From Pseudomonadota bacterium (GTDB taxonomy: Bacteria; Pseudomonadota; Gammaproteobacteria; Burkholderiales; Burkholderiaceae_C): a DNA stretch of 64,000 nt. How positions within the stretch are numbered: position 1 is the first letter of the stretch; the number at the start of each line of letters is the position of its first letter. A program made the translations under genes and the position numbers. Shown here piece by piece: positions 1 to 64,000 of this stretch. The notes below the pieces were generated by a model. The model did not search any database. It was given only the letters and a program-made list of their open reading frames with translations, and was not told the DNA's origin. The DNA lies in contig JAIUPQ010000006.1 in assembly GCA_020161145.1 (NCBI GenBank), positions 62,001 through 126,000 on the forward strand, given 5' to 3'.

Positions 1-186
1 CTGCTCATGATTGCCGGCACCGACGCGGACACGCGCCACTACAGCGAGGAAGGCATCGCCAAGGCAACCGGCCCGAAGGAGCTGTACTTGGTGAAGGGCG
101 CTTCCCACGTCGACCTCTATGACAAGGACGAGTTCGTGCCCAAGGTCGTTGACAAGCTGGCCGACTTCTTCGACAAAGGCCTCTGA
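1..186 (+). CDS. alpha/beta hydrolase, C-terminal fragment cut by the window edge
   Basis: Frame 1 is open from the first base to a TGA at 184-186 and gives the last 61 residues of a protein. The fragment contains GTDADTRHYSEEG, then GASHVDLYDKDEF. The pattern of a strand, an acidic residue and then a late His-Val-Asp-Leu-Tyr-Asp segment is typical of the C-terminus of alpha/beta hydrolases of the YcjY/dienelactone-hydrolase-like type, where this His is the third member of the Ser-Asp-His triad. The nucleophile lies outside the window, so the substrate cannot be inferred. The family call is from memory of the motif. Confidence 0.7.
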   Translation: MLMIAGTDADTRHYSEEGIAKATGPKELYLVKGASHVDLYDKDEFVPKVVDKLADFFDKGL

Positions 187-201
187 GCTCCCCCAGACCT
201 G

Positions 202-372
202 CCGCTGCGCGCCTTGCCCACTCCACGTCGGTCACCGCCAGCGCCGTCATGTTGATCACGCGCCGCACGGTGGCCGCCGGGGTCATCACGTGTGCGGGCT
301 TGGCCGCGCCCAGCAAGCTCGTCCGAGACGCCGAAGTTGCTGTGCGACAGCAGCGCCACGCTGGGCGTGATG
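202..372 (-). pseudogene. decayed partial duplicate of the maeB 3' end
   Basis: This stretch closely matches the 3' end of the intact maeB gene in the same orientation. Bases about 202-317 correspond to about 884-995, and bases 318-372 correspond to about 1238-1292. The 242 bp of maeB between those blocks (996-1237) are missing, which is not a multiple of three, so the copy is out of frame as well as truncated. Scattered point differences, such as gtcggtc for gtccgtc, show it is an old duplicate and not an assembly repeat. Similarity stops shortly after base 372. It has no start codon and no coding function. The NTF2-like gene lies between this remnant and maeB itself. Confidence 0.85.
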
Positions 373-412
373 GCAACCCACTGCATGGCCGCGCAGGCGA
401 CCTACTCCGCGC

Positions 413-763
413 TCAGGACATGGGATCAATGAAGACGTGGAGCGTGCGGATCCGTCCGCCATCGATGTGGGCGACGTCGGTCCCGGTGACCGGGCCAGAT
501 TGCCAGCGTAGGCGGCCAAGGCCATGGTGGCCCACGGCAGGGCCGGTGGCGGTGAAGACGGCTTCAGGCGGCAGGCTGGCGAGCAGTCCGCCCACCGCCG
601 CGTCGATCGCGGCATGGCCGGCTGCTTGGGTGCCCGGCTCGAACAAGGTCGCATCGGCAGCATAGAGCTCGGCAATCGCGGCCTGGCGACGCACCGCATC
701 GCGCTCATTGAACACGCGGGCGATGTTGGCCTGCATCAGCTTGTCATAGGCTTGGTCGTCCAT
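413..763 (-). CDS. NTF2-like / SnoaL-like small protein
   Basis: A 116-residue protein starting MDDQAYDKLMQANIARVF. It has the layout of the nuclear transport factor 2-like superfamily: an N-terminal helix with FNERDAVRRQAAI, then YAADATLFEPG, then a C-terminal beta sheet ending GRIRTLHVFIDP. These are one-domain cone-shaped proteins that act as small isomerases or hydrolases or as ligand binders. No specific reaction can be assigned. A good GGAG ribosome site lies about 8 bases before the ATG. The gene sits alone between the maeB remnant and maeB, reading in the same direction as both, which suggests it arrived with the rearrangement that duplicated the maeB end. Confidence 0.7.
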   Translation of the reverse strand: MDDQAYDKLMQANIARVFNERDAVRRQAAIAELYAADATLFEPGTQAAGHAAIDAAVGGLLASLPPEAVFTATGPAVGHHGLGRLRWQSGPVTGTDVAHIDGGRIRTLHVFIDPMS

Positions 764-843
764 ATTCAGCTCCTCTTTTTTTTATTGCATTCAGAACACA
801 TTCGCTCTGCATGCGCGGTGGCTTCGCACCCCCTTGTGATGAC

Positions 844-869
844 AAAGAGGCCCCAATCGGGGCCTCTTT
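844..869 (-). terminator. hairpin downstream of maeB
   Basis: A perfect 11-bp inverted repeat (AAAGAGGCCCC, loop AATC, then the complement) starts 5 bases past the maeB stop. The A/T ends of the stem give a short U stretch on either strand, so it could terminate maeB on the minus strand and possibly act in both directions. Confidence 0.75.
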
Positions 870-874
870 GCATG

Positions 875-3163
<2,289 letters not shown>

Positions 3164-3211
3164 GGAATGCTCCTGATGGTTTGGTTTGACTGGAGCGCCA
3201 ACCATAGCCGC

Positions 3212-3240
3212 AAAAACAAAAGCAGACCATAAGGTCTGCT
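3212..3240 (-). terminator. terminator after the tRNA-Cys/tRNA-Gly pair
   Basis: An 8-bp stem (AGCAGACC, loop ATAA, GGTCTGCT at 3221-3240) is followed on the minus strand by a T-rich run (TTTGTTTTTG). It lies between tRNA-Gly and the maeB start, so it ends the tRNA transcript before maeB. Confidence 0.8.
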
Positions 3241-3257
3241 TCTGTATCACTGAAGAT

Positions 3258-3333
3258 TGGAGCGGGAAACGAGGCTCGAACTCGCGACCTCAACCTTGGC
3301 AAGGTTGCGCTCTACCAACTGAGCTATTCCCGC
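3258..3333 (-). tRNA. tRNA-Gly(GCC), copy 1
   Basis: The minus strand folds as a 76-nt tRNA: acceptor GCGGGAA paired with TTCCCGC, D arm AGCTCAGTTGGTAGAGC, anticodon loop TTGCCAA with anticodon GCC, T loop TTCGAGC, and an encoded CCA end. It is identical to the copy at 3476-3551. Confidence 0.97.
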
Positions 3334-3340
3334 AGTAACC

Positions 3341-3414
3341 TGGAGGCGCGACCCGGAGTCGAACCGGGCTAGACGGATTTGCAATCCGTTGCATAACCGC
3401 TTTGCTATCGCGCC
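3341..3414 (-). tRNA. tRNA-Cys(GCA)
   Basis: The minus strand gives a 74-nt tRNA beginning GGCGCGATAGC, with anticodon loop TTGCAAA (anticodon GCA), T arm GGTTCGACTCC and an encoded CCA end. It lies 7 bp from tRNA-Gly copy 1, so the two are probably cotranscribed. Confidence 0.97.
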
Positions 3415-3435
3415 CGGGCAGTTCTTGCTACCGGA

Positions 3436-3463
3436 TGAAAAAAGGAAGCCAGCTGGCTTCCTT
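3436..3463 (-). terminator. intrinsic terminator between tRNA-Gly copy 2 and tRNA-Cys
   Basis: A perfect inverted repeat with arms AAGGAAGCC and GGCTTCCTT around AGCT (3442-3463) is followed on the minus strand by six T residues. It is placed to end the transcript of the upstream tRNA-Gly, which implies that tRNA-Cys and tRNA-Gly copy 1 have a separate promoter or depend on readthrough. Confidence 0.8.
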
Positions 3464-3475
3464 CTTCGGTGTGCC

Positions 3476-3551
3476 TGGAGCGGGAAACGAGGCTCGAACT
3501 CGCGACCTCAACCTTGGCAAGGTTGCGCTCTACCAACTGAGCTATTCCCGC
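3476..3551 (-). tRNA. tRNA-Gly(GCC), copy 2
   Basis: The same 76-nt sequence as at 3258-3333, including the GCC anticodon and encoded CCA. It lies between the lon terminator and the terminator at 3436-3463, so it appears to form its own short transcription unit. Confidence 0.97.
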
Positions 3552-3603
3552 ATATCTGACGCATTTGGTGTTGGCTGCATCAGAAAGATCACATTCTATG
3601 CTG

Positions 3604-3630
3604 AAAAAACGAGAGGGCGCAAGCCCTCTC
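3604..3630 (-). terminator. lon terminator
   Basis: An 8-bp stem GAGAGGGC / GCCCTCTC with loop GCAA (3611-3630) is followed on the minus strand by a run of six T (3604-3609). It begins 8 bases after the lon stop codon. Confidence 0.88.
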
Positions 3631-3637
3631 AAAATTT

Positions 3638-6067
3638 TCAGTGCCGCGCCGAGACGGTGCCCTCCCCGGCTGCGGCGGTCGAGCCGGCCACGGCGGCGGC
3701 AGGCGGTGGCGCAGCCACTTCTTCGTCGGGCAGCGGCGTGGTTGGCCCGGTCAGCGCAATCTCCAGCACCTTGTCGATCCAGCGCACGGGCACGATTTCA
3801 AGCTGGGTCTTGACGGTCTCGGGGATGTCGGCCAGGTCTTTGAGGTTCTCCTCAGGGATCATCACCGTCTTGATGCCACCGCGCGCAGCGGCCAGCAGCT
3901 TCTCCTTGAGGCCACCAATGGCCGTGACCTCGCCGCGCAGCGTGATCTCGCCCGTCATGGCCACATGGGCCTTGACCGGGATGCCGGTGAGCGCCGAGAC
4001 CAGGGCCGTGGCCATGGCCGCGCCGGCGCTGGGACCGTCCTTGGGCGTGGCCCCGTCGGGCACGTGGATGTGCACGTCCTTCTTCTCGAAGGTCTCGTCC
4101 TTGATGCCCAGCCGCTTGGCGCGGCTGCGCACCACGGTGCGGGCCGCCTCGACGGACTCCTTCATCACGTCGCCCAGCGAGCCAGTGCGCAAGATGTTGC
4201 CCTTGCCCGGCACGGCGGTGGCTTCGATGGTCAGCAGATCGCCGCCCACTTCCGTCCACGCCAGGCCGACGACCTGGCCGATCTGGTCGGTCTTTTCGGC
4301 GCGGCCGTAGTCGAATTTGCGCACGCCCAAAAACTCGCTCAGGTTCTCGTCGTTGACGACCACCGGTGCCGTGTAGCTGCCCAGCTGCAAACCCTTGACC
4401 ACCTTGCGGCAGATCTTGGAGATTTCACGCTCCAGCGAGCGCACGCCCGCCTCGCGGGTGTAGTAGCGCACGATGCCGCGCAGCGCGCTGTCCTGCACAT
4501 CCATCTCCTCGGGCTTGATGCCGTTGTTGCCCATCTGCTTGGGCAACAGGTAGCGCTGGGCGATGTTGAGCTTCTCGTCCTCGGTATAGCCCGAGAGGCG
4601 AATCACCTCCATGCGGTCGAGCAGCGCGGGCGGGATGTTCATCGAGTTGCTGGTGGCCACGAACATCACGTCGGAGAGGTCGAAATCGACCTCCACGTAG
4701 TGGTCGCTGAACGTGTGGTTCTGCTCGGGGTCCAGCACCTCCAGCAGCGCCGACGACGGGTCGCCCCGGAAGTCCATGCCCAGCTTGTCGATTTCATCAA
4801 GCAGGAACAGCGGGTTGCGGGTGCCCACCTTGGTCAGGCTGCCCAGCACCTTGCCCGGCATGGAGCCGATGTAGGTGCGGCGGTGACCGCGGATCTCGGC
4901 CTCGTCACGCACACCGCCCAACGCCATGCGCACGAACTTGCGGCCGGTGGCCCGGGCAATGCTCTGCCCCAGCGAGGTTTTGCCCACGCCGGGCGGGCCC
5001 ACCAGACACAGGATGGGCGCCTTGACCTTGTCGACGCGCTTTTGCACCGCGAGGTATTCGAGGATGCGGTCCTTGACCTTTTCCAGCCCGTGGTGGTCTT
5101 CGTTGAGCACCTCTTCGGCCAGCTTGAGGTCGTGCTTGATCTTGGTTTTTTTGGCCCAGGGCAGCGCCACCAGCGCGTCGAGGTAGTTGCGCGAGACGGT
5201 GGCCTCGGCCGACATGGGCGACATCAGCTTGAGCTTCTTGAGCTCGTTCTCGGCCTTTTTCTTGGCCTCTTTGGGCATGTGGGCGGCCGTGATCTTCTTC
5301 TCGAGCTCTTCGAGGTCGGCGCCCTCATCGCCATCGCCCAGCTCTTTCTGGATGGCCTTGACCTGTTCGTTCAGGTAGTACTCGCGCTGGCTTTTTTCCA
5401 TCTGGCGCTTGACGCGGCCACGGATGCGCTTTTCGACCTGCAGGATGTCGACCTCGTGTTCGAGCTGCTCCAGCAGCTTTTCCAGCCGCTTGGCCACGTC
5501 GAACAAATCGAGCACCGCCTGCTTGGCCTCCAGTTTGAGCGGCAGGTGGGCAACGATGGTGTCGGCCAGCCGGCCGGCGTCGTCGATGCCGGCAATGGAG
5601 GTGAGGATTTCGGGCGGAATCTTCTTGTTGAGTTTGACGTACTGGTCGAACTGCTGGGTGGCGGTGCGGCGCAGCGCCTCGGCCTCGGGGTGGACCTGAT
5701 CGGAGATCAGCACCGGCATCACGTCGGCGCTGAAAAACTCACCATCGCGCACCTGCTCGCAGGTGGCGCGCTGCACGCCTTCGACCAGCACCTTGACGGT
5801 GCCGTCGGGCAGCTTGAGCATCTGCAAGATGTTGGAGATGCAGCCCACGTCGAACAGATCGCCGACGGTGGGCTCGTCCTTGCTGGCGGTCTTCTGGGCC
5901 ACCAGCATGATCTGGCGGCCCGCTTCCATCGCGGCCTCCAGGGCTTTGATGGATTTGGGTCTGCCCACAAACAGGGGAATGACCATATGGGGGAACACCA
6001 CCACGTCGCGCAACGGCAGCAGCGGCAGCGTGATGGACTCGGCGGGAAGTATGGGGTGACCGGACAT
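3638..6067 (-). CDS. lon: ATP-dependent protease Lon
   Basis: The 809-residue product is the cytoplasmic hexameric AAA+ serine protease that degrades misfolded and short-lived regulatory proteins. Visible parts in order: LonN substrate-binding domain (about 10-210, [20 protein letters not shown]), coiled coil, AAA+ module with Walker [14 protein letters not shown] and Walker B FLLDEID, then the protease domain with the Ser in [11 protein letters not shown] and the Lys after [12 protein letters not shown] forming the Ser-Lys dyad. Length is normal. The last 35 residues are Ala/Pro-rich, as in relatives. The start is the ATG with [12 protein letters not shown]. It lies downstream of clpX with a 119-bp gap, so it probably has its own promoter there; no clear heat-shock promoter was identified by eye. 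Confidence 0.98.
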
Positions 6068-6186
6068 GGGCTAGCCTCGCTTTCTGAGACACAAATGAGG
6101 GTCGGCCGGAAGATTGCAAGCCCTTCGGTATGGAAGGTGCCGCAACCGCCGGCCGACGAAATGGAGTACCGAGGGAGGCGAAGAAC

Positions 6187-7458
6187 TCAGGCGCTGGCCT
6201 TGGTGGCCTCAGGCTTGTACACCAGCAGTGGTTTGCCGCCTTCGTCGATGATGTGTTCGTCGATCACCACCTTGGCCACGCCATCCAGCGTGGGCAACTC
6301 GAACATGGTGTCGATAAGCGCGTGCTCTACGATGGACCGCAGGCCACGGGCGCCAGTCTTGCGGGCCTGCGCCTTGCGGGCAATGGCCGTCAGCGCCGAC
6401 GGGCGGATTTCAAGCTCCACGCCGTCCATGGCGAACAGCTTCTGGTATTGCTTGACCAGCGCGTTCTTGGGCTCGACCAGAATCTGCACCAGCGCTTCTT
6501 CAGTCAATTCGCCCAAAGTGGCCACCACGGGCAGGCGCCCCACCAGTTCGGGAATGAGGCCGAAGCGCACGATGTCTTCGGGCTCCACCTGGCGGAAGAC
6601 CTCGGCGGCGCGGCGCTCGCTCTTGCTGTGCACGGTGGCGCCAAAGCCGATGCCCGAGCGCTCGGTGCGGTTCTGGATGACTTTCTCCAGCCCATCGAAC
6701 GCGCCGCCGCAGATGAACAAGATGTTGGTCGTGTCGATCTGCAGGAAGTCCTGGTTCGGGTGCTTGCGCCCGCCTTGCGGCGGCACGCTGGCCATGGTGC
6801 CTTCAACGAGCTTGAGCAGCGCCTGCTGCACGCCCTCGCCCGAGACGTCGCGCGTGATGCTGGGGTTGTCGGACTTGCGGCTGATCTTGTCGATCTCGTC
6901 GATGTAGACGATGCCGCGCTGCGCCCGCTCAACGTCGTAGTTGCAGTTCTGCAGCAGCTTCTGGATGATGTTCTCGACGTCCTCGCCCACGTAGCCGGCT
7001 TCGGTCAGCGTGGTGGCATCGGCAATCACGAACGGCACGTTCAGCAGGCGGGCCAGCGTCTGCGCCAGCAGCGTCTTGCCCGAGCCGGTGGGGCCAATGA
7101 GCAGGATGTTGCTCTTGGACAGCTCCACCTCACCCTTGCCGCCACCCATGTGCTTGAGGCGCTTGTAGTGGTTGTAGACCGCCACCGCCAGAATGCGCTT
7201 GGCCGCCTCCTGGCCGATCACGTACTGATCCAGGCTGCTCTTGATCTCGGCCGGCACCGGCAGGCGATCGCCGTCAGCGGCCTCGGCGTCGCCTGAGGCC
7301 GGTGCTTCCTCACGGATGATGTCGTTGCACAGCGCAATGCACTCGTCGCAGATGAACACCGACGGGCCGGCAATCAGCTTCTTGACCTCGTGTTGGCTCT
7401 TGTTGCAAAACGAGCAATACAGCGTCTTCTCACCGGAAGCGCTTTTGTTGTCAGCCAT
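6187..7458 (-). CDS. clpX: ATP-dependent Clp protease ATP-binding subunit ClpX
   Basis: This 423-residue AAA+ unfoldase recognises tagged substrates and threads them into ClpP. The N-terminal zinc-binding domain shows [14 protein letters not shown] and then CDEC (four Cys). The AAA+ module has Walker [13 protein letters not shown], Walker [10 protein letters not shown] and the pore loop GYVGEDV. An IGF-type loop that docks on ClpP is present in the segment [11 protein letters not shown]. Length and order are standard. It begins 40 bp after the clpP stop and is probably cotranscribed with it. Confidence 0.98.
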
Positions 7459-7498
7459 GTTGGAGAAGTCGTTTGGATGAATCGTCGATGATAGTTCT

Positions 7499-8107
7499 TC
7501 AGCCCCGCTTTTCGACCACCTGGTCGATCAGCCCATAGGTCAGTGCTTCGGGGGCGCTCATGTAGCGGTCGCGCTCCATGTCGGCGGCAATCTTCTCCAG
7601 CGGCTGGCCCGTGCGGTCCGCATAAATTTTGTTGAGCTGCTCGCGGGTCTTGATGATCTCGCGGGCGTGGATTTCGATGTCGGTGGCCTGGCCCTGTGCA
7701 CCGCCCGAGGGCTGGTGAATCATGATCTTGGCGTTGGGCAGCGCCACGCGCTTGCCCTTGGCACCGGCCATCAGCAGGAACGAGCCCATGCTGGCCGCCA
7801 TGCCCATGCACAGCGTGGAGACATCGGGTTTGATGAACTGCATGGTGTCGTAGATCGACAGCCCCGCGCTCACGCTGCCGCCCGGCGAATTGATGTAGAG
7901 GAAGATGTCCTTGTCGGGGTTCTCGCTCTCCAGGAACAGCATCTGCGCCACCACCAGGTTGGCGCTCTGATCGGTCACAGGGCCCACCATGAAGACGATG
8001 CGCTCACGCAGCAGGCGAGAGTAGATGTCGTAGGCGCGCTCGCCGCGACCCGAGGTTTCAATGACCATGGGCACCAGGCCCAGCGCGGTGGTATCGATTG
8101 CGCTCAT
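7499..8107 (-). CDS. clpP: ATP-dependent Clp protease proteolytic subunit
   Basis: The 202-residue serine peptidase forms the two-ring barrel that works with ClpX. The catalytic Ser is in [11 protein letters not shown], the His in MIHQPSGG and the Asp in [11 protein letters not shown]. The substrate region [14 protein letters not shown] is also present. The start ATG encodes [15 protein letters not shown], with a short N-terminal prosequence as usual. It lies directly upstream of clpX; a terminator separates it from tig, so it needs its own promoter in the 75 bp before the start. Confidence 0.98.
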
Positions 8108-8182
8108 GCGGGGAATCCTTTGGAATTCAGATAGACCGAGTTGAGGGCGATTGTGTCACCCGCAAGGGCCACGCTCGAAGCG

Positions 8183-8204
8183 AAAAGGCCCGCTTTCGCG
8201 GGCC
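8183..8204 (-). terminator. tig terminator
   Basis: A 7-bp GC stem (GGCCCGC, loop TTTC, GCGGGCC at 8187-8204) is followed on the minus strand by TTTT. It lies 28 bp after the tig stop and separates tig from clpP. Confidence 0.8.
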
Positions 8205-8232
8205 GCTCCGGTCGATGGCAGAGGATGCCTGG

Positions 8233-9543
8233 TCAGTTGCGCATCAGGTCGTCGAACGGCATGGCCTTGTCGGTGACCTTGGCTTGCGCCAGCACGTGGT
8301 TGGTGACGTTGTTCTCCACCACCAGCGCTTCAACCTCGGCCATGCGGTCGCGGTCGGACAGGTACCAGCGCATCACTTCGGCGGGCTTTTCGTAGCTTTG
8401 CGAAATCTCTTCGATGTGGGCCTGCAGCTGTTCGGGCTTGGCTTGCAGGTTCTGCGCCCGCACGAGGTCGGCGACGATCAGGCCCAGGCGCACGCGGCGC
8501 TCGGCCTGGGCCTGAAAGAGTTGCGGTGGCAGCGCGCCCAGATCCACGTCCTTCATGCCGCGCGCCTTCATGTCGGCACGGGCAGACTCGGCCAGGCGCT
8601 CGATCTCGCCGCCCACCAGCGCGCGCGGCAGGTCCAGCTCGGCCGCACCGATCAGCGCTTCCATCACGGCCGACTTGTTGCGCGCCAGCACGCGGAACTT
8701 GACCTCGCGGTCGAGGTTTTTCTTGACGTCGGTGCGCAGTGCCTCCACCGAGCCCTGCTCGATGCCCAGCGACTTGACGAACTCGTCGGTCAGCTCGGGC
8801 AGGTTCTGCGATTCGACCTTTTTCATGGTGACCAGGAAGTCGGCCTCTTTGCCGGCCACTTCCTTGCCGTGGTAGTCCTCGGGAAACTGCAGCGGGAAGG
8901 TCTTGGACTCGCCAACCTTCATGCCGCGCACGGCCTGGTCGAACTGCTCCAGCATCTGGCCTTCGCCGATCAGGAACTGGAAGCCCTGGGCCTCGCCGCC
9001 GGCGAACTTCTCGCCGTCGATCTTGCCTTCGAAGTCGATGGTCACGCGATCGCCCTCGACGGCACCCTCGGTAGCGGGGCGCTGGGCAAACGTGCGACGC
9101 TGCTTGCGCAGGATGTCCACGGTGCGGTCGATGGCGGCCTCGTCCACCTCGGCGCTGACGCGCTCGATCTCCACCGCCGAGAGGTCGCCCAGCTTGACCT
9201 CGGGATAGACCTCAAACGTGGCGTCGAACAGCATCTGCCCTTCGGGCGAGGCGCCCTCTTTTTCGGAGATGCTGGGCATGCCGGCCACACGCAGGTCGGC
9301 CTCGGAGGCGGCCTGGGAAAAGGCCTGACCCAGGCGGTCGTTCATGACCTCGTACTGCACCGAGCCGCCGTAGCGCTGGGCCACCACGCGCATCGGCACC
9401 TTGCCCGGGCGAAAGCCGTCGGCCTTGACCGTGCGCGCCAGCTTTTGCAGGCGGGCCGCCACTTCTTTTTGCATCGCCGCCGCATCAAGCGACAGGGTGA
9501 TGCGGCGTTCGAGTTTCTCAAGGGTTTCGACAGTGACTGCCAT
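8233..9543 (-). CDS. tig: trigger factor, ribosome-associated chaperone and prolyl isomerase
   Basis: The 436-residue product binds near the ribosome exit tunnel and shields nascent chains. The N-terminal domain carries the ribosome-docking signature GFRPGKVPMRVV (about residue 42). The middle is an FKBP-type isomerase domain (about 150-245, GDRVTIDFEGKIDGEKF), and the helical C-terminal arm follows. The start MAVTVETLEKLERRITLSL fits the family. The frame stays open upstream through the tRNA-Leu gene, but that extension is not coding. It sits upstream of clpP and clpX, the usual order, with a terminator between. Confidence 0.98.
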   Translation of the reverse strand: MAVTVETLEKLERRITLSLDAAAMQKEVAARLQKLARTVKADGFRPGKVPMRVVAQRYGGSVQYEVMNDRLGQAFSQAASEADLRVAGMPSISEKEGASPEGQMLFDATFEVYPEVKLGDLSAVEIERVSAEVDEAAIDRTVDILRKQRRTFAQRPATEGAVEGDRVTIDFEGKIDGEKFAGGEAQGFQFLIGEGQMLEQFDQAVRGMKVGESKTFPLQFPEDYHGKEVAGKEADFLVTMKKVESQNLPELTDEFVKSLGIEQGSVEALRTDVKKNLDREVKFRVLARNKSAVMEALIGAAELDLPRALVGGEIERLAESARADMKARGMKDVDLGALPPQLFQAQAERRVRLGLIVADLVRAQNLQAKPEQLQAHIEEISQSYEKPAEVMRWYLSDRDRMAEVEALVVENNVTNHVLAQAKVTDKAMPFDDLMRN

Positions 9544-9585
9544 ATGCGTGCTCTTTTGAATCGAAGTTCGTAGAAATTGAGGGAC

Positions 9586-9672
9586 TGGTGCGCGGAGCCG
9601 GACTCGAACCGGCACGCCCGTGAAGGCGTCAGGACCTAAACCTGGTGCGTCTACCAATTTCGCCACCCGCGC
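9586..9672 (-). tRNA. tRNA-Leu(TAG)
   Basis: An 87-nt class II tRNA on the minus strand: acceptor GCGCGGG, D arm with GGTAGAC, anticodon stem CAGG/CCTG around loop TTTAGGT (anticodon TAG), a long variable arm (ACGCCTTCACGGGCGT), T loop TTCGAGT and an encoded CCA end. It lies 42 bp upstream of tig on the same strand. Confidence 0.96.
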
Positions 9673-9713
9673 GGCCCGACCAGACGCGCGCCTGGGATGA
9701 ACCGGTGAACCGA

Positions 9714-12700
9714 TTATTCTAACTTCACCGGTTTAACACGGAACCAGGCGGCATACATGGCCGGCAGTGCCAGCAAGGTCAGCGCCGTGGCGACAATGAG
9801 GCCGCCCATGATGGCCACCGCCATCGGCCCCCAGAACACGCTGCGCGACAGCGGGATCATGGCCAGCACCGCCGCCGCCGCCGTCAGCACGATGGGACGA
9901 AAGCGCCGCACCGCAGCCTCGACGATGGCCGTCCAGGTGGGCACGCCGCGCGCGCGGTCTTGCTCGATCTGGTCGATCAGGATGACCGAGTTGCGCATGA
10001 TCATGCCCACCAGCGCGATGAAGCCCAGCATGGCCACAAAGCCGAACGGCCGGTTCAGCAGCAGCAGCGCTGCCGCCACGCCGGCAATGCCCAGCGGCGC
10101 CGTCAGCACCACCAGCACCGAGCGCGACACGCTGTTGAGCTGCAACATCAGCAGCGTGAACATGATGAAACCCATGACCGGCAGGCCCGCCATGATGGAG
10201 CCCTGGCCTTTGGCGCTCTCGGCCACGGCGCCGGCAATCTCGATGTGCGTGCCTTCGGGCAACGTGGCCTGCAGCTTCTGCATGGCCGGCCAGAGCACCT
10301 CGGTCAAGGTGGCGCCCTGCACGCCGTCCACCGTGTCGGCCTGCACCGTCACGGCAAACTGGTGCGACTCGCGCCACATGACGCCAGGCTCCCAGGTCAG
10401 GCGGATGTCGGCCACCTGCGTCAGGGGCACGGCACGGCCGCTGGCGGTGGCCACATAGGCCGATTGCACGTCCTGTACCGCATCGCGCTCGTTCAGCGGC
10501 TGGCGCAGCACGATGTCGATCAGCCGGTCTTCCTCGCGGTACTGGCCGATGGGCGTGCCCGTGAAGCGCACGCGCAGCGCCTGCGCGATGGACTGGCTGG
10601 AGACACCCAGTGCACGCGCCTTGTCCTGGTCCACCGTCACACGCAGCAACTTGACCGATTCGTTCCAGTTGTCGTTGACGCCCACCAGCCGGTTGTCGGC
10701 TCGCATCAGCGCCTTGGCCTTCTCGGCCGCCGCCTGCAGCACCTCGGGGTGGTGCCCCATGATGCGGAACTGCACCGGATACGGCACCGGCGGCCCATTG
10801 GGCAACAGCTTGACGCGGCCCCGCACCTCTGGGAACTCGGTGGCCAGCAACTCGGGCAGGCTGTGGCGCAGGCGTTCGCGGTCGGCCAGGCTGGTGCTGT
10901 GGACGATGAACTGGCTGACGTTGGTCTGCGGGAAGATCTGGTCCAGTGGCAGGTAAAAGCGCGGCACGCCGCTGCCGATCCAGACGCTGTGGCCGTCTAT
11001 GCCCGGCTCCTTGGCCAGCCGGGCCTCGAAGCGCTTGGCCACTGCCTCGCTTTGCTGGATGGTGGACCCTTCAGGCAACCACAGATCGACCAGCAGCTCG
11101 GGCCGGCTGGAGTCGGGGAAGAACTGCTGCTGCACGCGGCCCATGCCGGCAATGCCCAGCGCAAAAATGGCCAGCGTCACGCCGATGGTCACCCAGCGGT
11201 GGCGCACGCAGGCATTCACCAAGGTGCGAAAGCGGTTGTAGAACGGGGTGTCGAACAGCTCGTGCGCCTCGCCCTCATGGGCTTTGCGCGTCTTGAGCAG
11301 CAGCGTGCCCAGATAGGGCACGAAAAACACCGACACCGCCCAGGACAGCATCAGGGCCGCGCTGGTTACCGCGAAAATGGCGAAGGTGTACTCACCCACG
11401 GCAGACTTGGCCATGCCGATGGGCAGAAAACCCGCCGCCGTGATCAAGGTGCCCGTCAGCATAGGCATGGCCGTCACCTCGTAGGCGTAGGTGGCGGCAT
11501 AGGTGCGGTCGTACCCCTCTTCGAGCTTGCGCACCATCATCTCCACCGCAATGATGGCGTCGTCCACCAGCAGGCCCAGCGCGATGATGAGCGAGCCCAG
11601 CGAGATCTTGTGCAGGCCCACGCCCCAGTAATACATGACGACGAAGGTGATGGCCAGCACCAGCGGAATGGTGATGCCCACCACCATGCCCGGCCACACG
11701 TCGATGCGCAGCGGCCGCAGATGCAGCCCCAGGCTGATGAAGCTGACCGCCAGCACGATGACCACGGCCTCGATCAGCACCTTGACGAACTCGCCCACCG
11801 AGGCCTTGACCGCCTGCGGCTGGTCTTGAATCTGCGACAGGCTCAGACCGGCCGGCAGCGTGGTGCCAATGTCGGCCACCCGAGTGCGCAGCGCCTCACC
11901 CAGCCGGATGATGTCGCCGCCCTTGGCCATGGACACCCCCAGCGCCACCACGGCCTGGCCCTGGTGGCGCACCATCACGCTGGGTGGATCCACATAGCCG
12001 CGCCGGACCTCGGCGATATCGCCCAGGCGCTGCACGGTCACAGCCCCGGTGGTCGGGTTGACCACCCGGATGGGCAGCTCCTGCAGCGCCTGCACCGAAC
12101 CCAGCCCGCCCGAGACGCGCACCTGCACATGCTCGCCGCCCAATTGGGCCACGCCGGCGCCTTCGACAGTGTTCTGCGCCGCCAACTGCGCCACCACCTC
12201 GCTGACCGGCAACCCCAGTTGGGCCAGCCGCGTCTGCGACAGCTCGACGAAGAGTTTTTCGGCCTGCACGCCGAACAGCGCCACCTTGCCCACGCCAGGC
12301 ACCCGCAGCAACTGGCTGCGCACCTCCTCGGCATGGCGACGCATCTCCTCGGGCGAGAAACCCTCGCTGGTCAGCGCGTAAATGGTGCCGTACACATCGC
12401 CGAAATCGTCGTTGAAGAACGGCCCGATGACGCCGGCCGGCAAGGTGCTGCGCATGTCGCCCACTTTCTTGCGCACCTGGTACCAGACATCGGTCACCTC
12501 GCGCCCCGGGGCGTTGTCGCGCAGCTGCAAGATGGTCAGCGACTCGCCGGGCTTGGTGTAGCCGCGCAAGATGTCGGCATGCGGCACTTCTTGCAGCGTG
12601 CGCTCGATCTTGTCGGCCACCTGCTCGGCCATCTGCTCGGCCGTGGCACCGGGCCAGTAAGCCTGGACCACCATGGCGCGGAAGACGAACGGCGGGTCTT

Positions 12701-12848
12701 CATCCTGGCCCAACTGGAAGTAGGCCACGATGCCCAGCACCATCAGCACCACCATCAGGTAGCGCGTCAGCGGCGCGTGTTCAAGCGCCCAGCGCGAGAG
12801 GTTCAGGCGCCGGGCATTCGGCGCCGCTGCAACGTGGTCGTCGTTCAT
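9714..12848 (-). CDS. RND efflux transporter, inner-membrane pump (HAE type)
   Basis: This 1044-residue protein has the RND layout: one membrane helix near residue 30, a large periplasmic porter loop, helices 2-6, a second periplasmic loop, and helices 8-12. The fourth helix carries GLLVDDAIIAVEMM; the paired Asp residues are the proton relay of drug-type (HAE) pumps and differ from the metal pump later in this window. The N-terminal region includes PGATAEQMAEQVADKIE. It would export hydrophobic compounds using the proton gradient. Its start overlaps the end of the adaptor gene by 4 bp, so they form an operon. No outer-membrane channel gene is adjacent, so a shared TolC-like protein is inferred. 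The substrate is unknown. Confidence 0.92.
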   Translation of the reverse strand: MNDDHVAAAPNARRLNLSRWALEHAPLTRYLMVVLMVLGIVAYFQLGQDEDPPFVFRAMVVQAYWPGATAEQMAEQVADKIERTLQEVPHADILRGYTKPGESLTILQLRDNAPGREVTDVWYQVRKKVGDMRSTLPAGVIGPFFNDDFGDVYGTIYALTSEGFSPEEMRRHAEEVRSQLLRVPGVGKVALFGVQAEKLFVELSQTRLAQLGLPVSEVVAQLAAQNTVEGAGVAQLGGEHVQVRVSGGLGSVQALQELPIRVVNPTTGAVTVQRLGDIAEVRRGYVDPPSVMVRHQGQAVVALGVSMAKGGDIIRLGEALRTRVADIGTTLPAGLSLSQIQDQPQAVKASVGEFVKVLIEAVVIVLAVSFISLGLHLRPLRIDVWPGMVVGITIPLVLAITFVVMYYWGVGLHKISLGSLIIALGLLVDDAIIAVEMMVRKLEEGYDRTYAATYAYEVTAMPMLTGTLITAAGFLPIGMAKSAVGEYTFAIFAVTSAALMLSWAVSVFFVPYLGTLLLKTRKAHEGEAHELFDTPFYNRFRTLVNACVRHRWVTIGVTLAIFALGIAGMGRVQQQFFPDSSRPELLVDLWLPEGSTIQQSEAVAKRFEARLAKEPGIDGHSVWIGSGVPRFYLPLDQIFPQTNVSQFIVHSTSLADRERLRHSLPELLATEFPEVRGRVKLLPNGPPVPYPVQFRIMGHHPEVLQAAAEKAKALMRADNRLVGVNDNWNESVKLLRVTVDQDKARALGVSSQSIAQALRVRFTGTPIGQYREEDRLIDIVLRQPLNERDAVQDVQSAYVATASGRAVPLTQVADIRLTWEPGVMWRESHQFAVTVQADTVDGVQGATLTEVLWPAMQKLQATLPEGTHIEIAGAVAESAKGQGSIMAGLPVMGFIMFTLLMLQLNSVSRSVLVVLTAPLGIAGVAAALLLLNRPFGFVAMLGFIALVGMIMRNSVILIDQIEQDRARGVPTWTAIVEAAVRRFRPIVLTAAAAVLAMIPLSRSVFWGPMAVAIMGGLIVATALTLLALPAMYAAWFRVKPVKLE

Positions 12849-13924
12849 GGCGCCCCCGCGTAGCGGCGCACCGTCTCACCGGCCGTCAGCACGTGCACGC
12901 CGGCCGTCACCACCTCGTCGCCCGCGCCCAGCCCGCTGGCCACCAGGGCGTCCGTGCCCTCGCCGCCCGCAAGCTGGATGGGCCGGGGCCGCACCGTCAT
13001 GGCCTTGGTGTCCAGCACCCAGACCACCGTGGCGTTGCCCGCGCGCGCCACCGCACTCAGGGGCACCCGCAGCCCATTGGCGGCGGCCATGGGCAGCAAC
13101 ACCGTGGCCGTCTGGCCCGGCCGCACCAGCAGCGGGCTCAAGTCGGCCTTGACCAAAAAGGTGCGCGTCAACGCATCGGCCGCGCCGGCCACCTCACGCA
13201 CGGTCGCCGGGTGGGTAGCCGTCTCCCCCCACAGGCGCACCTGCACACCGCCCGCCTTGCCCCGCAGCGCGCGCACGGCGGCGGCGTCCTGCTCGGCCAC
13301 GCTGAACACCGCGTCGCGCGGTCCGTCAAGGGCCACGCGCAGCACCGGTGTGCCGGCACTCAGCACCTGTCCAGGCTCAGCCAGCACGGCAGTGACGATG
13401 CCCGGGGCGTTGGCCGCCAGCGTGGTGTAGCTGGCCTGGCGGCCTTGCACGCTGGCCTGGGCACTGGCCTGATCGCGCTGGGCCTCGGCGGCCTTCAGCG
13501 CGGCGCTGCGCCGCTCCAGTTCAGCCGCGCTGATGAAACCTTTGGTTTGCAGCTCGGCATAGCGCCGGTAGTCGGCCTGCCCCTGCTCCAGCTGGGTCTG
13601 GGCGGAGCCCAGTGCGGCCTGAGCCGCACTGTGACCCAGCTCCAGGTCACGCGGGTCGAGCTGCGCCAGCACCTGGCTGCCTTTGACCACGTCGCCCAGT
13701 TGAGCCGGCCGCGCGATCAACCGCCCACCCACCTGAAACCCCAGCAGCGACTCGGTACGCGCCTGCACCTGGGCGGCGTACTCGCGCGCAGTGGCTTCGC
13801 CCGCCTGTCCGACCACCATCGTCTTGACGGCCCGCACGGGCTGGGCCGGCGGCGGCGCCTTGGAACACGCCGCCATCAAGAGTGCAGCCGCTACGGTGGC
13901 GCTACCAATCCAGTATGTATGCAT
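12845..13924 (-). CDS. RND efflux periplasmic adaptor, lipoprotein
   Basis: The 359-residue membrane fusion protein bridges the pump and an outer-membrane channel. The N-terminus has a lipoprotein signal with lipobox LMAAC, so it should be anchored in the inner membrane. A barrel-sandwich half-motif GFQVGGRLIARPAQLGDVVKG (about 60-80) is followed by a helical hairpin with EQGQADYRRYAELQTKGF. The second lipoyl half is near ANAPGIVTAVLAEPGQ, followed by beta-barrel and membrane-proximal domains. It is the first gene of the pair. The region 13925-14035 between it and hpnC is divergent and should hold promoters for both; I saw no local regulator gene. Confidence 0.92.
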   Translation of the reverse strand: MHTYWIGSATVAAALLMAACSKAPPPAQPVRAVKTMVVGQAGEATAREYAAQVQARTESLLGFQVGGRLIARPAQLGDVVKGSQVLAQLDPRDLELGHSAAQAALGSAQTQLEQGQADYRRYAELQTKGFISAAELERRSAALKAAEAQRDQASAQASVQGRQASYTTLAANAPGIVTAVLAEPGQVLSAGTPVLRVALDGPRDAVFSVAEQDAAAVRALRGKAGGVQVRLWGETATHPATVREVAGAADALTRTFLVKADLSPLLVRPGQTATVLLPMAAANGLRVPLSAVARAGNATVVWVLDTKAMTVRPRPIQLAGGEGTDALVASGLGAGDEVVTAGVHVLTAGETVRRYAGAP

Positions 13925-14035
13925 GGGTACCTGTTTTGTCTTCGTCTGCGGCGCAGCGCCGCAGGCGCACGCCGGCCCTGTGGGCCAACGGCCGGCATGT
14001 TAGTGGAGAACCCGCATGGCGCCGACAATGGGCGC

Positions 14036-14785
14036 ATGCACCGCACGCCACGCACCGAGAACTTCCCCGTGGCGTCGTGGTTGTCGCCGCCGCACTTGCG
14101 CGCCCCCATCCTGGCCATCTATCGCTTTGCCCGCACGGCCGACGACATGGCCGACGAGGGCGAGGCCTCCACCGACCAGCGCCTGCGCACGCTGGCCACC
14201 TACCGCGCCGCGCTGCATGGCGGACCCGGCTGGCCCGAGGTGTTCGGCCCGCTGCATCGCGCCATGGCGACCCACGATCTGCCCATGGCCGAGCTCGACG
14301 CGCTGCTCACCGCGTTTGAACAGGATTGCCGCGGCGGCGGTTTTGCCGACCGGGCCGAGTTGCTGGCCTACTGCCGCCATTCGGCCAATCCGGTGGGGCG
14401 GCTGCTGCTGCGCCTGTACGGCATCGACGACGCGCAAGCCCTGGCGGAGGCCGACGCCTTGTGCACCGCGCTGCAACTGATCAATTTCTGGCAAGACCTC
14501 AGCGAAGACCTGCCACGGGGCCGCCACAACGTACCCCGCAGCGACACCGATCTGGTGGCCTTGCTGGACTGGGCCGCCAGCGAACTGGCGCGCGCCCGTG
14601 CCCTGCCCCACCGCGTACCCGGCCGCGCCGGCTGGGAGCTGCGGCTGGTGTGGCAAGGCGGCGCGCGGGTGCTGGAGAAGTCTCGCCGGCTGGGCGCCAG
14701 GCTGTGGCAGGAGCGCCCGCGGCTGACGGCGAGTGACGCGCCGCTGCTGCTGGTGCGGGCGGCCATGATGAAATGCCCACCATGA
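14036..14785 (+). CDS. hpnC: squalene synthase HpnC (presqualene-type prenyltransferase)
   Basis: A 249-residue member of the squalene/phytoene synthase fold. The first Asp-rich motif is in FARTADDMADEGE and the second in FWQDLSEDLPRGRHNVP, both needed for Mg-diphosphate binding. The segment TENFPVASWLSPPHLRAPI is the N-terminal hallmark of HpnC. In the HpnCDE route this family, with HpnD and HpnE, turns two farnesyl diphosphates into squalene through presqualene diphosphate and hydroxysqualene. Start choice is uncertain: I took MHRTPRTENFP at 14036; an in-frame ATG at 13997 is possible. It opens a three-gene operon and overlaps hpnD by 13 bp. Confidence 0.9.
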   Translation: MHRTPRTENFPVASWLSPPHLRAPILAIYRFARTADDMADEGEASTDQRLRTLATYRAALHGGPGWPEVFGPLHRAMATHDLPMAELDALLTAFEQDCRGGGFADRAELLAYCRHSANPVGRLLLRLYGIDDAQALAEADALCTALQLINFWQDLSEDLPRGRHNVPRSDTDLVALLDWAASELARARALPHRVPGRAGWELRLVWQGGARVLEKSRRLGARLWQERPRLTASDAPLLLVRAAMMKCPP

Positions 14786-15624
14786 CCGCCGCCACAGCCG
14801 CCGCACCCTTGCCTGCCGACCTGGCTCAGGGCTCGTCGTTTTACTACGCCTTCATGTTTCTGCCGCCTGCGCGGCGGGCTGCCATCACGGCCTTCTATGC
14901 GTTTTGCCGCACGGTCGATGACGTGGCGGACGAGGTCAGCGATGCGGGCGTGGCCGCCGCCAAACTTGCTTGGTGGCGCACCGAAGTGGCACGGCTGTTT
15001 GCCGGCACGCCGCAGCACCCCATCACGCAGGCACTGGCGCCCCATCTGGCGCCGTTCGGCATCACCGCCGACCACCTGCTGGCCATCATCGAGGGCTGCG
15101 AAACCGATCTGAACCAGAACCGCTTCCTGGACTTCGCCGCGCTGACGCGCTATTGCCACCTGGTGGCCGGCGTGGTGGGCGAGGTCGCGGCCAAGATCTT
15201 TGGCCACACCCAGGCCGCCACGCTGGCCTACGCCCACAAACTGGGGCTGGCCATGCAGTTGACCAACATCATCCGCGACGTGGGCGACGACGCGCGGCGT
15301 GGCCGCATCTACCTGCCCATGGACGAGATGCAGCGCTTCGGCGTCACGGCGCAAGAGATTTTGAACCGCGGCTACAGCGACCGCTTCACCGCGCTGATGC
15401 GTTTTCAGGCCCAGCGGGCCCATGCCATCTATGACGAGGCCCTGGCGCTGCTGCCCCACGCCGATCGCCAGGCCCAGAAGCCGGGCCTGATGATGGCCCA
15501 CATCTACCGCACGCTGCTGCGCGAAATCGAGCACGAGCAGTTCGCCGTGCTGCACCAGCGCATCAGCCTGACGCCGCTGCGCAAGCTGTGGATCGCGCTG
15601 CGCACCCACTGGCGCGGCCGTTGA
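14773..15624 (+). CDS. hpnD: presqualene diphosphate synthase HpnD
   Basis: A 283-residue squalene/phytoene synthase-fold enzyme. Motifs are FCRTVDDVADEVSD and NIIRDVGDDARRGRIYLP, with SSFYYAFMFLPPARR at the N-terminus as in HpnD. It condenses farnesyl diphosphate units to presqualene diphosphate. The start is either ATG 14773 (MPTMTAATAA) or the internal ATG 14782 that makes an ATGA overlap with the hpnC stop. Placement between hpnC and hpnE supports the assignment. A carotenoid (phytoene-like) role cannot be excluded by sequence alone, but the three-gene set argues for squalene. Confidence 0.92.
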   Translation: MPTMTAATAAAPLPADLAQGSSFYYAFMFLPPARRAAITAFYAFCRTVDDVADEVSDAGVAAAKLAWWRTEVARLFAGTPQHPITQALAPHLAPFGITADHLLAIIEGCETDLNQNRFLDFAALTRYCHLVAGVVGEVAAKIFGHTQAATLAYAHKLGLAMQLTNIIRDVGDDARRGRIYLPMDEMQRFGVTAQEILNRGYSDRFTALMRFQAQRAHAIYDEALALLPHADRQAQKPGLMMAHIYRTLLREIEHEQFAVLHQRISLTPLRKLWIALRTHWRGR

Positions 15625-16844
15625 CCCCGCGACGCCGGTTGGCCGTGGTGGGCGCCGGCTGGGCCGGCCTGGCCGCCGCCGTGCGCGGCGTGCAACGCGG
15701 CGCCCAGGTCACGCTGCTGGAGATGGCCGCCACGGCAGGGGGCCGCGCGTGCAGCCTCAAGGGCCGCGACAACGGCGCCCACATCCTGATCGGTGCCTAC
15801 ACCCAGACCCTGGCCTTGATGCGCACCGTCGGGGTTGACGCCGACGCGCTGCTGGCCCGCCTGCCCCTGGATTTGCGCGATGACACTGGTGCCGGCCTGG
15901 CGCTGCCCGGCGGTCCGCCGGCGCTGGCGTTTGCGCGCGGCGTGATGGGCTGGCGCGAGCTGACGCTGCACCAGCGGCTGGCGCTGCTGGCCCAGGCCTT
16001 GCGCTGGCGGGTGACGGGTTTCACCTGCGCGCCCGATGTGACGGTGGCCGACTGGGCCGCCACCCTGCCCGCCCCGGCGCGCGACCACCTGATGGCGCCG
16101 CTGTGCCTGGCCGCGCTGAACACGCCGCCCACCCAGGCCTCGGCCCAGGTGTTGCTGCGGGTGTTGCACGATGCGCTGTTCGCCGGTCCCGGCAGCGCCG
16201 ATCTGCTGCTGCCGCGCGCGCCCCTGTCGGCCCTGCTGCCCGAGCCGGCCCTGGGTTGGCTGGCGCGCCAAGGGGCCGAGTTGCGCCTGGGCCAGCGCAG
16301 CCAGCACCTGGAGCCCGCGGATGGTGGTTGGGCCGTGGATGGCCAGCGCTTTGATGCCGTGATCCTGGCCACGCCATGGGGTGAGGCGGCCCGACTGGCG
16401 GCACCGCATGCGCCAGCCTGGGCCCAGGCCGCACGAGCGCTGGCACCGGCCGCCATTGCCACCGTGTGGCTGCACGCACCCGCCGCCCGCTGGCCGCGTG
16501 CCATGCTGGCGCTGCGCGGGGGGCCGGCGCAGTTCGGGTTCGATCTGGGGGCACTGAACGGCCCGAGGGGCGACTATGCGTTGTCGGTCAGCGGCGCTGG
16601 CGCCGAACCGGTGGCCGACGCCGTGCGCCGGCAGTTCATGGCCGCCTTCAACGTGACCGCCACGGTGGTGGCCGCGCGGACCCAGCGACGCGCCACGTTT
16701 GCCTGCACCCCTGGATTGTCACGGCCCTGTGCGGCCGTGGCGCCCGGCCTCTGGGCCGCAGGCGACTACGTGCAAGGGCCGTATCCGGCCACGCTGGAAG
16801 GCGCGGTGCGCGCCGGGCTGGCCGCCGCAGAGGCCGCGGTCTAG
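15621..16844 (+). CDS. hpnE: hydroxysqualene dehydroxylase HpnE, FAD-dependent
   Basis: A 407-residue flavoprotein of the phytoene desaturase/amine oxidase fold. The FAD-binding motif VVGAGWAGLAAAV is at the N-terminus, followed by a GGRACSLKGRDNG loop, and the C-terminal FAD-contact motif is GLWAAGDYVQGPYPATLEGAV. In the HpnCDE pathway it reduces hydroxysqualene to squalene. I place the start at a TTG at 15621 that overlaps the hpnD TGA (TTGA); a GTG at 15588 is an in-frame alternative. No squalene-hopene cyclase is in the window. The stop is immediately followed by the stop of pbpG on the other strand. Confidence 0.9.
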   Translation: MTPRRRLAVVGAGWAGLAAAVRGVQRGAQVTLLEMAATAGGRACSLKGRDNGAHILIGAYTQTLALMRTVGVDADALLARLPLDLRDDTGAGLALPGGPPALAFARGVMGWRELTLHQRLALLAQALRWRVTGFTCAPDVTVADWAATLPAPARDHLMAPLCLAALNTPPTQASAQVLLRVLHDALFAGPGSADLLLPRAPLSALLPEPALGWLARQGAELRLGQRSQHLEPADGGWAVDGQRFDAVILATPWGEAARLAAPHAPAWAQAARALAPAAIATVWLHAPAARWPRAMLALRGGPAQFGFDLGALNGPRGDYALSVSGAGAEPVADAVRRQFMAAFNVTATVVAARTQRRATFACTPGLSRPCAAVAPGLWAAGDYVQGPYPATLEGAVRAGLAAAEAAV

Positions 16845-17936
16845 TTAGCGCGGGCCCTTCATGGCCGAGGCCGCCAGCGGCCGGCCGCTGTGGGCCACAG
16901 CCACCGGCTCGTGCGGGGACTGCAGCCACTCACGCAGCCGCTCGGCATCGCCGATGCGGGAGTATTTGCCGGCCGAATCCAGCAGCACCATGATGAGCTT
17001 GCGCCCGGCCAGTTGGGCCTGCATGACCAGGCATTGGCCGGCCTCGCTGATGTAGCCGGTTTTTTGCAGCCCGATGTCCCATTCAGGATTCAGCACCAGC
17101 CGGTTGGTGGTGCGGTAGGCCAGTTGGCGTTTGCCCACATCCACCTGGGCGGCTGGCGAGGTGGACAGCTCGCGGATGATGGGATAGGCCGATGCGGCAC
17201 CCACCAGCGTGGCCAGATCGCGAGCGCTGGACTGGTTGCGGTTGGACAGCCCCGTGGGCTCCACATAGCGCGTGTCGTGCATGCCCAGCAGCTGGGCCTT
17301 GGCGTTCATGGCGTTGACGAACGCAGGCAGACCGCCGGGGTAGTGACGCCCCAGCGCGTTGGCAGCGCGGTTCTCGGAGGACATCAAGGCCAGATGCAGC
17401 ATGTCGCCTCGCGACAGCGTGGTGCCCACGCCCAGCCGCGAGGAAGTGCCTTTTTCGGTGTCCACGTCGTCCTGGCTGATGGTCAGCATGTCGTCCAGCG
17501 GCAGCTTGGCCTCGGTGACCACCACGGCCGTCATCAGCTTGGTGATGGAGGCAATGGGCAGCACGGCGTGTTCGTTCTTGGTGAACAGCACCTCGTTGGT
17601 GTCCTGGTCGATGACCAGTGCCACGCTGGACTTGAGCGCCAGCGGATCGGCGGTCTCGTGCAGACCGGCCATCTGGCCGAATGACTGGCGGACCTCGACG
17701 GGCTGGGCACGCGCGCGCACGGGCTTGGCGCTGCTGGCCGAGCGGGCGCGCGACGTGGCCTTGGTCGATCGGCTGGCCTTGGCGGATTTGACGGCCTTGC
17801 TGGATTTGCTGGATTTGCTGGCCGAGGAGGTCTGGCTGCCGCGCTTTTTGCTGGCCGCATCGGCCGACGGAGCCGCAAGGCCCAGCGCCAGCACCAGAGC
17901 CAACAGTCCCACCGAATGCTTGATCACGCCGCCCAT
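16845..17936 (-). CDS. pbpG: D-alanyl-D-alanine endopeptidase (PBP7 type)
   Basis: The 363-residue periplasmic peptidase of the S11 family cleaves cross-links in peptidoglycan. A signal peptide (GLLALVLALGLAAPSADA) is followed by a Lys/Ser/Ala-rich linker of about 50 residues (KSSKSSKAVKSAKASRSTKA) that is unusually basic. The catalytic domain has SITK (Ser-x-x-Lys), SSENRAAN (Ser-x-Asn) and KTGYIS (Lys-Thr-Gly). Length is longer than the usual 310 because of the linker. It is a single gene that converges on hpnE with no spacer. Confidence 0.93.
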   Translation of the reverse strand: MGGVIKHSVGLLALVLALGLAAPSADAASKKRGSQTSSASKSSKSSKAVKSAKASRSTKATSRARSASSAKPVRARAQPVEVRQSFGQMAGLHETADPLALKSSVALVIDQDTNEVLFTKNEHAVLPIASITKLMTAVVVTEAKLPLDDMLTISQDDVDTEKGTSSRLGVGTTLSRGDMLHLALMSSENRAANALGRHYPGGLPAFVNAMNAKAQLLGMHDTRYVEPTGLSNRNQSSARDLATLVGAASAYPIIRELSTSPAAQVDVGKRQLAYRTTNRLVLNPEWDIGLQKTGYISEAGQCLVMQAQLAGRKLIMVLLDSAGKYSRIGDAERLREWLQSPHEPVAVAHSGRPLAASAMKGPR

Positions 17937-18065
17937 GTCTTACCCACCGCAAACCCGAAAACCCACAAACTGGCCGCGAGTCTAGGTGAAACTAAAAACA
18001 AGCGCAAGATCATCAACTTGCATTTGTTTGCTCAAGTACCCAGAAACCTGCGACCCCGGGTGGCG

Positions 18066-19610
18066 TCATACCTGCGCGGGAATGCGATCCGCTCCTGCGC
18101 GCAGTTTGTTCAGGGCCGCCAGATACGCCTTGGCCGAGGCCACGACGATGTCCGGGTCGGCACCGACGCCGTTGACGATGCGATCCGTGCCTTGCAGCCG
18201 AATCGTCACCTCGCCCTGGGATTCTGTGCTGCCAGTGGAGATGGCATTGACCGAATAGAGCAGCAGTTGGGCGCCAGATCGGGCCTCGGCCTCGATGGCG
18301 CTGAGCACTGCATCCACCGCACCGTTGCCCTCGGCGCTGGGGTTGAGCTCGGCCTCACCGGCCACAAAGCGCACGGTGGCCTGGCTGCGCTGGCCGCTGT
18401 GCGATTGCTGCGCCAGACTCATGAAGCGGTAGTGCTCATGGGCATGGGCGTGGCTTTCATCGGACAACAGCGCCAACAGGTCTTCATCGAACACCTCGGC
18501 CTTGCGGTCGGCCAACTCCTTGAAGCGGGCAAACAGCGCATCGAACTCGGTGCCCTCGGGTGCGGTCAGGCCGATTTCGGTCAGGCGCTGGCGCAGCGCG
18601 TTGCGCCCCGAGAGTTTGCCCAGCACGATTTTGTTGGCGCTCCAGCCCACGTCTTCGGCGCGCATGATCTCGTAGGTGTCGCGCGCCTTGAGCACGCCGT
18701 CCTGGTGGATGCCCGAAGCGTGGGCAAAGGCATTGGCCCCCACCACCGCCTTGTTGGGCTGCACGGCGAAACCGGTGGTCTGGCTGACCATGCGCGAGGC
18801 GGGCACGATCTGGGTGGTGTCGATGTGCACATCGAGCTTGAAGTGGTCGCGCCGGGTGCGCACGGCCATCACCACCTCTTCGAGCGAGCAGTTGCCGGCG
18901 CGCTCACCCAGGCCGTTGATGGTGCACTCGATCTGGCGCGCCCCGCCCACGGTGACGCCGGCCAGCGAGTTGGCCACCGCCAGTCCCAGGTCGTTGTGGC
19001 AGTGCACCGACCAGATGGCTTTGTCGCTGTTGGGGATGCGCTCGCGCAAATCGCGGATGAAGGCGCCGAAGAGCTCGGGCACGGCGTAGCCCACGGTGTC
19101 GGGGATGTTGATGGTGGTGGCGCCCTCAGCGATCACGGCCTCGATGATGCGGCACAGGAAATCGGGCTCGGAGCGGTAGCCGTCCTCGGGCGAAAACTCC
19201 ACGTCGGCGCAGTGCTGGCGGGCAAACCGCACGGCACGTCGGGCCTGGGCATAGACCTCATCGGGGCTCATGCGCAGCTTTTTTTCCATGTGCAGCGGGC
19301 TGGTGGCGATGAAGGTGTGGATGCGGCCTCGTGCGGCGCCGCGCAGCGCCTCGGCGCTGCGGCTGATGTCGGCCTCGTTGGCACGCGACAGCGAGCAGAC
19401 CGTGGCGTCTTTGATGGCCTGGGCGATGGCGCGCACGGCCTCGAAATCGCCGGGCGAGGCGGCCGCAAAACCGGCCTCGATGACGTCCACGCGCAGCCGC
19501 TCCAGCTGGCGCGCGATCAGCAGTTTCTCGTCACGCGTCATCGAGGCGCCGGGCGACTGCTCGCCGTCACGCAACGTGGTGTCGAAGATGATGAGGGACT
19601 CGCGGCTCAT
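18066..19610 (-). CDS. leuA: 2-isopropylmalate synthase
   Basis: The 514-residue product condenses acetyl-CoA and 2-oxoisovalerate, the first committed step of leucine synthesis. The TIM barrel begins [18 protein letters not shown]. The metal site shows [16 protein letters not shown], and the region [17 protein letters not shown] is the second family signature. The C-terminal LeuA regulatory domain (about 390-514) binds leucine for feedback inhibition. I start at [12 protein letters not shown], which has an AGGAG site; the open frame upstream to 19715 runs through a terminator stem and is not coding. It is the last gene of the ilvBHC-pssA-leuA series, behind a probable attenuator. Confidence 0.97.
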
Positions 19611-19640
19611 GGGTGAACTCCTGGTTGGCAAGGTAAGGCT

Positions 19641-19680
19641 GAAAACGAAACGGCCCGCAAGCTGGGGGCTTGCGGGCCGT
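19641..19680 (-). terminator. strong hairpin in the leuA leader, probable attenuator terminator
   Basis: A perfect 13-bp stem (ACGGCCCGCAAGC at 19650-19662, loop TGGGG, complement at 19668-19680) is followed on the minus strand by TTTCGTTTTC. It lies between pssA and leuA, 30 bases before leuA. As an ordinary terminator it would cut leuA off from the upstream operon; with the mini-ORF at 19712-19762 it reads better as an attenuator. Confidence 0.85.
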
Positions 19681-19711
19681 TGAAACGAGAGCTGTGTTTG
19701 GACGAACTCGA

Positions 19712-19762
19712 TCAACCCGCTGGTGGCAGGCCTAGGCGCAGGGCGAAGCGGATCGGGCTCAT
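19712..19762 (-). CDS. putative leuA leader peptide
   Basis: A 16-codon open frame, [16 protein letters not shown], starts 18 bp after the pssA stop and ends 31 bp before the terminator hairpin. It has three Leu in five codons (CTG CGC CTA GGC CTG), including CTA, a rare codon in such GC-rich genomes. Its last codons contain GCGGGTT, which can pair with GGCCCGC in the 5' arm of the terminator and would act as an antiterminator if a ribosome stalls upstream. It has no strong ribosome site, so translation may depend on coupling to pssA. Coding status is inferred from layout only. Confidence 0.4.
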
Positions 19763-19780
19763 GGGAGCAACCATATCACA

Positions 19781-20599
19781 TCAGTGGAGACCGCGCTCGT
19801 CAGGTTCATCCGTTGAGGTGGCAATCACACTTACCGGCTGCCCCTTGAGTTTGCGGTAGATGTAGACGCCGTAGCCCGAGAGGCCATAGACCGAGAAGAA
19901 CGCGAACAGCGTGCTGGGCGTGTGCAGCGTGATCACCGCTATGCCCAGCGCAATGGCCACCACCACCACAAAGGGCACGGTGCGCTTGAAGCTGACGTCT
20001 TTGAAGCTGTAGAACGGCACGTTGGTGACCATGGTCAGGCCGGCATACAGCGTGATGCCAAAGGCCACCCAGATCAGCAGCGGGTCGCGCCAGACCTCGC
20101 GAAAGCCCAGATCGTCCATCACCCAGATGAAACCGATGACCAGCGCCGCTGCGGCGGGGCTGGGCAGGCCCTGGAAGTAGCGCTTGTCCACCACGCCGAT
20201 GTTGGTGTTGAAGCGCGCCAGCCGCAGCGCTGCGCAGGCGCAGTAGACAAAGGCCGCCAGCCAGCCCAGCTTGCCCAGGCTCTTGAGCGCCCAGACGTAC
20301 ATGATGAGCGCCGGCGCGGCACCAAAGCTGACCATGTCCGAGAGGCTGTCCATCTGCTCGCCGAAGGCGCTCTGGGTGTTGGTCAGCCGCGCCACGCGGC
20401 CGTCCAGGCTGTCCAGCACGGCCGCGCAGAAGATGCCGATGGCGGCCTGCTCAAAGCGCCCGTTCATGGCCATGACGATGGCATAGAAGCCGCCGAACAG
20501 CGCGGCCAGCGTGAACAGGTTGGGCAGGATGTAGATGCCGCGGCGCTTGGGGCGCGCTGCGGGCAACTCGAACTCGTCGTCTTGGTCGGCTTGCGTCAT
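19781..20599 (-). CDS. pssA: CDP-diacylglycerol-serine O-phosphatidyltransferase
   Basis: The 272-residue inner-membrane enzyme makes phosphatidylserine from CDP-diacylglycerol and serine, the precursor of phosphatidylethanolamine. The CDP-alcohol phosphatidyltransferase signature is in DSLDGRVARL followed by GEQMDSLSD, carrying the metal-binding Asp residues. About eight hydrophobic segments are visible, starting IYILPNLFTLAALFGGFYAI. The C-terminus is hydrophilic. It lies 28 bp after ilvC and is probably cotranscribed; the ilvC-pssA-leuA neighbourhood is common in Burkholderiales and does not imply a shared pathway. Confidence 0.95.
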   Translation of the reverse strand: MTQADQDDEFELPAARPKRRGIYILPNLFTLAALFGGFYAIVMAMNGRFEQAAIGIFCAAVLDSLDGRVARLTNTQSAFGEQMDSLSDMVSFGAAPALIMYVWALKSLGKLGWLAAFVYCACAALRLARFNTNIGVVDKRYFQGLPSPAAAALVIGFIWVMDDLGFREVWRDPLLIWVAFGITLYAGLTMVTNVPFYSFKDVSFKRTVPFVVVVAIALGIAVITLHTPSTLFAFFSVYGLSGYGVYIYRKLKGQPVSVIATSTDEPDERGLH

Positions 20600-20627
20600 G
20601 CCGTCAGTTTAGTTGCCCCAGCCCGGC

Positions 20628-24027
<3,400 letters not shown>

Positions 24028-24272
24028 CTCGAACCTCAGAGAATTTCTCTAACGAAAATCCATCGGTGCTCCTCCCCGCGCCCTCGTGAGGCCGGCTTGC
24101 AGCGCAACACGCGCGCCCCATGGCCCAGGTGCGGGCGAGGCGGGTGCACCGCGCCGTCAGGTGGGCGGCGCGCGGGAGCCATTATGGCCTGAGCATGATG
24201 CGCCGCAGCATCCGTCGTGCAGGCGCGACGCCGCGGGCATAATCGCGGGCGCCTTCACCGTCCCTGCAACCC

Positions 24273-24848
24273 TTGGCCACCGACAAAGAACTCACCGATT
24301 TCCTCAAAAGCGTCGAAAAACGTGCCTTCAAACGCGCGGTCTATGCGGTGCGCGATGAGGACGCGGCGCTGGACATCGTGCAGGATTCGATGATCCGCCT
24401 GGCCCAGAAATACGCCGATCGGCCACCTCAGGAGTTGCCGCTGGTGTTCCAGCGCATCCTCTCCAATGCCACGATGGACTGGTTTCGCCGCCAGAAGGTG
24501 CGCAACAACGTCATGCGCAACCTCTCCGACTTTGAAGGTGCGGACGACGACGGCGAGTTCGATCTGCTGGAAATGCTGGCCGGCGCCGACGGTGCGCTGG
24601 GCGGCGAAAGCGCCGAAGGCACCGTCAGCCGCGAGCAAACCCTCAAGTTGATCGACGAAGCGGTACAACTGTTACCAACCCGTCAACGTGAGGCTTTTTT
24701 GCTGCGTTACTGGGAAGAAATGGACGTGGCGGAAACCGCCAGTGTCATGGGATGCTCGGAAGGCAGTGTCAAAACCCACTGTTCCAGGGCTGTTCATGCG
24801 CTGGCCAAGACGCTTCGGTCCAAAGGATTATTCGGAGTCTCATCGTGA
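24273..24848 (+). CDS. ECF-type RNA polymerase sigma factor
   Basis: A 191-residue sigma-70 family protein. Region 2 covers about 10-80 (YAVRDEDAALDIVQDSMIRLAQKY, FQRILSNATMDWFRRQKVRN) and region 4 is at the C-terminus (LPTRQREAFLLRYWEEMDVAETASVMGCSEGSVKTH, a helix-turn-helix). Between them is an acidic linker (GADDDGEFDLLEML). I use a TTG start giving MATDKELTDFLKS, because no ATG lies upstream near region 2 and relatives begin with this sequence. It has no obvious Shine-Dalgarno. Its stop overlaps the next gene by 4 bp (GTGA). The downstream membrane protein is a likely anti-sigma partner. Confidence 0.88.
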   Translation: MATDKELTDFLKSVEKRAFKRAVYAVRDEDAALDIVQDSMIRLAQKYADRPPQELPLVFQRILSNATMDWFRRQKVRNNVMRNLSDFEGADDDGEFDLLEMLAGADGALGGESAEGTVSREQTLKLIDEAVQLLPTRQREAFLLRYWEEMDVAETASVMGCSEGSVKTHCSRAVHALAKTLRSKGLFGVSS

Positions 24849-25285
24849 ACCAGCCCGCCGTCGATCTCGAACATCTGGAAACACGTGTTGCCAAACACAT
24901 GGCCACGCTGCTCAGCGAGGGCAGTCGCGACCCGGGCCACGCCATTGGTGAGCGTCTGCGGGTAGCCCGTGAGCGGGCGCTTGAGGTTGCGCGCGAAAAC
25001 CGGACGCAAGCCGCCGCCACCGTGCACGCCAGCGGCGGCGCCGCCGTACTGAGTGGTTGGTTGGGTGGTCCACGCGCCTGGTTCCCCCGCCTGGCCTTTG
25101 CCTTGCCGGTGGTGGCGCTGGCTGCCGGGCTGGTGGTCATTGACCAGATGCATGACCAGGCCCAGATTGAGGCCACGGCCGACGTCGACCTGGCCCTGCT
25201 CTCGGATGACGTGCCGCCGGGGGCTTACAGCGACGACGGTTTTGCCGCCTACCTGCGCGCCAACGGCGCTGCTGCGGTGCGCTGA
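24845..25285 (+). CDS. DUF3619 membrane protein, likely anti-sigma partner
   Basis: A 146-residue protein with one membrane segment near residues 80-100 (LAFALPVVALAAGLVVIDQM). The N-terminal part of about 75 residues (LEHLETRVAKHMATLLSEG) would be cytoplasmic, and the C-terminal acidic tail (DVDLALLSDDVPPGAYSDDG) periplasmic. This matches DUF3619 proteins that follow ECF sigma genes in Burkholderiales. An anti-sigma role is inferred from topology and the 4-bp overlap with the sigma gene; no zinc-binding ZAS motif is present. It starts at GTG. Confidence 0.75.
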   Translation: MNQPAVDLEHLETRVAKHMATLLSEGSRDPGHAIGERLRVARERALEVARENRTQAAATVHASGGAAVLSGWLGGPRAWFPRLAFALPVVALAAGLVVIDQMHDQAQIEATADVDLALLSDDVPPGAYSDDGFAAYLRANGAAAVR

Positions 25286-25290
25286 CCACC

Positions 25291-25941
25291 ATGCGCGCCA
25301 CTTTGTCGTTCTGTGTCCTGCTGGTGCTGGCCGGCTCTGCGCTGGCCGCGCCCGACGAGGCGCCACCATTGCGCGTGGCCCAACTCGATACCCAGGCGGC
25401 CCCCCGGTGGGCCGCTCTGCCTTCGGGCGAGCGGGAATTGCTGGCGCCGCTGCAAGGCAGTTGGGACACCATGGAGCCCGAATCCAGGCTCAAGTGGCGT
25501 GAGATTGCCCGCAGGTTTCCTGACATGCCTGCCTCACGGCAACAGCGCGTGCGTGACCGCATGGAAGACTGGGCGCACATGAGCCCCCAACAGCGGGTGC
25601 AGGCGCGCCAGACCTTTCAGGGCAGCAAAGGCCTGAGCCGGGAAGAACGCCGGGCCCAGTGGGAGGCCTATCAAGCCCTGTCGCCCGAAGAGCGGGCCGC
25701 ACTGACCCGTCCTGGCCTGGCGGCCTCGCGCGCAACGCTGCCCAGCGGTGCAGCCGTGCGGCCGCTGGGCAGCCCGGCCCAGCAGCCGCCGCATCAGCAA
25801 AGCGGCATGCCCAAAATCAACGTGATGCCCGGCATGGTGGATCGCACCACCTTGTTGCCGCTGCGTGGCCCGCAAGGGGCGGCCCAGGTCAAGCCAGCCG
25901 ACACCGGTGGCGGTAGTGGCCAGTCCACCAAGAAAAAGTGA
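25291..25941 (+). CDS. DUF3106 secreted protein
   Basis: A 216-residue protein with a signal peptide (FCVLLVLAGSALA). The mature part has repeats of the type W..L...ER..L..L...W: WAALPSGERELLAPLQGSW, WREIARRFPDMPASRQQRV, WAHMSPQQRVQARQTF and WEAYQALSPEERAAL. This is the DUF3106 pattern and resembles periplasmic metal- or stress-related helical hairpin proteins. The C-terminus is Gln/Pro-rich and disordered, ending KKK. It lies 5 bp after the DUF3619 gene in the same operon, which suggests it is a periplasmic input or target of the sigma module. Function is unknown. Confidence 0.75.
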   Translation: MRATLSFCVLLVLAGSALAAPDEAPPLRVAQLDTQAAPRWAALPSGERELLAPLQGSWDTMEPESRLKWREIARRFPDMPASRQQRVRDRMEDWAHMSPQQRVQARQTFQGSKGLSREERRAQWEAYQALSPEERAALTRPGLAASRATLPSGAAVRPLGSPAQQPPHQQSGMPKINVMPGMVDRTTLLPLRGPQGAAQVKPADTGGGSGQSTKKK

Positions 25942-26429
25942 GTGGAGCGTCTTTACCCACCGCGCCTTTGAAGCGGCGCCTGGCGGCGTTTGTCTATGAA
26001 GGCGTGCTGCTGTTCGGCATCGTGATGATGGCCGGGCTGCTGTTTTCGGCCGCCACCAATCTGCGCGATCCCCAGAACGGCACGCTGGGTTTGCAACTGC
26101 TGCTGTTTGCCCTCATTGGCCTGTACTTCACCTGGACCTGGACCCATGGCGGGCAGACGGTGGCCATGCAGACCTGGCGTATCCGCCTGCTGCGCACCGA
26201 CGGCAACCCGCTGCGCTGGCCGCAAGCGCTGGCCCGCTACCTGCTGGCCTGGTTGTGGTTTGTGCCGGCGCTGGTCACGCTCAAGGTGTTGGGCGTCCAT
26301 GGCGGCGGCATGATGGCGGCAGTCGTGCTGGCTGGTGTGGCGGCCTATGCGGCCCTGACCCGCCTGCACCCTGATCGCCAGTTCTGGCATGACGCCGTTT
26401 GCGGCACCCGGCTGGTCAGCACCCGATAA
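25938..26429 (+). CDS. RDD family membrane protein
   Basis: A 163-residue inner-membrane protein starting at a GTG that overlaps the previous stop. Four hydrophobic segments are visible, including LLFGIVMMAGLLFSAA and LLLFALIGLYFTWTW. The RDD hallmark (Arg-Asp-Asp-like positions) shows as PLKRRLAAFVYEG at the first helix and HPDRQFWHDAVCGTRLV at the end. RDD proteins have been linked to ion or proton exchange, but the role here is unknown. It is the fourth gene in the sigma operon and lies 4 bp before dgkA. Confidence 0.8.
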   Translation: MSGASLPTAPLKRRLAAFVYEGVLLFGIVMMAGLLFSAATNLRDPQNGTLGLQLLLFALIGLYFTWTWTHGGQTVAMQTWRIRLLRTDGNPLRWPQALARYLLAWLWFVPALVTLKVLGVHGGGMMAAVVLAGVAAYAALTRLHPDRQFWHDAVCGTRLVSTR

Positions 26430-26433
26430 CACC

Positions 26434-27176
<743 letters not shown>

Positions 27177-28877
27177 TTAAGCACGGAACCGTGACGTGAT
27201 CGGATAGCGCCAGTCCCGCCCGAAGGCGCGATGCGTGATGCGGATGCCCACTGGCGCCTGGCGGCGCTTGTATTCGTTGATGCCGATGAGGCGCACCACG
27301 CGCGCCACGTCGGCGTGCGCAAAGCCGGCGGCCACGATCTCTTCGACGCTCTGGTTGTTCTCCATGTAGCGCGCCAGGATGGCGTCCAGCACCTCATAGG
27401 GTGGCAGGCTGTCCTGGTCGGTCTGGTCGGGCCGCAACTCGGCCGACGGCGGGCGCGTCAGGATGCGCTCCGGGATGACGGGGCCGCCCACCTGGGCGTT
27501 GCGCCACCGGCACAGGCGGTAGACCAGGGTCTTGGCCACGTCCTTGATGACGGCAAAACCGCCGGCCATGTCGCCATACAGCGTGCAGTAACCAGTGGCC
27601 ATCTCGCTCTTGTTGCCGGTGGTCAGCACGATGGCGCCGGTTTTGTTCGACAGCGCCATCAGCAGCGTGCCACGCACCCGCGCCTGGATGTTCTCCTCGG
27701 TGGCGTCCTCGGCCAGACCCTGGAACTGCGGCGCCAGCGCCGCCAGAAAGGCCTGGAACATCGGCTCGATGGCGATCTCGTCGTAGCGCACCGCCAGCCG
27801 CGCCACCATGTCGCGCGCATCCAGCCACGAGATGTCGGCCGTGTAGCGCGAAGGCATCATCACCGCGCGCACCTTGTCGGCACCCAGCGCATCAACGGCC
27901 ACCGCCAGCACCAGCGCTGAGTCCACCCCGCCAGACAGGCCAATCAGAGCTCCCGGAAAGCCGTTCTTGCCCACGTAGTCGCGCACGCCCAGCACCAGGG
28001 CCGCCCAGACCTCGGCCTCGCTGGCCAGCGGCGCGGCCACGGTGCCAGCGACGCGCCAACTGCCCTGCTCCGGCGCCGCGTCCAGCATCAGCAGGGCCGG
28101 CTCGAACGCCGGCGCACGGGCGGTGATGGCACCGGCGGCATCCACGGCAAACGAGCCGCCGTCGAACACCATTTCGTCCTGGCCGCCCACCAGATGGGCG
28201 TAGACCAGCGGCAGGCCCACGGCCTGGGCGCGCGCGGCCATCCGGGCCTCACGGTCGGCCGCCTTGCCCATGTGATAAGGCGAAGCATTGAGCACGCACA
28301 GCAACTCCGCGCCGGCCGCACGGGCCGCCTCGGCCGGCTCGTCGAACCAGGCGTCCTCGCAGATCAACACCCCCACGCGCAACGCCCCCACCGGGAACAC
28401 CAACGCGGGAGCCTGCGCATCGCGCCCCGAATGAAAGTAGCGCCGCTCGTCAAAAACCTGGTAATTGGGTAACTCGCGCTTGTGATAAAGCCCTTGCAGG
28501 CGCCCGTCCACCAGCAGCGCTGCGCTGTTGAAGGCCCAAGGCTGGCTGACGGAGCGCGAGGCTGCAGCGCCTGGCGCCACGCCGGCCGTGGGCAGGCCCA
28601 GCAGCAGGTGCAGGCCGGCGCAATCGGCCAGGTCGCTGGCCAGGCCCTCCAACGCCGCTTGCACCGCCTGCATGAAGGCTGGCCGCAGCAGCAGGTCTTC
28701 GGGCGGGTAGCCGGACAGCACCAACTCCGGCGCCACCACCAGTTGCGCACCCTGGGCGTAGGCCTCGCGCGCGGCCTGCTCGATCTGGCGGGCATTGCCC
28801 GCCAGATCGCCCACGGTAGGGTTGAGCTGCGCCACGGCCAGGCGCAGGCCGGCGACAGGGGCAGGCATGGCGGTCAT
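27177..28877 (-). CDS. nadE: glutamine-dependent NAD+ synthetase
   Basis: The 566-residue enzyme makes NAD+ from deamido-NAD+, ATP and glutamine. The N-terminal nitrilase-like amidase (about 1-270) has the Glu in VAPELVLSGYPPEDLLL, the Lys in YHKRELPNYQVFDERRYF and the Cys in GVLICEDAWF. The C-terminal synthetase has the PP-loop GLSGGVDSALVLAVAVDALG and the ammonia-channel region NKSEMATGYCTLYGDMAGGFAV. Its ATG overlaps the stop of the M16 peptidase by 4 bp. It is followed by glnB. Confidence 0.97.
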   Translation of the reverse strand: MTAMPAPVAGLRLAVAQLNPTVGDLAGNARQIEQAAREAYAQGAQLVVAPELVLSGYPPEDLLLRPAFMQAVQAALEGLASDLADCAGLHLLLGLPTAGVAPGAAASRSVSQPWAFNSAALLVDGRLQGLYHKRELPNYQVFDERRYFHSGRDAQAPALVFPVGALRVGVLICEDAWFDEPAEAARAAGAELLCVLNASPYHMGKAADREARMAARAQAVGLPLVYAHLVGGQDEMVFDGGSFAVDAAGAITARAPAFEPALLMLDAAPEQGSWRVAGTVAAPLASEAEVWAALVLGVRDYVGKNGFPGALIGLSGGVDSALVLAVAVDALGADKVRAVMMPSRYTADISWLDARDMVARLAVRYDEIAIEPMFQAFLAALAPQFQGLAEDATEENIQARVRGTLLMALSNKTGAIVLTTGNKSEMATGYCTLYGDMAGGFAVIKDVAKTLVYRLCRWRNAQVGGPVIPERILTRPPSAELRPDQTDQDSLPPYEVLDAILARYMENNQSVEEIVAAGFAHADVARVVRLIGINEYKRRQAPVGIRITHRAFGRDWRYPITSRFRA

Positions 28878-31639
28878 TGGCCTTTGAAGTCGCCGCCCAC
28901 GGCCAGCACCAGCCGCGCGCGGTCGATGTACTTGCGCCAGGCGGCGCTGGCCTGTTCGGGCGTGACGGCGGCGATGGCATCGTCCAGCGCCTGCTCGGCC
29001 TTGAACGTGCGGCCCACGTAGAGGTTGCGCGCCAGATCGCCGCTCAGCACGGGATCCTGGGCGCGGTTCAGCTTGCGCGTGTTCAGGATGCCGTTCCTGG
29101 ACTCGGCCACCTCAGTGGCCGTGAAGCCGTCTTTCAAGGCGCGCTCCAGTTCTTCGTTGAACGCCGCCTCGACCTTGGCACGATTCTGCGGCGCGAAGAT
29201 GGCCTGCACCAGCCAGGTCGAGTTGGACTCGAACTGGGCGAACCGCACACCGCTGTACACCCCGTAAGACAGGCCTTCCTTTTCGCGGATGCGCTTCCAC
29301 AGCCGGCCGTTGCCGCCGCCGCCGAACACGTCGTTGGCCACCATCAGCGCCGCCTGGTCGGCGTCGCCGTATTTGATGGGCAGGGGCAGGCGCGCGCCCA
29401 GGTAGGCGTTCTGCTTGTCCGGGGTCTCGATGACGATGCGCTTGGCCGGCACGCTGATCAGCGGCAAGGGCACGCGGGCAAAGGCCACTGGCTGCGCCCA
29501 GCCCTGGAAGGCCTGGGTCAGCGCGGCCTTGACGGCGGCTTCGTCCATCGCGCCGACGGCCGCAAACTGGGCGTTGCCGGCCCCGATGAACCGGGCGTGA
29601 AAGGCCTGCACCTGGGCCAGCGTCACGGCCTGGGCGTCCGCGATGGCCTCATCCATGGCGCGCATGTGGCGCACGTCGCCACGCGGGTAGGGGTTGCCCT
29701 CGCGGCCCAGCGCCACCTCCACCAGCACGGTGGGCTCTTGCGCCTGCGCGGCCAGGCCGGCCAGCATCTGGCGGCGCACCTCCTCCAGTGCGTCGGCCGG
29801 CAACGCGGGCTCACGCACCTGCTGCGCCACCAGCGCGATGACGGCCGGCAGGTTGGCACGGGTGGTCTGCACCACAGCAGTGACGCCGGTGGGGCCACCG
29901 CCCCAGCGCACCTCGGCCTTCAGCGCCGTCAACTGGTCTTGCACCTGCTGACGGGTCAGCGTGCGCGTGCCCTTGTCGAGCAGCGCGACCAGCATGTCGG
30001 CCACGGCCTCCTGGCCTTGGAGTGCCGCCTCATTGCCGGCCTTGAGCTCGAGCTGGGCCACCACCACGTCGCCGCGCGTGCCCTTGGGCAGCAGCGCCAC
30101 GCGCAACCCGGGCGCCACGTCTTGCAGACGGGTGCTGGCATCGATGTGGGCCGGCGTGGCGTCGAAGGCCTCAACCTTGGCCACCTCGGCCACCGGCGCG
30201 TAGCCTTTGAACTGTGCGGCCACATCCACATTGGCTGGTGCAGGCGCGCGCTGTGGCTTGTCGGTGGGCACATAAATACCCAACGTGCGGTTGGCCGCCA
30301 GCAGGTAGGCGGCGGCCACGCGATTCAGGTCGCCCAGTGTCAGCGCGTTGACGCGGTCGCGGGTGAGGAAGAACAGCCGCCAGTCGCCCTGAGCGATGAA
30401 CTCGGACAGCGCGGTGCCCACCTCCTCAGGGTCGGCAAACTGCACCTCCCAGTCTTTGATCCAGCGGGCCTTGGCGCGCGCCAGCTCGGCTTCGGTCAGG
30501 GGCTGGGCAGCCAGCCCTTCCAGGGTGGCAACGAGCGCGTCGCGGGCCTTGTCCATGTCCTGCCCCGGCGCGAGCTGAGTCATGAACAGGGCAAAGCCCG
30601 GGTCGTGCAGCGCCATCGCCATCGAGCCCACGCTCGCGGCCAGGCCTGTTTCCACCAGTGCTTTGTGCAGGCGACCGGCTGGTGCATCGGTGAGTGCACG
30701 GGCCAGCACGTCAAAGGCCGCGTAGTCGGGGTCGGCACCGGGCGGCAAGTGGTAGCCGGCAAACAGCAGCGGCGTGCCGCCCACACGGCGCAGCGTCACG
30801 CCGCGCTCGCCGTCCTGTACGGCATCCAGCGTATAGAGGGTGGGCAAGGTGCGCCTGGGTTTGGGCAGTTTGCCAAACGACTGCTGCACCCACTGCATCA
30901 CCTGCGCCGCGTCGAACTTGCCCGTGACGATCAGGGTGGCGTTGTCCGGCTGGTAGTAGGTGCGATAAAAGCCCTGCAGACGGGCGATGTCCACGTTCTC
31001 CACGTCGGCGCGGGCGCCGATGGTGCTCTTGCCGTAGTTGTGCCACTGGTACATGGTCGCCAGGGTCTTCTCGAACAAGGTGCTTTCGGGCGAGTTCTCG
31101 CCCATCTCCATCTCGTTGCGCACCACGGTCATCTCGCTGTCCAGGTCTTTCCTGGCAATGAAGCTGTTGACCATGGCATCGGCCTGCCAGTTCAGGTACC
31201 AGCGCAGGTTCTCGGGGTTGGCGGTGAAGCTGGCGAAGTAGTTGGTGCGGTCCAGCCAGGTGGTGCCGTTGGCGCGCAAGCCGCGCTTGCTGAACTCGTC
31301 CCACACCTTGGGGTAGGTGGGCGTGCCCTTGAAGATCAGATGCTCCAGCAAGTGGGCCATGCCCGTCTCGCCGTAGTTCTCGTGACGCGAGCCGACGTGG
31401 TAGGTGACGTTGACGGTGGTGGTGGGCTTGGCGTCATCGGGCACCAGCAGCACCTGAAGGCCGTTGGCGAGCCGGTACTCGGTGATGCCTTCGACCTTGC
31501 GCACGGGTGTCAACTGCGCGCTGGTGCCCGTCTTGGCACCGGCCGCTGCGACCGGCGTGGGGGTGGTGGCCAGCGTCAGCGCAGCCAGCGTCAAGGCCGC
31601 CGCGTAGGCGCCCTTCGCAACGTGGTTCATGGGAAACAC
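28874..31639 (-). CDS. M16 family zinc metallopeptidase, pitrilysin-like, secreted
   Basis: A 921-residue protein with an N-terminal signal peptide (AYAAALTLAALTLATTPTPVAAA). The inverted zinc motif HLLEHLIFKGT (His-x-x-Glu-His) lies near residue 100, with the distant Glu in the ENVDIARLQGFYRTYYQPDN region. Two repeats of the M16 fold follow: an active N-terminal half and a C-terminal half lacking the motif, with the Arg/Tyr substrate segment RIREKEGLSYGVYSG. It probably degrades peptides in the periplasm. The start may be MFPMNHVAKG or the internal MNHVAKG. It is upstream of nadE with coupled translation. Confidence 0.92.
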   Translation of the reverse strand: MFPMNHVAKGAYAAALTLAALTLATTPTPVAAAGAKTGTSAQLTPVRKVEGITEYRLANGLQVLLVPDDAKPTTTVNVTYHVGSRHENYGETGMAHLLEHLIFKGTPTYPKVWDEFSKRGLRANGTTWLDRTNYFASFTANPENLRWYLNWQADAMVNSFIARKDLDSEMTVVRNEMEMGENSPESTLFEKTLATMYQWHNYGKSTIGARADVENVDIARLQGFYRTYYQPDNATLIVTGKFDAAQVMQWVQQSFGKLPKPRRTLPTLYTLDAVQDGERGVTLRRVGGTPLLFAGYHLPPGADPDYAAFDVLARALTDAPAGRLHKALVETGLAASVGSMAMALHDPGFALFMTQLAPGQDMDKARDALVATLEGLAAQPLTEAELARAKARWIKDWEVQFADPEEVGTALSEFIAQGDWRLFFLTRDRVNALTLGDLNRVAAAYLLAANRTLGIYVPTDKPQRAPAPANVDVAAQFKGYAPVAEVAKVEAFDATPAHIDASTRLQDVAPGLRVALLPKGTRGDVVVAQLELKAGNEAALQGQEAVADMLVALLDKGTRTLTRQQVQDQLTALKAEVRWGGGPTGVTAVVQTTRANLPAVIALVAQQVREPALPADALEEVRRQMLAGLAAQAQEPTVLVEVALGREGNPYPRGDVRHMRAMDEAIADAQAVTLAQVQAFHARFIGAGNAQFAAVGAMDEAAVKAALTQAFQGWAQPVAFARVPLPLISVPAKRIVIETPDKQNAYLGARLPLPIKYGDADQAALMVANDVFGGGGNGRLWKRIREKEGLSYGVYSGVRFAQFESNSTWLVQAIFAPQNRAKVEAAFNEELERALKDGFTATEVAESRNGILNTRKLNRAQDPVLSGDLARNLYVGRTFKAEQALDDAIAAVTPEQASAAWRKYIDRARLVLAVGGDFKGQ

Positions 31640-31655
31640 TCCATGTCAAACGAGA

Positions 31656-31675
31656 CGCGCCCCCAAAGGGGCGCG
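31656..31675 (-). terminator. weak hairpin after ppa
   Basis: An 8-bp GC stem (CGCGCCCC, loop CAAA, GGGGCGCG) lies 23 bp after the ppa stop. Only a broken T stretch (TCTCGTTTG) follows on the minus strand, so termination would be partial, and the M16 gene start is 17 bp further on. Confidence 0.45.
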
Positions 31676-31697
31676 GCGGGCAAGTGTGGCGCAGGGA

Positions 31698-32237
31698 TCA
31701 GGCCTTGTGTTTGGCGGCCCAGGCGTTCTGGCCGGCAAGAACTTCGGCCCGGGCGGCATCGGCATCGGTCCAGCCCAGCACCTTGACCCACTTGCCGGGC
31801 TCCAGGTCTTTGTAGTGCTCGAAGAAGTGCGAGATGGCGTTCAGGCGCGCCTTGTTGAGATCGTCCGGATGCTGCCAGCGGGCATACAGCGGCAGGATCT
31901 TGGGAATGGGCACCGCCAGCAGCTTGTTGTCCTCGCCGGCCTCGTCTTCCATGCGCAGCATGCCCACCGGGCGGCAGGTGACGACCACGCCGGGAATCAG
32001 CGGCACCGGGGTGATGACCAGCACGTCCACCGGATCGCCGTCGCCGGCCAGCGTCTGCGGGATGTAGCCGTAGTTGCACGGGTAGTGCATCGAGGTGCCC
32101 ATGAACCGGTCGACAAACAGCGCCCCGGTGTCCTCATCGACCTCGTATTTGATCGGGTCGCCACTCATCGGAATTTCAATGATGACGTTGAACTCGTTGG
32201 GGGCGTTCTTGCCCGCGGTGACGTTGTGGAGGCTCAT
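31698..32237 (-). CDS. ppa: inorganic pyrophosphatase, soluble family I
   Basis: The 179-residue hexameric Mg-dependent enzyme hydrolyses pyrophosphate from biosynthesis. Motifs include [18 protein letters not shown], then [20 protein letters not shown] and the signature [11 protein letters not shown] with three metal-binding Asp. Start and length match the family. It is transcribed away from hppA, which does the same chemistry coupled to proton pumping; the 126 bp between them carry both promoters. Confidence 0.97.
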
Positions 32238-32363
32238 GTTGTCGGATGGGCGTAGTGGGGAATGCGTGATCCCACATTCTAGGCAAGTGCAGGCATTCGG
32301 ACATCGGGGTGGGATATGCTGGCCGGTGTTGCTTACCGAAACAATCAGCTAGGAGAGAGAGTG

Positions 32364-34796
<2,433 letters not shown>

Positions 34797-34814
34797 GCCG
34801 CCTGCTGGCGATCG

Positions 34815-34840
34815 AGGCCGTCCGCTGGACGGCCTTTTTT
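34815..34840 (+). terminator. hppA terminator
   Basis: A 9-bp stem AGGCCGTCC / GGACGGCCT with loop GCT is followed by a T run to 34840. It lies 18 bp after the hppA stop and only 11 bp before the aat start, so aat needs a promoter overlapping the hppA end or depends on readthrough. Confidence 0.9.
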
Positions 34841-34851
34841 ACACTGGCCCC

Positions 34852-35568
34852 ATGCAGCTGCCCTGGATCACCGGCCCCGACAGCCCGTTTCCGCCCACCC
34901 ATCAGGCCTTGACCGAGCCGCCTGAACTGGCCGGCCTGCTGGCTGCGGGCGGCGACCTCAGCCCGGCGCGGCTGGCCACCGCCTACCGGCGCGGCATCTT
35001 CCCCTGGTTCGGTCCGGGCCAGCCCGTGCTGTGGTGGACGCCTGAGCCGCGCATGGTGCTGCGCGTGGCCGACTTCAAATGCCACCGCTCGCTGCGCCAG
35101 GCACAAGCCCACTTTGCGACCACCCCTGGCGCACGCATCGTCTGGGATGGCGACGTGCGCGCCGTCATCACCGCCTGCGCCCAGGCGCCCCGGGGCGGCC
35201 AGGCAGGCACCTGGATAGGCCCCGACATGATCGAGGCCTATGTGCGCTGGCATGCCGAGGGCGACGACGCCTGGGGCCGCGTGCACAGCGTCGAGACCTG
35301 GGTGGGCAGCGATCTCATGGGTGGCCTCTATGGCGTGCGCATCGGCCAGATGTTCTTTGGCGAATCCATGTTCACCCGCCACACCGATGCCTCCAAGCTG
35401 GCGCTGGCCGCACTGGTGCAGGGTTGCCGCACCGCCGGCATGCCGCTGATCGACTGCCAGCAACAGACCGCCCATCTGGCCTCGCTGGGTGCGGCGCCCG
35501 TGAGCCGCAGCGCGTTCGAGGCCGAACTGGCCCACCTCACGGCGCTGGCGCCGCAGCCTATGATCTGA
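34852..35568 (+). CDS. aat: leucyl/phenylalanyl-tRNA-protein transferase
   Basis: The 238-residue enzyme adds Leu or Phe from tRNA to proteins with N-terminal Arg or Lys, marking them for ClpS/ClpAP (N-degron pathway). The conserved order is present: [57 protein letters not shown], and [15 protein letters not shown]. Length is normal. It lies 4 bp upstream of bpt, the second transferase of the same pathway. Confidence 0.97.
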
Positions 35569-35572
35569 TGCC

Positions 35573-36304
35573 GTGACCCATCCCAACGAGCTGGCCTTCA
35601 CGTCACTGCAGTTCTACGTGACGGCCGAATACCCCTGCAGCTACCTGCCCAACCTCCAGGCACGCTCCCAGGTGGCCACACCCAGCCACGTGGTCACCGA
35701 GCACGTCTACTCAGGCCTGGTGTCCATGGGCTTTCGCCGCTCAGGCCTCTTTACCTACCGGCCCCAGTGCGTCGGCTGCAAGGCCTGTGTGCCGCTGCGC
35801 GTGCCGGTGGCGGCGTTTGCGCCCTCGCGCACGCAGCGCCGCTGCCTGAAGGCCCACGCCCACCTGCGCACCCGGGTGCTGCGACTGGGTTTTTCGCGCG
35901 AGCACTACGACCTCTATCTGCGCTACCAGGCCGGCCGCCACAGCGGCGGTGGCATGGATCAGGACAGCACCGACCAGTACACCCAGTTCCTGTTGCAAAG
36001 CCACGTCAACTCACGGCTGGTGGAGTTTCGCGAACCCGACACACGCCGCCTCGTCATGGTCTCGGTGGTTGACGTGCTGGCCGACGGCCTCTCGGCCGTC
36101 TACACCTTCTACGACCCCGATGCGCCGGGCAGCCTGGGCACCTATGGCGTGCTGTGGCAAATCGAGCAGACGCAGCAGATGGGGCTGCCTTACCTCTACC
36201 TGGGCTATTGGATAGGTGGCAGCCGCAAAATGGCCTACAAGCTCCAGTTTCGCCCGTACGAGCTGCTGCAGGACGGGCGCTGGCAGGCACCGTCCGTCGG
36301 CTGA
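35573..36304 (+). CDS. bpt: aspartate/glutamate leucyltransferase
   Basis: The 243-residue enzyme transfers Leu to proteins with N-terminal Asp or Glu. Hallmarks are [17 protein letters not shown], the Cys-rich [20 protein letters not shown], and the C-terminal GNAT-like half with [22 protein letters not shown] and [20 protein letters not shown]. The start is a GTG giving [16 protein letters not shown]. It is cotranscribed with aat, so this organism channels both basic and acidic N-termini to Leu-based degradation. Older annotation calls this family arginyltransferase (ate). Confidence 0.95.
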
Positions 36305-36390
36305 GCACGCCGTCCGTCGCATCGCAGTGGCCGCAGGCGGGGCTGCCCGCCTAGCATCCGCTCCATCTTGTTGCCACCTGGACTTTCGCC

Positions 36391-37191
36391 ATGCTCCACC
36401 GCCTGCTTGCCCCCCGCCCCGCCCTGCTGCTCTCGGCCCTGCTGGTGGCCGGTGCCGCCGCCCTGCCCCAACCCGGCTGGGCCTTTCAGGTCACGCCGCA
36501 ATGGAGCGCCGGCAGCGTGCAGGTCAACGGCAGCGGGCCGCGCGTGGACGGCAGTGGCCACGTCAGCGAAAGCCGCCGCAGCGTGGGGGCGTTCACCAAA
36601 CTGCGCGTCGATGGACCACTGACCGTGCATGTGCGTGGTGCGAGCCAGGCCGCGCTGCGCGTGCGCGCCGACGACAACCTGCATGCGCTGGTGGTCACCG
36701 AGATCGACGGCAACACGCTGGTGGTCAAGCTCAGCCCGGACGCCAACTTCTACACAGCCAACCCGGTGGTCGTGAACGTGGACGCCGTCCAGCTCGATGC
36801 CGCCGCCCTGCGCGGCAGCGGCGACGTGATCATCGACGCCGTGCGCGGCAGCCGCTTCGAGGCCGCCGTGGCCGGCTCCGGCGACATCGTGCTCAACGCC
36901 GTGGACGTGCAGCAGCTCAGCGTCACGGTGGCCGGCTCGGGTGACCTCAAGGCCAAAGGCCGTGCCGATCAGCTCAAGGCCAGTGTGGCCGGCTCGGGCG
37001 ACCTGTGGCTGGCCGACCTGAGCGCGCGCAGCGCCAGCGTCAGCGTGGCCGGCAGCGGCGATGCCCGCGTGCAGGTCACCGAAAGCCTCTCGGCCAGCGT
37101 GGCCGGCAGCGGTGACATCTACTACAGCGGCGAGGCCAAGGTCAGCAAAAGCGTGGTCGGCAGTGGCGACATAACGGCCGTCAAGAAATAA
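36391..37191 (+). CDS. DUF2807 (GIN domain) secreted protein with GSGD repeats
   Basis: A 266-residue exported protein with a signal peptide (LLLSALLVAGAAALPQPGWA). The rest is a right-handed beta-helix of the DUF2807 type. Seven GSGD turns recur about every 20 residues from residue 143 (RGSGDV, AGSGDI, AGSGDL, AGSGDL, AGSGDA, AGSGDI, VGSGDI), one per helical rung. An N-terminal segment with VNGSGPRVDGSGHVSESRR precedes the usual FTKLRVDGPLTVHV. Function is unknown; relatives are periplasmic or surface adhesin-like proteins. Its stop overlaps the convergent aminotransferase end by 11 bp. Confidence 0.85.
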   Translation: MLHRLLAPRPALLLSALLVAGAAALPQPGWAFQVTPQWSAGSVQVNGSGPRVDGSGHVSESRRSVGAFTKLRVDGPLTVHVRGASQAALRVRADDNLHALVVTEIDGNTLVVKLSPDANFYTANPVVVNVDAVQLDAAALRGSGDVIIDAVRGSRFEAAVAGSGDIVLNAVDVQQLSVTVAGSGDLKAKGRADQLKASVAGSGDLWLADLSARSASVSVAGSGDARVQVTESLSASVAGSGDIYYSGEAKVSKSVVGSGDITAVKK

Positions 37192-38536
37192 CCGCCGCCA
37201 GCCACTGCGCCAGCAGCGGCGGCACGGCGTCCACGTCGACCTCGCTGGCGCAGGGTGGCACCAGCAGCATGTGGTGAAACGGGGTGATGAGCACGCCCCG
37301 GTTCAGCATGTACAGGTGCAGGCAGGCCGTCCAGTCGTCCTGCATGGCCGCCGCCGCCTCGCGGCCATCGCGCGGCGGCGCCGGCAGGTACTGCAGTTCC
37401 ATGCGGGCGCCGATGCGCGTCACGCACCAGCGCACACCCGCCGTGGCCAGCACCGCCTCCAGCCCCGCCTGCAGGCGCGCCGCCAGCGCGTCCATCCGAG
37501 CGTGCGCAGCGGGCGTGGCCACCTCGGCCAACTGTGCCCGCAACGCCGCCAGTTGCAGCACGTTGGCCGCCAGCGTGGTGCCGATGCCCGAATGCCCGTC
37601 CGGCGCCGCCGCCTTGGCCGCCTCCATGCGCGCCGCCACCGCATCCGTGAAGCCGTAGACCGCCGTCGGCAACCCGCCGGCCACGGCCTTGCCCACCACC
37701 AGAAAGTCGGGCGCCAGGCCATGCACACGGCCCCAGCCGCCCAGGCCGCTGCTCACCGTGTGGGTTTCGTCCAGCACCAGCAAGGTGCCGGTTTCGCGGC
37801 AGGCCGCCTGCACCGCCTGCATGAAACCGGGCAGCGGCGGCACCAGGCCGCAATTGGTCAGCGCCGGCTCGGTCAGCACGCAGGCCACGTCGCCCCCGGC
37901 CAGCGCCGTGCGCAGCGCCGGCTCGTCGTTGAACGGCACCACCACGGTGGAGAGGGCCAGCTCGTGCACCTGCCCCAGCAGGCTGGCGCGGGTCAGCGTG
38001 CGGCCGTCGTCGGCGCGGTCCACCAGGGTGTCGTCCACCGTGCCGTGGTAGCAGCCCTCGAACACCAGCACCTTGGGCCGGCCGGTGAGGGCCCGCGCCC
38101 AGCGCAGCACAAAGCGGTTGGCGTCGGTGGCCGACAGCACGATCTGCCAGCGCGGCAGGCCAAAGCGCTGGGCCAGCAGCGCCCCCACCTCGGGCAGCAG
38201 CGTGCCCGGCAGCATGGCGGTCAGCCCCCGCGCCGCCTGCTCGGCCAGGGCGCGGGCCACTGGCGCCGGGCTGTGGCCATACATGGCGCCGGTGTCTCCC
38301 AGGCAAAGGTCGATGTAGCTCAGGCCGTCGGCGCAGACCAGGCGACTGCCCTGTGCCTCGCGCACGAACAGCGGCGACGGCAGCGGCCAGTCGCGCATCC
38401 AGTGCATGGGCACGCCAAACAGAAAGTGCGGCGCGCTGGCCGCGGCCAGGTGCTGGCTTTCCGGGTGGGTCTGGGTGAACCGCTGGCGCTCTGCGGCCAG
38501 CATCGCGGCGACGCGGGTGGGACTGGGCTGGGTCAT
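37181..38536 (-). CDS. class III PLP-dependent aminotransferase
   Basis: A 451-residue fold-type I aminotransferase. The PLP Lys is in FLVVGKAVAGGLPTAVYG, the cofactor Asp in LLVLDETHTVSSGLGGWG, and the phosphate region in VLSATDANRFVLRWARALTG with FEGCYHGTVDDTLV. It resembles glutamate-1-semialdehyde aminomutase-like and omega-amino acid transaminases. The FEGCYHG motif supports this subgroup, but the substrate is not determined, and true HemL is unlikely given the extra length and divergent sequence. It is downstream of the toxin-antitoxin pair by 8 bp and may be cotranscribed with it. Confidence 0.88.
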   Translation of the reverse strand: MTQPSPTRVAAMLAAERQRFTQTHPESQHLAAASAPHFLFGVPMHWMRDWPLPSPLFVREAQGSRLVCADGLSYIDLCLGDTGAMYGHSPAPVARALAEQAARGLTAMLPGTLLPEVGALLAQRFGLPRWQIVLSATDANRFVLRWARALTGRPKVLVFEGCYHGTVDDTLVDRADDGRTLTRASLLGQVHELALSTVVVPFNDEPALRTALAGGDVACVLTEPALTNCGLVPPLPGFMQAVQAACRETGTLLVLDETHTVSSGLGGWGRVHGLAPDFLVVGKAVAGGLPTAVYGFTDAVAARMEAAKAAAPDGHSGIGTTLAANVLQLAALRAQLAEVATPAAHARMDALAARLQAGLEAVLATAGVRWCVTRIGARMELQYLPAPPRDGREAAAAMQDDWTACLHLYMLNRGVLITPFHHMLLVPPCASEVDVDAVPPLLAQWLAAVIS

Positions 38537-38544
38537 GAAGGGCT

Positions 38545-38859
38545 TCAGTGGTAGTCGGCCTCGCGCTGGTGGCGGACCGCCAGCACGACGACCAAGGTTG
38601 GACTGGCGATTTCATACAACGCCACGAAACCTGTGGCGCCAAAGGGAATGATGAGTTCTCGCCGCGTGGCGCTGCGGCCAGCTTTTCGAAAGCTGTAAGG
38701 CGTGATCGCCAGGTGGTGTTGGGTGGCTGCGCGGATGGCCGCGAGCGCTTCCTCAGCCAAAGCCAGGTCCTCCTTGACTCGCGCCCGATTCAGCAAAAAG
38801 TCAAAGAGCCGCGCCAGGTCTTCCTCGGCCTCAGGGCTGAACCAAACCGCATAACTCAA
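38545..38859 (-). CDS. RelE/ParE-family toxin
   Basis: A 104-residue small protein with the ParE/RelE fold: YAVWFSPEAEEDLARLFDFL at the N-terminus, a long middle helix, and the C-terminal beta strands with RELIIPFGATGFVALYEI and VVVLAVRHQREADY. RelE/ParE members are ribosome-dependent nucleases or gyrase poisons; the sequence fits ParE better (the RHQRE end). The ATG overlaps the antitoxin stop by 4 bp. Confidence 0.85.
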   Translation of the reverse strand: MSYAVWFSPEAEEDLARLFDFLLNRARVKEDLALAEEALAAIRAATQHHLAITPYSFRKAGRSATRRELIIPFGATGFVALYEIASPTLVVVLAVRHQREADYH

Positions 38860-39128
38860 TCGCTGAGTTGCTCGCGCCGCGCATCCAGCCTGGCTTGCAG
38901 CTTGTCAATTACCTGCTCCGCCGTTGCCGCCTCGCCGCTGCGCTGGTGGTTCGCCCAGGCGGCGTCACCACGCGCGTGGAAACGAGCCTGCGCAGCTCGG
39001 TATTCCACCGCGCTGCGCACCGAGGCTGCAACGAATTCGGAGAGGGTCTCGCCCTGCCGCAATACGGCTTCAAGCTGGGCGCGCAGTTCCGGCTCCACCC
39101 TCACCTGGGGAATGGTTGCTGATTTCAT
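38856..39128 (-). CDS. antitoxin, ribbon-helix-helix type (YlcI/YnfO-like)
   Basis: A 90-residue protein starting MKSATIPQVRVEPELRAQLEAVL. The N-terminal 45 residues look like a ribbon-helix-helix DNA-binding domain (PQVRVEPELR strand, then helices around GETLSEFVAASVRSAVEYR), and the rest is a helical toxin-binding tail. It would repress its own promoter and neutralise the downstream ParE-type toxin. I chose the ATG at 39128 because the longer upstream reading adds residues unlike any antitoxin. Confidence 0.83.
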   Translation of the reverse strand: MKSATIPQVRVEPELRAQLEAVLRQGETLSEFVAASVRSAVEYRAAQARFHARGDAAWANHQRSGEAATAEQVIDKLQARLDARREQLSD

Positions 39129-39290
39129 GGTTTGGAATGTAGTGCATTTGCGTTGCGCCCACCAAGTCCATTGGTCGCAACCTGGCCCCATTCATCCTGA
39201 AGTACCACCACCCGTCACCCGGCTGGCGCGTAGGGTGCGCCCTGCCAGCACACTGGCGCCCGTTCACCAACCCGCCATCAGGAATCCACC

Positions 39291-40232
39291 ATGCCCAAGC
39301 CCATGAAACCCATGTTCTGCCGCTCTGCAGGCTGGGGCGGCCTGTTTGCGGTGGCGGTGGCCGTTGCCGTCGCCCTGTGCAGCGGCCAGGCCAAGGCCGA
39401 GCCGGTGGCCGCACCCCAGGGCGTGCGCGTCGAGGTCATCGGCAGCGGCCGGCCTGTGCTGATGGTGCCGGGCCTGGCCAGTGGCGCCAGCGAGGTCTGG
39501 CGCGAGACCTGCACCGCGCTGCAACCCGGCGTGCAATGCCATCTGGTGCAGCTGCCGGGGTTTGCCGGGGCACCGCCCGTCCAGGCCAACCCCTGGCTGC
39601 CCGCCATGCGCGACGCCGTGCTGGCCTACGTGGTGGCGCAGCGGCTAGAGCACCCTGCCGTCATCGGCCACAGCCTGGGCGGCGCCCTGGCGCTGATGAT
39701 GGCCGCCGAGCAGCCGGCGCGCACCGGGCCGCTGGTCATCGTCGATGCGCTGCCCTTCCTGGCCGGCATCCGTGCCCCCGACGCCACCGCCGCCGACGCC
39801 GAAAAAATGGCCGCTGCGATGCGCACCCAGATGCAGGCCGCCACGCCCGAGCAGCGGGCCGCCCAACGGCAGATGAGCACGCGCGGCATGAGCCGCACGC
39901 CCGAAGGCCAGGCGCGCATCTCCGCCATGGGCGAGCGCAGCGACCCGGCCACCGTGACCCAGGCCATGACCGAGCTGTGGGCCACCGACCTGCGCCCGCT
40001 GCTGCCGCGCATCACCCAGCGCGTGCGCGTGCTGGGCGCCTGGGCCGCCTACGCCCCTATGGGCAGCACGCTGGCCAGCACGCGCGCCATCTACGAGCGC
40101 CAGTACGCGGCGCTGCCGCAGGCCGAGATCCGCATGAGCGAGCAGGGCTACCATTTCCTGATGTGGGACGACAAGGACTGGCTGCTGGCGCAGGTGCGTG
40201 AGGTGCTGACGCGCGCCGCACCGCAGCCATGA
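39291..40232 (+). CDS. alpha/beta hydrolase, exported
   Basis: A 313-residue protein with an N-terminal signal peptide (GWGGLFAVAVAVAVALCSGQAKA). The nucleophile elbow is GHSLGG, the oxyanion region is VLMVPGLASGASEVW, and the catalytic His is near the C-terminus in SEQGYHFLMWDD. A helical cap (about 160-230) contains many Ala/Met/Gln. Substrate unknown. It is the first gene of an operon with a sensor kinase and regulator, overlapping the kinase gene by 4 bp, which links it to that signalling pathway. Confidence 0.85.
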   Translation: MPKPMKPMFCRSAGWGGLFAVAVAVAVALCSGQAKAEPVAAPQGVRVEVIGSGRPVLMVPGLASGASEVWRETCTALQPGVQCHLVQLPGFAGAPPVQANPWLPAMRDAVLAYVVAQRLEHPAVIGHSLGGALALMMAAEQPARTGPLVIVDALPFLAGIRAPDATAADAEKMAAAMRTQMQAATPEQRAAQRQMSTRGMSRTPEGQARISAMGERSDPATVTQAMTELWATDLRPLLPRITQRVRVLGAWAAYAPMGSTLASTRAIYERQYAALPQAEIRMSEQGYHFLMWDDKDWLLAQVREVLTRAAPQP

Positions 40233-41275
40233 CCATCAACCGCCATGCCGTTCAGGCCCTGGTCTGGGGCAGCTGGTGGCTGCTCTCGCTGGCCCTGGTG
40301 CGCGCGTTCAACCAGGCCAACTCGGGCCTGCTCTTCATCATGACCGTGGTGGCTGCCGGCTGCTGGCTGGCCAGCGAGGGGCTGCGGGCCTGGGCGTTGC
40401 GCGGGCACTGGCTGGATCTGCCCCCGTTGCAACTGGTCATCCGCCTGCTGCTGGCGCCGCTGCTGCTGGCGGCCTTGATCCAGGTGGCGGTGGCCTTGCT
40501 GACGGCGGCTGCTGCCACCCTGGGCTGGATCGCCCCGCCACCCAATGCACGCCCCAGCTGGGGCGCGCGCACCGGCTACGTGATGAACACCACCTTCTTA
40601 CTGTGGCTGTGGCTGGCAGCCTGGGGAGCGGGTCAGTTCTTCACCCGCTGGCGCCAGGGCGAGATCGCCCGCTGGCAGGCCGAGGCGGCCAAGCGGGCGC
40701 TGGAGCTCGACGTGCTGCGCGCCCAGATCAACCCGCACTTTCTGTTCAACGCGCTGAACAACCTGCGCGCGCTGATTGCCGAAGACCCGGCGCGTGCGCG
40801 CGAAATGGTCACCCGCCTCTCGGCCGTGCTGCGCCACACGCTGGCCCACAGCGCCAGCGAGCGCGTGCCGCTGGCCGACGAGATGGCCGTGGTGCGCGAC
40901 CATCTGGCCATCGAGCAGATCCACCTCGAAGACCGGCTGCGGGTGGACTGGCAGCTCGGCGACGGTCTGGACGGCGCCCAGGTGCCGCCCATGGTGTTGC
41001 AACTGCTGGTGGAAAACGCCATCAAGCACGGCATTGCCCGCACGCCGGGTGGCGGCGAGATCGGCATCGCCATCGCCCGCGAAAGCGCTGACCCAGGTGG
41101 GCGCCTCATCATCGCCGTCAGCAACCCCGGCCATTGGGGCCAGGGCGAAGGCGGCACCGGCCTGGGCCTGGCCCACCTGCGCGAGCGGCTGGCGCGCGCC
41201 GGCGGCACCGGGGCCGATTGCCAGATCACCGAAAACGCCGGCCGCGTCACCGTGCGCCTGCGCCTCACGCCATGA
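40229..41275 (+). CDS. sensor histidine kinase of the LytS/YehU type
   Basis: A 348-residue inner-membrane kinase. Four hydrophobic segments lie in the first 150 residues (LVWGSWWLLSLALV, LLFIMTVVAAGCWLA, LLLAPLLLAALIQVAVALL, TFLLWLWLAAWGAG). The His_kinase domain has QINPHFLFNALNNLRALI with the phosphorylated His, and the ATPase domain has PPMVLQLLVENAIKHGI and GTGLGLAHLRERL. It would phosphorylate the LytTR regulator encoded next, whose ATG overlaps this stop by 4 bp. Confidence 0.92.
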   Translation: MTINRHAVQALVWGSWWLLSLALVRAFNQANSGLLFIMTVVAAGCWLASEGLRAWALRGHWLDLPPLQLVIRLLLAPLLLAALIQVAVALLTAAAATLGWIAPPPNARPSWGARTGYVMNTTFLLWLWLAAWGAGQFFTRWRQGEIARWQAEAAKRALELDVLRAQINPHFLFNALNNLRALIAEDPARAREMVTRLSAVLRHTLAHSASERVPLADEMAVVRDHLAIEQIHLEDRLRVDWQLGDGLDGAQVPPMVLQLLVENAIKHGIARTPGGGEIGIAIARESADPGGRLIIAVSNPGHWGQGEGGTGLGLAHLRERLARAGGTGADCQITENAGRVTVRLRLTP

Positions 41276-41985
41276 ACATTGCCATCGTCGAAGACTCCCG
41301 CCTGGCCCGTGCCGAGCTGCGCACACTGCTGGCCGCCCACCCCGACTGCGCCATCGTGGCCGAAGCCGCCGACGTCGCCAGCGCCGTGGGCGCCCTGGCC
41401 CACTGCCACCCCGACCTGCTGCTGCTGGACATCCACCTGCCCGGCGGCAGCGGCTTTGACGTGCTGGATGCGCTGGACGCACCGCCCGCCGTCGTCTTCA
41501 CCACCGCCTACGACGAACACGCGCTGGCCGCCTTCGCACGCGGCGCAGTGGACTACCTGCTCAAACCCATAGACCCCATCCGGCTGGCCGAAGCCTTGAC
41601 CCGCGTGCGCGAGCGCCAGCGCCCCAGCGCACCGCTGCCCGGCGCCCGCAAGACGCTGGACGACACCGTCTTCATCCGCGACGGCGAACGCTGCTGGTTC
41701 GTGCGCCTGGCCGACATCGCCGGCTTCGAGGCCTGCGGCAACTACGCCCAGGCCTGGTTCGACGGCAAGCAGCCGCTGATTGCGCGCACGCTGACCCAGC
41801 TCGAAGAGCGGCTGGACGACACCGTCTTCTTTCGCGCCAGCCGCAGCCACCTGGTCAACCTGCGCTGGGTCGAAGGCGTCGCGCCCACCGACGCCGACGG
41901 CTACCTGCTCACGCTGCGCGACGGCCGCCGCGTGCCCGTCTCGCGGCGCCAGGCCAAGCTGCTGCGCGAGCGGCTGGCGCTGTAG
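41272..41985 (+). CDS. LytTR-family response regulator
   Basis: A 237-residue regulator. The receiver domain (about 1-115) has NIAIVEDSRLARAEL, the phosphorylated Asp in PDLLLLDIHLPGG, and the KP motif in YLLKPIDPIRL. The C-terminal LytTR DNA-binding domain (about 135-237) has IAGFEACGNYAQAWFD and FFRASRSHLVNLRWVEGV. AlgR-like proteins share this layout. The start is the ATGA overlap with the kinase gene; the frame is open further upstream but that part is not coding. Target genes probably include its own operon. Confidence 0.93.
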   Translation: MNIAIVEDSRLARAELRTLLAAHPDCAIVAEAADVASAVGALAHCHPDLLLLDIHLPGGSGFDVLDALDAPPAVVFTTAYDEHALAAFARGAVDYLLKPIDPIRLAEALTRVRERQRPSAPLPGARKTLDDTVFIRDGERCWFVRLADIAGFEACGNYAQAWFDGKQPLIARTLTQLEERLDDTVFFRASRSHLVNLRWVEGVAPTDADGYLLTLRDGRRVPVSRRQAKLLRERLAL

Positions 41986-41994
41986 CATCGTCCG

Positions 41995-42915
41995 ATGCAC
42001 GAATTCGCCTTCCTCAGCGGCCACACCTTTCTCAAATGCCCACCCGCCGCCGGGCAACCGTTTGCCGTGGCCGGCATGGCCTGGGACGGCAGCGTCACCA
42101 ACCGCCCCGGCGCCCGCTTTGGCCCCGATGCCATCCGCCGCGCCAGCCACCAGTTGTGCGACGCCATCCACCCGCTGTTCGACACCACGCCGCTGGGCCA
42201 CCTGGGCGATGCGGGCGACCTGCCGCTGCCCAACACCAGTCTGGACGCCATGCGCGCCGCCCTGCCCGCACTGGCCGCGCCGCTGATCGCCCGCCACCAC
42301 ATGGCCTGGCTGGGCGGCGACCACTCCATCACCCTGCCGCTGCTGCGGCTGTACCGCCAGCACCTGGGCCGGCCGCTGGCCGTGCTGCACGTGGATGCCC
42401 ATTGCGACACCTGGGAAGACCACTTCGGCGAGCCCAGCGGCCATGGCACCTGGGTCTATGAGGCGCTGCAAGAGGGGCTGGTCGAGCCCGCCTGCTTCAT
42501 GCAGTTCGGCATCCGCTCGGCCGGCGAGCGCGCCGCACGCGAGTACGTGGCCGACCAGGGCGGCCTGATCTGGACCGCCCGCGCCCTGCGTGGGCTGGAA
42601 AGCCCCGCCCAACTGGCCCCCGTGCTGGCCGCCGTGCGCCAACGCCTGGCCCAGCACGGCCACCCGCCCGTCTACCTCTCGCTGGACATCGACGGCCTGG
42701 ACCCCGCCTTCGCCCCTGGCACCGGCACCCCCGAGCCCGGCGGCCTCACCACCGCCGCCCTGCTGACCCTGATCGAAGAGCTGGCCGACCTGCCCTTCGT
42801 CGGTATGGACTGCGTGGAAGTGGCCCCGCCCTACGACCACGCCGAACTCACCAGCCTGGCAGCGGCCACGCTGGTGTGGACGTATCTGAGCGGGCGGGTG
42901 GCGGCGCGCGGCTGA
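41995..42915 (+). CDS. agmatinase/arginase-family ureohydrolase
   Basis: A 306-residue binuclear manganese enzyme of the ureohydrolase family. Metal-binding motifs are WLGGDHSITLP, LHVDAHCDTWED and SLDIDGLDPAFAPGTGTPEPGG. Members hydrolyse agmatine to putrescine, arginine to ornithine, or related guanidino compounds; the EDHFGEPSGHGTWVYEAL loop looks agmatinase (SpeB)-like. The start is only 9 bp after the LytTR stop, so it may be in the same transcript. Confidence 0.88.
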   Translation: MHEFAFLSGHTFLKCPPAAGQPFAVAGMAWDGSVTNRPGARFGPDAIRRASHQLCDAIHPLFDTTPLGHLGDAGDLPLPNTSLDAMRAALPALAAPLIARHHMAWLGGDHSITLPLLRLYRQHLGRPLAVLHVDAHCDTWEDHFGEPSGHGTWVYEALQEGLVEPACFMQFGIRSAGERAAREYVADQGGLIWTARALRGLESPAQLAPVLAAVRQRLAQHGHPPVYLSLDIDGLDPAFAPGTGTPEPGGLTTAALLTLIEELADLPFVGMDCVEVAPPYDHAELTSLAAATLVWTYLSGRVAARG

Positions 42916-43021
42916 GGGATTTGGCGCGCGCCACCGTCGGCTGGGCCGCTGGCCGGCGGCAGCGGCATGCCGGATACTTCGCCCGTTTCAAAATGTTTCA
43001 ACACGCAGCAGGAGTCGCGTC

Positions 43022-44214
43022 ATGGCATTCAAGAGTCGTTTTTGCAGCACGTTGGCCGTCGGCGGCCTACTGGCCCTGACCGGCCTGGCCGCGCAGGGCC
43101 AGACACAGAAGGTGGCGTACTACACCACCAAATGGGCCTACTCTGGCGGCCACATCGTCGAGTGGAATGACGCCACCGGGCGGGCGGTGAATCTCGATAC
43201 CAGGGGTGCGACGTCAGGCAGTTTCACACTGGGGGTCGACGGCAGGCGGGTGCTGACCTACGACCACCCCTTTAGCAGCCTGTCGAGCGATACAGACAGT
43301 TGCGGACAGTTCGCCCAGACCCGCCGGGACATATTGCAAGCCATCTACCGCTCGCTGGACAGTCACCGGGGTATCGGCAAACCCAGATCAACTGGGTGAT
43401 CACCAAGACCTGGCTGGATGGCTGCGATGCGGGCAAAACCGAACCTGTGCCAGATGATGGCACCGTGGTGCCCTTCCTGCGCCATCCGCTGCGTGTCAGA
43501 ACGCCTATCGATGACGTGATGGCAGGCGGGGTAAGCCTAGCAGGCTTGGCTGAACAGCCCATTGCCGTGACTGATGGCGGGGCCGAGTTTTGGCGGACGC
43601 CTGTAGACACTGCTGCCTTGTCAGGCGTGCCGGGGTCGGTGACGTTCGAGCAGTCCGGCAACTCATACCCGGTCAGTCTGTCTGCCCAGGGCTGGCTGGT
43701 GATCAGTCTGTCCAGCGGCCCCCGAGCCTATCGGCGTATGGCCGTGGACCCCAAGACAGGACATGAAATCTGGCTGATGGGCGACATGCAGGGCGGCCAA
43801 TTGAAATGGGTTACGCAGGTCGAAATGATCAAACCCCAGGCCGGCGCCAGCTTCGGTGCCACGCAAGACATCGCGCACCGCTGGATGAGCAGCATTCGCT
43901 TTCCTAGCTCCTGGTTCGGATTCACGTTGTATGCAGATGGCACTGGCGACACCTGCAGCAAGATGCCCCCCGCGCGGTGGACATGCAACCTCCCGCTCAC
44001 CTGGCAACTCGACGGGACGACTTTGCAGTTCCACCAACCGCGCTACAACTATGAGCGCATTCGCCTATGGGAGCCCCTGGCGCGCACGGGCAACAAACAG
44101 TGGATGTACGAAACCCTGACCTACCACTATGCCGATGGCAGCACCCAGCCGGCGATCGTCCGCCGACTCAACTACTACACCGACGAAGGGCCGTCCCAGC
44201 CTCCGAGCCGGTAG
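43022..44214 (+). pseudogene. secreted protein of unknown function, frameshifted
   Basis: Two open frames read as one protein interrupted near 43379-43381. The first (43022-43399) has a signal peptide (LAVGGLLALTGLAAQGQ), then VAYYTTKWAYSGGHIVEWN, and ends DSHRGIGKPRSTG. The second frame is open to 44214 and continues TQINWVITKTWLDGCDAG. Inserting one A in the AAA run would give GIGKTQINWVITKTW and a protein of about 397 residues. No family is recognised; the mature protein is rich in Trp, Thr and Gly and looks like a beta-rich periplasmic protein. It is either a real frameshift mutation or a sequencing error in the A run. Confidence 0.7.
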
Positions 44215-44217
44215 GCC

Positions 44218-44805
44218 TCACCGCCTCGCCACCAACGCATGCGCAATGGTGGACAGGTCCACGTACTCCAGCTCGCTGCCCGCCGGCACGCCGCGGGCCA
44301 GGCGGGTGACCAGCAGGCCGCGGGCGGTCAGCGCCTGGGTCAGCACGTGGGCCGTGGCCTCGCCCTCGGCGGTGAAGTTGGTGGCCAGGATGACCTCGCG
44401 CACCACGCCGTCGCTGGCGCGCGCCAGCAGGCTCTCGACGCCGATCTGGCGCGGGCCTTGCCCGTCCAGCGGGCTGATGCGGCCCATCAGCACGTAGTAG
44501 CAGCCGCGGTAGCTGCCAGTGCGCTCCAGCGCGGCCTGATCGGCCGGGGTCTCGACCACGCACAGCTGCGCCGCGTCGCGCGTCTCGTCGGCGCACAGCG
44601 CGCACAGGGCGGCCTCGCTGAAGGTGTGGCAGCGCTGGCAATGGCCCACGCCGTCCGCCGCACGCTCCAGCGCGCGGGCCAGCTGGGCAGCACCGGCGCG
44701 GTCGTGTTGCAGCAGGTGGTAAGCCATGCGCTGCGCCGACTTGGCCCCCACGCCCGGCAGCACCCGCAACGCCTCGATCAGCCCCTGCAGCGCGCTATCA
44801 GTCAT
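44218..44805 (-). CDS. recR: recombination mediator protein RecR
   Basis: The 195-residue protein works with RecO (and RecF) to load RecA on gapped DNA. The N-terminal helix-hairpin-helix region is [24 protein letters not shown]. The C4 zinc finger is [16 protein letters not shown], and the Toprim domain has [28 protein letters not shown] and [13 protein letters not shown]. Length is typical. It is downstream of ybaB and dnaX on the same strand, separated from ybaB by a 194-bp region of palindromic repeats. Confidence 0.97.
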
Positions 44806-44870
44806 AGGCGTCTCGTGCAGGCATGCCTAAGCCCAACCCAGCCCCCGCCGCGGATCCGGCTCCGCCGGTC

Positions 44871-44942
44871 CGCCAGCGGAGCCAACCGGCTTGCAAGCCG
44901 GTTGGCCCTTGCTGGCGGCAAACAGTCCGCAGGGACTGTTTG
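44871..44942. repeat. palindromic repeat cluster between recR and ybaB
   Basis: The 194 bp between ybaB and recR hold nested inverted repeats. A perfect 26-bp palindrome (arms GCCAACCGGCTTG and its complement, 44881-44906) is enclosed by CCGCCAGC / GCTGGCGG. A second hairpin (CAAACAGTCC, loop GCAG, GGACTGTTTG at 44919-44942) follows. A third GC stem (GCCCCC/GGGGGG) lies at 44956-44969. None has a T run on the minus strand that fits a simple terminator. They look like a REP-type mosaic. Confidence 0.7.
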
Positions 44943-44999
44943 ACCGTCCCGCTCGGCCCCCTCGGGGGGTGGCGACCGGAAGGGAGCCTGGGGGCACCA

Positions 45000-45326
45000 T
45001 CAGAACGGCATCTTGAAACCCGGCGGCAGCGGCATGCCGGCAGTGACCTTGCCCAGGCGGGCCTGGCTTTCGGCCTCGACCTTGCGCACGCCGTCGTTGA
45101 AGGCAGCGGCCAACAGGTCTTCGAGCATGTCTTTGTCGTCGGCCAGCAGGCTGGGGTCGATCTGCACGCGACGCACCTCGCTCTTGCAGGTCATGGTGAT
45201 CTTGACCAGGCCGGCGCCGGACTGGCCTTCGACCTCGACCTTGCCCAGCTCTTCTTGCGCCTTCTTCAGGTTCTCCTGCATGGCTTGGGCCTGCTTCATC
45301 ATGCCGGCGAGTTGGCCTTTCATCAT
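45000..45326 (-). CDS. ybaB: YbaB/EbfC family nucleoid-associated protein
   Basis: The 108-residue small DNA-binding protein is encoded between dnaX and recR, its usual place. It has [24 protein letters not shown] at the N-terminus, the central [30 protein letters not shown], and ends with a Pro/Gly-rich tail [12 protein letters not shown]. The family binds DNA as a tweezer-like dimer and affects nucleoid structure or gene expression. The gene begins 18 bp after the dnaX stop and is probably cotranscribed. Confidence 0.96.
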
Positions 45327-45344
45327 GGCGATGGTTCCTTCAAT

Positions 45345-46979
45345 TCAAATGGGTTTGATCGAGCCCGGCACGATGCGGGCGGTGTCGTATTGGGCCAGCA
45401 CGGCCTGCACCAGGGCGTCGCCCTCGATGCGGGCCTCGGCCTGGGCCTGGCGGGCGGCCTGACGGCGCGCTTCGCGCAGGGCATGGGATTCGCTGACCTC
45501 GCCAGCACCAGCCGCCAACTGCACGGGCTCGCCCAGCAGCGCCGCCAGCGCGGTTTGCAGCGCGTCGATGGCCGCCGCCGTGCACAGCGCGGCGCGCGGC
45601 GCGGTGAGCTGCCACTGCGCGCCCTCCACCGCCGTCAATTGGGTCTGCACGGCCAGCTCGCGCGCCAGGCCGCGCAAGGCATCTTGCGCCAGCAGCGTCT
45701 CCACCGCCTGCGCCCAGCGGGCGTCCAGCGCGGTGGCTGTGGCGGGCGGTGCGGCGGGCGGCGGCGGCGCAGCGACCAGGGGTGGTGTGGGTGCAACCGG
45801 TGCGGCGGCAACGGGCCGCTGGGCCGACTGCGTCGGCGGCGCGGCCACGGCCGCAGGCAGCACGCGCGTGCTGCTGCCGTCGGCCGGCGGAAAGGCCAGG
45901 TAGCGCAGCAGCGTCATGACAAGGCCTGCGTGCTCGTCGGGCGCCAGCGCCAGCTCGGCGCGGCCTTGCAGGCACAGGCTGTAGAGCAACTGCGTTTCGT
46001 CGGGCGCCAGCAGTGGGGCCAGGCGCAGGGCGGCCTGGGCATCGTCGTCATCGGCCGGCAGTGCGCCGGGCACGGCCTGCTGCACGGCCATTTGCTGGGC
46101 CAGCCGGGCAATTTCATCCAGGGTGCCCATGGCCGACAGGCCTTGCGCGCGCAGCGCCTCGCAGTGCGCCAGCACGGCGCGGCCGTCGCGCGCGGCCAGC
46201 GCCTCGATCAGGTGTTCGGCATGGCGGCGGTCTACCGCGCCCAGCATGGTGCGCACCTCCGCCTCGCGCACGGCGCCGCCGCCATAGGCAATGGCCTGGT
46301 CGGTCAGTGACAGCGCATCGCGCATGGAGCCGCGCGCCGCGCGGCCAATCAGGCGCAGCGCGCCGGGTTCAAAGGCCAGGCCCTCGGCGGCCAGCACCTG
46401 CGCCACATGCTGCTCGATCACGTCGGGCTGCATGGGTCGCAGCGCAAAGTGCAGGCAGCGGCTCAGCACCGTGGGCAGCATCTTCTCGGGGTCGGTGGTG
46501 GCCAGCACGAACTTCAGGTATTCGGGCGGCTCTTCCAGCGTCTTGAGCAAGGCGTTGAAGGCGTCCTTGGTGAGCTGATGCGCCTCGTCAATCATGAAGA
46601 CCTTGTAGCGGCCCACGCTGGGTTTGTAGGCGGCGCGCTCGATCAGGTCGCGGATTTCATCGATGCTGCGGTTGCTGGCCGCGTCCATCTCGATGTAGTC
46701 GATGTAGCGGTCGGCGTCGATCTCGCGGCAGGCCGTGCACTGGCCGCAGGGCTGGGTGGTGATGCCGCCCTGCCCGTCGGCGCCGGTGCAGTTCAGGCAC
46801 TTGGCCAGGATGCGCGAGATGGTGGTCTTGCCGATGCCGCGCGTGCCGGTGAACAGGTAGGCGTGATGCAACCGGCCCTGCGCCAGCGCATGCGTCAGCG
46901 CCTGCACCACGTGCTGCTGGCCCACCATGTCGTCGAACCGTCGCGAGCGGTATTTGCGGGCCAGAACGAGGTCAGTCAT
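45345..46979 (-). CDS. dnaX: DNA polymerase III subunits gamma/tau
   Basis: The 544-residue clamp-loader ATPase organises the replisome. The AAA+ module has Walker A TGTRGIGKTTISRILAK, a zinc module with CLNC, CGQCTACREID, and Walker B FMIDEAHQL, followed by the SRC motif LSRCLHFAL. An Ala/Pro-rich linker (about 380-430) precedes the C-terminal polymerase-binding domain. It is somewhat short for tau (about 640 in E. coli). I saw no clear A-rich slippery site for programmed frameshifting to gamma. It is divergent from the AIR-synthase-like gene, with the repeat element between. Confidence 0.96.
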   Translation of the reverse strand: MTDLVLARKYRSRRFDDMVGQQHVVQALTHALAQGRLHHAYLFTGTRGIGKTTISRILAKCLNCTGADGQGGITTQPCGQCTACREIDADRYIDYIEMDAASNRSIDEIRDLIERAAYKPSVGRYKVFMIDEAHQLTKDAFNALLKTLEEPPEYLKFVLATTDPEKMLPTVLSRCLHFALRPMQPDVIEQHVAQVLAAEGLAFEPGALRLIGRAARGSMRDALSLTDQAIAYGGGAVREAEVRTMLGAVDRRHAEHLIEALAARDGRAVLAHCEALRAQGLSAMGTLDEIARLAQQMAVQQAVPGALPADDDDAQAALRLAPLLAPDETQLLYSLCLQGRAELALAPDEHAGLVMTLLRYLAFPPADGSSTRVLPAAVAAPPTQSAQRPVAAAPVAPTPPLVAAPPPPAAPPATATALDARWAQAVETLLAQDALRGLARELAVQTQLTAVEGAQWQLTAPRAALCTAAAIDALQTALAALLGEPVQLAAGAGEVSESHALREARRQAARQAQAEARIEGDALVQAVLAQYDTARIVPGSIKPI

Positions 46980-47006
46980 GGGGCCAGATGATAATCCGCA
47001 CCTGAC

Positions 47007-47239
47007 CCTAAACCCGGCAGTTGACCGCTGGCCGCCGCAGGAAACGCCAATGCCTACAACGACTTGCGCGCACGACCCGGTTCACCGCTTGGGTGACCAC
47101 GCTACACACCCGATCAAGCCGCCCTCGAGCGCGCTGGCGGTGTTGCTCCTCATGGCGGGCATCAGCCCGCTGCTTCGTCGCGCCTTGCCAGCACGCCCGA
47201 TGCCGGCTTGCTCGGGCGCGTTCAACTACCGGATTTAGG
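47007..47239 (+). repeat. 233-bp element with terminal inverted repeats, copy 1 (upstream of the AIR-synthase-like gene)
   Basis: The left end CCTAAACCCGGCAGTTGA (47007-47024) and the right end TCAACTACCGGATTTAGG (47222-47239) are inverted repeats with 2 mismatches in 18. The interior is homologous along its length to copy 2 (50013-50246) read on the other strand, including GGCATCAGCCCGC-like and CGCGCCTTGCCAGC segments. An internal open frame (47042-47238) encodes about 65 residues ending HRLGDHATHPI...RALPARPMPACSGAFNYRI, with its TAG one base before the ATG of the next gene (TAGGATG). It may be a miniature inverted-repeat element, or a conserved leader with a coupled small ORF. Confidence 0.8.
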
Positions 47240-48358
47240 ATGAATCAACCGACTTCCACGCCCCTGAACTACGAGCAGGCCGGCGTCAATTACGACCTCA
47301 TCGATCCGCTGAAAGTGGCCGCCCAGCGCGCCGCTGCGGCCACGGCCGGCAACCTCGCCGGCCATGGTGTTGCCGAGGTCGCGGCCTCGCGCGGCGAGTC
47401 GGCCTATGTGGTGGACGTGGGCCCCTTCCACCTGGCCAGCATCGTCGAATGCCTGGGCACCAAGACCATCGTGGCCGACGAGATGGCGCGCCTGACGGGT
47501 CGCAGCCACTACGACGCCATTGCGCAAGACACCATCGCCATGGCCGTCAACGACCTGATCACCGTGGGCGCCACGCCGCTGGTGGTGCAGGCCTACTGGG
47601 CGGCGGGCGGCAGCGACTGGTTCAAGGACGCCGACCGCGCCCAGGCCCTGACGCGCGGCTGGCAGGCCGCCTGCGACGCCTGCGGCGTGGCCTGGGGCGG
47701 CGGCGAGACGCCGGCGCTGGCCGGCATCGTCGAGGCCGGCCGGGTCGATCTGGCCGCCTCGTGCACCGGCATCGTCAACCCCAAGAGCCGGTTGTCGCTG
47801 GGCGACAAACTGGGTGCGGGCGACGCCATCGTGCTGCTGGCCGCCAGCGGCATCCACGCCAACGGCCTGTCGCTGGCGCGCAAGCTGACCGAGCGGCTGC
47901 CGCAAGGCTATCTGACCGAGATTGCGCCGGGCCTGAGCTATGGCGAGGCGCTGCTGGCGCCCACACCGCTGTACGCCAACGCCACCGAGGCGCTGGCCAA
48001 AGCCGGGGTGCCGGTGCACTACGCCGCCAACGTCACCGGCCACGGCTGGCGCAAGCTGATGCGCCACCCGGGCCGCTTCACCTACCGCATCCACACCCTG
48101 CCCACCGTGCCCACCGTGCTGGCCTTCATGGCGCGCGAGGCAGGCCTCGATGACAAAGAGGCCTACGGCACGCTGAACATGGGCGCCGGCTTTGCCCTAT
48201 ACGTGCCCGCCAGCGAGGCCCAGCGCTGCGCCGAGGTCTGCCGCGCCGCCGGCCACGCCGCCTGGGTGGCGGGCCAGGTGGAGGCTGGCGAGCGCTCGGT
48301 GGTCATCGAGCCGCTGGGCGTCCGCTGGGCCGAGGGCGACCTGCACCTTAGAGGCTGA
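47240..48358 (+). CDS. PurM-like AIR synthase family protein
   Basis: A 372-residue protein of the PurM/AIR synthase superfamily: NYEQAGVNYDLIDPLKVAAQ near the N-terminus, ECLGTKTIVADEM, the conserved AQDTIAMAVNDLITVGATPLVVQAYWA, WGGGETPALAGIV, and the C-terminal domain with VLLAASGIHANGLSLARKLTE. Standard PurM has about 345 residues and reads YKDAGVDIDAGNAL at the start, so this is a divergent member. It could be phosphoribosylformylglycinamidine cyclo-ligase (fifth purine step) or a paralogue with another substrate. The ATG directly abuts repeat copy 1, and no Shine-Dalgarno at normal spacing is seen. Confidence 0.85.
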   Translation: MNQPTSTPLNYEQAGVNYDLIDPLKVAAQRAAAATAGNLAGHGVAEVAASRGESAYVVDVGPFHLASIVECLGTKTIVADEMARLTGRSHYDAIAQDTIAMAVNDLITVGATPLVVQAYWAAGGSDWFKDADRAQALTRGWQAACDACGVAWGGGETPALAGIVEAGRVDLAASCTGIVNPKSRLSLGDKLGAGDAIVLLAASGIHANGLSLARKLTERLPQGYLTEIAPGLSYGEALLAPTPLYANATEALAKAGVPVHYAANVTGHGWRKLMRHPGRFTYRIHTLPTVPTVLAFMAREAGLDDKEAYGTLNMGAGFALYVPASEAQRCAEVCRAAGHAAWVAGQVEAGERSVVIEPLGVRWAEGDLHLRG

Positions 48359-48383
48359 GGGCCGTTCGGGTAAACTGCGCAGC

Positions 48384-48478
48384 GACGGGCCTTCCCGCAT
48401 GGAAGCACGGCCAACCGGGTCAGATGGGGAACCAAGCAGCCCTAACTGTTGTGACCAGTGCCGGGGTCGAGGCTCGTC
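48384..48478 (+). ncRNA. ffs: signal recognition particle 4.5S RNA
   Basis: The core tetraloop-domain signature is present: GGGTCAGATGGGGAACCAAGCAGCC, compare E. coli GGTCAGGTCCGGAAGGAAGCAGCC, with the symmetric partner GTGCCGGGGTC. The 5' end GACGGGCC (48384-48391) pairs with the 3' end GGCTCGTC (48471-48478). The length of about 95 nt suits the small bacterial form. A T run (48489-48494) after a C run follows and is the probable terminator. It binds Ffh to target membrane proteins. The exact ends are estimated from pairing. Confidence 0.92.
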
Positions 48479-48492
48479 ACCCCCCCCCTTTT

Positions 48493-49281
48493 TTAGCCGC
48501 GCCGGAATGAGCGCACGTGCGTCAGGTCGCCAATGCGGCGCATGGGCACGGTGAAGCTCTCGCGCCGCTCGCTCGGGGTGTTCTCGTCGAACACCAGCGT
48601 GATGCGCGCCGTGATGATGGGCTGCTCGCGCGCCGCGTCGTCGAAGTGGTAGCCACCCGAGCCGATGCGGCCCCAGAAGTTGACGTAGACGTGGTAGGCG
48701 CCGGGCAGCGGCGCCGTCATCGAGAACATCTCGGGCCCGGCCCCGTCCACGCTGTCCACGTCCAGCCCGCCGCCATTGGCCAAGATCGGCTGCGCCCAGA
48801 ACGCATGCTGGCCGTCCGGCGTCAGCACGTGCAGATCCAGCTCCGCCTGCGGGTCGTCCCAGCCCAGGATGACGCGCACCCGCGCCGTGGTCTTGCCGGT
48901 GTTGGCCTCGTAGAACTGCACGCGCTGGCGGGTGCGGCCCTCGGCGTCGCGCAGCTCGATGCCGTTGGAGCCGGGGCCGAACGCATACGGCCGCGCAAAC
49001 CGGCCCTGCTCGTCGCGCTGCAGCGGCAGCGGCTGGCCGTTGACGATGAGCAGCGGCTGGCGCGCCTCGCGGCCGGTGGCCTTCAGATGGCCCTCGATCA
49101 GCGTGCGCCCGCGCTGGCCGCCCCGGTCGATCAGGTTGGCCGGGTAGGCGTAGGTCACCTGAGCGGCCTCGTCCTTGAGGCCGCTGTGCGTCCAGCCGCC
49201 CACCGGGCTGTCGACGCCGTCGCCGGCCCGGGCCCACGTGGCTGCTGCCAGCAGCAGCCATGGCCATCGCCTGTTCGTCAT
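48493..49281 (-). CDS. DUF2135 (YfaP-like) exported protein, copy B
   Basis: A 262-residue protein with a signal peptide (WPWLLLAAATWARA). It matches DUF2135 in its core: RVRVILGWDDPQAELDLHVLTPDGQHAFW, then a later PGAYHVYVNFWG, with a final strand region ARITLVFDENTPSERRESF. The N-terminal half contains VGGWTHSGLKDEAAQVTYAYP. It is paralogous to the upstream gene, with which it shares a 4-bp overlap. Function is unknown; YfaP-like proteins are periplasmic and occur near alpha-2-macroglobulin-type genes, not seen here. Its stop is at the end of the SRP RNA region. Confidence 0.85.
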   Translation of the reverse strand: MTNRRWPWLLLAAATWARAGDGVDSPVGGWTHSGLKDEAAQVTYAYPANLIDRGGQRGRTLIEGHLKATGREARQPLLIVNGQPLPLQRDEQGRFARPYAFGPGSNGIELRDAEGRTRQRVQFYEANTGKTTARVRVILGWDDPQAELDLHVLTPDGQHAFWAQPILANGGGLDVDSVDGAGPEMFSMTAPLPGAYHVYVNFWGRIGSGGYHFDDAAREQPIITARITLVFDENTPSERRESFTVPMRRIGDLTHVRSFRRG

Positions 49282-50012
49282 CGGACGACGAACCGCCCCA
49301 CCAGCGTCAGCTCACCCGGCTTGCGCAGCGGCACGCGAAACAGCTGCTGGCGCTCGCTGGGCGTGCCTTCGCGCCGCACCACGGCCACCTGGGCGGTGCT
49401 CAGATCATCCCGCTGCTCGCCCGCGCCAAAGTAGTTGACGAACACGTGGTAGACGCCCGGCTGCGGCGCCGGGGTGGCATAGATTTCGGGGCCGAAGCCG
49501 GTGGTCACGTCCACATCCAGCGCACTGCCGCTGCGGCCGATGCGGTGACCGTAGAAGACATGCTCGCCGTCGGGCTCGATGACGTGCAGATCGAGGTCGG
49601 TCATGTCGCTGTCCCAGCTCAACACCACGCGCAGCCCCGGCGCCACGCGGCCGCTCTGGGCCTCGTAGAACGTGCGCCGGGCCGCACCGCCCGCCCCTTG
49701 CACGCTGACGCTGTGGGCCCCCGGGCCGAACGACCAGGGCCGGGCGTAGCGGCCGTCTGCCTCCACGCGCAGCGGCATCGCCACGCCATCGACCACCAGC
49801 GTGGCCGGCTTGGGCTGCGTCGCAATCTGGCCGCGAATCTGCGCCGCAAGCGCCTGCCCGGCCACGTTGACGTTGCTGGCCGGGTAATGCACCTCTTGCA
49901 CAAAGCCACCGGCGCCGGGCTCGCTGAGGCGCCAGCCGCCCAGCGGCGCGTCGATGCGCGGCTGCTGGGCCCAAGCGGTGGCGACCAGGCCCAGCGCAGC
50001 GCAGGCGATCAT
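49278..50012 (-). CDS. DUF2135 (YfaP-like) exported protein, copy A
   Basis: A 244-residue protein, first of the tandem pair. A short signal (IACAALGLVATAWA) is followed by IDAPLGGWRLSEPG, the same start as copy B after its signal (VDSPVGGWTHSG). The core is RVVLSWDSDMTDLDLHVIEPDGEHVFYG, then PGVYHVFVNYFG and QVAVVRREGTPSERQQLF. I place the start at the ATG that directly follows repeat copy 2; a longer reading frame through the repeat is open but is not supported by copy B. Function unknown. Confidence 0.85.
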   Translation of the reverse strand: MIACAALGLVATAWAQQPRIDAPLGGWRLSEPGAGGFVQEVHYPASNVNVAGQALAAQIRGQIATQPKPATLVVDGVAMPLRVEADGRYARPWSFGPGAHSVSVQGAGGAARRTFYEAQSGRVAPGLRVVLSWDSDMTDLDLHVIEPDGEHVFYGHRIGRSGSALDVDVTTGFGPEIYATPAPQPGVYHVFVNYFGAGEQRDDLSTAQVAVVRREGTPSERQQLFRVPLRKPGELTLVGRFVVR

Positions 50013-50246
50013 CCTAGAAACGGCAGTTGGACGTGCCCGAGTGTGCGGTGCGGCGGTGGGCTGGCAAGGCGCGAGGACGCTGCGGGCTGGTGCCCGCGAG
50101 GACGAGCAACGCCGCCAACGCGCCGCCGCATCGTGCAATCGGGTGCGTAGCACGCTCACCCAAGCGGTGAGGCTGGCCGTGGGCCGCACCGCTGGCATTA
50201 ATGCGGCCCGGCATGCGGCAACAAGCGGTCAACTGCCGTTTCTAGG
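50013..50246 (-). repeat. 234-bp element with terminal inverted repeats, copy 2 (upstream of DUF2135 copy A)
   Basis: The ends are CCTAGAAACGGCAGTTGG (50013-50030) and TCAACTGCCGTTTCTAGG (50229-50246), inverted with 1 mismatch in 18. Read on the minus strand it aligns with copy 1 over its full length. It carries an open frame (50014-50232) ending HRLGERATHPI...RALPAHRRTAHSGTSNCRF. The last 51 residues align to copy 1 without gaps, about 28 identical by eye. The TAG lies one base before the ATG of DUF2135 copy A, exactly as in copy 1. The 87 bp from here to the NADH dehydrogenase gene hold no other feature seen. Confidence 0.8.
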
Positions 50247-50333
50247 ATCAGTGGCTTCATGCGGGCATGATCGCATAGGCCCCGGCGCGGGCGGGCCGCA
50301 CAATCGCCCCCAAATAACCTTGGAGGGCAAGCC

Positions 50334-51632
50334 ATGCATTACGAGCTCGTCATCGTCGGCGGCGGCGCCGGCGGCCTGGAGTTGGCCAGCATGATGGGGC
50401 GCAAACTGGGCCGCCGCCTAGGGCACGAAAAAGTGCTGCTGATCGACGGCTCGCCCATGCACATCTGGAAGCCCACGCTGCACGAGGTGGCCGCCGGCAC
50501 GCTGGACATCAACCAGGAGGGGCTGTCCTACCCCATCCTGGCGCGGCGCAACCACTTCAGCTTTCTGCTGGGACGCATGGTGGGGCTGGACACCGCCCAG
50601 CGCCAGATCATGCTGGCCGAGATGCACGACGAGCACGGCACGGTCATCATCCCCGCGCGCACCGTCAGCTACACGCGCTGCGTGCTGGCGCTGGGCAGCG
50701 GCTCCAACTTCTTTGGCACGCCGGGGGCCGAGCAGCACGCCGCCGTACTGGAGCGGGCCGAAGACGCCGAGCGCTTTCGGCTCCACCTGGGCGCCGCATT
50801 TGCCCGCGCCGCCTACTCGTCGCGCAAGGTGCTGCGCGTGGCCATCGTGGGGGCTGGCGCCACCGGCGTCGAGCTGTCGGCCGAGCTGCTCGAAGCCCAT
50901 GCCGAGGCGCTGCAAATCATGGCCGACTCCCAGCGCTTCAGGCTCGACATCACCCTGGTCGAAGCCGGCCCGCGCGTGCTCGCCGCCCTGCCCGACCGCA
51001 TCTCGGCCCAGGCCCGGCTGGCGCTGGAGCAGCGCGGCGTCAACGTCAAGACCAGCACGCCCGTGGCCGAGGTGCGCGCCGACGCGCTGGTGACCGCCAG
51101 CGGCGAGGTGCCGGCCGACCTCATCGTCTGGGCCGCCGGCATCAAGGCCGCCGCCGGCAACGCCGGGCTGGGCCTGGCCGTCAACCGCCTCAACCAGTTT
51201 GAGGTCAACGACCGGCTGCAAACCTCCGACCCCCACATCTGGGCGCTGGGCGACTGCGCCGCCTGCCCCTGGGTCAAACCCGACGGCAGCACCGGCACCG
51301 TGCCCGCCCGCGCCCAGGCCGCGCACCAACAGGCCACCTATCTGCAGCGCATGCTGGCGGCCTGGCAGGCGCAGCGCCCGCATGCGGCGCCGCCATTCGT
51401 CTACCGCGACCACGGCTCGCTGGTGTCGCTGGGCGACAACCGGGGCGTGGGCAACCTGATGGGCAGCCTCTCGGGCCGCAACTTCTTCGTCGAAGGCCTG
51501 ATCGCCAAGTGGATGTACATGTCGCTGCACCTGATGCACCACCGCGCCATCCTGGGCGTGGGCGGCACCATCGTGCTGGCGCTGGCGCGGCTGCTGCAGC
51601 AGCGGGTGTCGGGGCGGCTCAAGTTGCATTGA
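50334..51632 (+). CDS. type II NADH dehydrogenase (NDH-2)
   Basis: A 432-residue FAD enzyme that passes electrons from NADH to quinone without proton pumping. The FAD motif is ELVIVGGGAGGLELASMMGR; the NADH Rossmann motif is VAIVGAGATGVELSAELLE (about 170). Further motifs are RRNHFSFLLGRMV and DPHIWALGDCAACPWVK. The C-terminus has a hydrophobic amphipathic stretch (LHLMHHRAILGVGG) that anchors it to the inner membrane. Start ATG with a GGAGG site before MHYELVIVGG. It is monocistronic, divergent from the DUF2135 pair. Confidence 0.93.
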   Translation: MHYELVIVGGGAGGLELASMMGRKLGRRLGHEKVLLIDGSPMHIWKPTLHEVAAGTLDINQEGLSYPILARRNHFSFLLGRMVGLDTAQRQIMLAEMHDEHGTVIIPARTVSYTRCVLALGSGSNFFGTPGAEQHAAVLERAEDAERFRLHLGAAFARAAYSSRKVLRVAIVGAGATGVELSAELLEAHAEALQIMADSQRFRLDITLVEAGPRVLAALPDRISAQARLALEQRGVNVKTSTPVAEVRADALVTASGEVPADLIVWAAGIKAAAGNAGLGLAVNRLNQFEVNDRLQTSDPHIWALGDCAACPWVKPDGSTGTVPARAQAAHQQATYLQRMLAAWQAQRPHAAPPFVYRDHGSLVSLGDNRGVGNLMGSLSGRNFFVEGLIAKWMYMSLHLMHHRAILGVGGTIVLALARLLQQRVSGRLKLH

Positions 51633-51646
51633 GCCCAGCAACTGGG

Positions 51647-52084
51647 TCAGGCGCCGCCTGAGGGATGGCGGCGCTGCAACTCGGCAACCGAGCCGGCAAC
51701 GAGTTGCGCAAGGACGCCCGTATCGAGGTCAGCCAGGCGTTTGAAGTACAAGCACGACTTGCCCAGCTTGTGCGTGCCCAGCTTGCCCAACTTGCCCAGC
51801 AGCGCCACCTGATCGGCGCCATCGGCCATCAGGTAGACCACCAACTCCCGGCCCCGAATGGCAAAACCCGTCAGGCAGGCCTCGCCGCTGCGGCCGCTCT
51901 CGTAGGTGTACCGGTAGCTGCCGTAGCCGACGATGCTGGGCCCCCACATCCTGGGTGGCTCGCCGGTCACCTTGGCCAGCAGCGCCATCAAGGCCTGGCA
52001 ATCCGCGCGCTGCGCTTCGCTGGCCCTGGCCGCGAGGTAGGCGTCCACGCTGGCCGCCGTGGGTTGGGTCTTTGCCTCAGCCAT
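51647..52084 (-). CDS. DUF1801 domain protein
   Basis: A 145-residue protein with the DUF1801 (YdhG-like) core: DCQALMALLAKVTGEPPRMWGPSIVGYG, then ACLTGFAIRGRELVVYLM, and a closing segment GKLGTHKLGKSCLYFKRLADLD. Fold relatives bind Fe or small ligands, but no function is known for this subgroup. It shares a start overlap of 8 bp with the upstream acetyltransferase gene. The chosen ATG (MAEAKTQPTAA) has an AGGAG site. Confidence 0.85.
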   Translation of the reverse strand: MAEAKTQPTAASVDAYLAARASEAQRADCQALMALLAKVTGEPPRMWGPSIVGYGSYRYTYESGRSGEACLTGFAIRGRELVVYLMADGADQVALLGKLGKLGTHKLGKSCLYFKRLADLDTGVLAQLVAGSVAELQRRHPSGGA

Positions 52085-52613
52085 GACGTGCTCCTTGAGA
52101 TCGGGCCGCCCAATCGCTGCGGCGCAGTTGCATGCGCACCAGGTGCAGCCCTGGCGCGATGCCATCTTCCACCTCTTCGAGCCGCACGAAGCCGTAGCGC
52201 GCAAAAAACCCCGCACTGTGCTGGCTGGTGTCGATGCCCACTTCCCTCATCGCTTCATCGGCGAACAGCGATTCCAGCCGCGCCCTCAGCAGGGCTGCGC
52301 CCATCGCCATGCCGTGGCAGTCACGGTGCACCAACCCCCATGTCAGTCGCCCCACACCGGGGGCGTTGGCGCACCAGCCGCCGCAGCCCACGATGCGGCC
52401 GTGCAACTCGGCGACCAGATAGGTGCCATCCAGTGGCGTGGCCAGGAAATGCTGGAACTCTGGCACTTCGGACGCGGCGAAATAGGCGGGGACATTGCTC
52501 ATGAAGGCAGCCAGACAGCCTTCGTGGTCCGACGCCTGGTAGGTGCGAAAGACCACCGATTCAGCGATGCGTTGGCGTTCGGTTTGGGGCGGCAGCGGAG
52601 GGGCGGCTTGCAT
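52077..52613 (-). CDS. GNAT-family N-acetyltransferase
   Basis: A 178-residue acetyl-CoA-dependent transferase. The fold is visible from VFRTYQASDHEGCLAAFMSN through GRIVGCGGWCANAPG, the AcCoA-binding turn in VHRDCHGMAMGAALLRARL (a variant of Q/R-x-x-G-x-G/A), and YGFVRLEEVE at the end. The substrate is unknown. It precedes the DUF1801 gene with an 8-bp overlap. It is the last ordinary chromosomal gene before the IS remnants. Confidence 0.85.
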   Translation of the reverse strand: MQAAPPLPPQTERQRIAESVVFRTYQASDHEGCLAAFMSNVPAYFAASEVPEFQHFLATPLDGTYLVAELHGRIVGCGGWCANAPGVGRLTWGLVHRDCHGMAMGAALLRARLESLFADEAMREVGIDTSQHSAGFFARYGFVRLEEVEDGIAPGLHLVRMQLRRSDWAARSQGARHG

Positions 52614-52692
52614 GGGTGTGGCAACGGGTTGATGGCGGGGAGCCTATCCTGATGTTTGTGTGCGAGGCATAGCCTGACCACCAGGAGCATGT

Positions 52693-52825
52693 ATGCCGAT
52701 CAGCAAGACGAAGATGAAGAACGCGGCGATCGCGGCCAAGTCCGCAGCGCTGCCCAAGATCCCCAAGGAACTGCTGGACCAGTTCGTGAGCGGTCCGATG
52801 ACCGGCCAAGCCGTGAACGCCACTT
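52693..52825 (+). pseudogene. truncated IS256-family transposase, 5' remnant
   Basis: The first about 45 codons read MPISKTKMKNAAIAAKSAAL...KIPKELLDQFVSGPMTGQAVNA, which I recognise as the N-terminus of IS256-type transposases (QFVSGPMTGEAVNA in relatives). After about 52825 the frame changes character and the similarity ends. A GGAG site precedes the ATG (ccaggagcatgt). Only the first tenth of a roughly 400-residue transposase remains, so it is inactive. The junction with the following IS630-type fragment is estimated to within about 20 bp. Confidence 0.65.
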
Positions 52826-53020
52826 CAACACGCTCGGCAGCGGCACCCCCAAAGATGCCGCGATGGCCGCTATTGCGCAACCCTCATCTGCCATCAACGC
52901 AATCTTGGCTCGCGTCATGTCACGCTGGCGCGCCGTGCTCTGGCGCACCAGAGCCTCCAGGGCGCCGCGCTCCTGCTGCGACAGCTTGTGCTTGACGGCC
53001 TCTTCCCATGAGGCGCACCG
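52815..53020 (-). pseudogene. IS630-family transposase fragment, N-terminal helix-turn-helix
   Basis: The minus strand reads HKLSQQERGALEALVRQSTA, then RQRDMTRAKIALMADEGCAI, then AAIAASLGVPLPSVLKWRSR. This is the pattern of the N-terminal DNA-binding domain of IS630-type transposases (Leu-x-x-x-Glu-Arg ... Arg-Ala-x-I-x-L-x-A-x-G). A stop lies just upstream in frame and the protein breaks at the IS256 junction, so it is a relic. The two nested relics sit between the acetyltransferase gene and the metal resistance genes. Confidence 0.6.
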
Positions 53021-53084
53021 GCTACATCAACGATCCGTTTGCATAAATATATTTATGGGATATTGTACTAGATCATCGTGTATC

Positions 53085-53100
53085 CTATCCCCGGGGATAG
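53085..53100. promoter_or_regulatory. palindromic operator for the CsoR/RcnR-type repressor
   Basis: CTATCCCC GGGGATAG is a perfect 16-bp palindrome centred 15 bp before the ATG of the repressor gene. A G/C tract flanked by A/T half-sites is the style of CsoR/RcnR operators. The GGGGA part is also the only Shine-Dalgarno-like sequence, at about 10 bp from the ATG, so repressor binding and translation signals overlap. Upstream, TTGCAT (53039) and TATTGT (53061) with a 16-bp spacer could be the promoter, in markedly AT-rich DNA. Confidence 0.6.
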
Positions 53101-53107
53101 CATTTTT

Positions 53108-53386
53108 ATGCCAGAAGATCATTTCCACCAAACGCACCCTGAAATCATCAAGCGGCTCAAACGTGCCGAAGGTCACATGCGCAGCATCGTCGAGATGATC
53201 GAAAGTGGCCGCGAGTGCGTCGACATCGCGCAGCAACTCCACGCAGTCGAGAAGGCGATCGCCCAGGCCAAGAAGACGCTGATCCAGGACCACCTGGACA
53301 CCTGCCTTGAGCAGGCGGTTGGCACGTTGCCGCGCGAGCGGCGCCGCTCCATCGACGAGTTCAAGGAAATCACGAAGTACCTCTGA
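53108..53386 (+). CDS. metal-sensing repressor, CsoR/RcnR family (DUF156)
   Basis: A 92-residue all-helical repressor starting MPEDHFHQTHPEIIKRLKRAEGH. Metal-ligand positions visible are Cys37 (GRECVDI), His62 (QDHLDT) and Cys66 (DTCLEQ), plus N-terminal His5/His7/His10. This is a Cys-His-Cys set with possible N-terminal His, closer to the nickel sensor InrS (His-Cys-His-Cys) than to E. coli RcnR (His-Cys-His-His). On metal binding it would leave the DNA and allow expression of the downstream exporter. I use the ATG at 53108 because the in-frame GTG at 53078 lies before the operator. Confidence 0.88.
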   Translation: MPEDHFHQTHPEIIKRLKRAEGHMRSIVEMIESGRECVDIAQQLHAVEKAIAQAKKTLIQDHLDTCLEQAVGTLPRERRRSIDEFKEITKYL

Positions 53387-53406
53387 CGGTGCCAGCCAAC
53401 CTGCCC

Positions 53407-54243
53407 ATGACCGAGACGCTTCTTCTATCGATTGCGACGACAGGCTTCCTCGTCGCCTTCGCTCATGCGGCGATTCCGACGCACTGGTTACCGTTCGTGC
53501 TGGCCGCGCGTGGGCAACGCTGGTCCAAGGGCAAAGCACTCGCGATCGTCGCGCTCTGCGGAGCAGGCCATGTCCTGTTCACCGCAGTGCTCGGAGCCTT
53601 GCTGGTGTGGCTCGGTATCGAGACGAGCAAGTGGGCGGGGGGGATGTTCACGTGGATCGCCGGCGGCGCGCTGGTGCTGTTCGGGCTGTACTACCTGATC
53701 CGACAACTGCGCGGCGGTGGGCACGGCCACCATCACTTCGACGACCATGGCGGGCACGACGATCACCATCGGACCGGCAAACACGACCACGACTCTCACG
53801 ACCACCACGATCACGAGCGCCACCCGCATGGCGACCCTGGCCACGCCCATGCTGCCGGAAGCGCTGACGCAAAAGGGGCCAGCTCGCGCACGCCCGATGC
53901 ATCAAATGCAGTCCTTGCCGCGCCCGACCAGGGTCGTGGGGCAGTGGCATCGGTCGGATCCGACCGGGCCGTCATTGCCAGCCTCTTTACGCTGCTGACC
54001 TTCTCACCCTGCGAGGGCTTTTTGCCCGTCTACGTGTCCGGCATCCGCTACGGCTGGCTCGGCTTCGTGCTGCTGAGCGCGGTGCTCGCCGTCGCGACGG
54101 TGGCGGGCATGCTGGTCTTCACCGGCTTGACCTTGTCTGGCATCGAGCGGCTGCAGCTCGATTTCCTGGAGCGCTACGAGAGCGGCATCCTTGGCGCGCT
54201 GATCCTGCTGCTGGGCGTCGGCATCATGTTCTTCGGCTTCTGA
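53407..54243 (+). CDS. NicO/RcnA-like nickel-cobalt exporter with His-rich loop
   Basis: A 278-residue inner-membrane protein with about six helices. The first contains AFAHAAIPTHWLPFVLAA with two His, like the metal-binding helix of NicO proteins. A long cytoplasmic or periplasmic loop after the third helix (about residues 105-155) is extremely rich in His and Asp (GHGHHHFDDHGGHDDHHRTG). The second half has SLFTLLTFSPCEGFLPVYVSG. RcnA-type proteins export Ni2+ and Co2+ and carry such loops. It follows the repressor by 20 bp. The GTG at 53389 is an alternative start. Confidence 0.75.
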   Translation: MTETLLLSIATTGFLVAFAHAAIPTHWLPFVLAARGQRWSKGKALAIVALCGAGHVLFTAVLGALLVWLGIETSKWAGGMFTWIAGGALVLFGLYYLIRQLRGGGHGHHHFDDHGGHDDHHRTGKHDHDSHDHHDHERHPHGDPGHAHAAGSADAKGASSRTPDASNAVLAAPDQGRGAVASVGSDRAVIASLFTLLTFSPCEGFLPVYVSGIRYGWLGFVLLSAVLAVATVAGMLVFTGLTLSGIERLQLDFLERYESGILGALILLLGVGIMFFGF

Positions 54244-54264
54244 GGCGGCGCAGGCGGCATCTCG

Positions 54265-54747
54265 ATGAGCGCGCAGCACGGCACCATCGGTCATCGCGGG
54301 GCGGTAGTGCCCGGCGCTGCAACCGGTTCACGCCACGATGCCCGCTGGTGGCTGCGCTGGCTGCTGGTGCTGATCCTCGTCACCGACCAGGTGGGCGCTC
54401 CACTGCACGAACACCGCCACGATTCCGGCGTCGATGGCACGGCGGCGCTGCTCACTGAGCACTCGGCATGGTCCTCAGAGATTGCGCATGCCGAGCACAT
54501 GGAGCACAACGCGCATCTGCCGGACTTCACCCACATCACCACGGGGTTGCGCGCCGATCCGCGTCCTGCGGCGCGAGACCCTGCCACCGGCTCGACCGAC
54601 GTGCTGCTCGCTGCGATCCCCTTGGCGCCAATGCGTGACCACCACGCACGGCCTTCGGTTGCTTCATCGAGCCAGCGAGTTCAAGCGCCACGCCTCGTCC
54701 AGCAGAATCTGCCCCCCGAAGGGCGCGCGCCTCCGCACAATGCCTGA
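54265..54747 (+). CDS. small His-containing membrane-anchored protein, CzcI-like
   Basis: A 160-residue protein with a hydrophobic N-terminal segment (WWLRWLLVLILVTDQVGAPLHEHRHDSG) followed by a His/Glu-rich periplasmic part (HAEHMEHNAHLPDFTHITTG). It has the position of czcI, the small gene that precedes czc-type RND operons, and similar size, but sequence similarity is weak by eye. It is probably a signal-anchored or exported metal-binding or regulatory protein. It starts 21 bp after the NicO-like gene and 61 bp before the RND adaptor. Confidence 0.55.
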   Translation: MSAQHGTIGHRGAVVPGAATGSRHDARWWLRWLLVLILVTDQVGAPLHEHRHDSGVDGTAALLTEHSAWSSEIAHAEHMEHNAHLPDFTHITTGLRADPRPAARDPATGSTDVLLAAIPLAPMRDHHARPSVASSSQRVQAPRLVQQNLPPEGRAPPHNA

Positions 54748-54808
54748 CGCACCCTTCTCGCCCCTGCTCCAGCGGACTCCATCCGCTGCCGCCCTTCGTG
54801 GAGTCTCC

Positions 54809-55924
54809 ATGTCTCACCCTCTCTTGCGGACCGCACTCGCGCACGCTGCTTTCGCCACCCTCACACTGCTCGGCGTCTCGCCGCTGTGGGCCGCCGACGA
54901 GTTCAAGGTCTCACCCGCCCAGATGCAGGCGCTGGGCATCCAGTTGCAACGCCTGGACAAGCCCGCGCCGATCACGGGTCTCGCCTATCCGGCTCGCGTC
55001 GTGTTGCCGCCGTCGCAAGAGATCGTGCTGAGCGCGCCGCTGCCCGGCACTGTCGACCAACTGCTGGTGACGGAGAACGAGTCGGTCAAGACCGGCCAGC
55101 CTTTGCTGCGACTGGCCAGTCCCGAGCTGGGCGAGCTGCAGCTGCGTCTGACCGAGGCCGCATCCAAGACCCGGCTGTCGCAGACGGCCCTGGCCCGCGA
55201 GAAGGCGCTGTTCGCCGACGGGATCGTCGCGGAGCGGCGCGTGCAGGAAGCCGAGGCTGCCGCCGCCGAGGATCGCGCGCGTCAGTCGCATGCCGAGGCC
55301 GCGCTTCGCCTGGCGGGCGTCGACGCGGCGACGATCCGCCGCGTCGCTGAAGGCGGCGCGATGCAGGATGCGCTCGTGCTGCGCGCGCGGGCTGCTGGCA
55401 TCGTGATCAAACTCGACGCCAAGCCGGGCCAGCGCGTGCAGTCGGCCGATGCACTGGTGCGCATCGCCGACACGCGGCGCCTGTGGCTCGACGTGCAGAT
55501 CCCCGTCGACCGGCAATCGCAGGTCGCGCTCAAAGGCGCGCCGCTGACCGCAGTCGATCGGGACGTGTCGGCGCGTGCGCTGAGCTTCGGCCCGGTGGTC
55601 TCCGACAGCCAGACCGTCACGCTGCGCGCCGAGGTCACACAGGGCTCGGCCGGCTTGCGCCTGGGCGAGGCGCTGCAGGTGCGCGTGCCCTTCGCCGCCG
55701 GCGAGGGCTGGGCGGTGCCGCAGGCTGCGGTGGCGCGCCAGGACGACAAGGCCTACGTGTTTGTGCGCACGCCGCAGGGCTTCGTCGCCACGCCCGTGAC
55801 GGTGCAAGCCGGTGCGGGCCAGTCGCTGCTCGTCGCAGGCGCGCTGAAGCCCGGCCAGCAGATTGCAACGAGCTCGGTCATTGCGCTGAAGGCGGCCTGG
55901 CTCGGCAAGGGCGGGAGCAACTGA
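54809..55924 (+). CDS. HME-RND periplasmic adaptor, CzcB/CusB-like
   Basis: A 371-residue membrane fusion protein with a signal peptide (LAHAAFATLTLLGVSPLWA). The N-terminal part is VSPAQMQALGIQLQRL, then the lipoyl half ATLPGTVDQLLVTENE-like segment (ELSAPLPGTVDQLLV), a helical hairpin (EKALFADGIVAERRVQEAEAA), and the second half LRARAAGIVIKLDAKPGQRV. It would pass metal from the periplasm to the pump and bridge to the channel. The start at ATG 54809 has a GGAG site; an upstream open frame is not coding. Two bases separate its stop from the pump start. Confidence 0.9.
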   Translation: MSHPLLRTALAHAAFATLTLLGVSPLWAADEFKVSPAQMQALGIQLQRLDKPAPITGLAYPARVVLPPSQEIVLSAPLPGTVDQLLVTENESVKTGQPLLRLASPELGELQLRLTEAASKTRLSQTALAREKALFADGIVAERRVQEAEAAAAEDRARQSHAEAALRLAGVDAATIRRVAEGGAMQDALVLRARAAGIVIKLDAKPGQRVQSADALVRIADTRRLWLDVQIPVDRQSQVALKGAPLTAVDRDVSARALSFGPVVSDSQTVTLRAEVTQGSAGLRLGEALQVRVPFAAGEGWAVPQAAVARQDDKAYVFVRTPQGFVATPVTVQAGAGQSLLVAGALKPGQQIATSSVIALKAAWLGKGGSN

Positions 55925-55925
55925 G

Positions 55926-58900
55926 ATGCTGGCCCGAATCGTCCAATTCGCGCTCGCACAGCGCCTGTTCGTGCTGCTCGCCGCGCTGCTGCTGGTCGGC
56001 GCCGGCTGGCTCGCCTTCAAGGATCTTCCGATCGACGCCTTCCCCGACGTGTCGAGCACGCAGGTCAAGGTCATCATGAAGGCCCCGGGCATGACGCCCG
56101 AGGAGGTGGAAAGCCGCATCGCGCTGCCCATCGAGGTCGAGATGCTGGGTATCCCGAAGCAACGCATGCTGCGCTCGGTGTCCAAGTACGGCATCGTCGA
56201 CGTGACGATCGACTTCGACGACGGCACCGACATCTACTGGGCGCGCCAGCAGGTCTCGGAGCGCCTGTCGGGCATTGCCGGCGAACTGCCCTCGGGCATC
56301 AGCGGCGGCATGGCGCCGATCACCACGCCGCTGGGCGAGATGTTCATGTTCACGGTCGAGGGCGAAGGCTACTCGCTCGAGGAGCGGCGCAACCTGCTGG
56401 ATTGGGTGATCCGGCCGGCGCTGCGCTCGGTGGTCGGCGTCGCCGACGTCAACGCGCTGGGCGGCAAGGTGCGCAGCTTCGAGGTCGTGCCCGATCCGGT
56501 CAAGCTGGCGGCGGTGGGTGTCTCGACTGCGCAGCTGAAGGCCGCGATCGAGGCCAACAACCGCAACGACGGCGCCGGCCGCCTCGGCGAAGGCGACGAA
56601 GTGCTGCTGGTGCGCGGCGAAGGCAGCATCCGCAACGCCGACGACCTGCGCGCCGTCGTCGTCAAGGCCGAGACCAAGGCCGACGCCAAGGGCACCGCAG
56701 GCGAGACGGTGCGCCTCGGGGAAGTGGCCACGGTACGCGACGGCAACGTCACGCGCTACGGCGTTGTCACGAAGGACGGCAAGTCCGAGGCGGTCGAAGG
56801 CCTGGTGCTCGGCCTGGCGGGCGCGAACGCGCAGAAGGTCGTCGAAGGGGTGCAGGCCAAGATCGACGAACTGAAGACAACGCTGCCGAAAGGTATCGAG
56901 CTGAAGGTCTTCTACAACCGCGCCAGCCTGGTCGAGAAGGCCGTCGGCACGGTGTCCAAGGCGCTGCTCGAGGCCACCGTGCTCGTGCTGGTGCTGCTCG
57001 GCGCCTTCCTGGGCAACCTGCGCGCAGCGGTCACGGTGGCGATGGTGCTGCCGCTGTCTGCACTGGCCACCTTCATCCTGATGCGCACGACCGGCATGTC
57101 GGCCAACCTGATGAGCCTGGGCGGCCTGGCGATCGCGCTGGGCATGCTGGTGGACGCCGCAGTCGTGGTGGTCGAGAACGTCGTGCAGCATCTCGGCCAC
57201 GACAAGAATGCCGAGCGGCTGCCGCGCCTGCATGTCGTGTTCCGCGCCGTGCGCGAGGTGGCAACCCCGGTGGCCGCCGGCATCCTGATCATCGTCGTCG
57301 TGTTCCTGCCGCTGCTGACGCTGCAGGGGCTGGAGGGCAAGTTCTTCGTGCCGGTGGCATTGACGATCGTGTTCGCGCTGGCGAGCTCGCTGCTGCTGTC
57401 GCTGACCGTGATCCCGGTGCTGTCGTCGTACCTGCTCAAGCGCGTGGCGCACGACGACCCGTGGCTGCCGCGCCTGCTGACCCGACTGTACGAGCCCGCG
57501 CTGGCCTTCGCGCTCAAGCGCCAGGGCATCGTGTTCGCAGTGGCCGGTGCGCTGCTGGCGGTCGCTGCGGGCGTCTACCTGCTCGTCGGCAAGACTTTCA
57601 TGCCGACGATGGACGAGGGCGACATGATCGTCGGCATCGAAAAGCTGCCCTCGGTGAGTCTGGAGCAGACTGCAGCGCTTGACCTGCGCATCCACCAGGC
57701 GCTGATGAGCAACATCCCCGAGATCACCGGCGTGGTGGCGCGCGCCGGCTCCGACGAGATCGGCCTGGACCCGATGGGGCTGAACCAGACCGACACCTTC
57801 CTCGTGCTCAAGCCGCGCAGCGACTGGCAGGTCAAGGACAAAGACGCGCTGCAGGAGAAGATCCGCAGCGTGCTCGACGGGCTGCCTGGGGTGGCGTACA
57901 GCTTCACGCAGCCGATCGACATGCGTGTGTCGGAGATGATCATCGGCGTGCGCGGCGACATCGCGATCAAGGTCTTCGGCCCGGACCTGGCGACGCTCAA
58001 CGACCTTGCCGCGCAGATCGAGAAGCTGGTCAAGCAGGTGCCGGGCAACCAGGACGTCTACACGGTCGAGAACGACGGCGTGCAGTACCTGCGTGTCATC
58101 GTCGACCGTCTTGCCGCCGGCCGCCACGGCCTGTCGGTGGAGGACCTGCAGGACGCGCTGCGCGTGCAGATCGAGGGCCAGCGCGCCGGAACCGTGATCG
58201 ACGGCAACCGGCGCATCCCGATCGTCGTGCGCGGGCCGGACGCGGTGCGCCTGTCACCGGCCGAGTTCGCGGCGCTGCGCATCACCGCACCGGACGGCCA
58301 GAGCGTGCCGCTGCAGACGCTGGCGCGGCTCGAGCGCGCCAGCGGGCCGGTGAAGATCGACCGCGAGATGGGCAGCCGCTACAGCGTGGTGATCTCCAAC
58401 GTCACCGGCCGCGACCTGGTCGGCTTCGTCGAGGAGGCGAAGGCCAAAGTGGCCAAGGAGATCAAGCTGCCGACCGGCTACCGCATCGCCTGGGGCGGCC
58501 AGTTCGAGAACCAGCAGCGCGCTGCGGCCCGCCTGGCACTCGTCGTGCCGCTGTCGCTGGCTTTCATCTTCGTTATCCTTTTCACCACCTTCGGCTCGGT
58601 GCGCCAGGCGCTGCTGGTGCTGAGCAACATCCCGTTCGCGCTGGTGGGCGGCATCGTCGCGCTGTGGCTGACGGGCGAGTACCTGTCGGTGCCCGCGTCG
58701 GTGGGCTTCATCGCGCTGCTGGGCATCGCGGTACTCAACGGCGTGGTGCTGGTGAGCTACTTCAACCAGTTGCACGACGAAGGCCTCTCGCTGCGCGACA
58801 GCGTCGTGCAGGGCGCTAAGCGGCGACTGCGGCCGGTGCTGATGACGGCGTCGATCACCGCGTTCGGCCTGGTGCCGCTGCTCTTCGCCACCGGCCCGGG

Positions 58901-59063
58901 CTCGGAGATCCAGCGGCCACTGGCCATCGTCGTCATCGGCGGCCTGATCACGGCCACCGCGCTGACGCTGATCCTGCTGCCCATCCTCTACCTGCGCTTC
59001 GGCCACCGCGTGCAAACGGGTGCCCACGCACGCGGCACCAACACGGAGTCCTGCCATGCCTGA
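55926..59063 (+). CDS. heavy-metal efflux RND pump, CzcA/CusA family
   Basis: The 1045-residue inner-membrane pump starts [18 protein letters not shown] and has the HME-RND head [36 protein letters not shown]. Twelve helices and two periplasmic loops are inferred. In helix 4 the motif is [20 protein letters not shown]. It lacks the Asp-Phe-Gly of CzcA-type Zn/Co/Cd pumps and resembles the AIAxGxxVDAA pattern of CusA-type (Cu/Ag) pumps, so the metal is uncertain. It overlaps the DUF3240 gene by 8 bp. It should be driven by the proton gradient. Confidence 0.93.
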
Positions 59064-59358
59064 GTTCTGCCTGACCCTCGTCAGCCCGCCGGAGATCGAG
59101 GAGAAGCTGCTCGATGCGCTGCTCATGGCCGCCGGCGCCGAGATCTTCTCCAGCACGCCGACCTTCAGCCACGGCACCGCCCACGGACGATTGAGCAGCA
59201 CCGAGCAGGTGATGGGTCGCAGCCGCTCGGTGCAGGTGCAGATCCTCGTCAGCGCCGACGAGCTGGCGGCGCTGCTGCAGACGCTGCGCCAGGGCTTCGC
59301 CGGCACGGGATTGCGCTACTGGGCCGCGCCGCTGGCGCAGGCGGGAGAGATCGAATGA
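59056..59358 (+). CDS. DUF3240 protein, PII-like, associated with the RND pump
   Basis: A 100-residue protein, [23 protein letters not shown], with later VMGRSRSVQVQILVSADELAALL. It fits DUF3240, a small PII-like ferredoxin-fold family whose genes sit in HME-RND operons. It probably binds a metal or nucleotide and modulates the pump; this is family knowledge and not shown here. It is translationally coupled on both sides: 8-bp overlap with the pump and 4-bp overlap (ATGA) with the channel gene. Confidence 0.8.
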   Translation: MPEFCLTLVSPPEIEEKLLDALLMAAGAEIFSSTPTFSHGTAHGRLSSTEQVMGRSRSVQVQILVSADELAALLQTLRQGFAGTGLRYWAAPLAQAGEIE

Positions 59359-60614
59359 AGCGTCGATTCACCCGGAACGTGATCACGGCTGCCCTCGTGG
59401 CGTGGACTGCGGCGGCCGCTGCCGAGCCGTCGGCGTCGCCCGGGCTTCCCGGCGCGGAGCAGGCGCGCATCGCGATCGAACAGGATCCGGCGGTCGTCCA
59501 GGCGCTGCGCGCGATGGAAGCTGCAGGACACGGTGCCGCGATGGTGCGCGCCGGGCCTTACGAGTGGACCGTCGGCGGCACGGTGCAGCGACGGCGCGTC
59601 GTCGGCGCGCCGACCTCCAACGAATGGTCGGCGCAGATCGAGCGGCCGATCCGCATCGGCGGCAAGGCCGAGCTGGATCGGCAACTGGGGGACTCGGCCG
59701 AATCGGCGGCGCGGGCGCAACTGGCGGCCGCACGGGCCGACAGCGCACGCAACCTGCTCGACGGCTGGATCGACTGGCTCGGCGCGCGGCAATCCCGCCA
59801 GGCATTGGACGACCAGGTGCGTCTTGCCGAGGACAACCTGCGCACGGTCACGCTGCGCCGCAAGGCCGGCGACGCATCGCGGCTGGAGCTCAACGTTGCC
59901 GAGGGCGATCTCGCGGAAGCTCGCCGGCAGGCGAGCGCGGCAGGGACGGCGGAGGCACGTGCCCAAGCCGCGCTGCGCGTGCGCTATCCGACGCTGGGCG
60001 CCTCGAGCGAGACGGACGCCGCGGCGTTGCCCGATCCGGTTGCGCTCGAGTTCGACGAGGCGCAGTGGCGCGAGCGCATCGTCGGCGAGCATCCGGCGCT
60101 GGCCGCCGCGTCGCAGGCGCTGCGCAAGGCCGAGCTGGCGGCCGAGCGGGTGCGTGCGGACCGCGTGCCGGACCCGACGATCGGCGTGTTCACGTCGTCG
60201 GAGGCATCGCGCACCGAACGCGTCGTCGGCGTGAGCCTGAGCATCCCGCTGGGCGGTACCTACCGCGACCAGGCGGCCCGCGAGGCGCTGAAGCAGGTGG
60301 AGGTGGCGCGCGCGGCCGTGGACCGCCAGCGCCGCGACCTTGAGCTGCAGGTTGCGACGCAGGTGCAGGAGGCGATCGGCAACCTCGAACGGTGGCGCTT
60401 GGCCGAGCAGTCGGCCACTGCCCTGCGCGAGACCGCGCGCCTGACGCAGAAGGCCTACGCCAACGGCGAGGCCGACGTGCAGGCGCTGCTGCTCGCACGC
60501 CGCCAGGCCGTCGACGCGGCCAGTGCCGCGCAGGCGGCCCGGACCGATGCCTGGCGAGCACGCTACCGGCTGATGATCGACGCGCGGATGTTGTGGTCGC
60601 AGGAAGAGCGATAG
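59355..60614 (+). CDS. outer-membrane efflux channel, CzcC family
   Basis: A 419-residue TolC-fold outer-membrane factor of the CzcC subgroup with an N-terminal signal (VITAALVAWTAAAAA). It has two repeats of the long helical domain, with ARAQLAAARADSARNLLDGWIDWLGARQS and LTQKAYANGEADVQALLLARRQAV, and the channel strand VVGVSLSIPLGG. It completes the tripartite pump. The order adaptor-pump-DUF3240-channel differs from the usual czcCBA order, where the channel gene is first. Confidence 0.9.
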   Translation: MKRRFTRNVITAALVAWTAAAAAEPSASPGLPGAEQARIAIEQDPAVVQALRAMEAAGHGAAMVRAGPYEWTVGGTVQRRRVVGAPTSNEWSAQIERPIRIGGKAELDRQLGDSAESAARAQLAAARADSARNLLDGWIDWLGARQSRQALDDQVRLAEDNLRTVTLRRKAGDASRLELNVAEGDLAEARRQASAAGTAEARAQAALRVRYPTLGASSETDAAALPDPVALEFDEAQWRERIVGEHPALAAASQALRKAELAAERVRADRVPDPTIGVFTSSEASRTERVVGVSLSIPLGGTYRDQAAREALKQVEVARAAVDRQRRDLELQVATQVQEAIGNLERWRLAEQSATALRETARLTQKAYANGEADVQALLLARRQAVDAASAAQAARTDAWRARYRLMIDARMLWSQEER

Positions 60615-60638
60615 AGGTCGAGGCATTCTTGTAGCGGC

Positions 60639-60669
60639 TTGACCCTGTAGCTTCTACAGGGGGTCGAAT
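60639..60669 (+). promoter_or_regulatory. MerR-type promoter of the P-type ATPase gene
   Basis: TTGACC (60639-60644) is separated by 19 bp from TCGAAT (60664-60669). The spacer holds a perfect dyad CCCTGTAG-CTT-CTACAGGG (60643-60661). A long spacer with a central dyad is the hallmark of promoters activated by MerR-family regulators (CadR, PbrR, ZntR). The expected start of transcription is near 60676. No merR gene is present in the window, so the activator is encoded elsewhere. Confidence 0.8.
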
Positions 60670-60694
60670 GCCGGCAATCTTGCAGAAGTTCGCT

Positions 60695-62974
60695 ATGCAC
60701 AAAGACGATCACACCCATGCGGGTCACGAGCACGGACAGCGGGACGCGCACGAGCATGGCCACGGCCCTGAGCACGCGCACGAGCACGATCACACTCACG
60801 CGGATCACTGCGGCGGCGACGCCTGCGCCCTGCCGGCCGCAGGCCTCAAGACGGCGCTGAACGCTGCGGAGGGTGCTCTGCTGCTTCGCATCCCGGCGAT
60901 GGACTGCCCCACCGAGGAGGGCCAGATCCGTGCGGCGCTCGAGCGGTTTCCGCAGGTGCGCCGGCTCAGCTTCGATCTCGCGGGCCGCGCCCTGGCGGTC
61001 GACGCTCCGGCCGATGCATGGCAGCCGGTCATCGACGCCATCCGAACCGCAGGCTTCAAGACCGAGACGCTGTCCGCGCCGCCGGCGGCGGAAGAAGGCG
61101 AACGGACGCAGCGGCGCGAACTGGTGAAGCTCGTCGCGGCGCTGGCCATCGCTGTCGGTGCGGAGCTGATCGACTACTTCGCCCCGGAGACCCGGGCCTG
61201 GAAGGGGCTGGGCATGGCGGTGGCGGCGCTGGCAATCGCGCTGTCGGGCCTGACCGTGTTCCGCAAGGGCCTGGTCGCGCTGGCGCGGGCGCAGCTCAAC
61301 ATCAATGCGCTGATGAGCGTCGCCGTCAGCGGCGCGTTCGTCATCGGCCAGTGGCCCGAAGCGGCGATGGTCATGGCGCTCTACTCGCTGGCCGAGCTGA
61401 TCGAGGCCCGCTCGGTGGAGCGCGCGCGCAACGCGATCGCGAGCCTGCTCGCGCTGTCGCCGCCGCAGGCCGAAGTGCGGCAGCCCGACGGAAGCTGGCA
61501 GGCCGTGGATGCGAAGACCGTGGCGGTAGGGGCCACGGTGCGCGTCAAGCCGGGCGAGCGCTTCGCACTGGACGGGCGCGTGAGCGCGGGGCACAGCGCG
61601 GTCGACCAATCGCCCGTCACCGGCGAGAGCATCCCGGTGGACAAGGGGCCGGGCGACGCCGTCTTCGCCGGCACCGTCAACCAGAGCGGTTCGCTCGAGT
61701 TCGAGGTCACCAAGCCGGCCAACGACACGGTGCTGGCACGCATCATCCACGCCGTCGAGGAGGCCCAGGGCAAGCGCGCGCCGACGCAGCGGTTCGTCGA
61801 TCGCTTTGCGGCGGTCTACACGCCGTCCGTCTTCGTGCTGGCGCTGGTCGTCGCGGTGGGTGCGCCGCTGCTGGCGGGCTGGCCCTGGCTGGCGGCGATC
61901 TACAAGGCGCTGGTGCTGCTGGTCATCGCCTGCCCCTGTGCGCTGGTGATCTCGACACCGGTCACCATCGTCAGCGGCCTGTCCGCAGCGGCGCGCCGCG
62001 GCATTCTGGTCAAGGGCGGCGTCTACCTCGAGGAGGCACGTAAGCTGCGCGTGATCGCCCTGGACAAGACCGGCACTGTCACCGAAGGCAAGCCGAAGCT
62101 GGTCGCGCAGGTCATGTGGTCCCAGGCTCTGCCGGAAGACGAGATCCTGCGTGTTGCCCGCAGCCTGGCGCAGCGTTCGGACCATCCGGTCTCGAAGGCG
62201 GTCGCCAGCGGGCTGGAGGGGCAGGTGCTGCAGGTCGAGAACTTCGGTGCCGAAGTCGGACGCGGCGTGCATGGCACGATCGCCAGCAACGACTACGTGC
62301 TCGGCAACCACCGCTGGATCGAGGACCGACGGCAGTGTTCGGCGGAGCTCGAAGCGCTGATGCACGAGCACGAGGCACAGGGGCGGACCATCACGCTGCT
62401 GGCGAACGCGCAAGGCGTGCTGGCACTCTTTGCGGTGGCCGACACCACCAAAGCGACGAGCCGGCAGGCGGTGGCCGAACTGCGCACGCTCGGGGTCGAG
62501 ACCGTCATGCTGACAGGCGACAACCTGGCCACGGCGCAGACCATCGCCGCGCAGGTAGGCATCCAGCAGGTCCGGGCGAACCTGCTGCCGCAGGACAAGC
62601 TGGAGGTCATCAAGGCCTTGTTGGCCAATGGCTCGGTGGGCATGGTCGGCGACGGCATCAATGACGGCCCGGCGCTGTCCACGGCTTCGGTTGGCTTCGG
62701 CCTTGCGGCGGCCGGCACCGACACCGCCAAGGAAGCGGCCGACGTGCTGATCATGAACGACGACCTGCGGCGGGTGCCCGAGACCATCCGGCTGTCGAAG
62801 AAGACTTACGCCGTGCTGTGGCAGAACATTGCGCTGGCGCTCGGCATCAAGGCGGTGTTCTTCGTGCTGGCCGTGTTCGGCAGCGCGACGATGTGGATGG
62901 CCGTGTTCGCCGACATGGGGGCCAGCCTGCTGGTCGTGTTCAACGGGCTGCGGCTGCTGCGCGGCGCGAAGTAG
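60695..62974 (+). CDS. cadA: P1B-2 type heavy-metal ATPase (Zn/Cd/Pb)
   Basis: The 759-residue ATPase exports Zn2+, Cd2+ or Pb2+ from the cytoplasm. It begins with a His-rich tail (MHKDDHTHAGHEHGQRDAHE), then a soluble metal-binding domain with MDCPTEEGQIRAAL. The membrane metal site is the CPC in VIACPCALVIS, the phosphorylation motif is ALDKTGTVTEG, the HP motif is RSDHPVSKAV, and the hinge is GDGINDGPAL. The last helices have AVFADMGASLLVVFNGLRLL, whose Asp is typical of ZntA/CadA. I start at 60695 and not at the ATG 60668, which overlaps the promoter -10 box. It is transcribed from a MerR-type promoter. Confidence 0.93.
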   Translation: MHKDDHTHAGHEHGQRDAHEHGHGPEHAHEHDHTHADHCGGDACALPAAGLKTALNAAEGALLLRIPAMDCPTEEGQIRAALERFPQVRRLSFDLAGRALAVDAPADAWQPVIDAIRTAGFKTETLSAPPAAEEGERTQRRELVKLVAALAIAVGAELIDYFAPETRAWKGLGMAVAALAIALSGLTVFRKGLVALARAQLNINALMSVAVSGAFVIGQWPEAAMVMALYSLAELIEARSVERARNAIASLLALSPPQAEVRQPDGSWQAVDAKTVAVGATVRVKPGERFALDGRVSAGHSAVDQSPVTGESIPVDKGPGDAVFAGTVNQSGSLEFEVTKPANDTVLARIIHAVEEAQGKRAPTQRFVDRFAAVYTPSVFVLALVVAVGAPLLAGWPWLAAIYKALVLLVIACPCALVISTPVTIVSGLSAAARRGILVKGGVYLEEARKLRVIALDKTGTVTEGKPKLVAQVMWSQALPEDEILRVARSLAQRSDHPVSKAVASGLEGQVLQVENFGAEVGRGVHGTIASNDYVLGNHRWIEDRRQCSAELEALMHEHEAQGRTITLLANAQGVLALFAVADTTKATSRQAVAELRTLGVETVMLTGDNLATAQTIAAQVGIQQVRANLLPQDKLEVIKALLANGSVGMVGDGINDGPALSTASVGFGLAAAGTDTAKEAADVLIMNDDLRRVPETIRLSKKTYAVLWQNIALALGIKAVFFVLAVFGSATMWMAVFADMGASLLVVFNGLRLLRGAK

Positions 62975-63025
62975 ACCCATGCGCACCTTCCCAACATCAA
63001 CCATTCCTTGAAAGGGCGGCTACTC

Positions 63026-63976
63026 ATGAGTTCCGGCCACGACCACGCGCTCCCGGGCGCATCCAACGAGCGCTCGCTGCGCTGGGCGCTGCTGTTCACC
63101 GGCGGCTTCCTGCTCGCCGAGGTGGTGGGCGGCGTCGTGCTGAACAGCCTGGCGCTGATCTCCGACGCGGCCCACATGTTCACCGACGCCGCGGCGCTGG
63201 CGATCGCGCTGGCAGCGATCCGCATCGCGCGCCGGCCGGCGGACGACCGCCGCACCTTCGGCTACCACCGCTTCGAGATCCTGGCTGCGGCGTTCAACGC
63301 GCTGCTGCTGTTCGGCGTCGCGATCTACATCCTGTACGAGGCCTGGCAGCGCTGGCAAGCCCCTGCGGAGGTCCAGACAACAGGCGTGATGGTGGTCGCG
63401 GCGATCGGCCTGCTCGTCAACCTGGTGAGCATGCAGCTGCTGCGCGGCGGCAAAGACAGCAGCCTGAACGTCAAGGGCGCCTACCTCGAGGTTTGGAGCG
63501 ACCTGCTCGGCTCGCTCGGCGTGCTGGTCGGCGCGCTCGTCATCCGCCTGACCGGCTGGAACTGGGTCGACCCGTTGATCGCCGTGGCGATCGGGTTGTG
63601 GGTGCTGCCCCGCACCTGGATCCTGTTGCGCGACACGGTCAACGTCCTGCTCGAGGGCGTGCCCGAAGGCGTCGACGTCGCGGCGATCCGGCAATCGCTG
63701 CTGGCGGTGGAAGGCGTTGTCGGTCTGCACGACCTGCATGTCTGGGCGCTGACGAGCGGCAAGCCCAGCCTGTCGGTCCACCTCGTCCACCGAATGGAAC
63801 GCGCCGACGCCGGCGCCGTGCTCCACGCCATCCGCAAGGTGCTCGTGGAGCGCCATGGCATCACGCACACGACGGTTCAGATCGAAACGGAACCCTGCGC
63901 GCAGGCATTGGCGGACTCCGAGGATCCGTCCGCGATCCACGCGTCAGCCGCTGGAGAGGTTCATACCCCCAGGTAG
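63026..63976 (+). CDS. czcD: cation diffusion facilitator, CzcD-like
   Basis: The 316-residue proton/metal antiporter moves Zn2+, Cd2+ or Co2+ into the periplasm. Helix 2 has SDAAHMFTDAAALA (His-x-x-x-Asp) and helix 5 has YLEVWSDLLGSLGVLVG (Glu-x-x-x-Asp variant common in CzcD relatives). The C-terminal cytoplasmic domain (about 215-300) contains VEGVVGLHDLHVWALTSGKPSLSVHLV. The start ATG 63026 has an AAAGGGCGG site; a TTG at 63008 is in frame but less likely. It follows the ATPase gene by 51 bp and ends 24 bp before the window edge. Confidence 0.92.
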   Translation: MSSGHDHALPGASNERSLRWALLFTGGFLLAEVVGGVVLNSLALISDAAHMFTDAAALAIALAAIRIARRPADDRRTFGYHRFEILAAAFNALLLFGVAIYILYEAWQRWQAPAEVQTTGVMVVAAIGLLVNLVSMQLLRGGKDSSLNVKGAYLEVWSDLLGSLGVLVGALVIRLTGWNWVDPLIAVAIGLWVLPRTWILLRDTVNVLLEGVPEGVDVAAIRQSLLAVEGVVGLHDLHVWALTSGKPSLSVHLVHRMERADAGAVLHAIRKVLVERHGITHTTVQIETEPCAQALADSEDPSAIHASAAGEVHTPR

Positions 63977-64000
63977 CGGCGGCCTGCATCCGGCGCTTGC

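Follow-up and report, generated by a model that had tools for sequence, protein, structure and literature searches.

Two copies of a short element with inverted-repeat ends lie in the 64,000-nt stretch of DNA analysed here (the window), and the right end of each is followed directly by the ATG of a gene, at 47240 (+ strand) and 50012 (− strand). Copy 1 spans 47007–47239 on the + strand, in the orientation of its small open reading frame, and copy 2 spans 50013–50246 with its sense orientation on the − strand. In copy 1, the left terminal repeat (47007–47024, +) has two mismatches to the consensus and the right one (47222–47239, −), which includes the sequence TAG-G, has three. The consensus CCTARAAACGGCAGTTGA, with up to three mismatches allowed, matches the window four times against 0.03 expected, and these sole matches are the four element ends, in agreement with the two copies originally delineated in the sequence-only reading. 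The downstream genes are indeed unrelated: copy 1 abuts an AIR-synthase-related gene (PF00586/PF02769) and copy 2 a DUF2135 gene (PF09906). Both copies appear to be flanked by 5-bp target duplications. For copy 2, these are ATGAT (50008–50012, −), which carries the DUF2135 start codon, and CTGAT (50247–50251, −), identical at four of five positions (ATCAT/ATCAG on the + strand). For copy 1, ATGAA (47240–47244, +), in which the AIR-synthase-related gene has its start codon, is paired with a presumed left counterpart, CTGAC (47002–47006, +), alike at three of five. Each copy contains a small frame closed by TAG, of 62 codons in copy 1 (47050–47238, +) and of 66 codons from the first ATG in copy 2 (50014–50214, −). 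As noticed before, their last 51 codons align without gaps, with 28 identities counted on the translations. On the opposite strand, both copies carry a conserved rod and a hairpin (47080–47223, −, with TCACC/GGTGA, and 50029–50172, +), matched by our covariance model at 133.6 and 126.7 bits, respectively. A different frame runs open through each copy into the downstream gene (ORFs of 445 and 306 aa for copies 1 and 2), and automatic annotation could therefore place the gene start inside the element.

The two copies belong to a large family found in Beta- and Gammaproteobacteria. A two-ended pattern scan returned at least 121 full elements, and 105 of the 121 among the matches listed are 233–237 bp long, though the pattern permitted 220–250 bp. 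Since this set required exact ends 220–250 bp apart, length and end statistics describe near-perfect copies; several elements share an assembly with others and are hence not independent, and two of 125, ambiguous in orientation, were retained. The genome carrying the window has 12 covariance-model matches, the best six of which are element copies or clear remnants, so the family is dispersed. Of 321 genomes of the class that were sampled, 81 have a match, rod-only ones included. Partial matches were seen in two plasmid records (Polaromonas and Caballeronia), and the two-ended pattern gave no match in viral contigs. In the open-licence literature, where the papers listed for sequence strings were a part of the total and nearly all came from one short string, we found no description of this miniature-element family. 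It is nearly certain that both repeats represent a small non-autonomous transposon-like element, a MITE.

Relatives from the genus show what the locus of copy 1 looks like when the element is absent. All 14 of the 14 that have the AIR-synthase-related gene possess an empty site, GATAAT-(6–8 nt)-ATGA (this comparison concerns copy 1 only). The GATAAT, which by eye resembles a −10 box and lies 6–8 nt upstream of the ATG in these element-free relatives, is conserved upstream of copy 1 at 46990–46995 (+). In one relative locus (L184), an end-like match lies at a distance of 2.1 kb from the empty site. A composite transposon made of the two inverted copies is unsupported, since genus relatives have the AIR-synthase-related gene next to dnaX without any elements.

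What might mobilize such an element? A transposase gene is too large for 234 bp. The element ends, CCTARAAACNNCAGTTG, also occur at the borders of IS1380-like insertion sequences from other genomes. In L036 and L226–L229, a transposase lies between ends CCTARAAANNNCAGTT (one end with two mismatches) that are 1648–1703 bp apart, and the transposases of L226–L229 are 49–51% identical to that of L036. L226 begins at a contig end; in the four elements with both flanks, the flanks match in three, exactly in one (ATGAT/ATGAT in L228, TTCAA/TTGAA in L229, ATCAT/TTCAT in L036 and the non-matching TTAAA/ATGAT in L227). The L036 transposase matches PF13701 at 59.5 bits, above the cut-off of 34.7, and its best NCBIfam model is NF033539 (IS1380), at 141.3 bits against a cut-off of 180, for which reason we call it IS1380-like rather than IS1380 proper. 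The genome with the two copies has neither a PF13701 match nor a relative of this transposase. Relatives were found in only eight of the 321 genomes of the class, and only three of these also have a covariance-model match, so that mobilization is putative for most hosts. None of the insertion-sequence copies L036 and L226–L229 has a rod match at E ≤ 0.01, so the 234-bp element did not arise from them by simple internal deletion. ISEcp1 is a member of the IS1380 family. Its ends, given as CCTAGATTC.../...GGAATTTAGG, and its 5-bp repeats (PMC7864471) resemble those described here in starting with CCTAG/CCTAAA and in the size of the target repeat; the 234-bp element differs in having no transposase. 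Judged by their ends and target repeats, both copies are, with high confidence, assigned to an IS1380-type MITE, probably moved by an IS1380-type enzyme.

The placement of both copies on start codons gave the impression of a miniature transposon that prefers such codons. Transposon-like character and frequent abutment of start codons both stood up to analysis; the preference itself did not. Among the elements listed, the 5-bp duplication is identical in 71 of 122, identical at four positions in 30 more and at three or fewer in 21 of 122; at four control offsets, 0, 0, 1 and 1 of 122 were identical. The target reads N-T-N-A-N, with T at position 2 in 70 and A at position 4 in all 71 of the identical duplications. 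This pentamer covers ATGAN and also the stop codons TGA and TAA (NTGAN, NTAAN), which is why start codons are so often abutted. A transposon recognizing its target through translation signals would account for the asymmetry of the ends: in 28 of the 118 elements listed, the right end abuts an ATG or TTG that begins a frame of 80 codons or more, against 10 of 117 for the left end. However, the targets fit NTNAN, right flanks begin with ATG in 27 and with TTG in 29 of the 125 elements listed, and of the 57 right-end start codons examined, 29 begin a frame shorter than 80 codons. Moreover, stop codons are struck as often or more: in 35 of 117 elements listed, the left duplication includes the codon that ends a frame of 80 codons or more. 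We therefore regard start-codon seeking as extremely improbable. When the element inserts on one of these codons, the codon is duplicated and the adjacent gene stays intact; such codon-sparing insertions should be the survivors, giving the junction TTTAGG-ATG. A target of this kind combined with survival very probably explains the codon abutment.

The same junction had invited another reading, in which the small frame is a translated leader coupled through TAG-G-ATG to the next gene. It is open in both window copies, an AGGA stands 7 nt before the copy 1 small-frame ATG at 47050, and copy 1 pushes the −10-like box away from the start of a gene that is seemingly leaderless in relatives. At the level of the family, however, this reading fails. 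TAG-G is part of the terminal inverted repeat, and 124 of the 125 copies listed have it. Only 75 of these 125 copies have at least 50 open codons and 50 have fewer, while in 30 a stop comes two codons earlier. Variation is alike at all codon positions, with a dN/dS of 0.92 (60 of 71 sequences, those ungapped over the region; pairs less than 35% different). Pfam gave no match for the small frame of either window copy, and an open frame is not significantly linked to an abutting start of a long frame (18 of 28 against 51 of 90 elsewhere; Fisher p = 0.52). The small frame is thus noncoding as a family property, and we consider a coding leader very unlikely. Since copy 1 lies between the −10-like box and the ATG, coupling could have been recruited locally there.

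What is conserved is a structure on the other strand, a hairpin whose complement gives the matching small ORF. The interior, noncoding in appearance, varies as a fold of the strand opposite the small frame. The inverted repeats form its terminal stem; besides this, the fold comprises a 5-bp hairpin and a rod of about 118 nt, whose tip has a recurrent series of internal loops and tandem GA pairs. Whole-element minimum free energies are −141.8 kcal/mol for the folding strand (−) of copy 1 against −110.2 for its other strand, and −150.0 (z −7.2; folding strand, +) against −132.2 kcal/mol for copy 2. Across 71 sequences below 85% identity, 93.0% of cells in the rod are paired compared with 68.8% after shuffling, and pairing falls to 27.8–44.2% when columns are slid by one to three. 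Double-changed cells number 626 versus 161 in shuffles (none of 500 shuffles was as high), and 38 of 42 pairs contain double changes. The folding strand is marked by 348 G-U against 35 A-C cells, with 34 of the 42 pairs leaning to G-U and six to A-C. Near the tip, tandem GA/GA is found in 40 of 71 sequences at the first site (AA/TT, that is, two A-U pairs, in 12) and in 52 at the second, being absent in 31 and 19, respectively. Two adjacent pairs are mostly U-G and G-U (43 and 46 of 71).

Such a pattern might also be expected of an ordinary MITE whose unselected palindromic rod is kept paired by template switching during replication. According to PMC8794818, template switching makes and mends stems, so that compensatory changes in long palindromes can come from it, and it can account for asymmetric pair frequencies in stems; the G-U/A-C asymmetry alone is accordingly not proof of selection. 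All four Watson-Crick types do occur in many rod pairs, as free turnover would yield. Yet template switching copies the Watson-Crick complement, and an excess of G-U over A-C as large as that on one strand is not readily explained by it; nor are the adjacent U-G and G-U pairs, the conserved mismatched GA tandems and the occurrence of a similar tip in elements whose arms are unrelated. On balance, an unselected interior seems unlikely to us, and the fold is likely selected and strand-specific.

Selection on the fold could in principle mean that the elements are host regulatory or antisense RNA genes, each kept at its site for its RNA rather than being selfish. The deep conservation of the fold speaks for this. 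Nevertheless, a BLAST match to the element exists in a single one of 15 other genus members, and there only once, the element has the length, ends and target repeats of a transposon, and a consensus scan of 46900–50400 on both strands found no promoter or terminator (the GATAAT box was likewise not called), which makes host RNA genes highly improbable. A known RNA family found no support: with Rfam 15, the sole match in 46900–50400 was the below-threshold ASdes on copy 1 (22.8 versus 40 bits), and across 13 loci nothing at E ≤ 0.5 falls on an element. The folding strand tends to run antisense to adjacent genes, both at starts (28 versus 10) and at stops (35 versus 16), although counting whole neighbouring frames weakens the bias (115 versus 83). 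This bias and the lack of a promoter-like site weigh against a simple mRNA role of the fold. Taken together, a MITE with IS1380-like ends, codon abutment through NTNAN and a selected single-strand fold is a likely explanation of the whole.

A like tip recurs in further miniature elements whose ends and targets differ; three of these lie exactly on stop codons in the genome carrying the window. The covariance model (R1) was built from CCTA elements, and rod-only matches elsewhere are therefore selected by it. An ends-only pattern of another family, run on 321 genomes, found five elements spread over 4 of them, and each of the five has R1 matches (8 of 10 rods); the end sequence had been learned from R1 matches, and one of the five (G301) was already known. 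A second ends-only pattern, run on 16 genomes, found one copy, in the genome carrying the window, which was also known. That MITEs differing in their ends and target sizes share the tip suggests that it would act in the element's interest as a folded single strand, RNA or, less likely, ssDNA. Tentatively, and without placing our main weight on it, we propose that a tip module (AAGGCG, tandem GA, apical stem, GCAACGC) may have been adopted by several unrelated miniature transposon families (5-bp NTNAN, 3-bp TNA at stop codons and others) and selected in all of them as single-stranded RNA or ssDNA, putatively through a common host factor. As a working guess, the tip may bind a candidate host factor that helps short hairpin elements to be tolerated or copied, but this specific role is more doubtful.

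The element resembles known small bacterial MITEs. ERIC/IRU, Correia/NEMIS, RUP and CIR are described in a review (PMC2229807) as being about 100–200 bp long, with inverted-repeat ends, stable stem-loop transcripts and some open frames; RNase III cleavage has been proposed for Correia RNA, and CIRs have phylogenetically conserved two-arm folds. Correia elements, by the same account, have 5′TA3′ termini (PMC2229807), whereas here we find 5-bp NTNAN targets, IS1380-type ends and a tip shared with other-ended MITEs. A TA-type MITE of the Correia/ERIC kind does not fit, the target being the NTNAN pentamer and not TA. TIMEs, Tn3-derived miniature elements (PMC4133298), are likewise non-autonomous, a few hundred bp long and equipped with the ends of an autonomous transposon, but those ends are of the Tn3 family.

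Overall, our results reduce an apparent start-codon-seeking leader to a simple rule, by which duplication of a 5-bp NTNAN target makes insertions at start and stop codons survivable. They also point to a widespread group of miniature elements with a strand-specific folded interior and a tip common to MITEs with other ends. For annotation, this means that small frames and extended gene starts within such elements are probably spurious. If the proposal of a shared module is true, the tip would be a common "passenger tag" of proteobacterial MITEs and not a feature of one transposase. Were the module a real host-protein ligand, much intergenic "repeat" DNA in environmental proteobacteria would gain a testable function.

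Both start-codon-abutting inverted repeats that the sequence-only reading had proposed were borne out: copy 1 (47007-47239, +) precedes an AIR-synthase-related gene, copy 2 (50013-50246, −) precedes a DUF2135 gene, and a search of the window for the terminal repeat found just their four ends (4 matches versus 0.03 expected). Over their length the copies share 72% identity (BLAST within their own genome), and the best six of 12 covariance-model matches in that genome are copies or clear remnants. BLAST with one own copy gave matches in 10 of 60 genomes, own genome counted, and a two-ended pattern found at least 121 of these CCTA elements on at least 120 stretches of the genome collection; viral contigs searched with this pattern gave none. 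Hosts among the matches listed include Ottowia, Rhodoferax, Polaromonas, Thiobacillus, Nitrosomonas, Accumulibacter, Methylocaldum, Halochromatium, Thiodiazotropha and others, and 52 of the 121 elements listed are 234 bp long, 105 being 233-237 bp. In another genome (G028, contig C14), copies L012 and L020 lie roughly 3 kb from each other in inverted orientation, as the window copies do.

The same reading had offered two explanations, a miniature transposon (MITE) or a coding leader coupling translation to the downstream gene. The small frame stays open for at least 50 codons in 75 of 125 listed elements, but its closing TAG-G is part of the terminal repeat (124 of 125), and in 30 of 125 the CCT variant of the repeat creates a stop two codons earlier. 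Heterozygosity at codon positions 1, 2 and 3 is alike (0.347, 0.398 and 0.373), and dN/dS is 0.92, versus 0.86-1.08 in the other frames. Among listed elements the frame is open beside a start codon in 18 of 28 and elsewhere in 51 of 90, not a significant difference, and a Pfam search with the small frames of both window copies found no match. On these grounds we abandon the coding leader as a property of the family.

Outside the ends, a 5-bp repeat is identical in 71 of the 122 listed elements with both flanks; four of five bases agree in 30, three in 17 and fewer in 4. Abutting repeats of other lengths are identical in none of the listed elements at 3, 4 or 6-9 bp, and in 43 of 124 at 2 bp. 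The duplications agree on NTNAN, and in 56 of the 71 identical repeats listed the outer bases are complementary; the window flanks read CTGAC/ATGAA (copy 1) and ATCAT/ATCAG (copy 2). A relative (L036) carries a 1648-bp IS1380-like element with ends CCTAAAAACCGCAGTTAC and CCTAAAAATCTCAGTTGC and flanks ATCAT/TTCAT, whose transposase belongs to PF13701 and has IS1380 as its best NCBIfam model, at a score under the cut-off. Transposase relatives of 49-51% identity in four more genomes (L226-L229), two of them from one genus, lie between ends of the same kind spaced 1685-1703 bp; their flanks are ATGAT/ATGAT in L228, TTCAA/TTGAA in L229, non-matching in L227 (TTAAA/ATGAT) and available on a single side in L226. 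At nine other transposase-relative loci, fragments or distant, no convincing end pair was found. The inner bases CAGTTGACC are common to the miniature element and one end each of L226 and L227. The ends and 5-bp repeats described for ISEcp1 (PMC7864471) are consistent with these elements.

Start codons are indeed often abutted: the right end adjoins an ATG or TTG that begins a frame of 80 codons or more in 28 of 118 listed elements, and the left end such an ATG, TTG or GTG in 10 of 117. Stops behave likewise, a stop of an at least 80-codon frame lying inside the left duplication in 35 of 117 listed elements and inside the right one in 16 of 118. Since NTNAN covers ATGAN, NTGAN and NTAAN, and gene-breaking insertions should be lost, both patterns are accounted for, and the cause of the striking start-codon fit is an ordinary one; a duplicated target restores the codon on either side of the insertion.

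The element-free copy 1 site, GATAAT followed after 6-8 nt by ATGA, is seen in all 14 genus relatives having the gene, which was not found in the fifteenth (G008). Such a −10-like box so close to the ATG suggests a leaderless mRNA there; a strict promoter scan did not call it. Copy 1 lies between the box and the start codon and, judging from this comparison, would now form a long leader. The AIR-synthase-related protein itself (47240-48355, +) scores 168 bits against the purM model (cut-off 236) and is perhaps a paralogue. Between its gene and two tandem DUF2135 genes (48496-49281 and 49281-50012, −; about 39% identical to each other) lies a bacterial small SRP RNA gene (48384-48481, +). The DUF2135 genes did not turn up in the 14 relative loci, which extend just about 1 kb beyond the AIR-synthase-related gene. 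Frames run open from within the element into the downstream gene (47021-48358, +; 49278-50198, −), and automatic annotation may turn them into false N-terminal extensions.

The interior varies like a folded structure. From 71 sequences under 85% identical, drawn from the 125 listed elements with own copies L002 and L003 left out, RNAalifold predicted, besides a terminal stem, two inner structures: the 5-bp TCACC/GGTGA hairpin and a long rod. Double changes occur in 36 of 37 predicted pairs of the rod-region alignment and in 38 of 42 pairs of rod plus hairpin (626 double-changed cells versus 161 shuffled), the small hairpin itself varying little (2 of 5 pairs). Paired cells make up 93.0%, versus 68.8% shuffled and 27.8-44.2% in slid controls. 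On the strand opposite the small frame, G-U cells exceed A-C cells (348 and 35; G-U is favoured at 34 pairs, A-C at 6), which allows the folding strand to be told. Two neighbouring pairs are mostly U-G and G-U (43 and 46 of 71), and near the tip GA faces GA at two steps (40 and 52 of 71), the first being AA facing TT in 12 of 71; on the small-frame strand these steps read as TC/TC mismatches. Window copy 2 reaches −150.0 kcal/mol on the folding strand and −132.2 on the opposite one, copy 1 −141.8 and −110.2, and each of the four folds is more stable than every one of 200 shuffles. Template switching could be the source of the compensatory changes, and the authors of PMC8794818 tie it also to asymmetric pair frequencies; however, the rod keeps mismatches, which template switching should not preserve.

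A covariance model of the rod matched, at E <= 1e-4, in 81 of the 321 genomes sampled from the class and in 44 of the 299 sampled from the phylum, overlapping samples that both include the own genome. Matches confined to the rod come from elements that end differently. Some are double rods arranged head to head, several of which have AGGGCCTGTTCACACT-like ends; another is a single rod with ends AGAACCTATTTCAGTAG. In the double-rod elements L166 (own genome, C3:262238), L214, L215 and L225 the rods lie 4-12 bases apart, and the ends of L215 and L225 resemble TAGGGCCTGTTCACACT. The own genome also has hairpins of about 105 bp with the same kind of tip and ends TACGGCTTCGCAATCAAGG, one with an altered end base, all three exactly on stop codons that stand duplicated as 3-bp flanking repeats (L167, C11:62819, TGA/TGA; L168, C4:192019, TAA/TAA; L169, C9:68227, TGA/TGA). 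Among 30 aligned rod matches from 25 loci picked for tip comparison, some of them divergent CCTA elements, AAGGCG occurs in 26, CAACG in 22 and both in order in 20 (shuffle mean 0.04), the model itself selecting for these motifs. An ends-only search for the second element type, its pattern learned from rod-model matches, found five elements, one previously known (G301), and all five have the rod. The IS1380-like elements gave no match to the rod model.

Because the tip is common to element types with different ends, a role as transposase site is improbable. Flanking frames of at least 150 codons run along the small-frame orientation in 115 cases and opposite in 83 (listed elements); among the 79 listed elements for which a gene was called on each side, the two neighbours both follow the small-frame orientation in 32 and both oppose it in 16, while they converge in 20 and diverge in 11. 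The orientation bias in the codon counts at the two ends has p of about 0.005 for starts (28 versus 10) and about 0.011 for stops (35 versus 16), with elements treated as independent, which those of one assembly are not. Antisense to its flanking genes is the commoner orientation of the folding strand, and a consensus scan of the window region found no promoter-like site, so action within host mRNA is not favoured. Either the insertions that place a strong hairpin in mRNA disappear, or it is single-stranded DNA or a rare antisense RNA that acts. Tentatively, and against the odds as we judge them, the tip might bind a host factor that aids tolerance or copying of hairpin elements. The element family is real and informative, and what is new in it is the interior fold and a tip common to MITE families.
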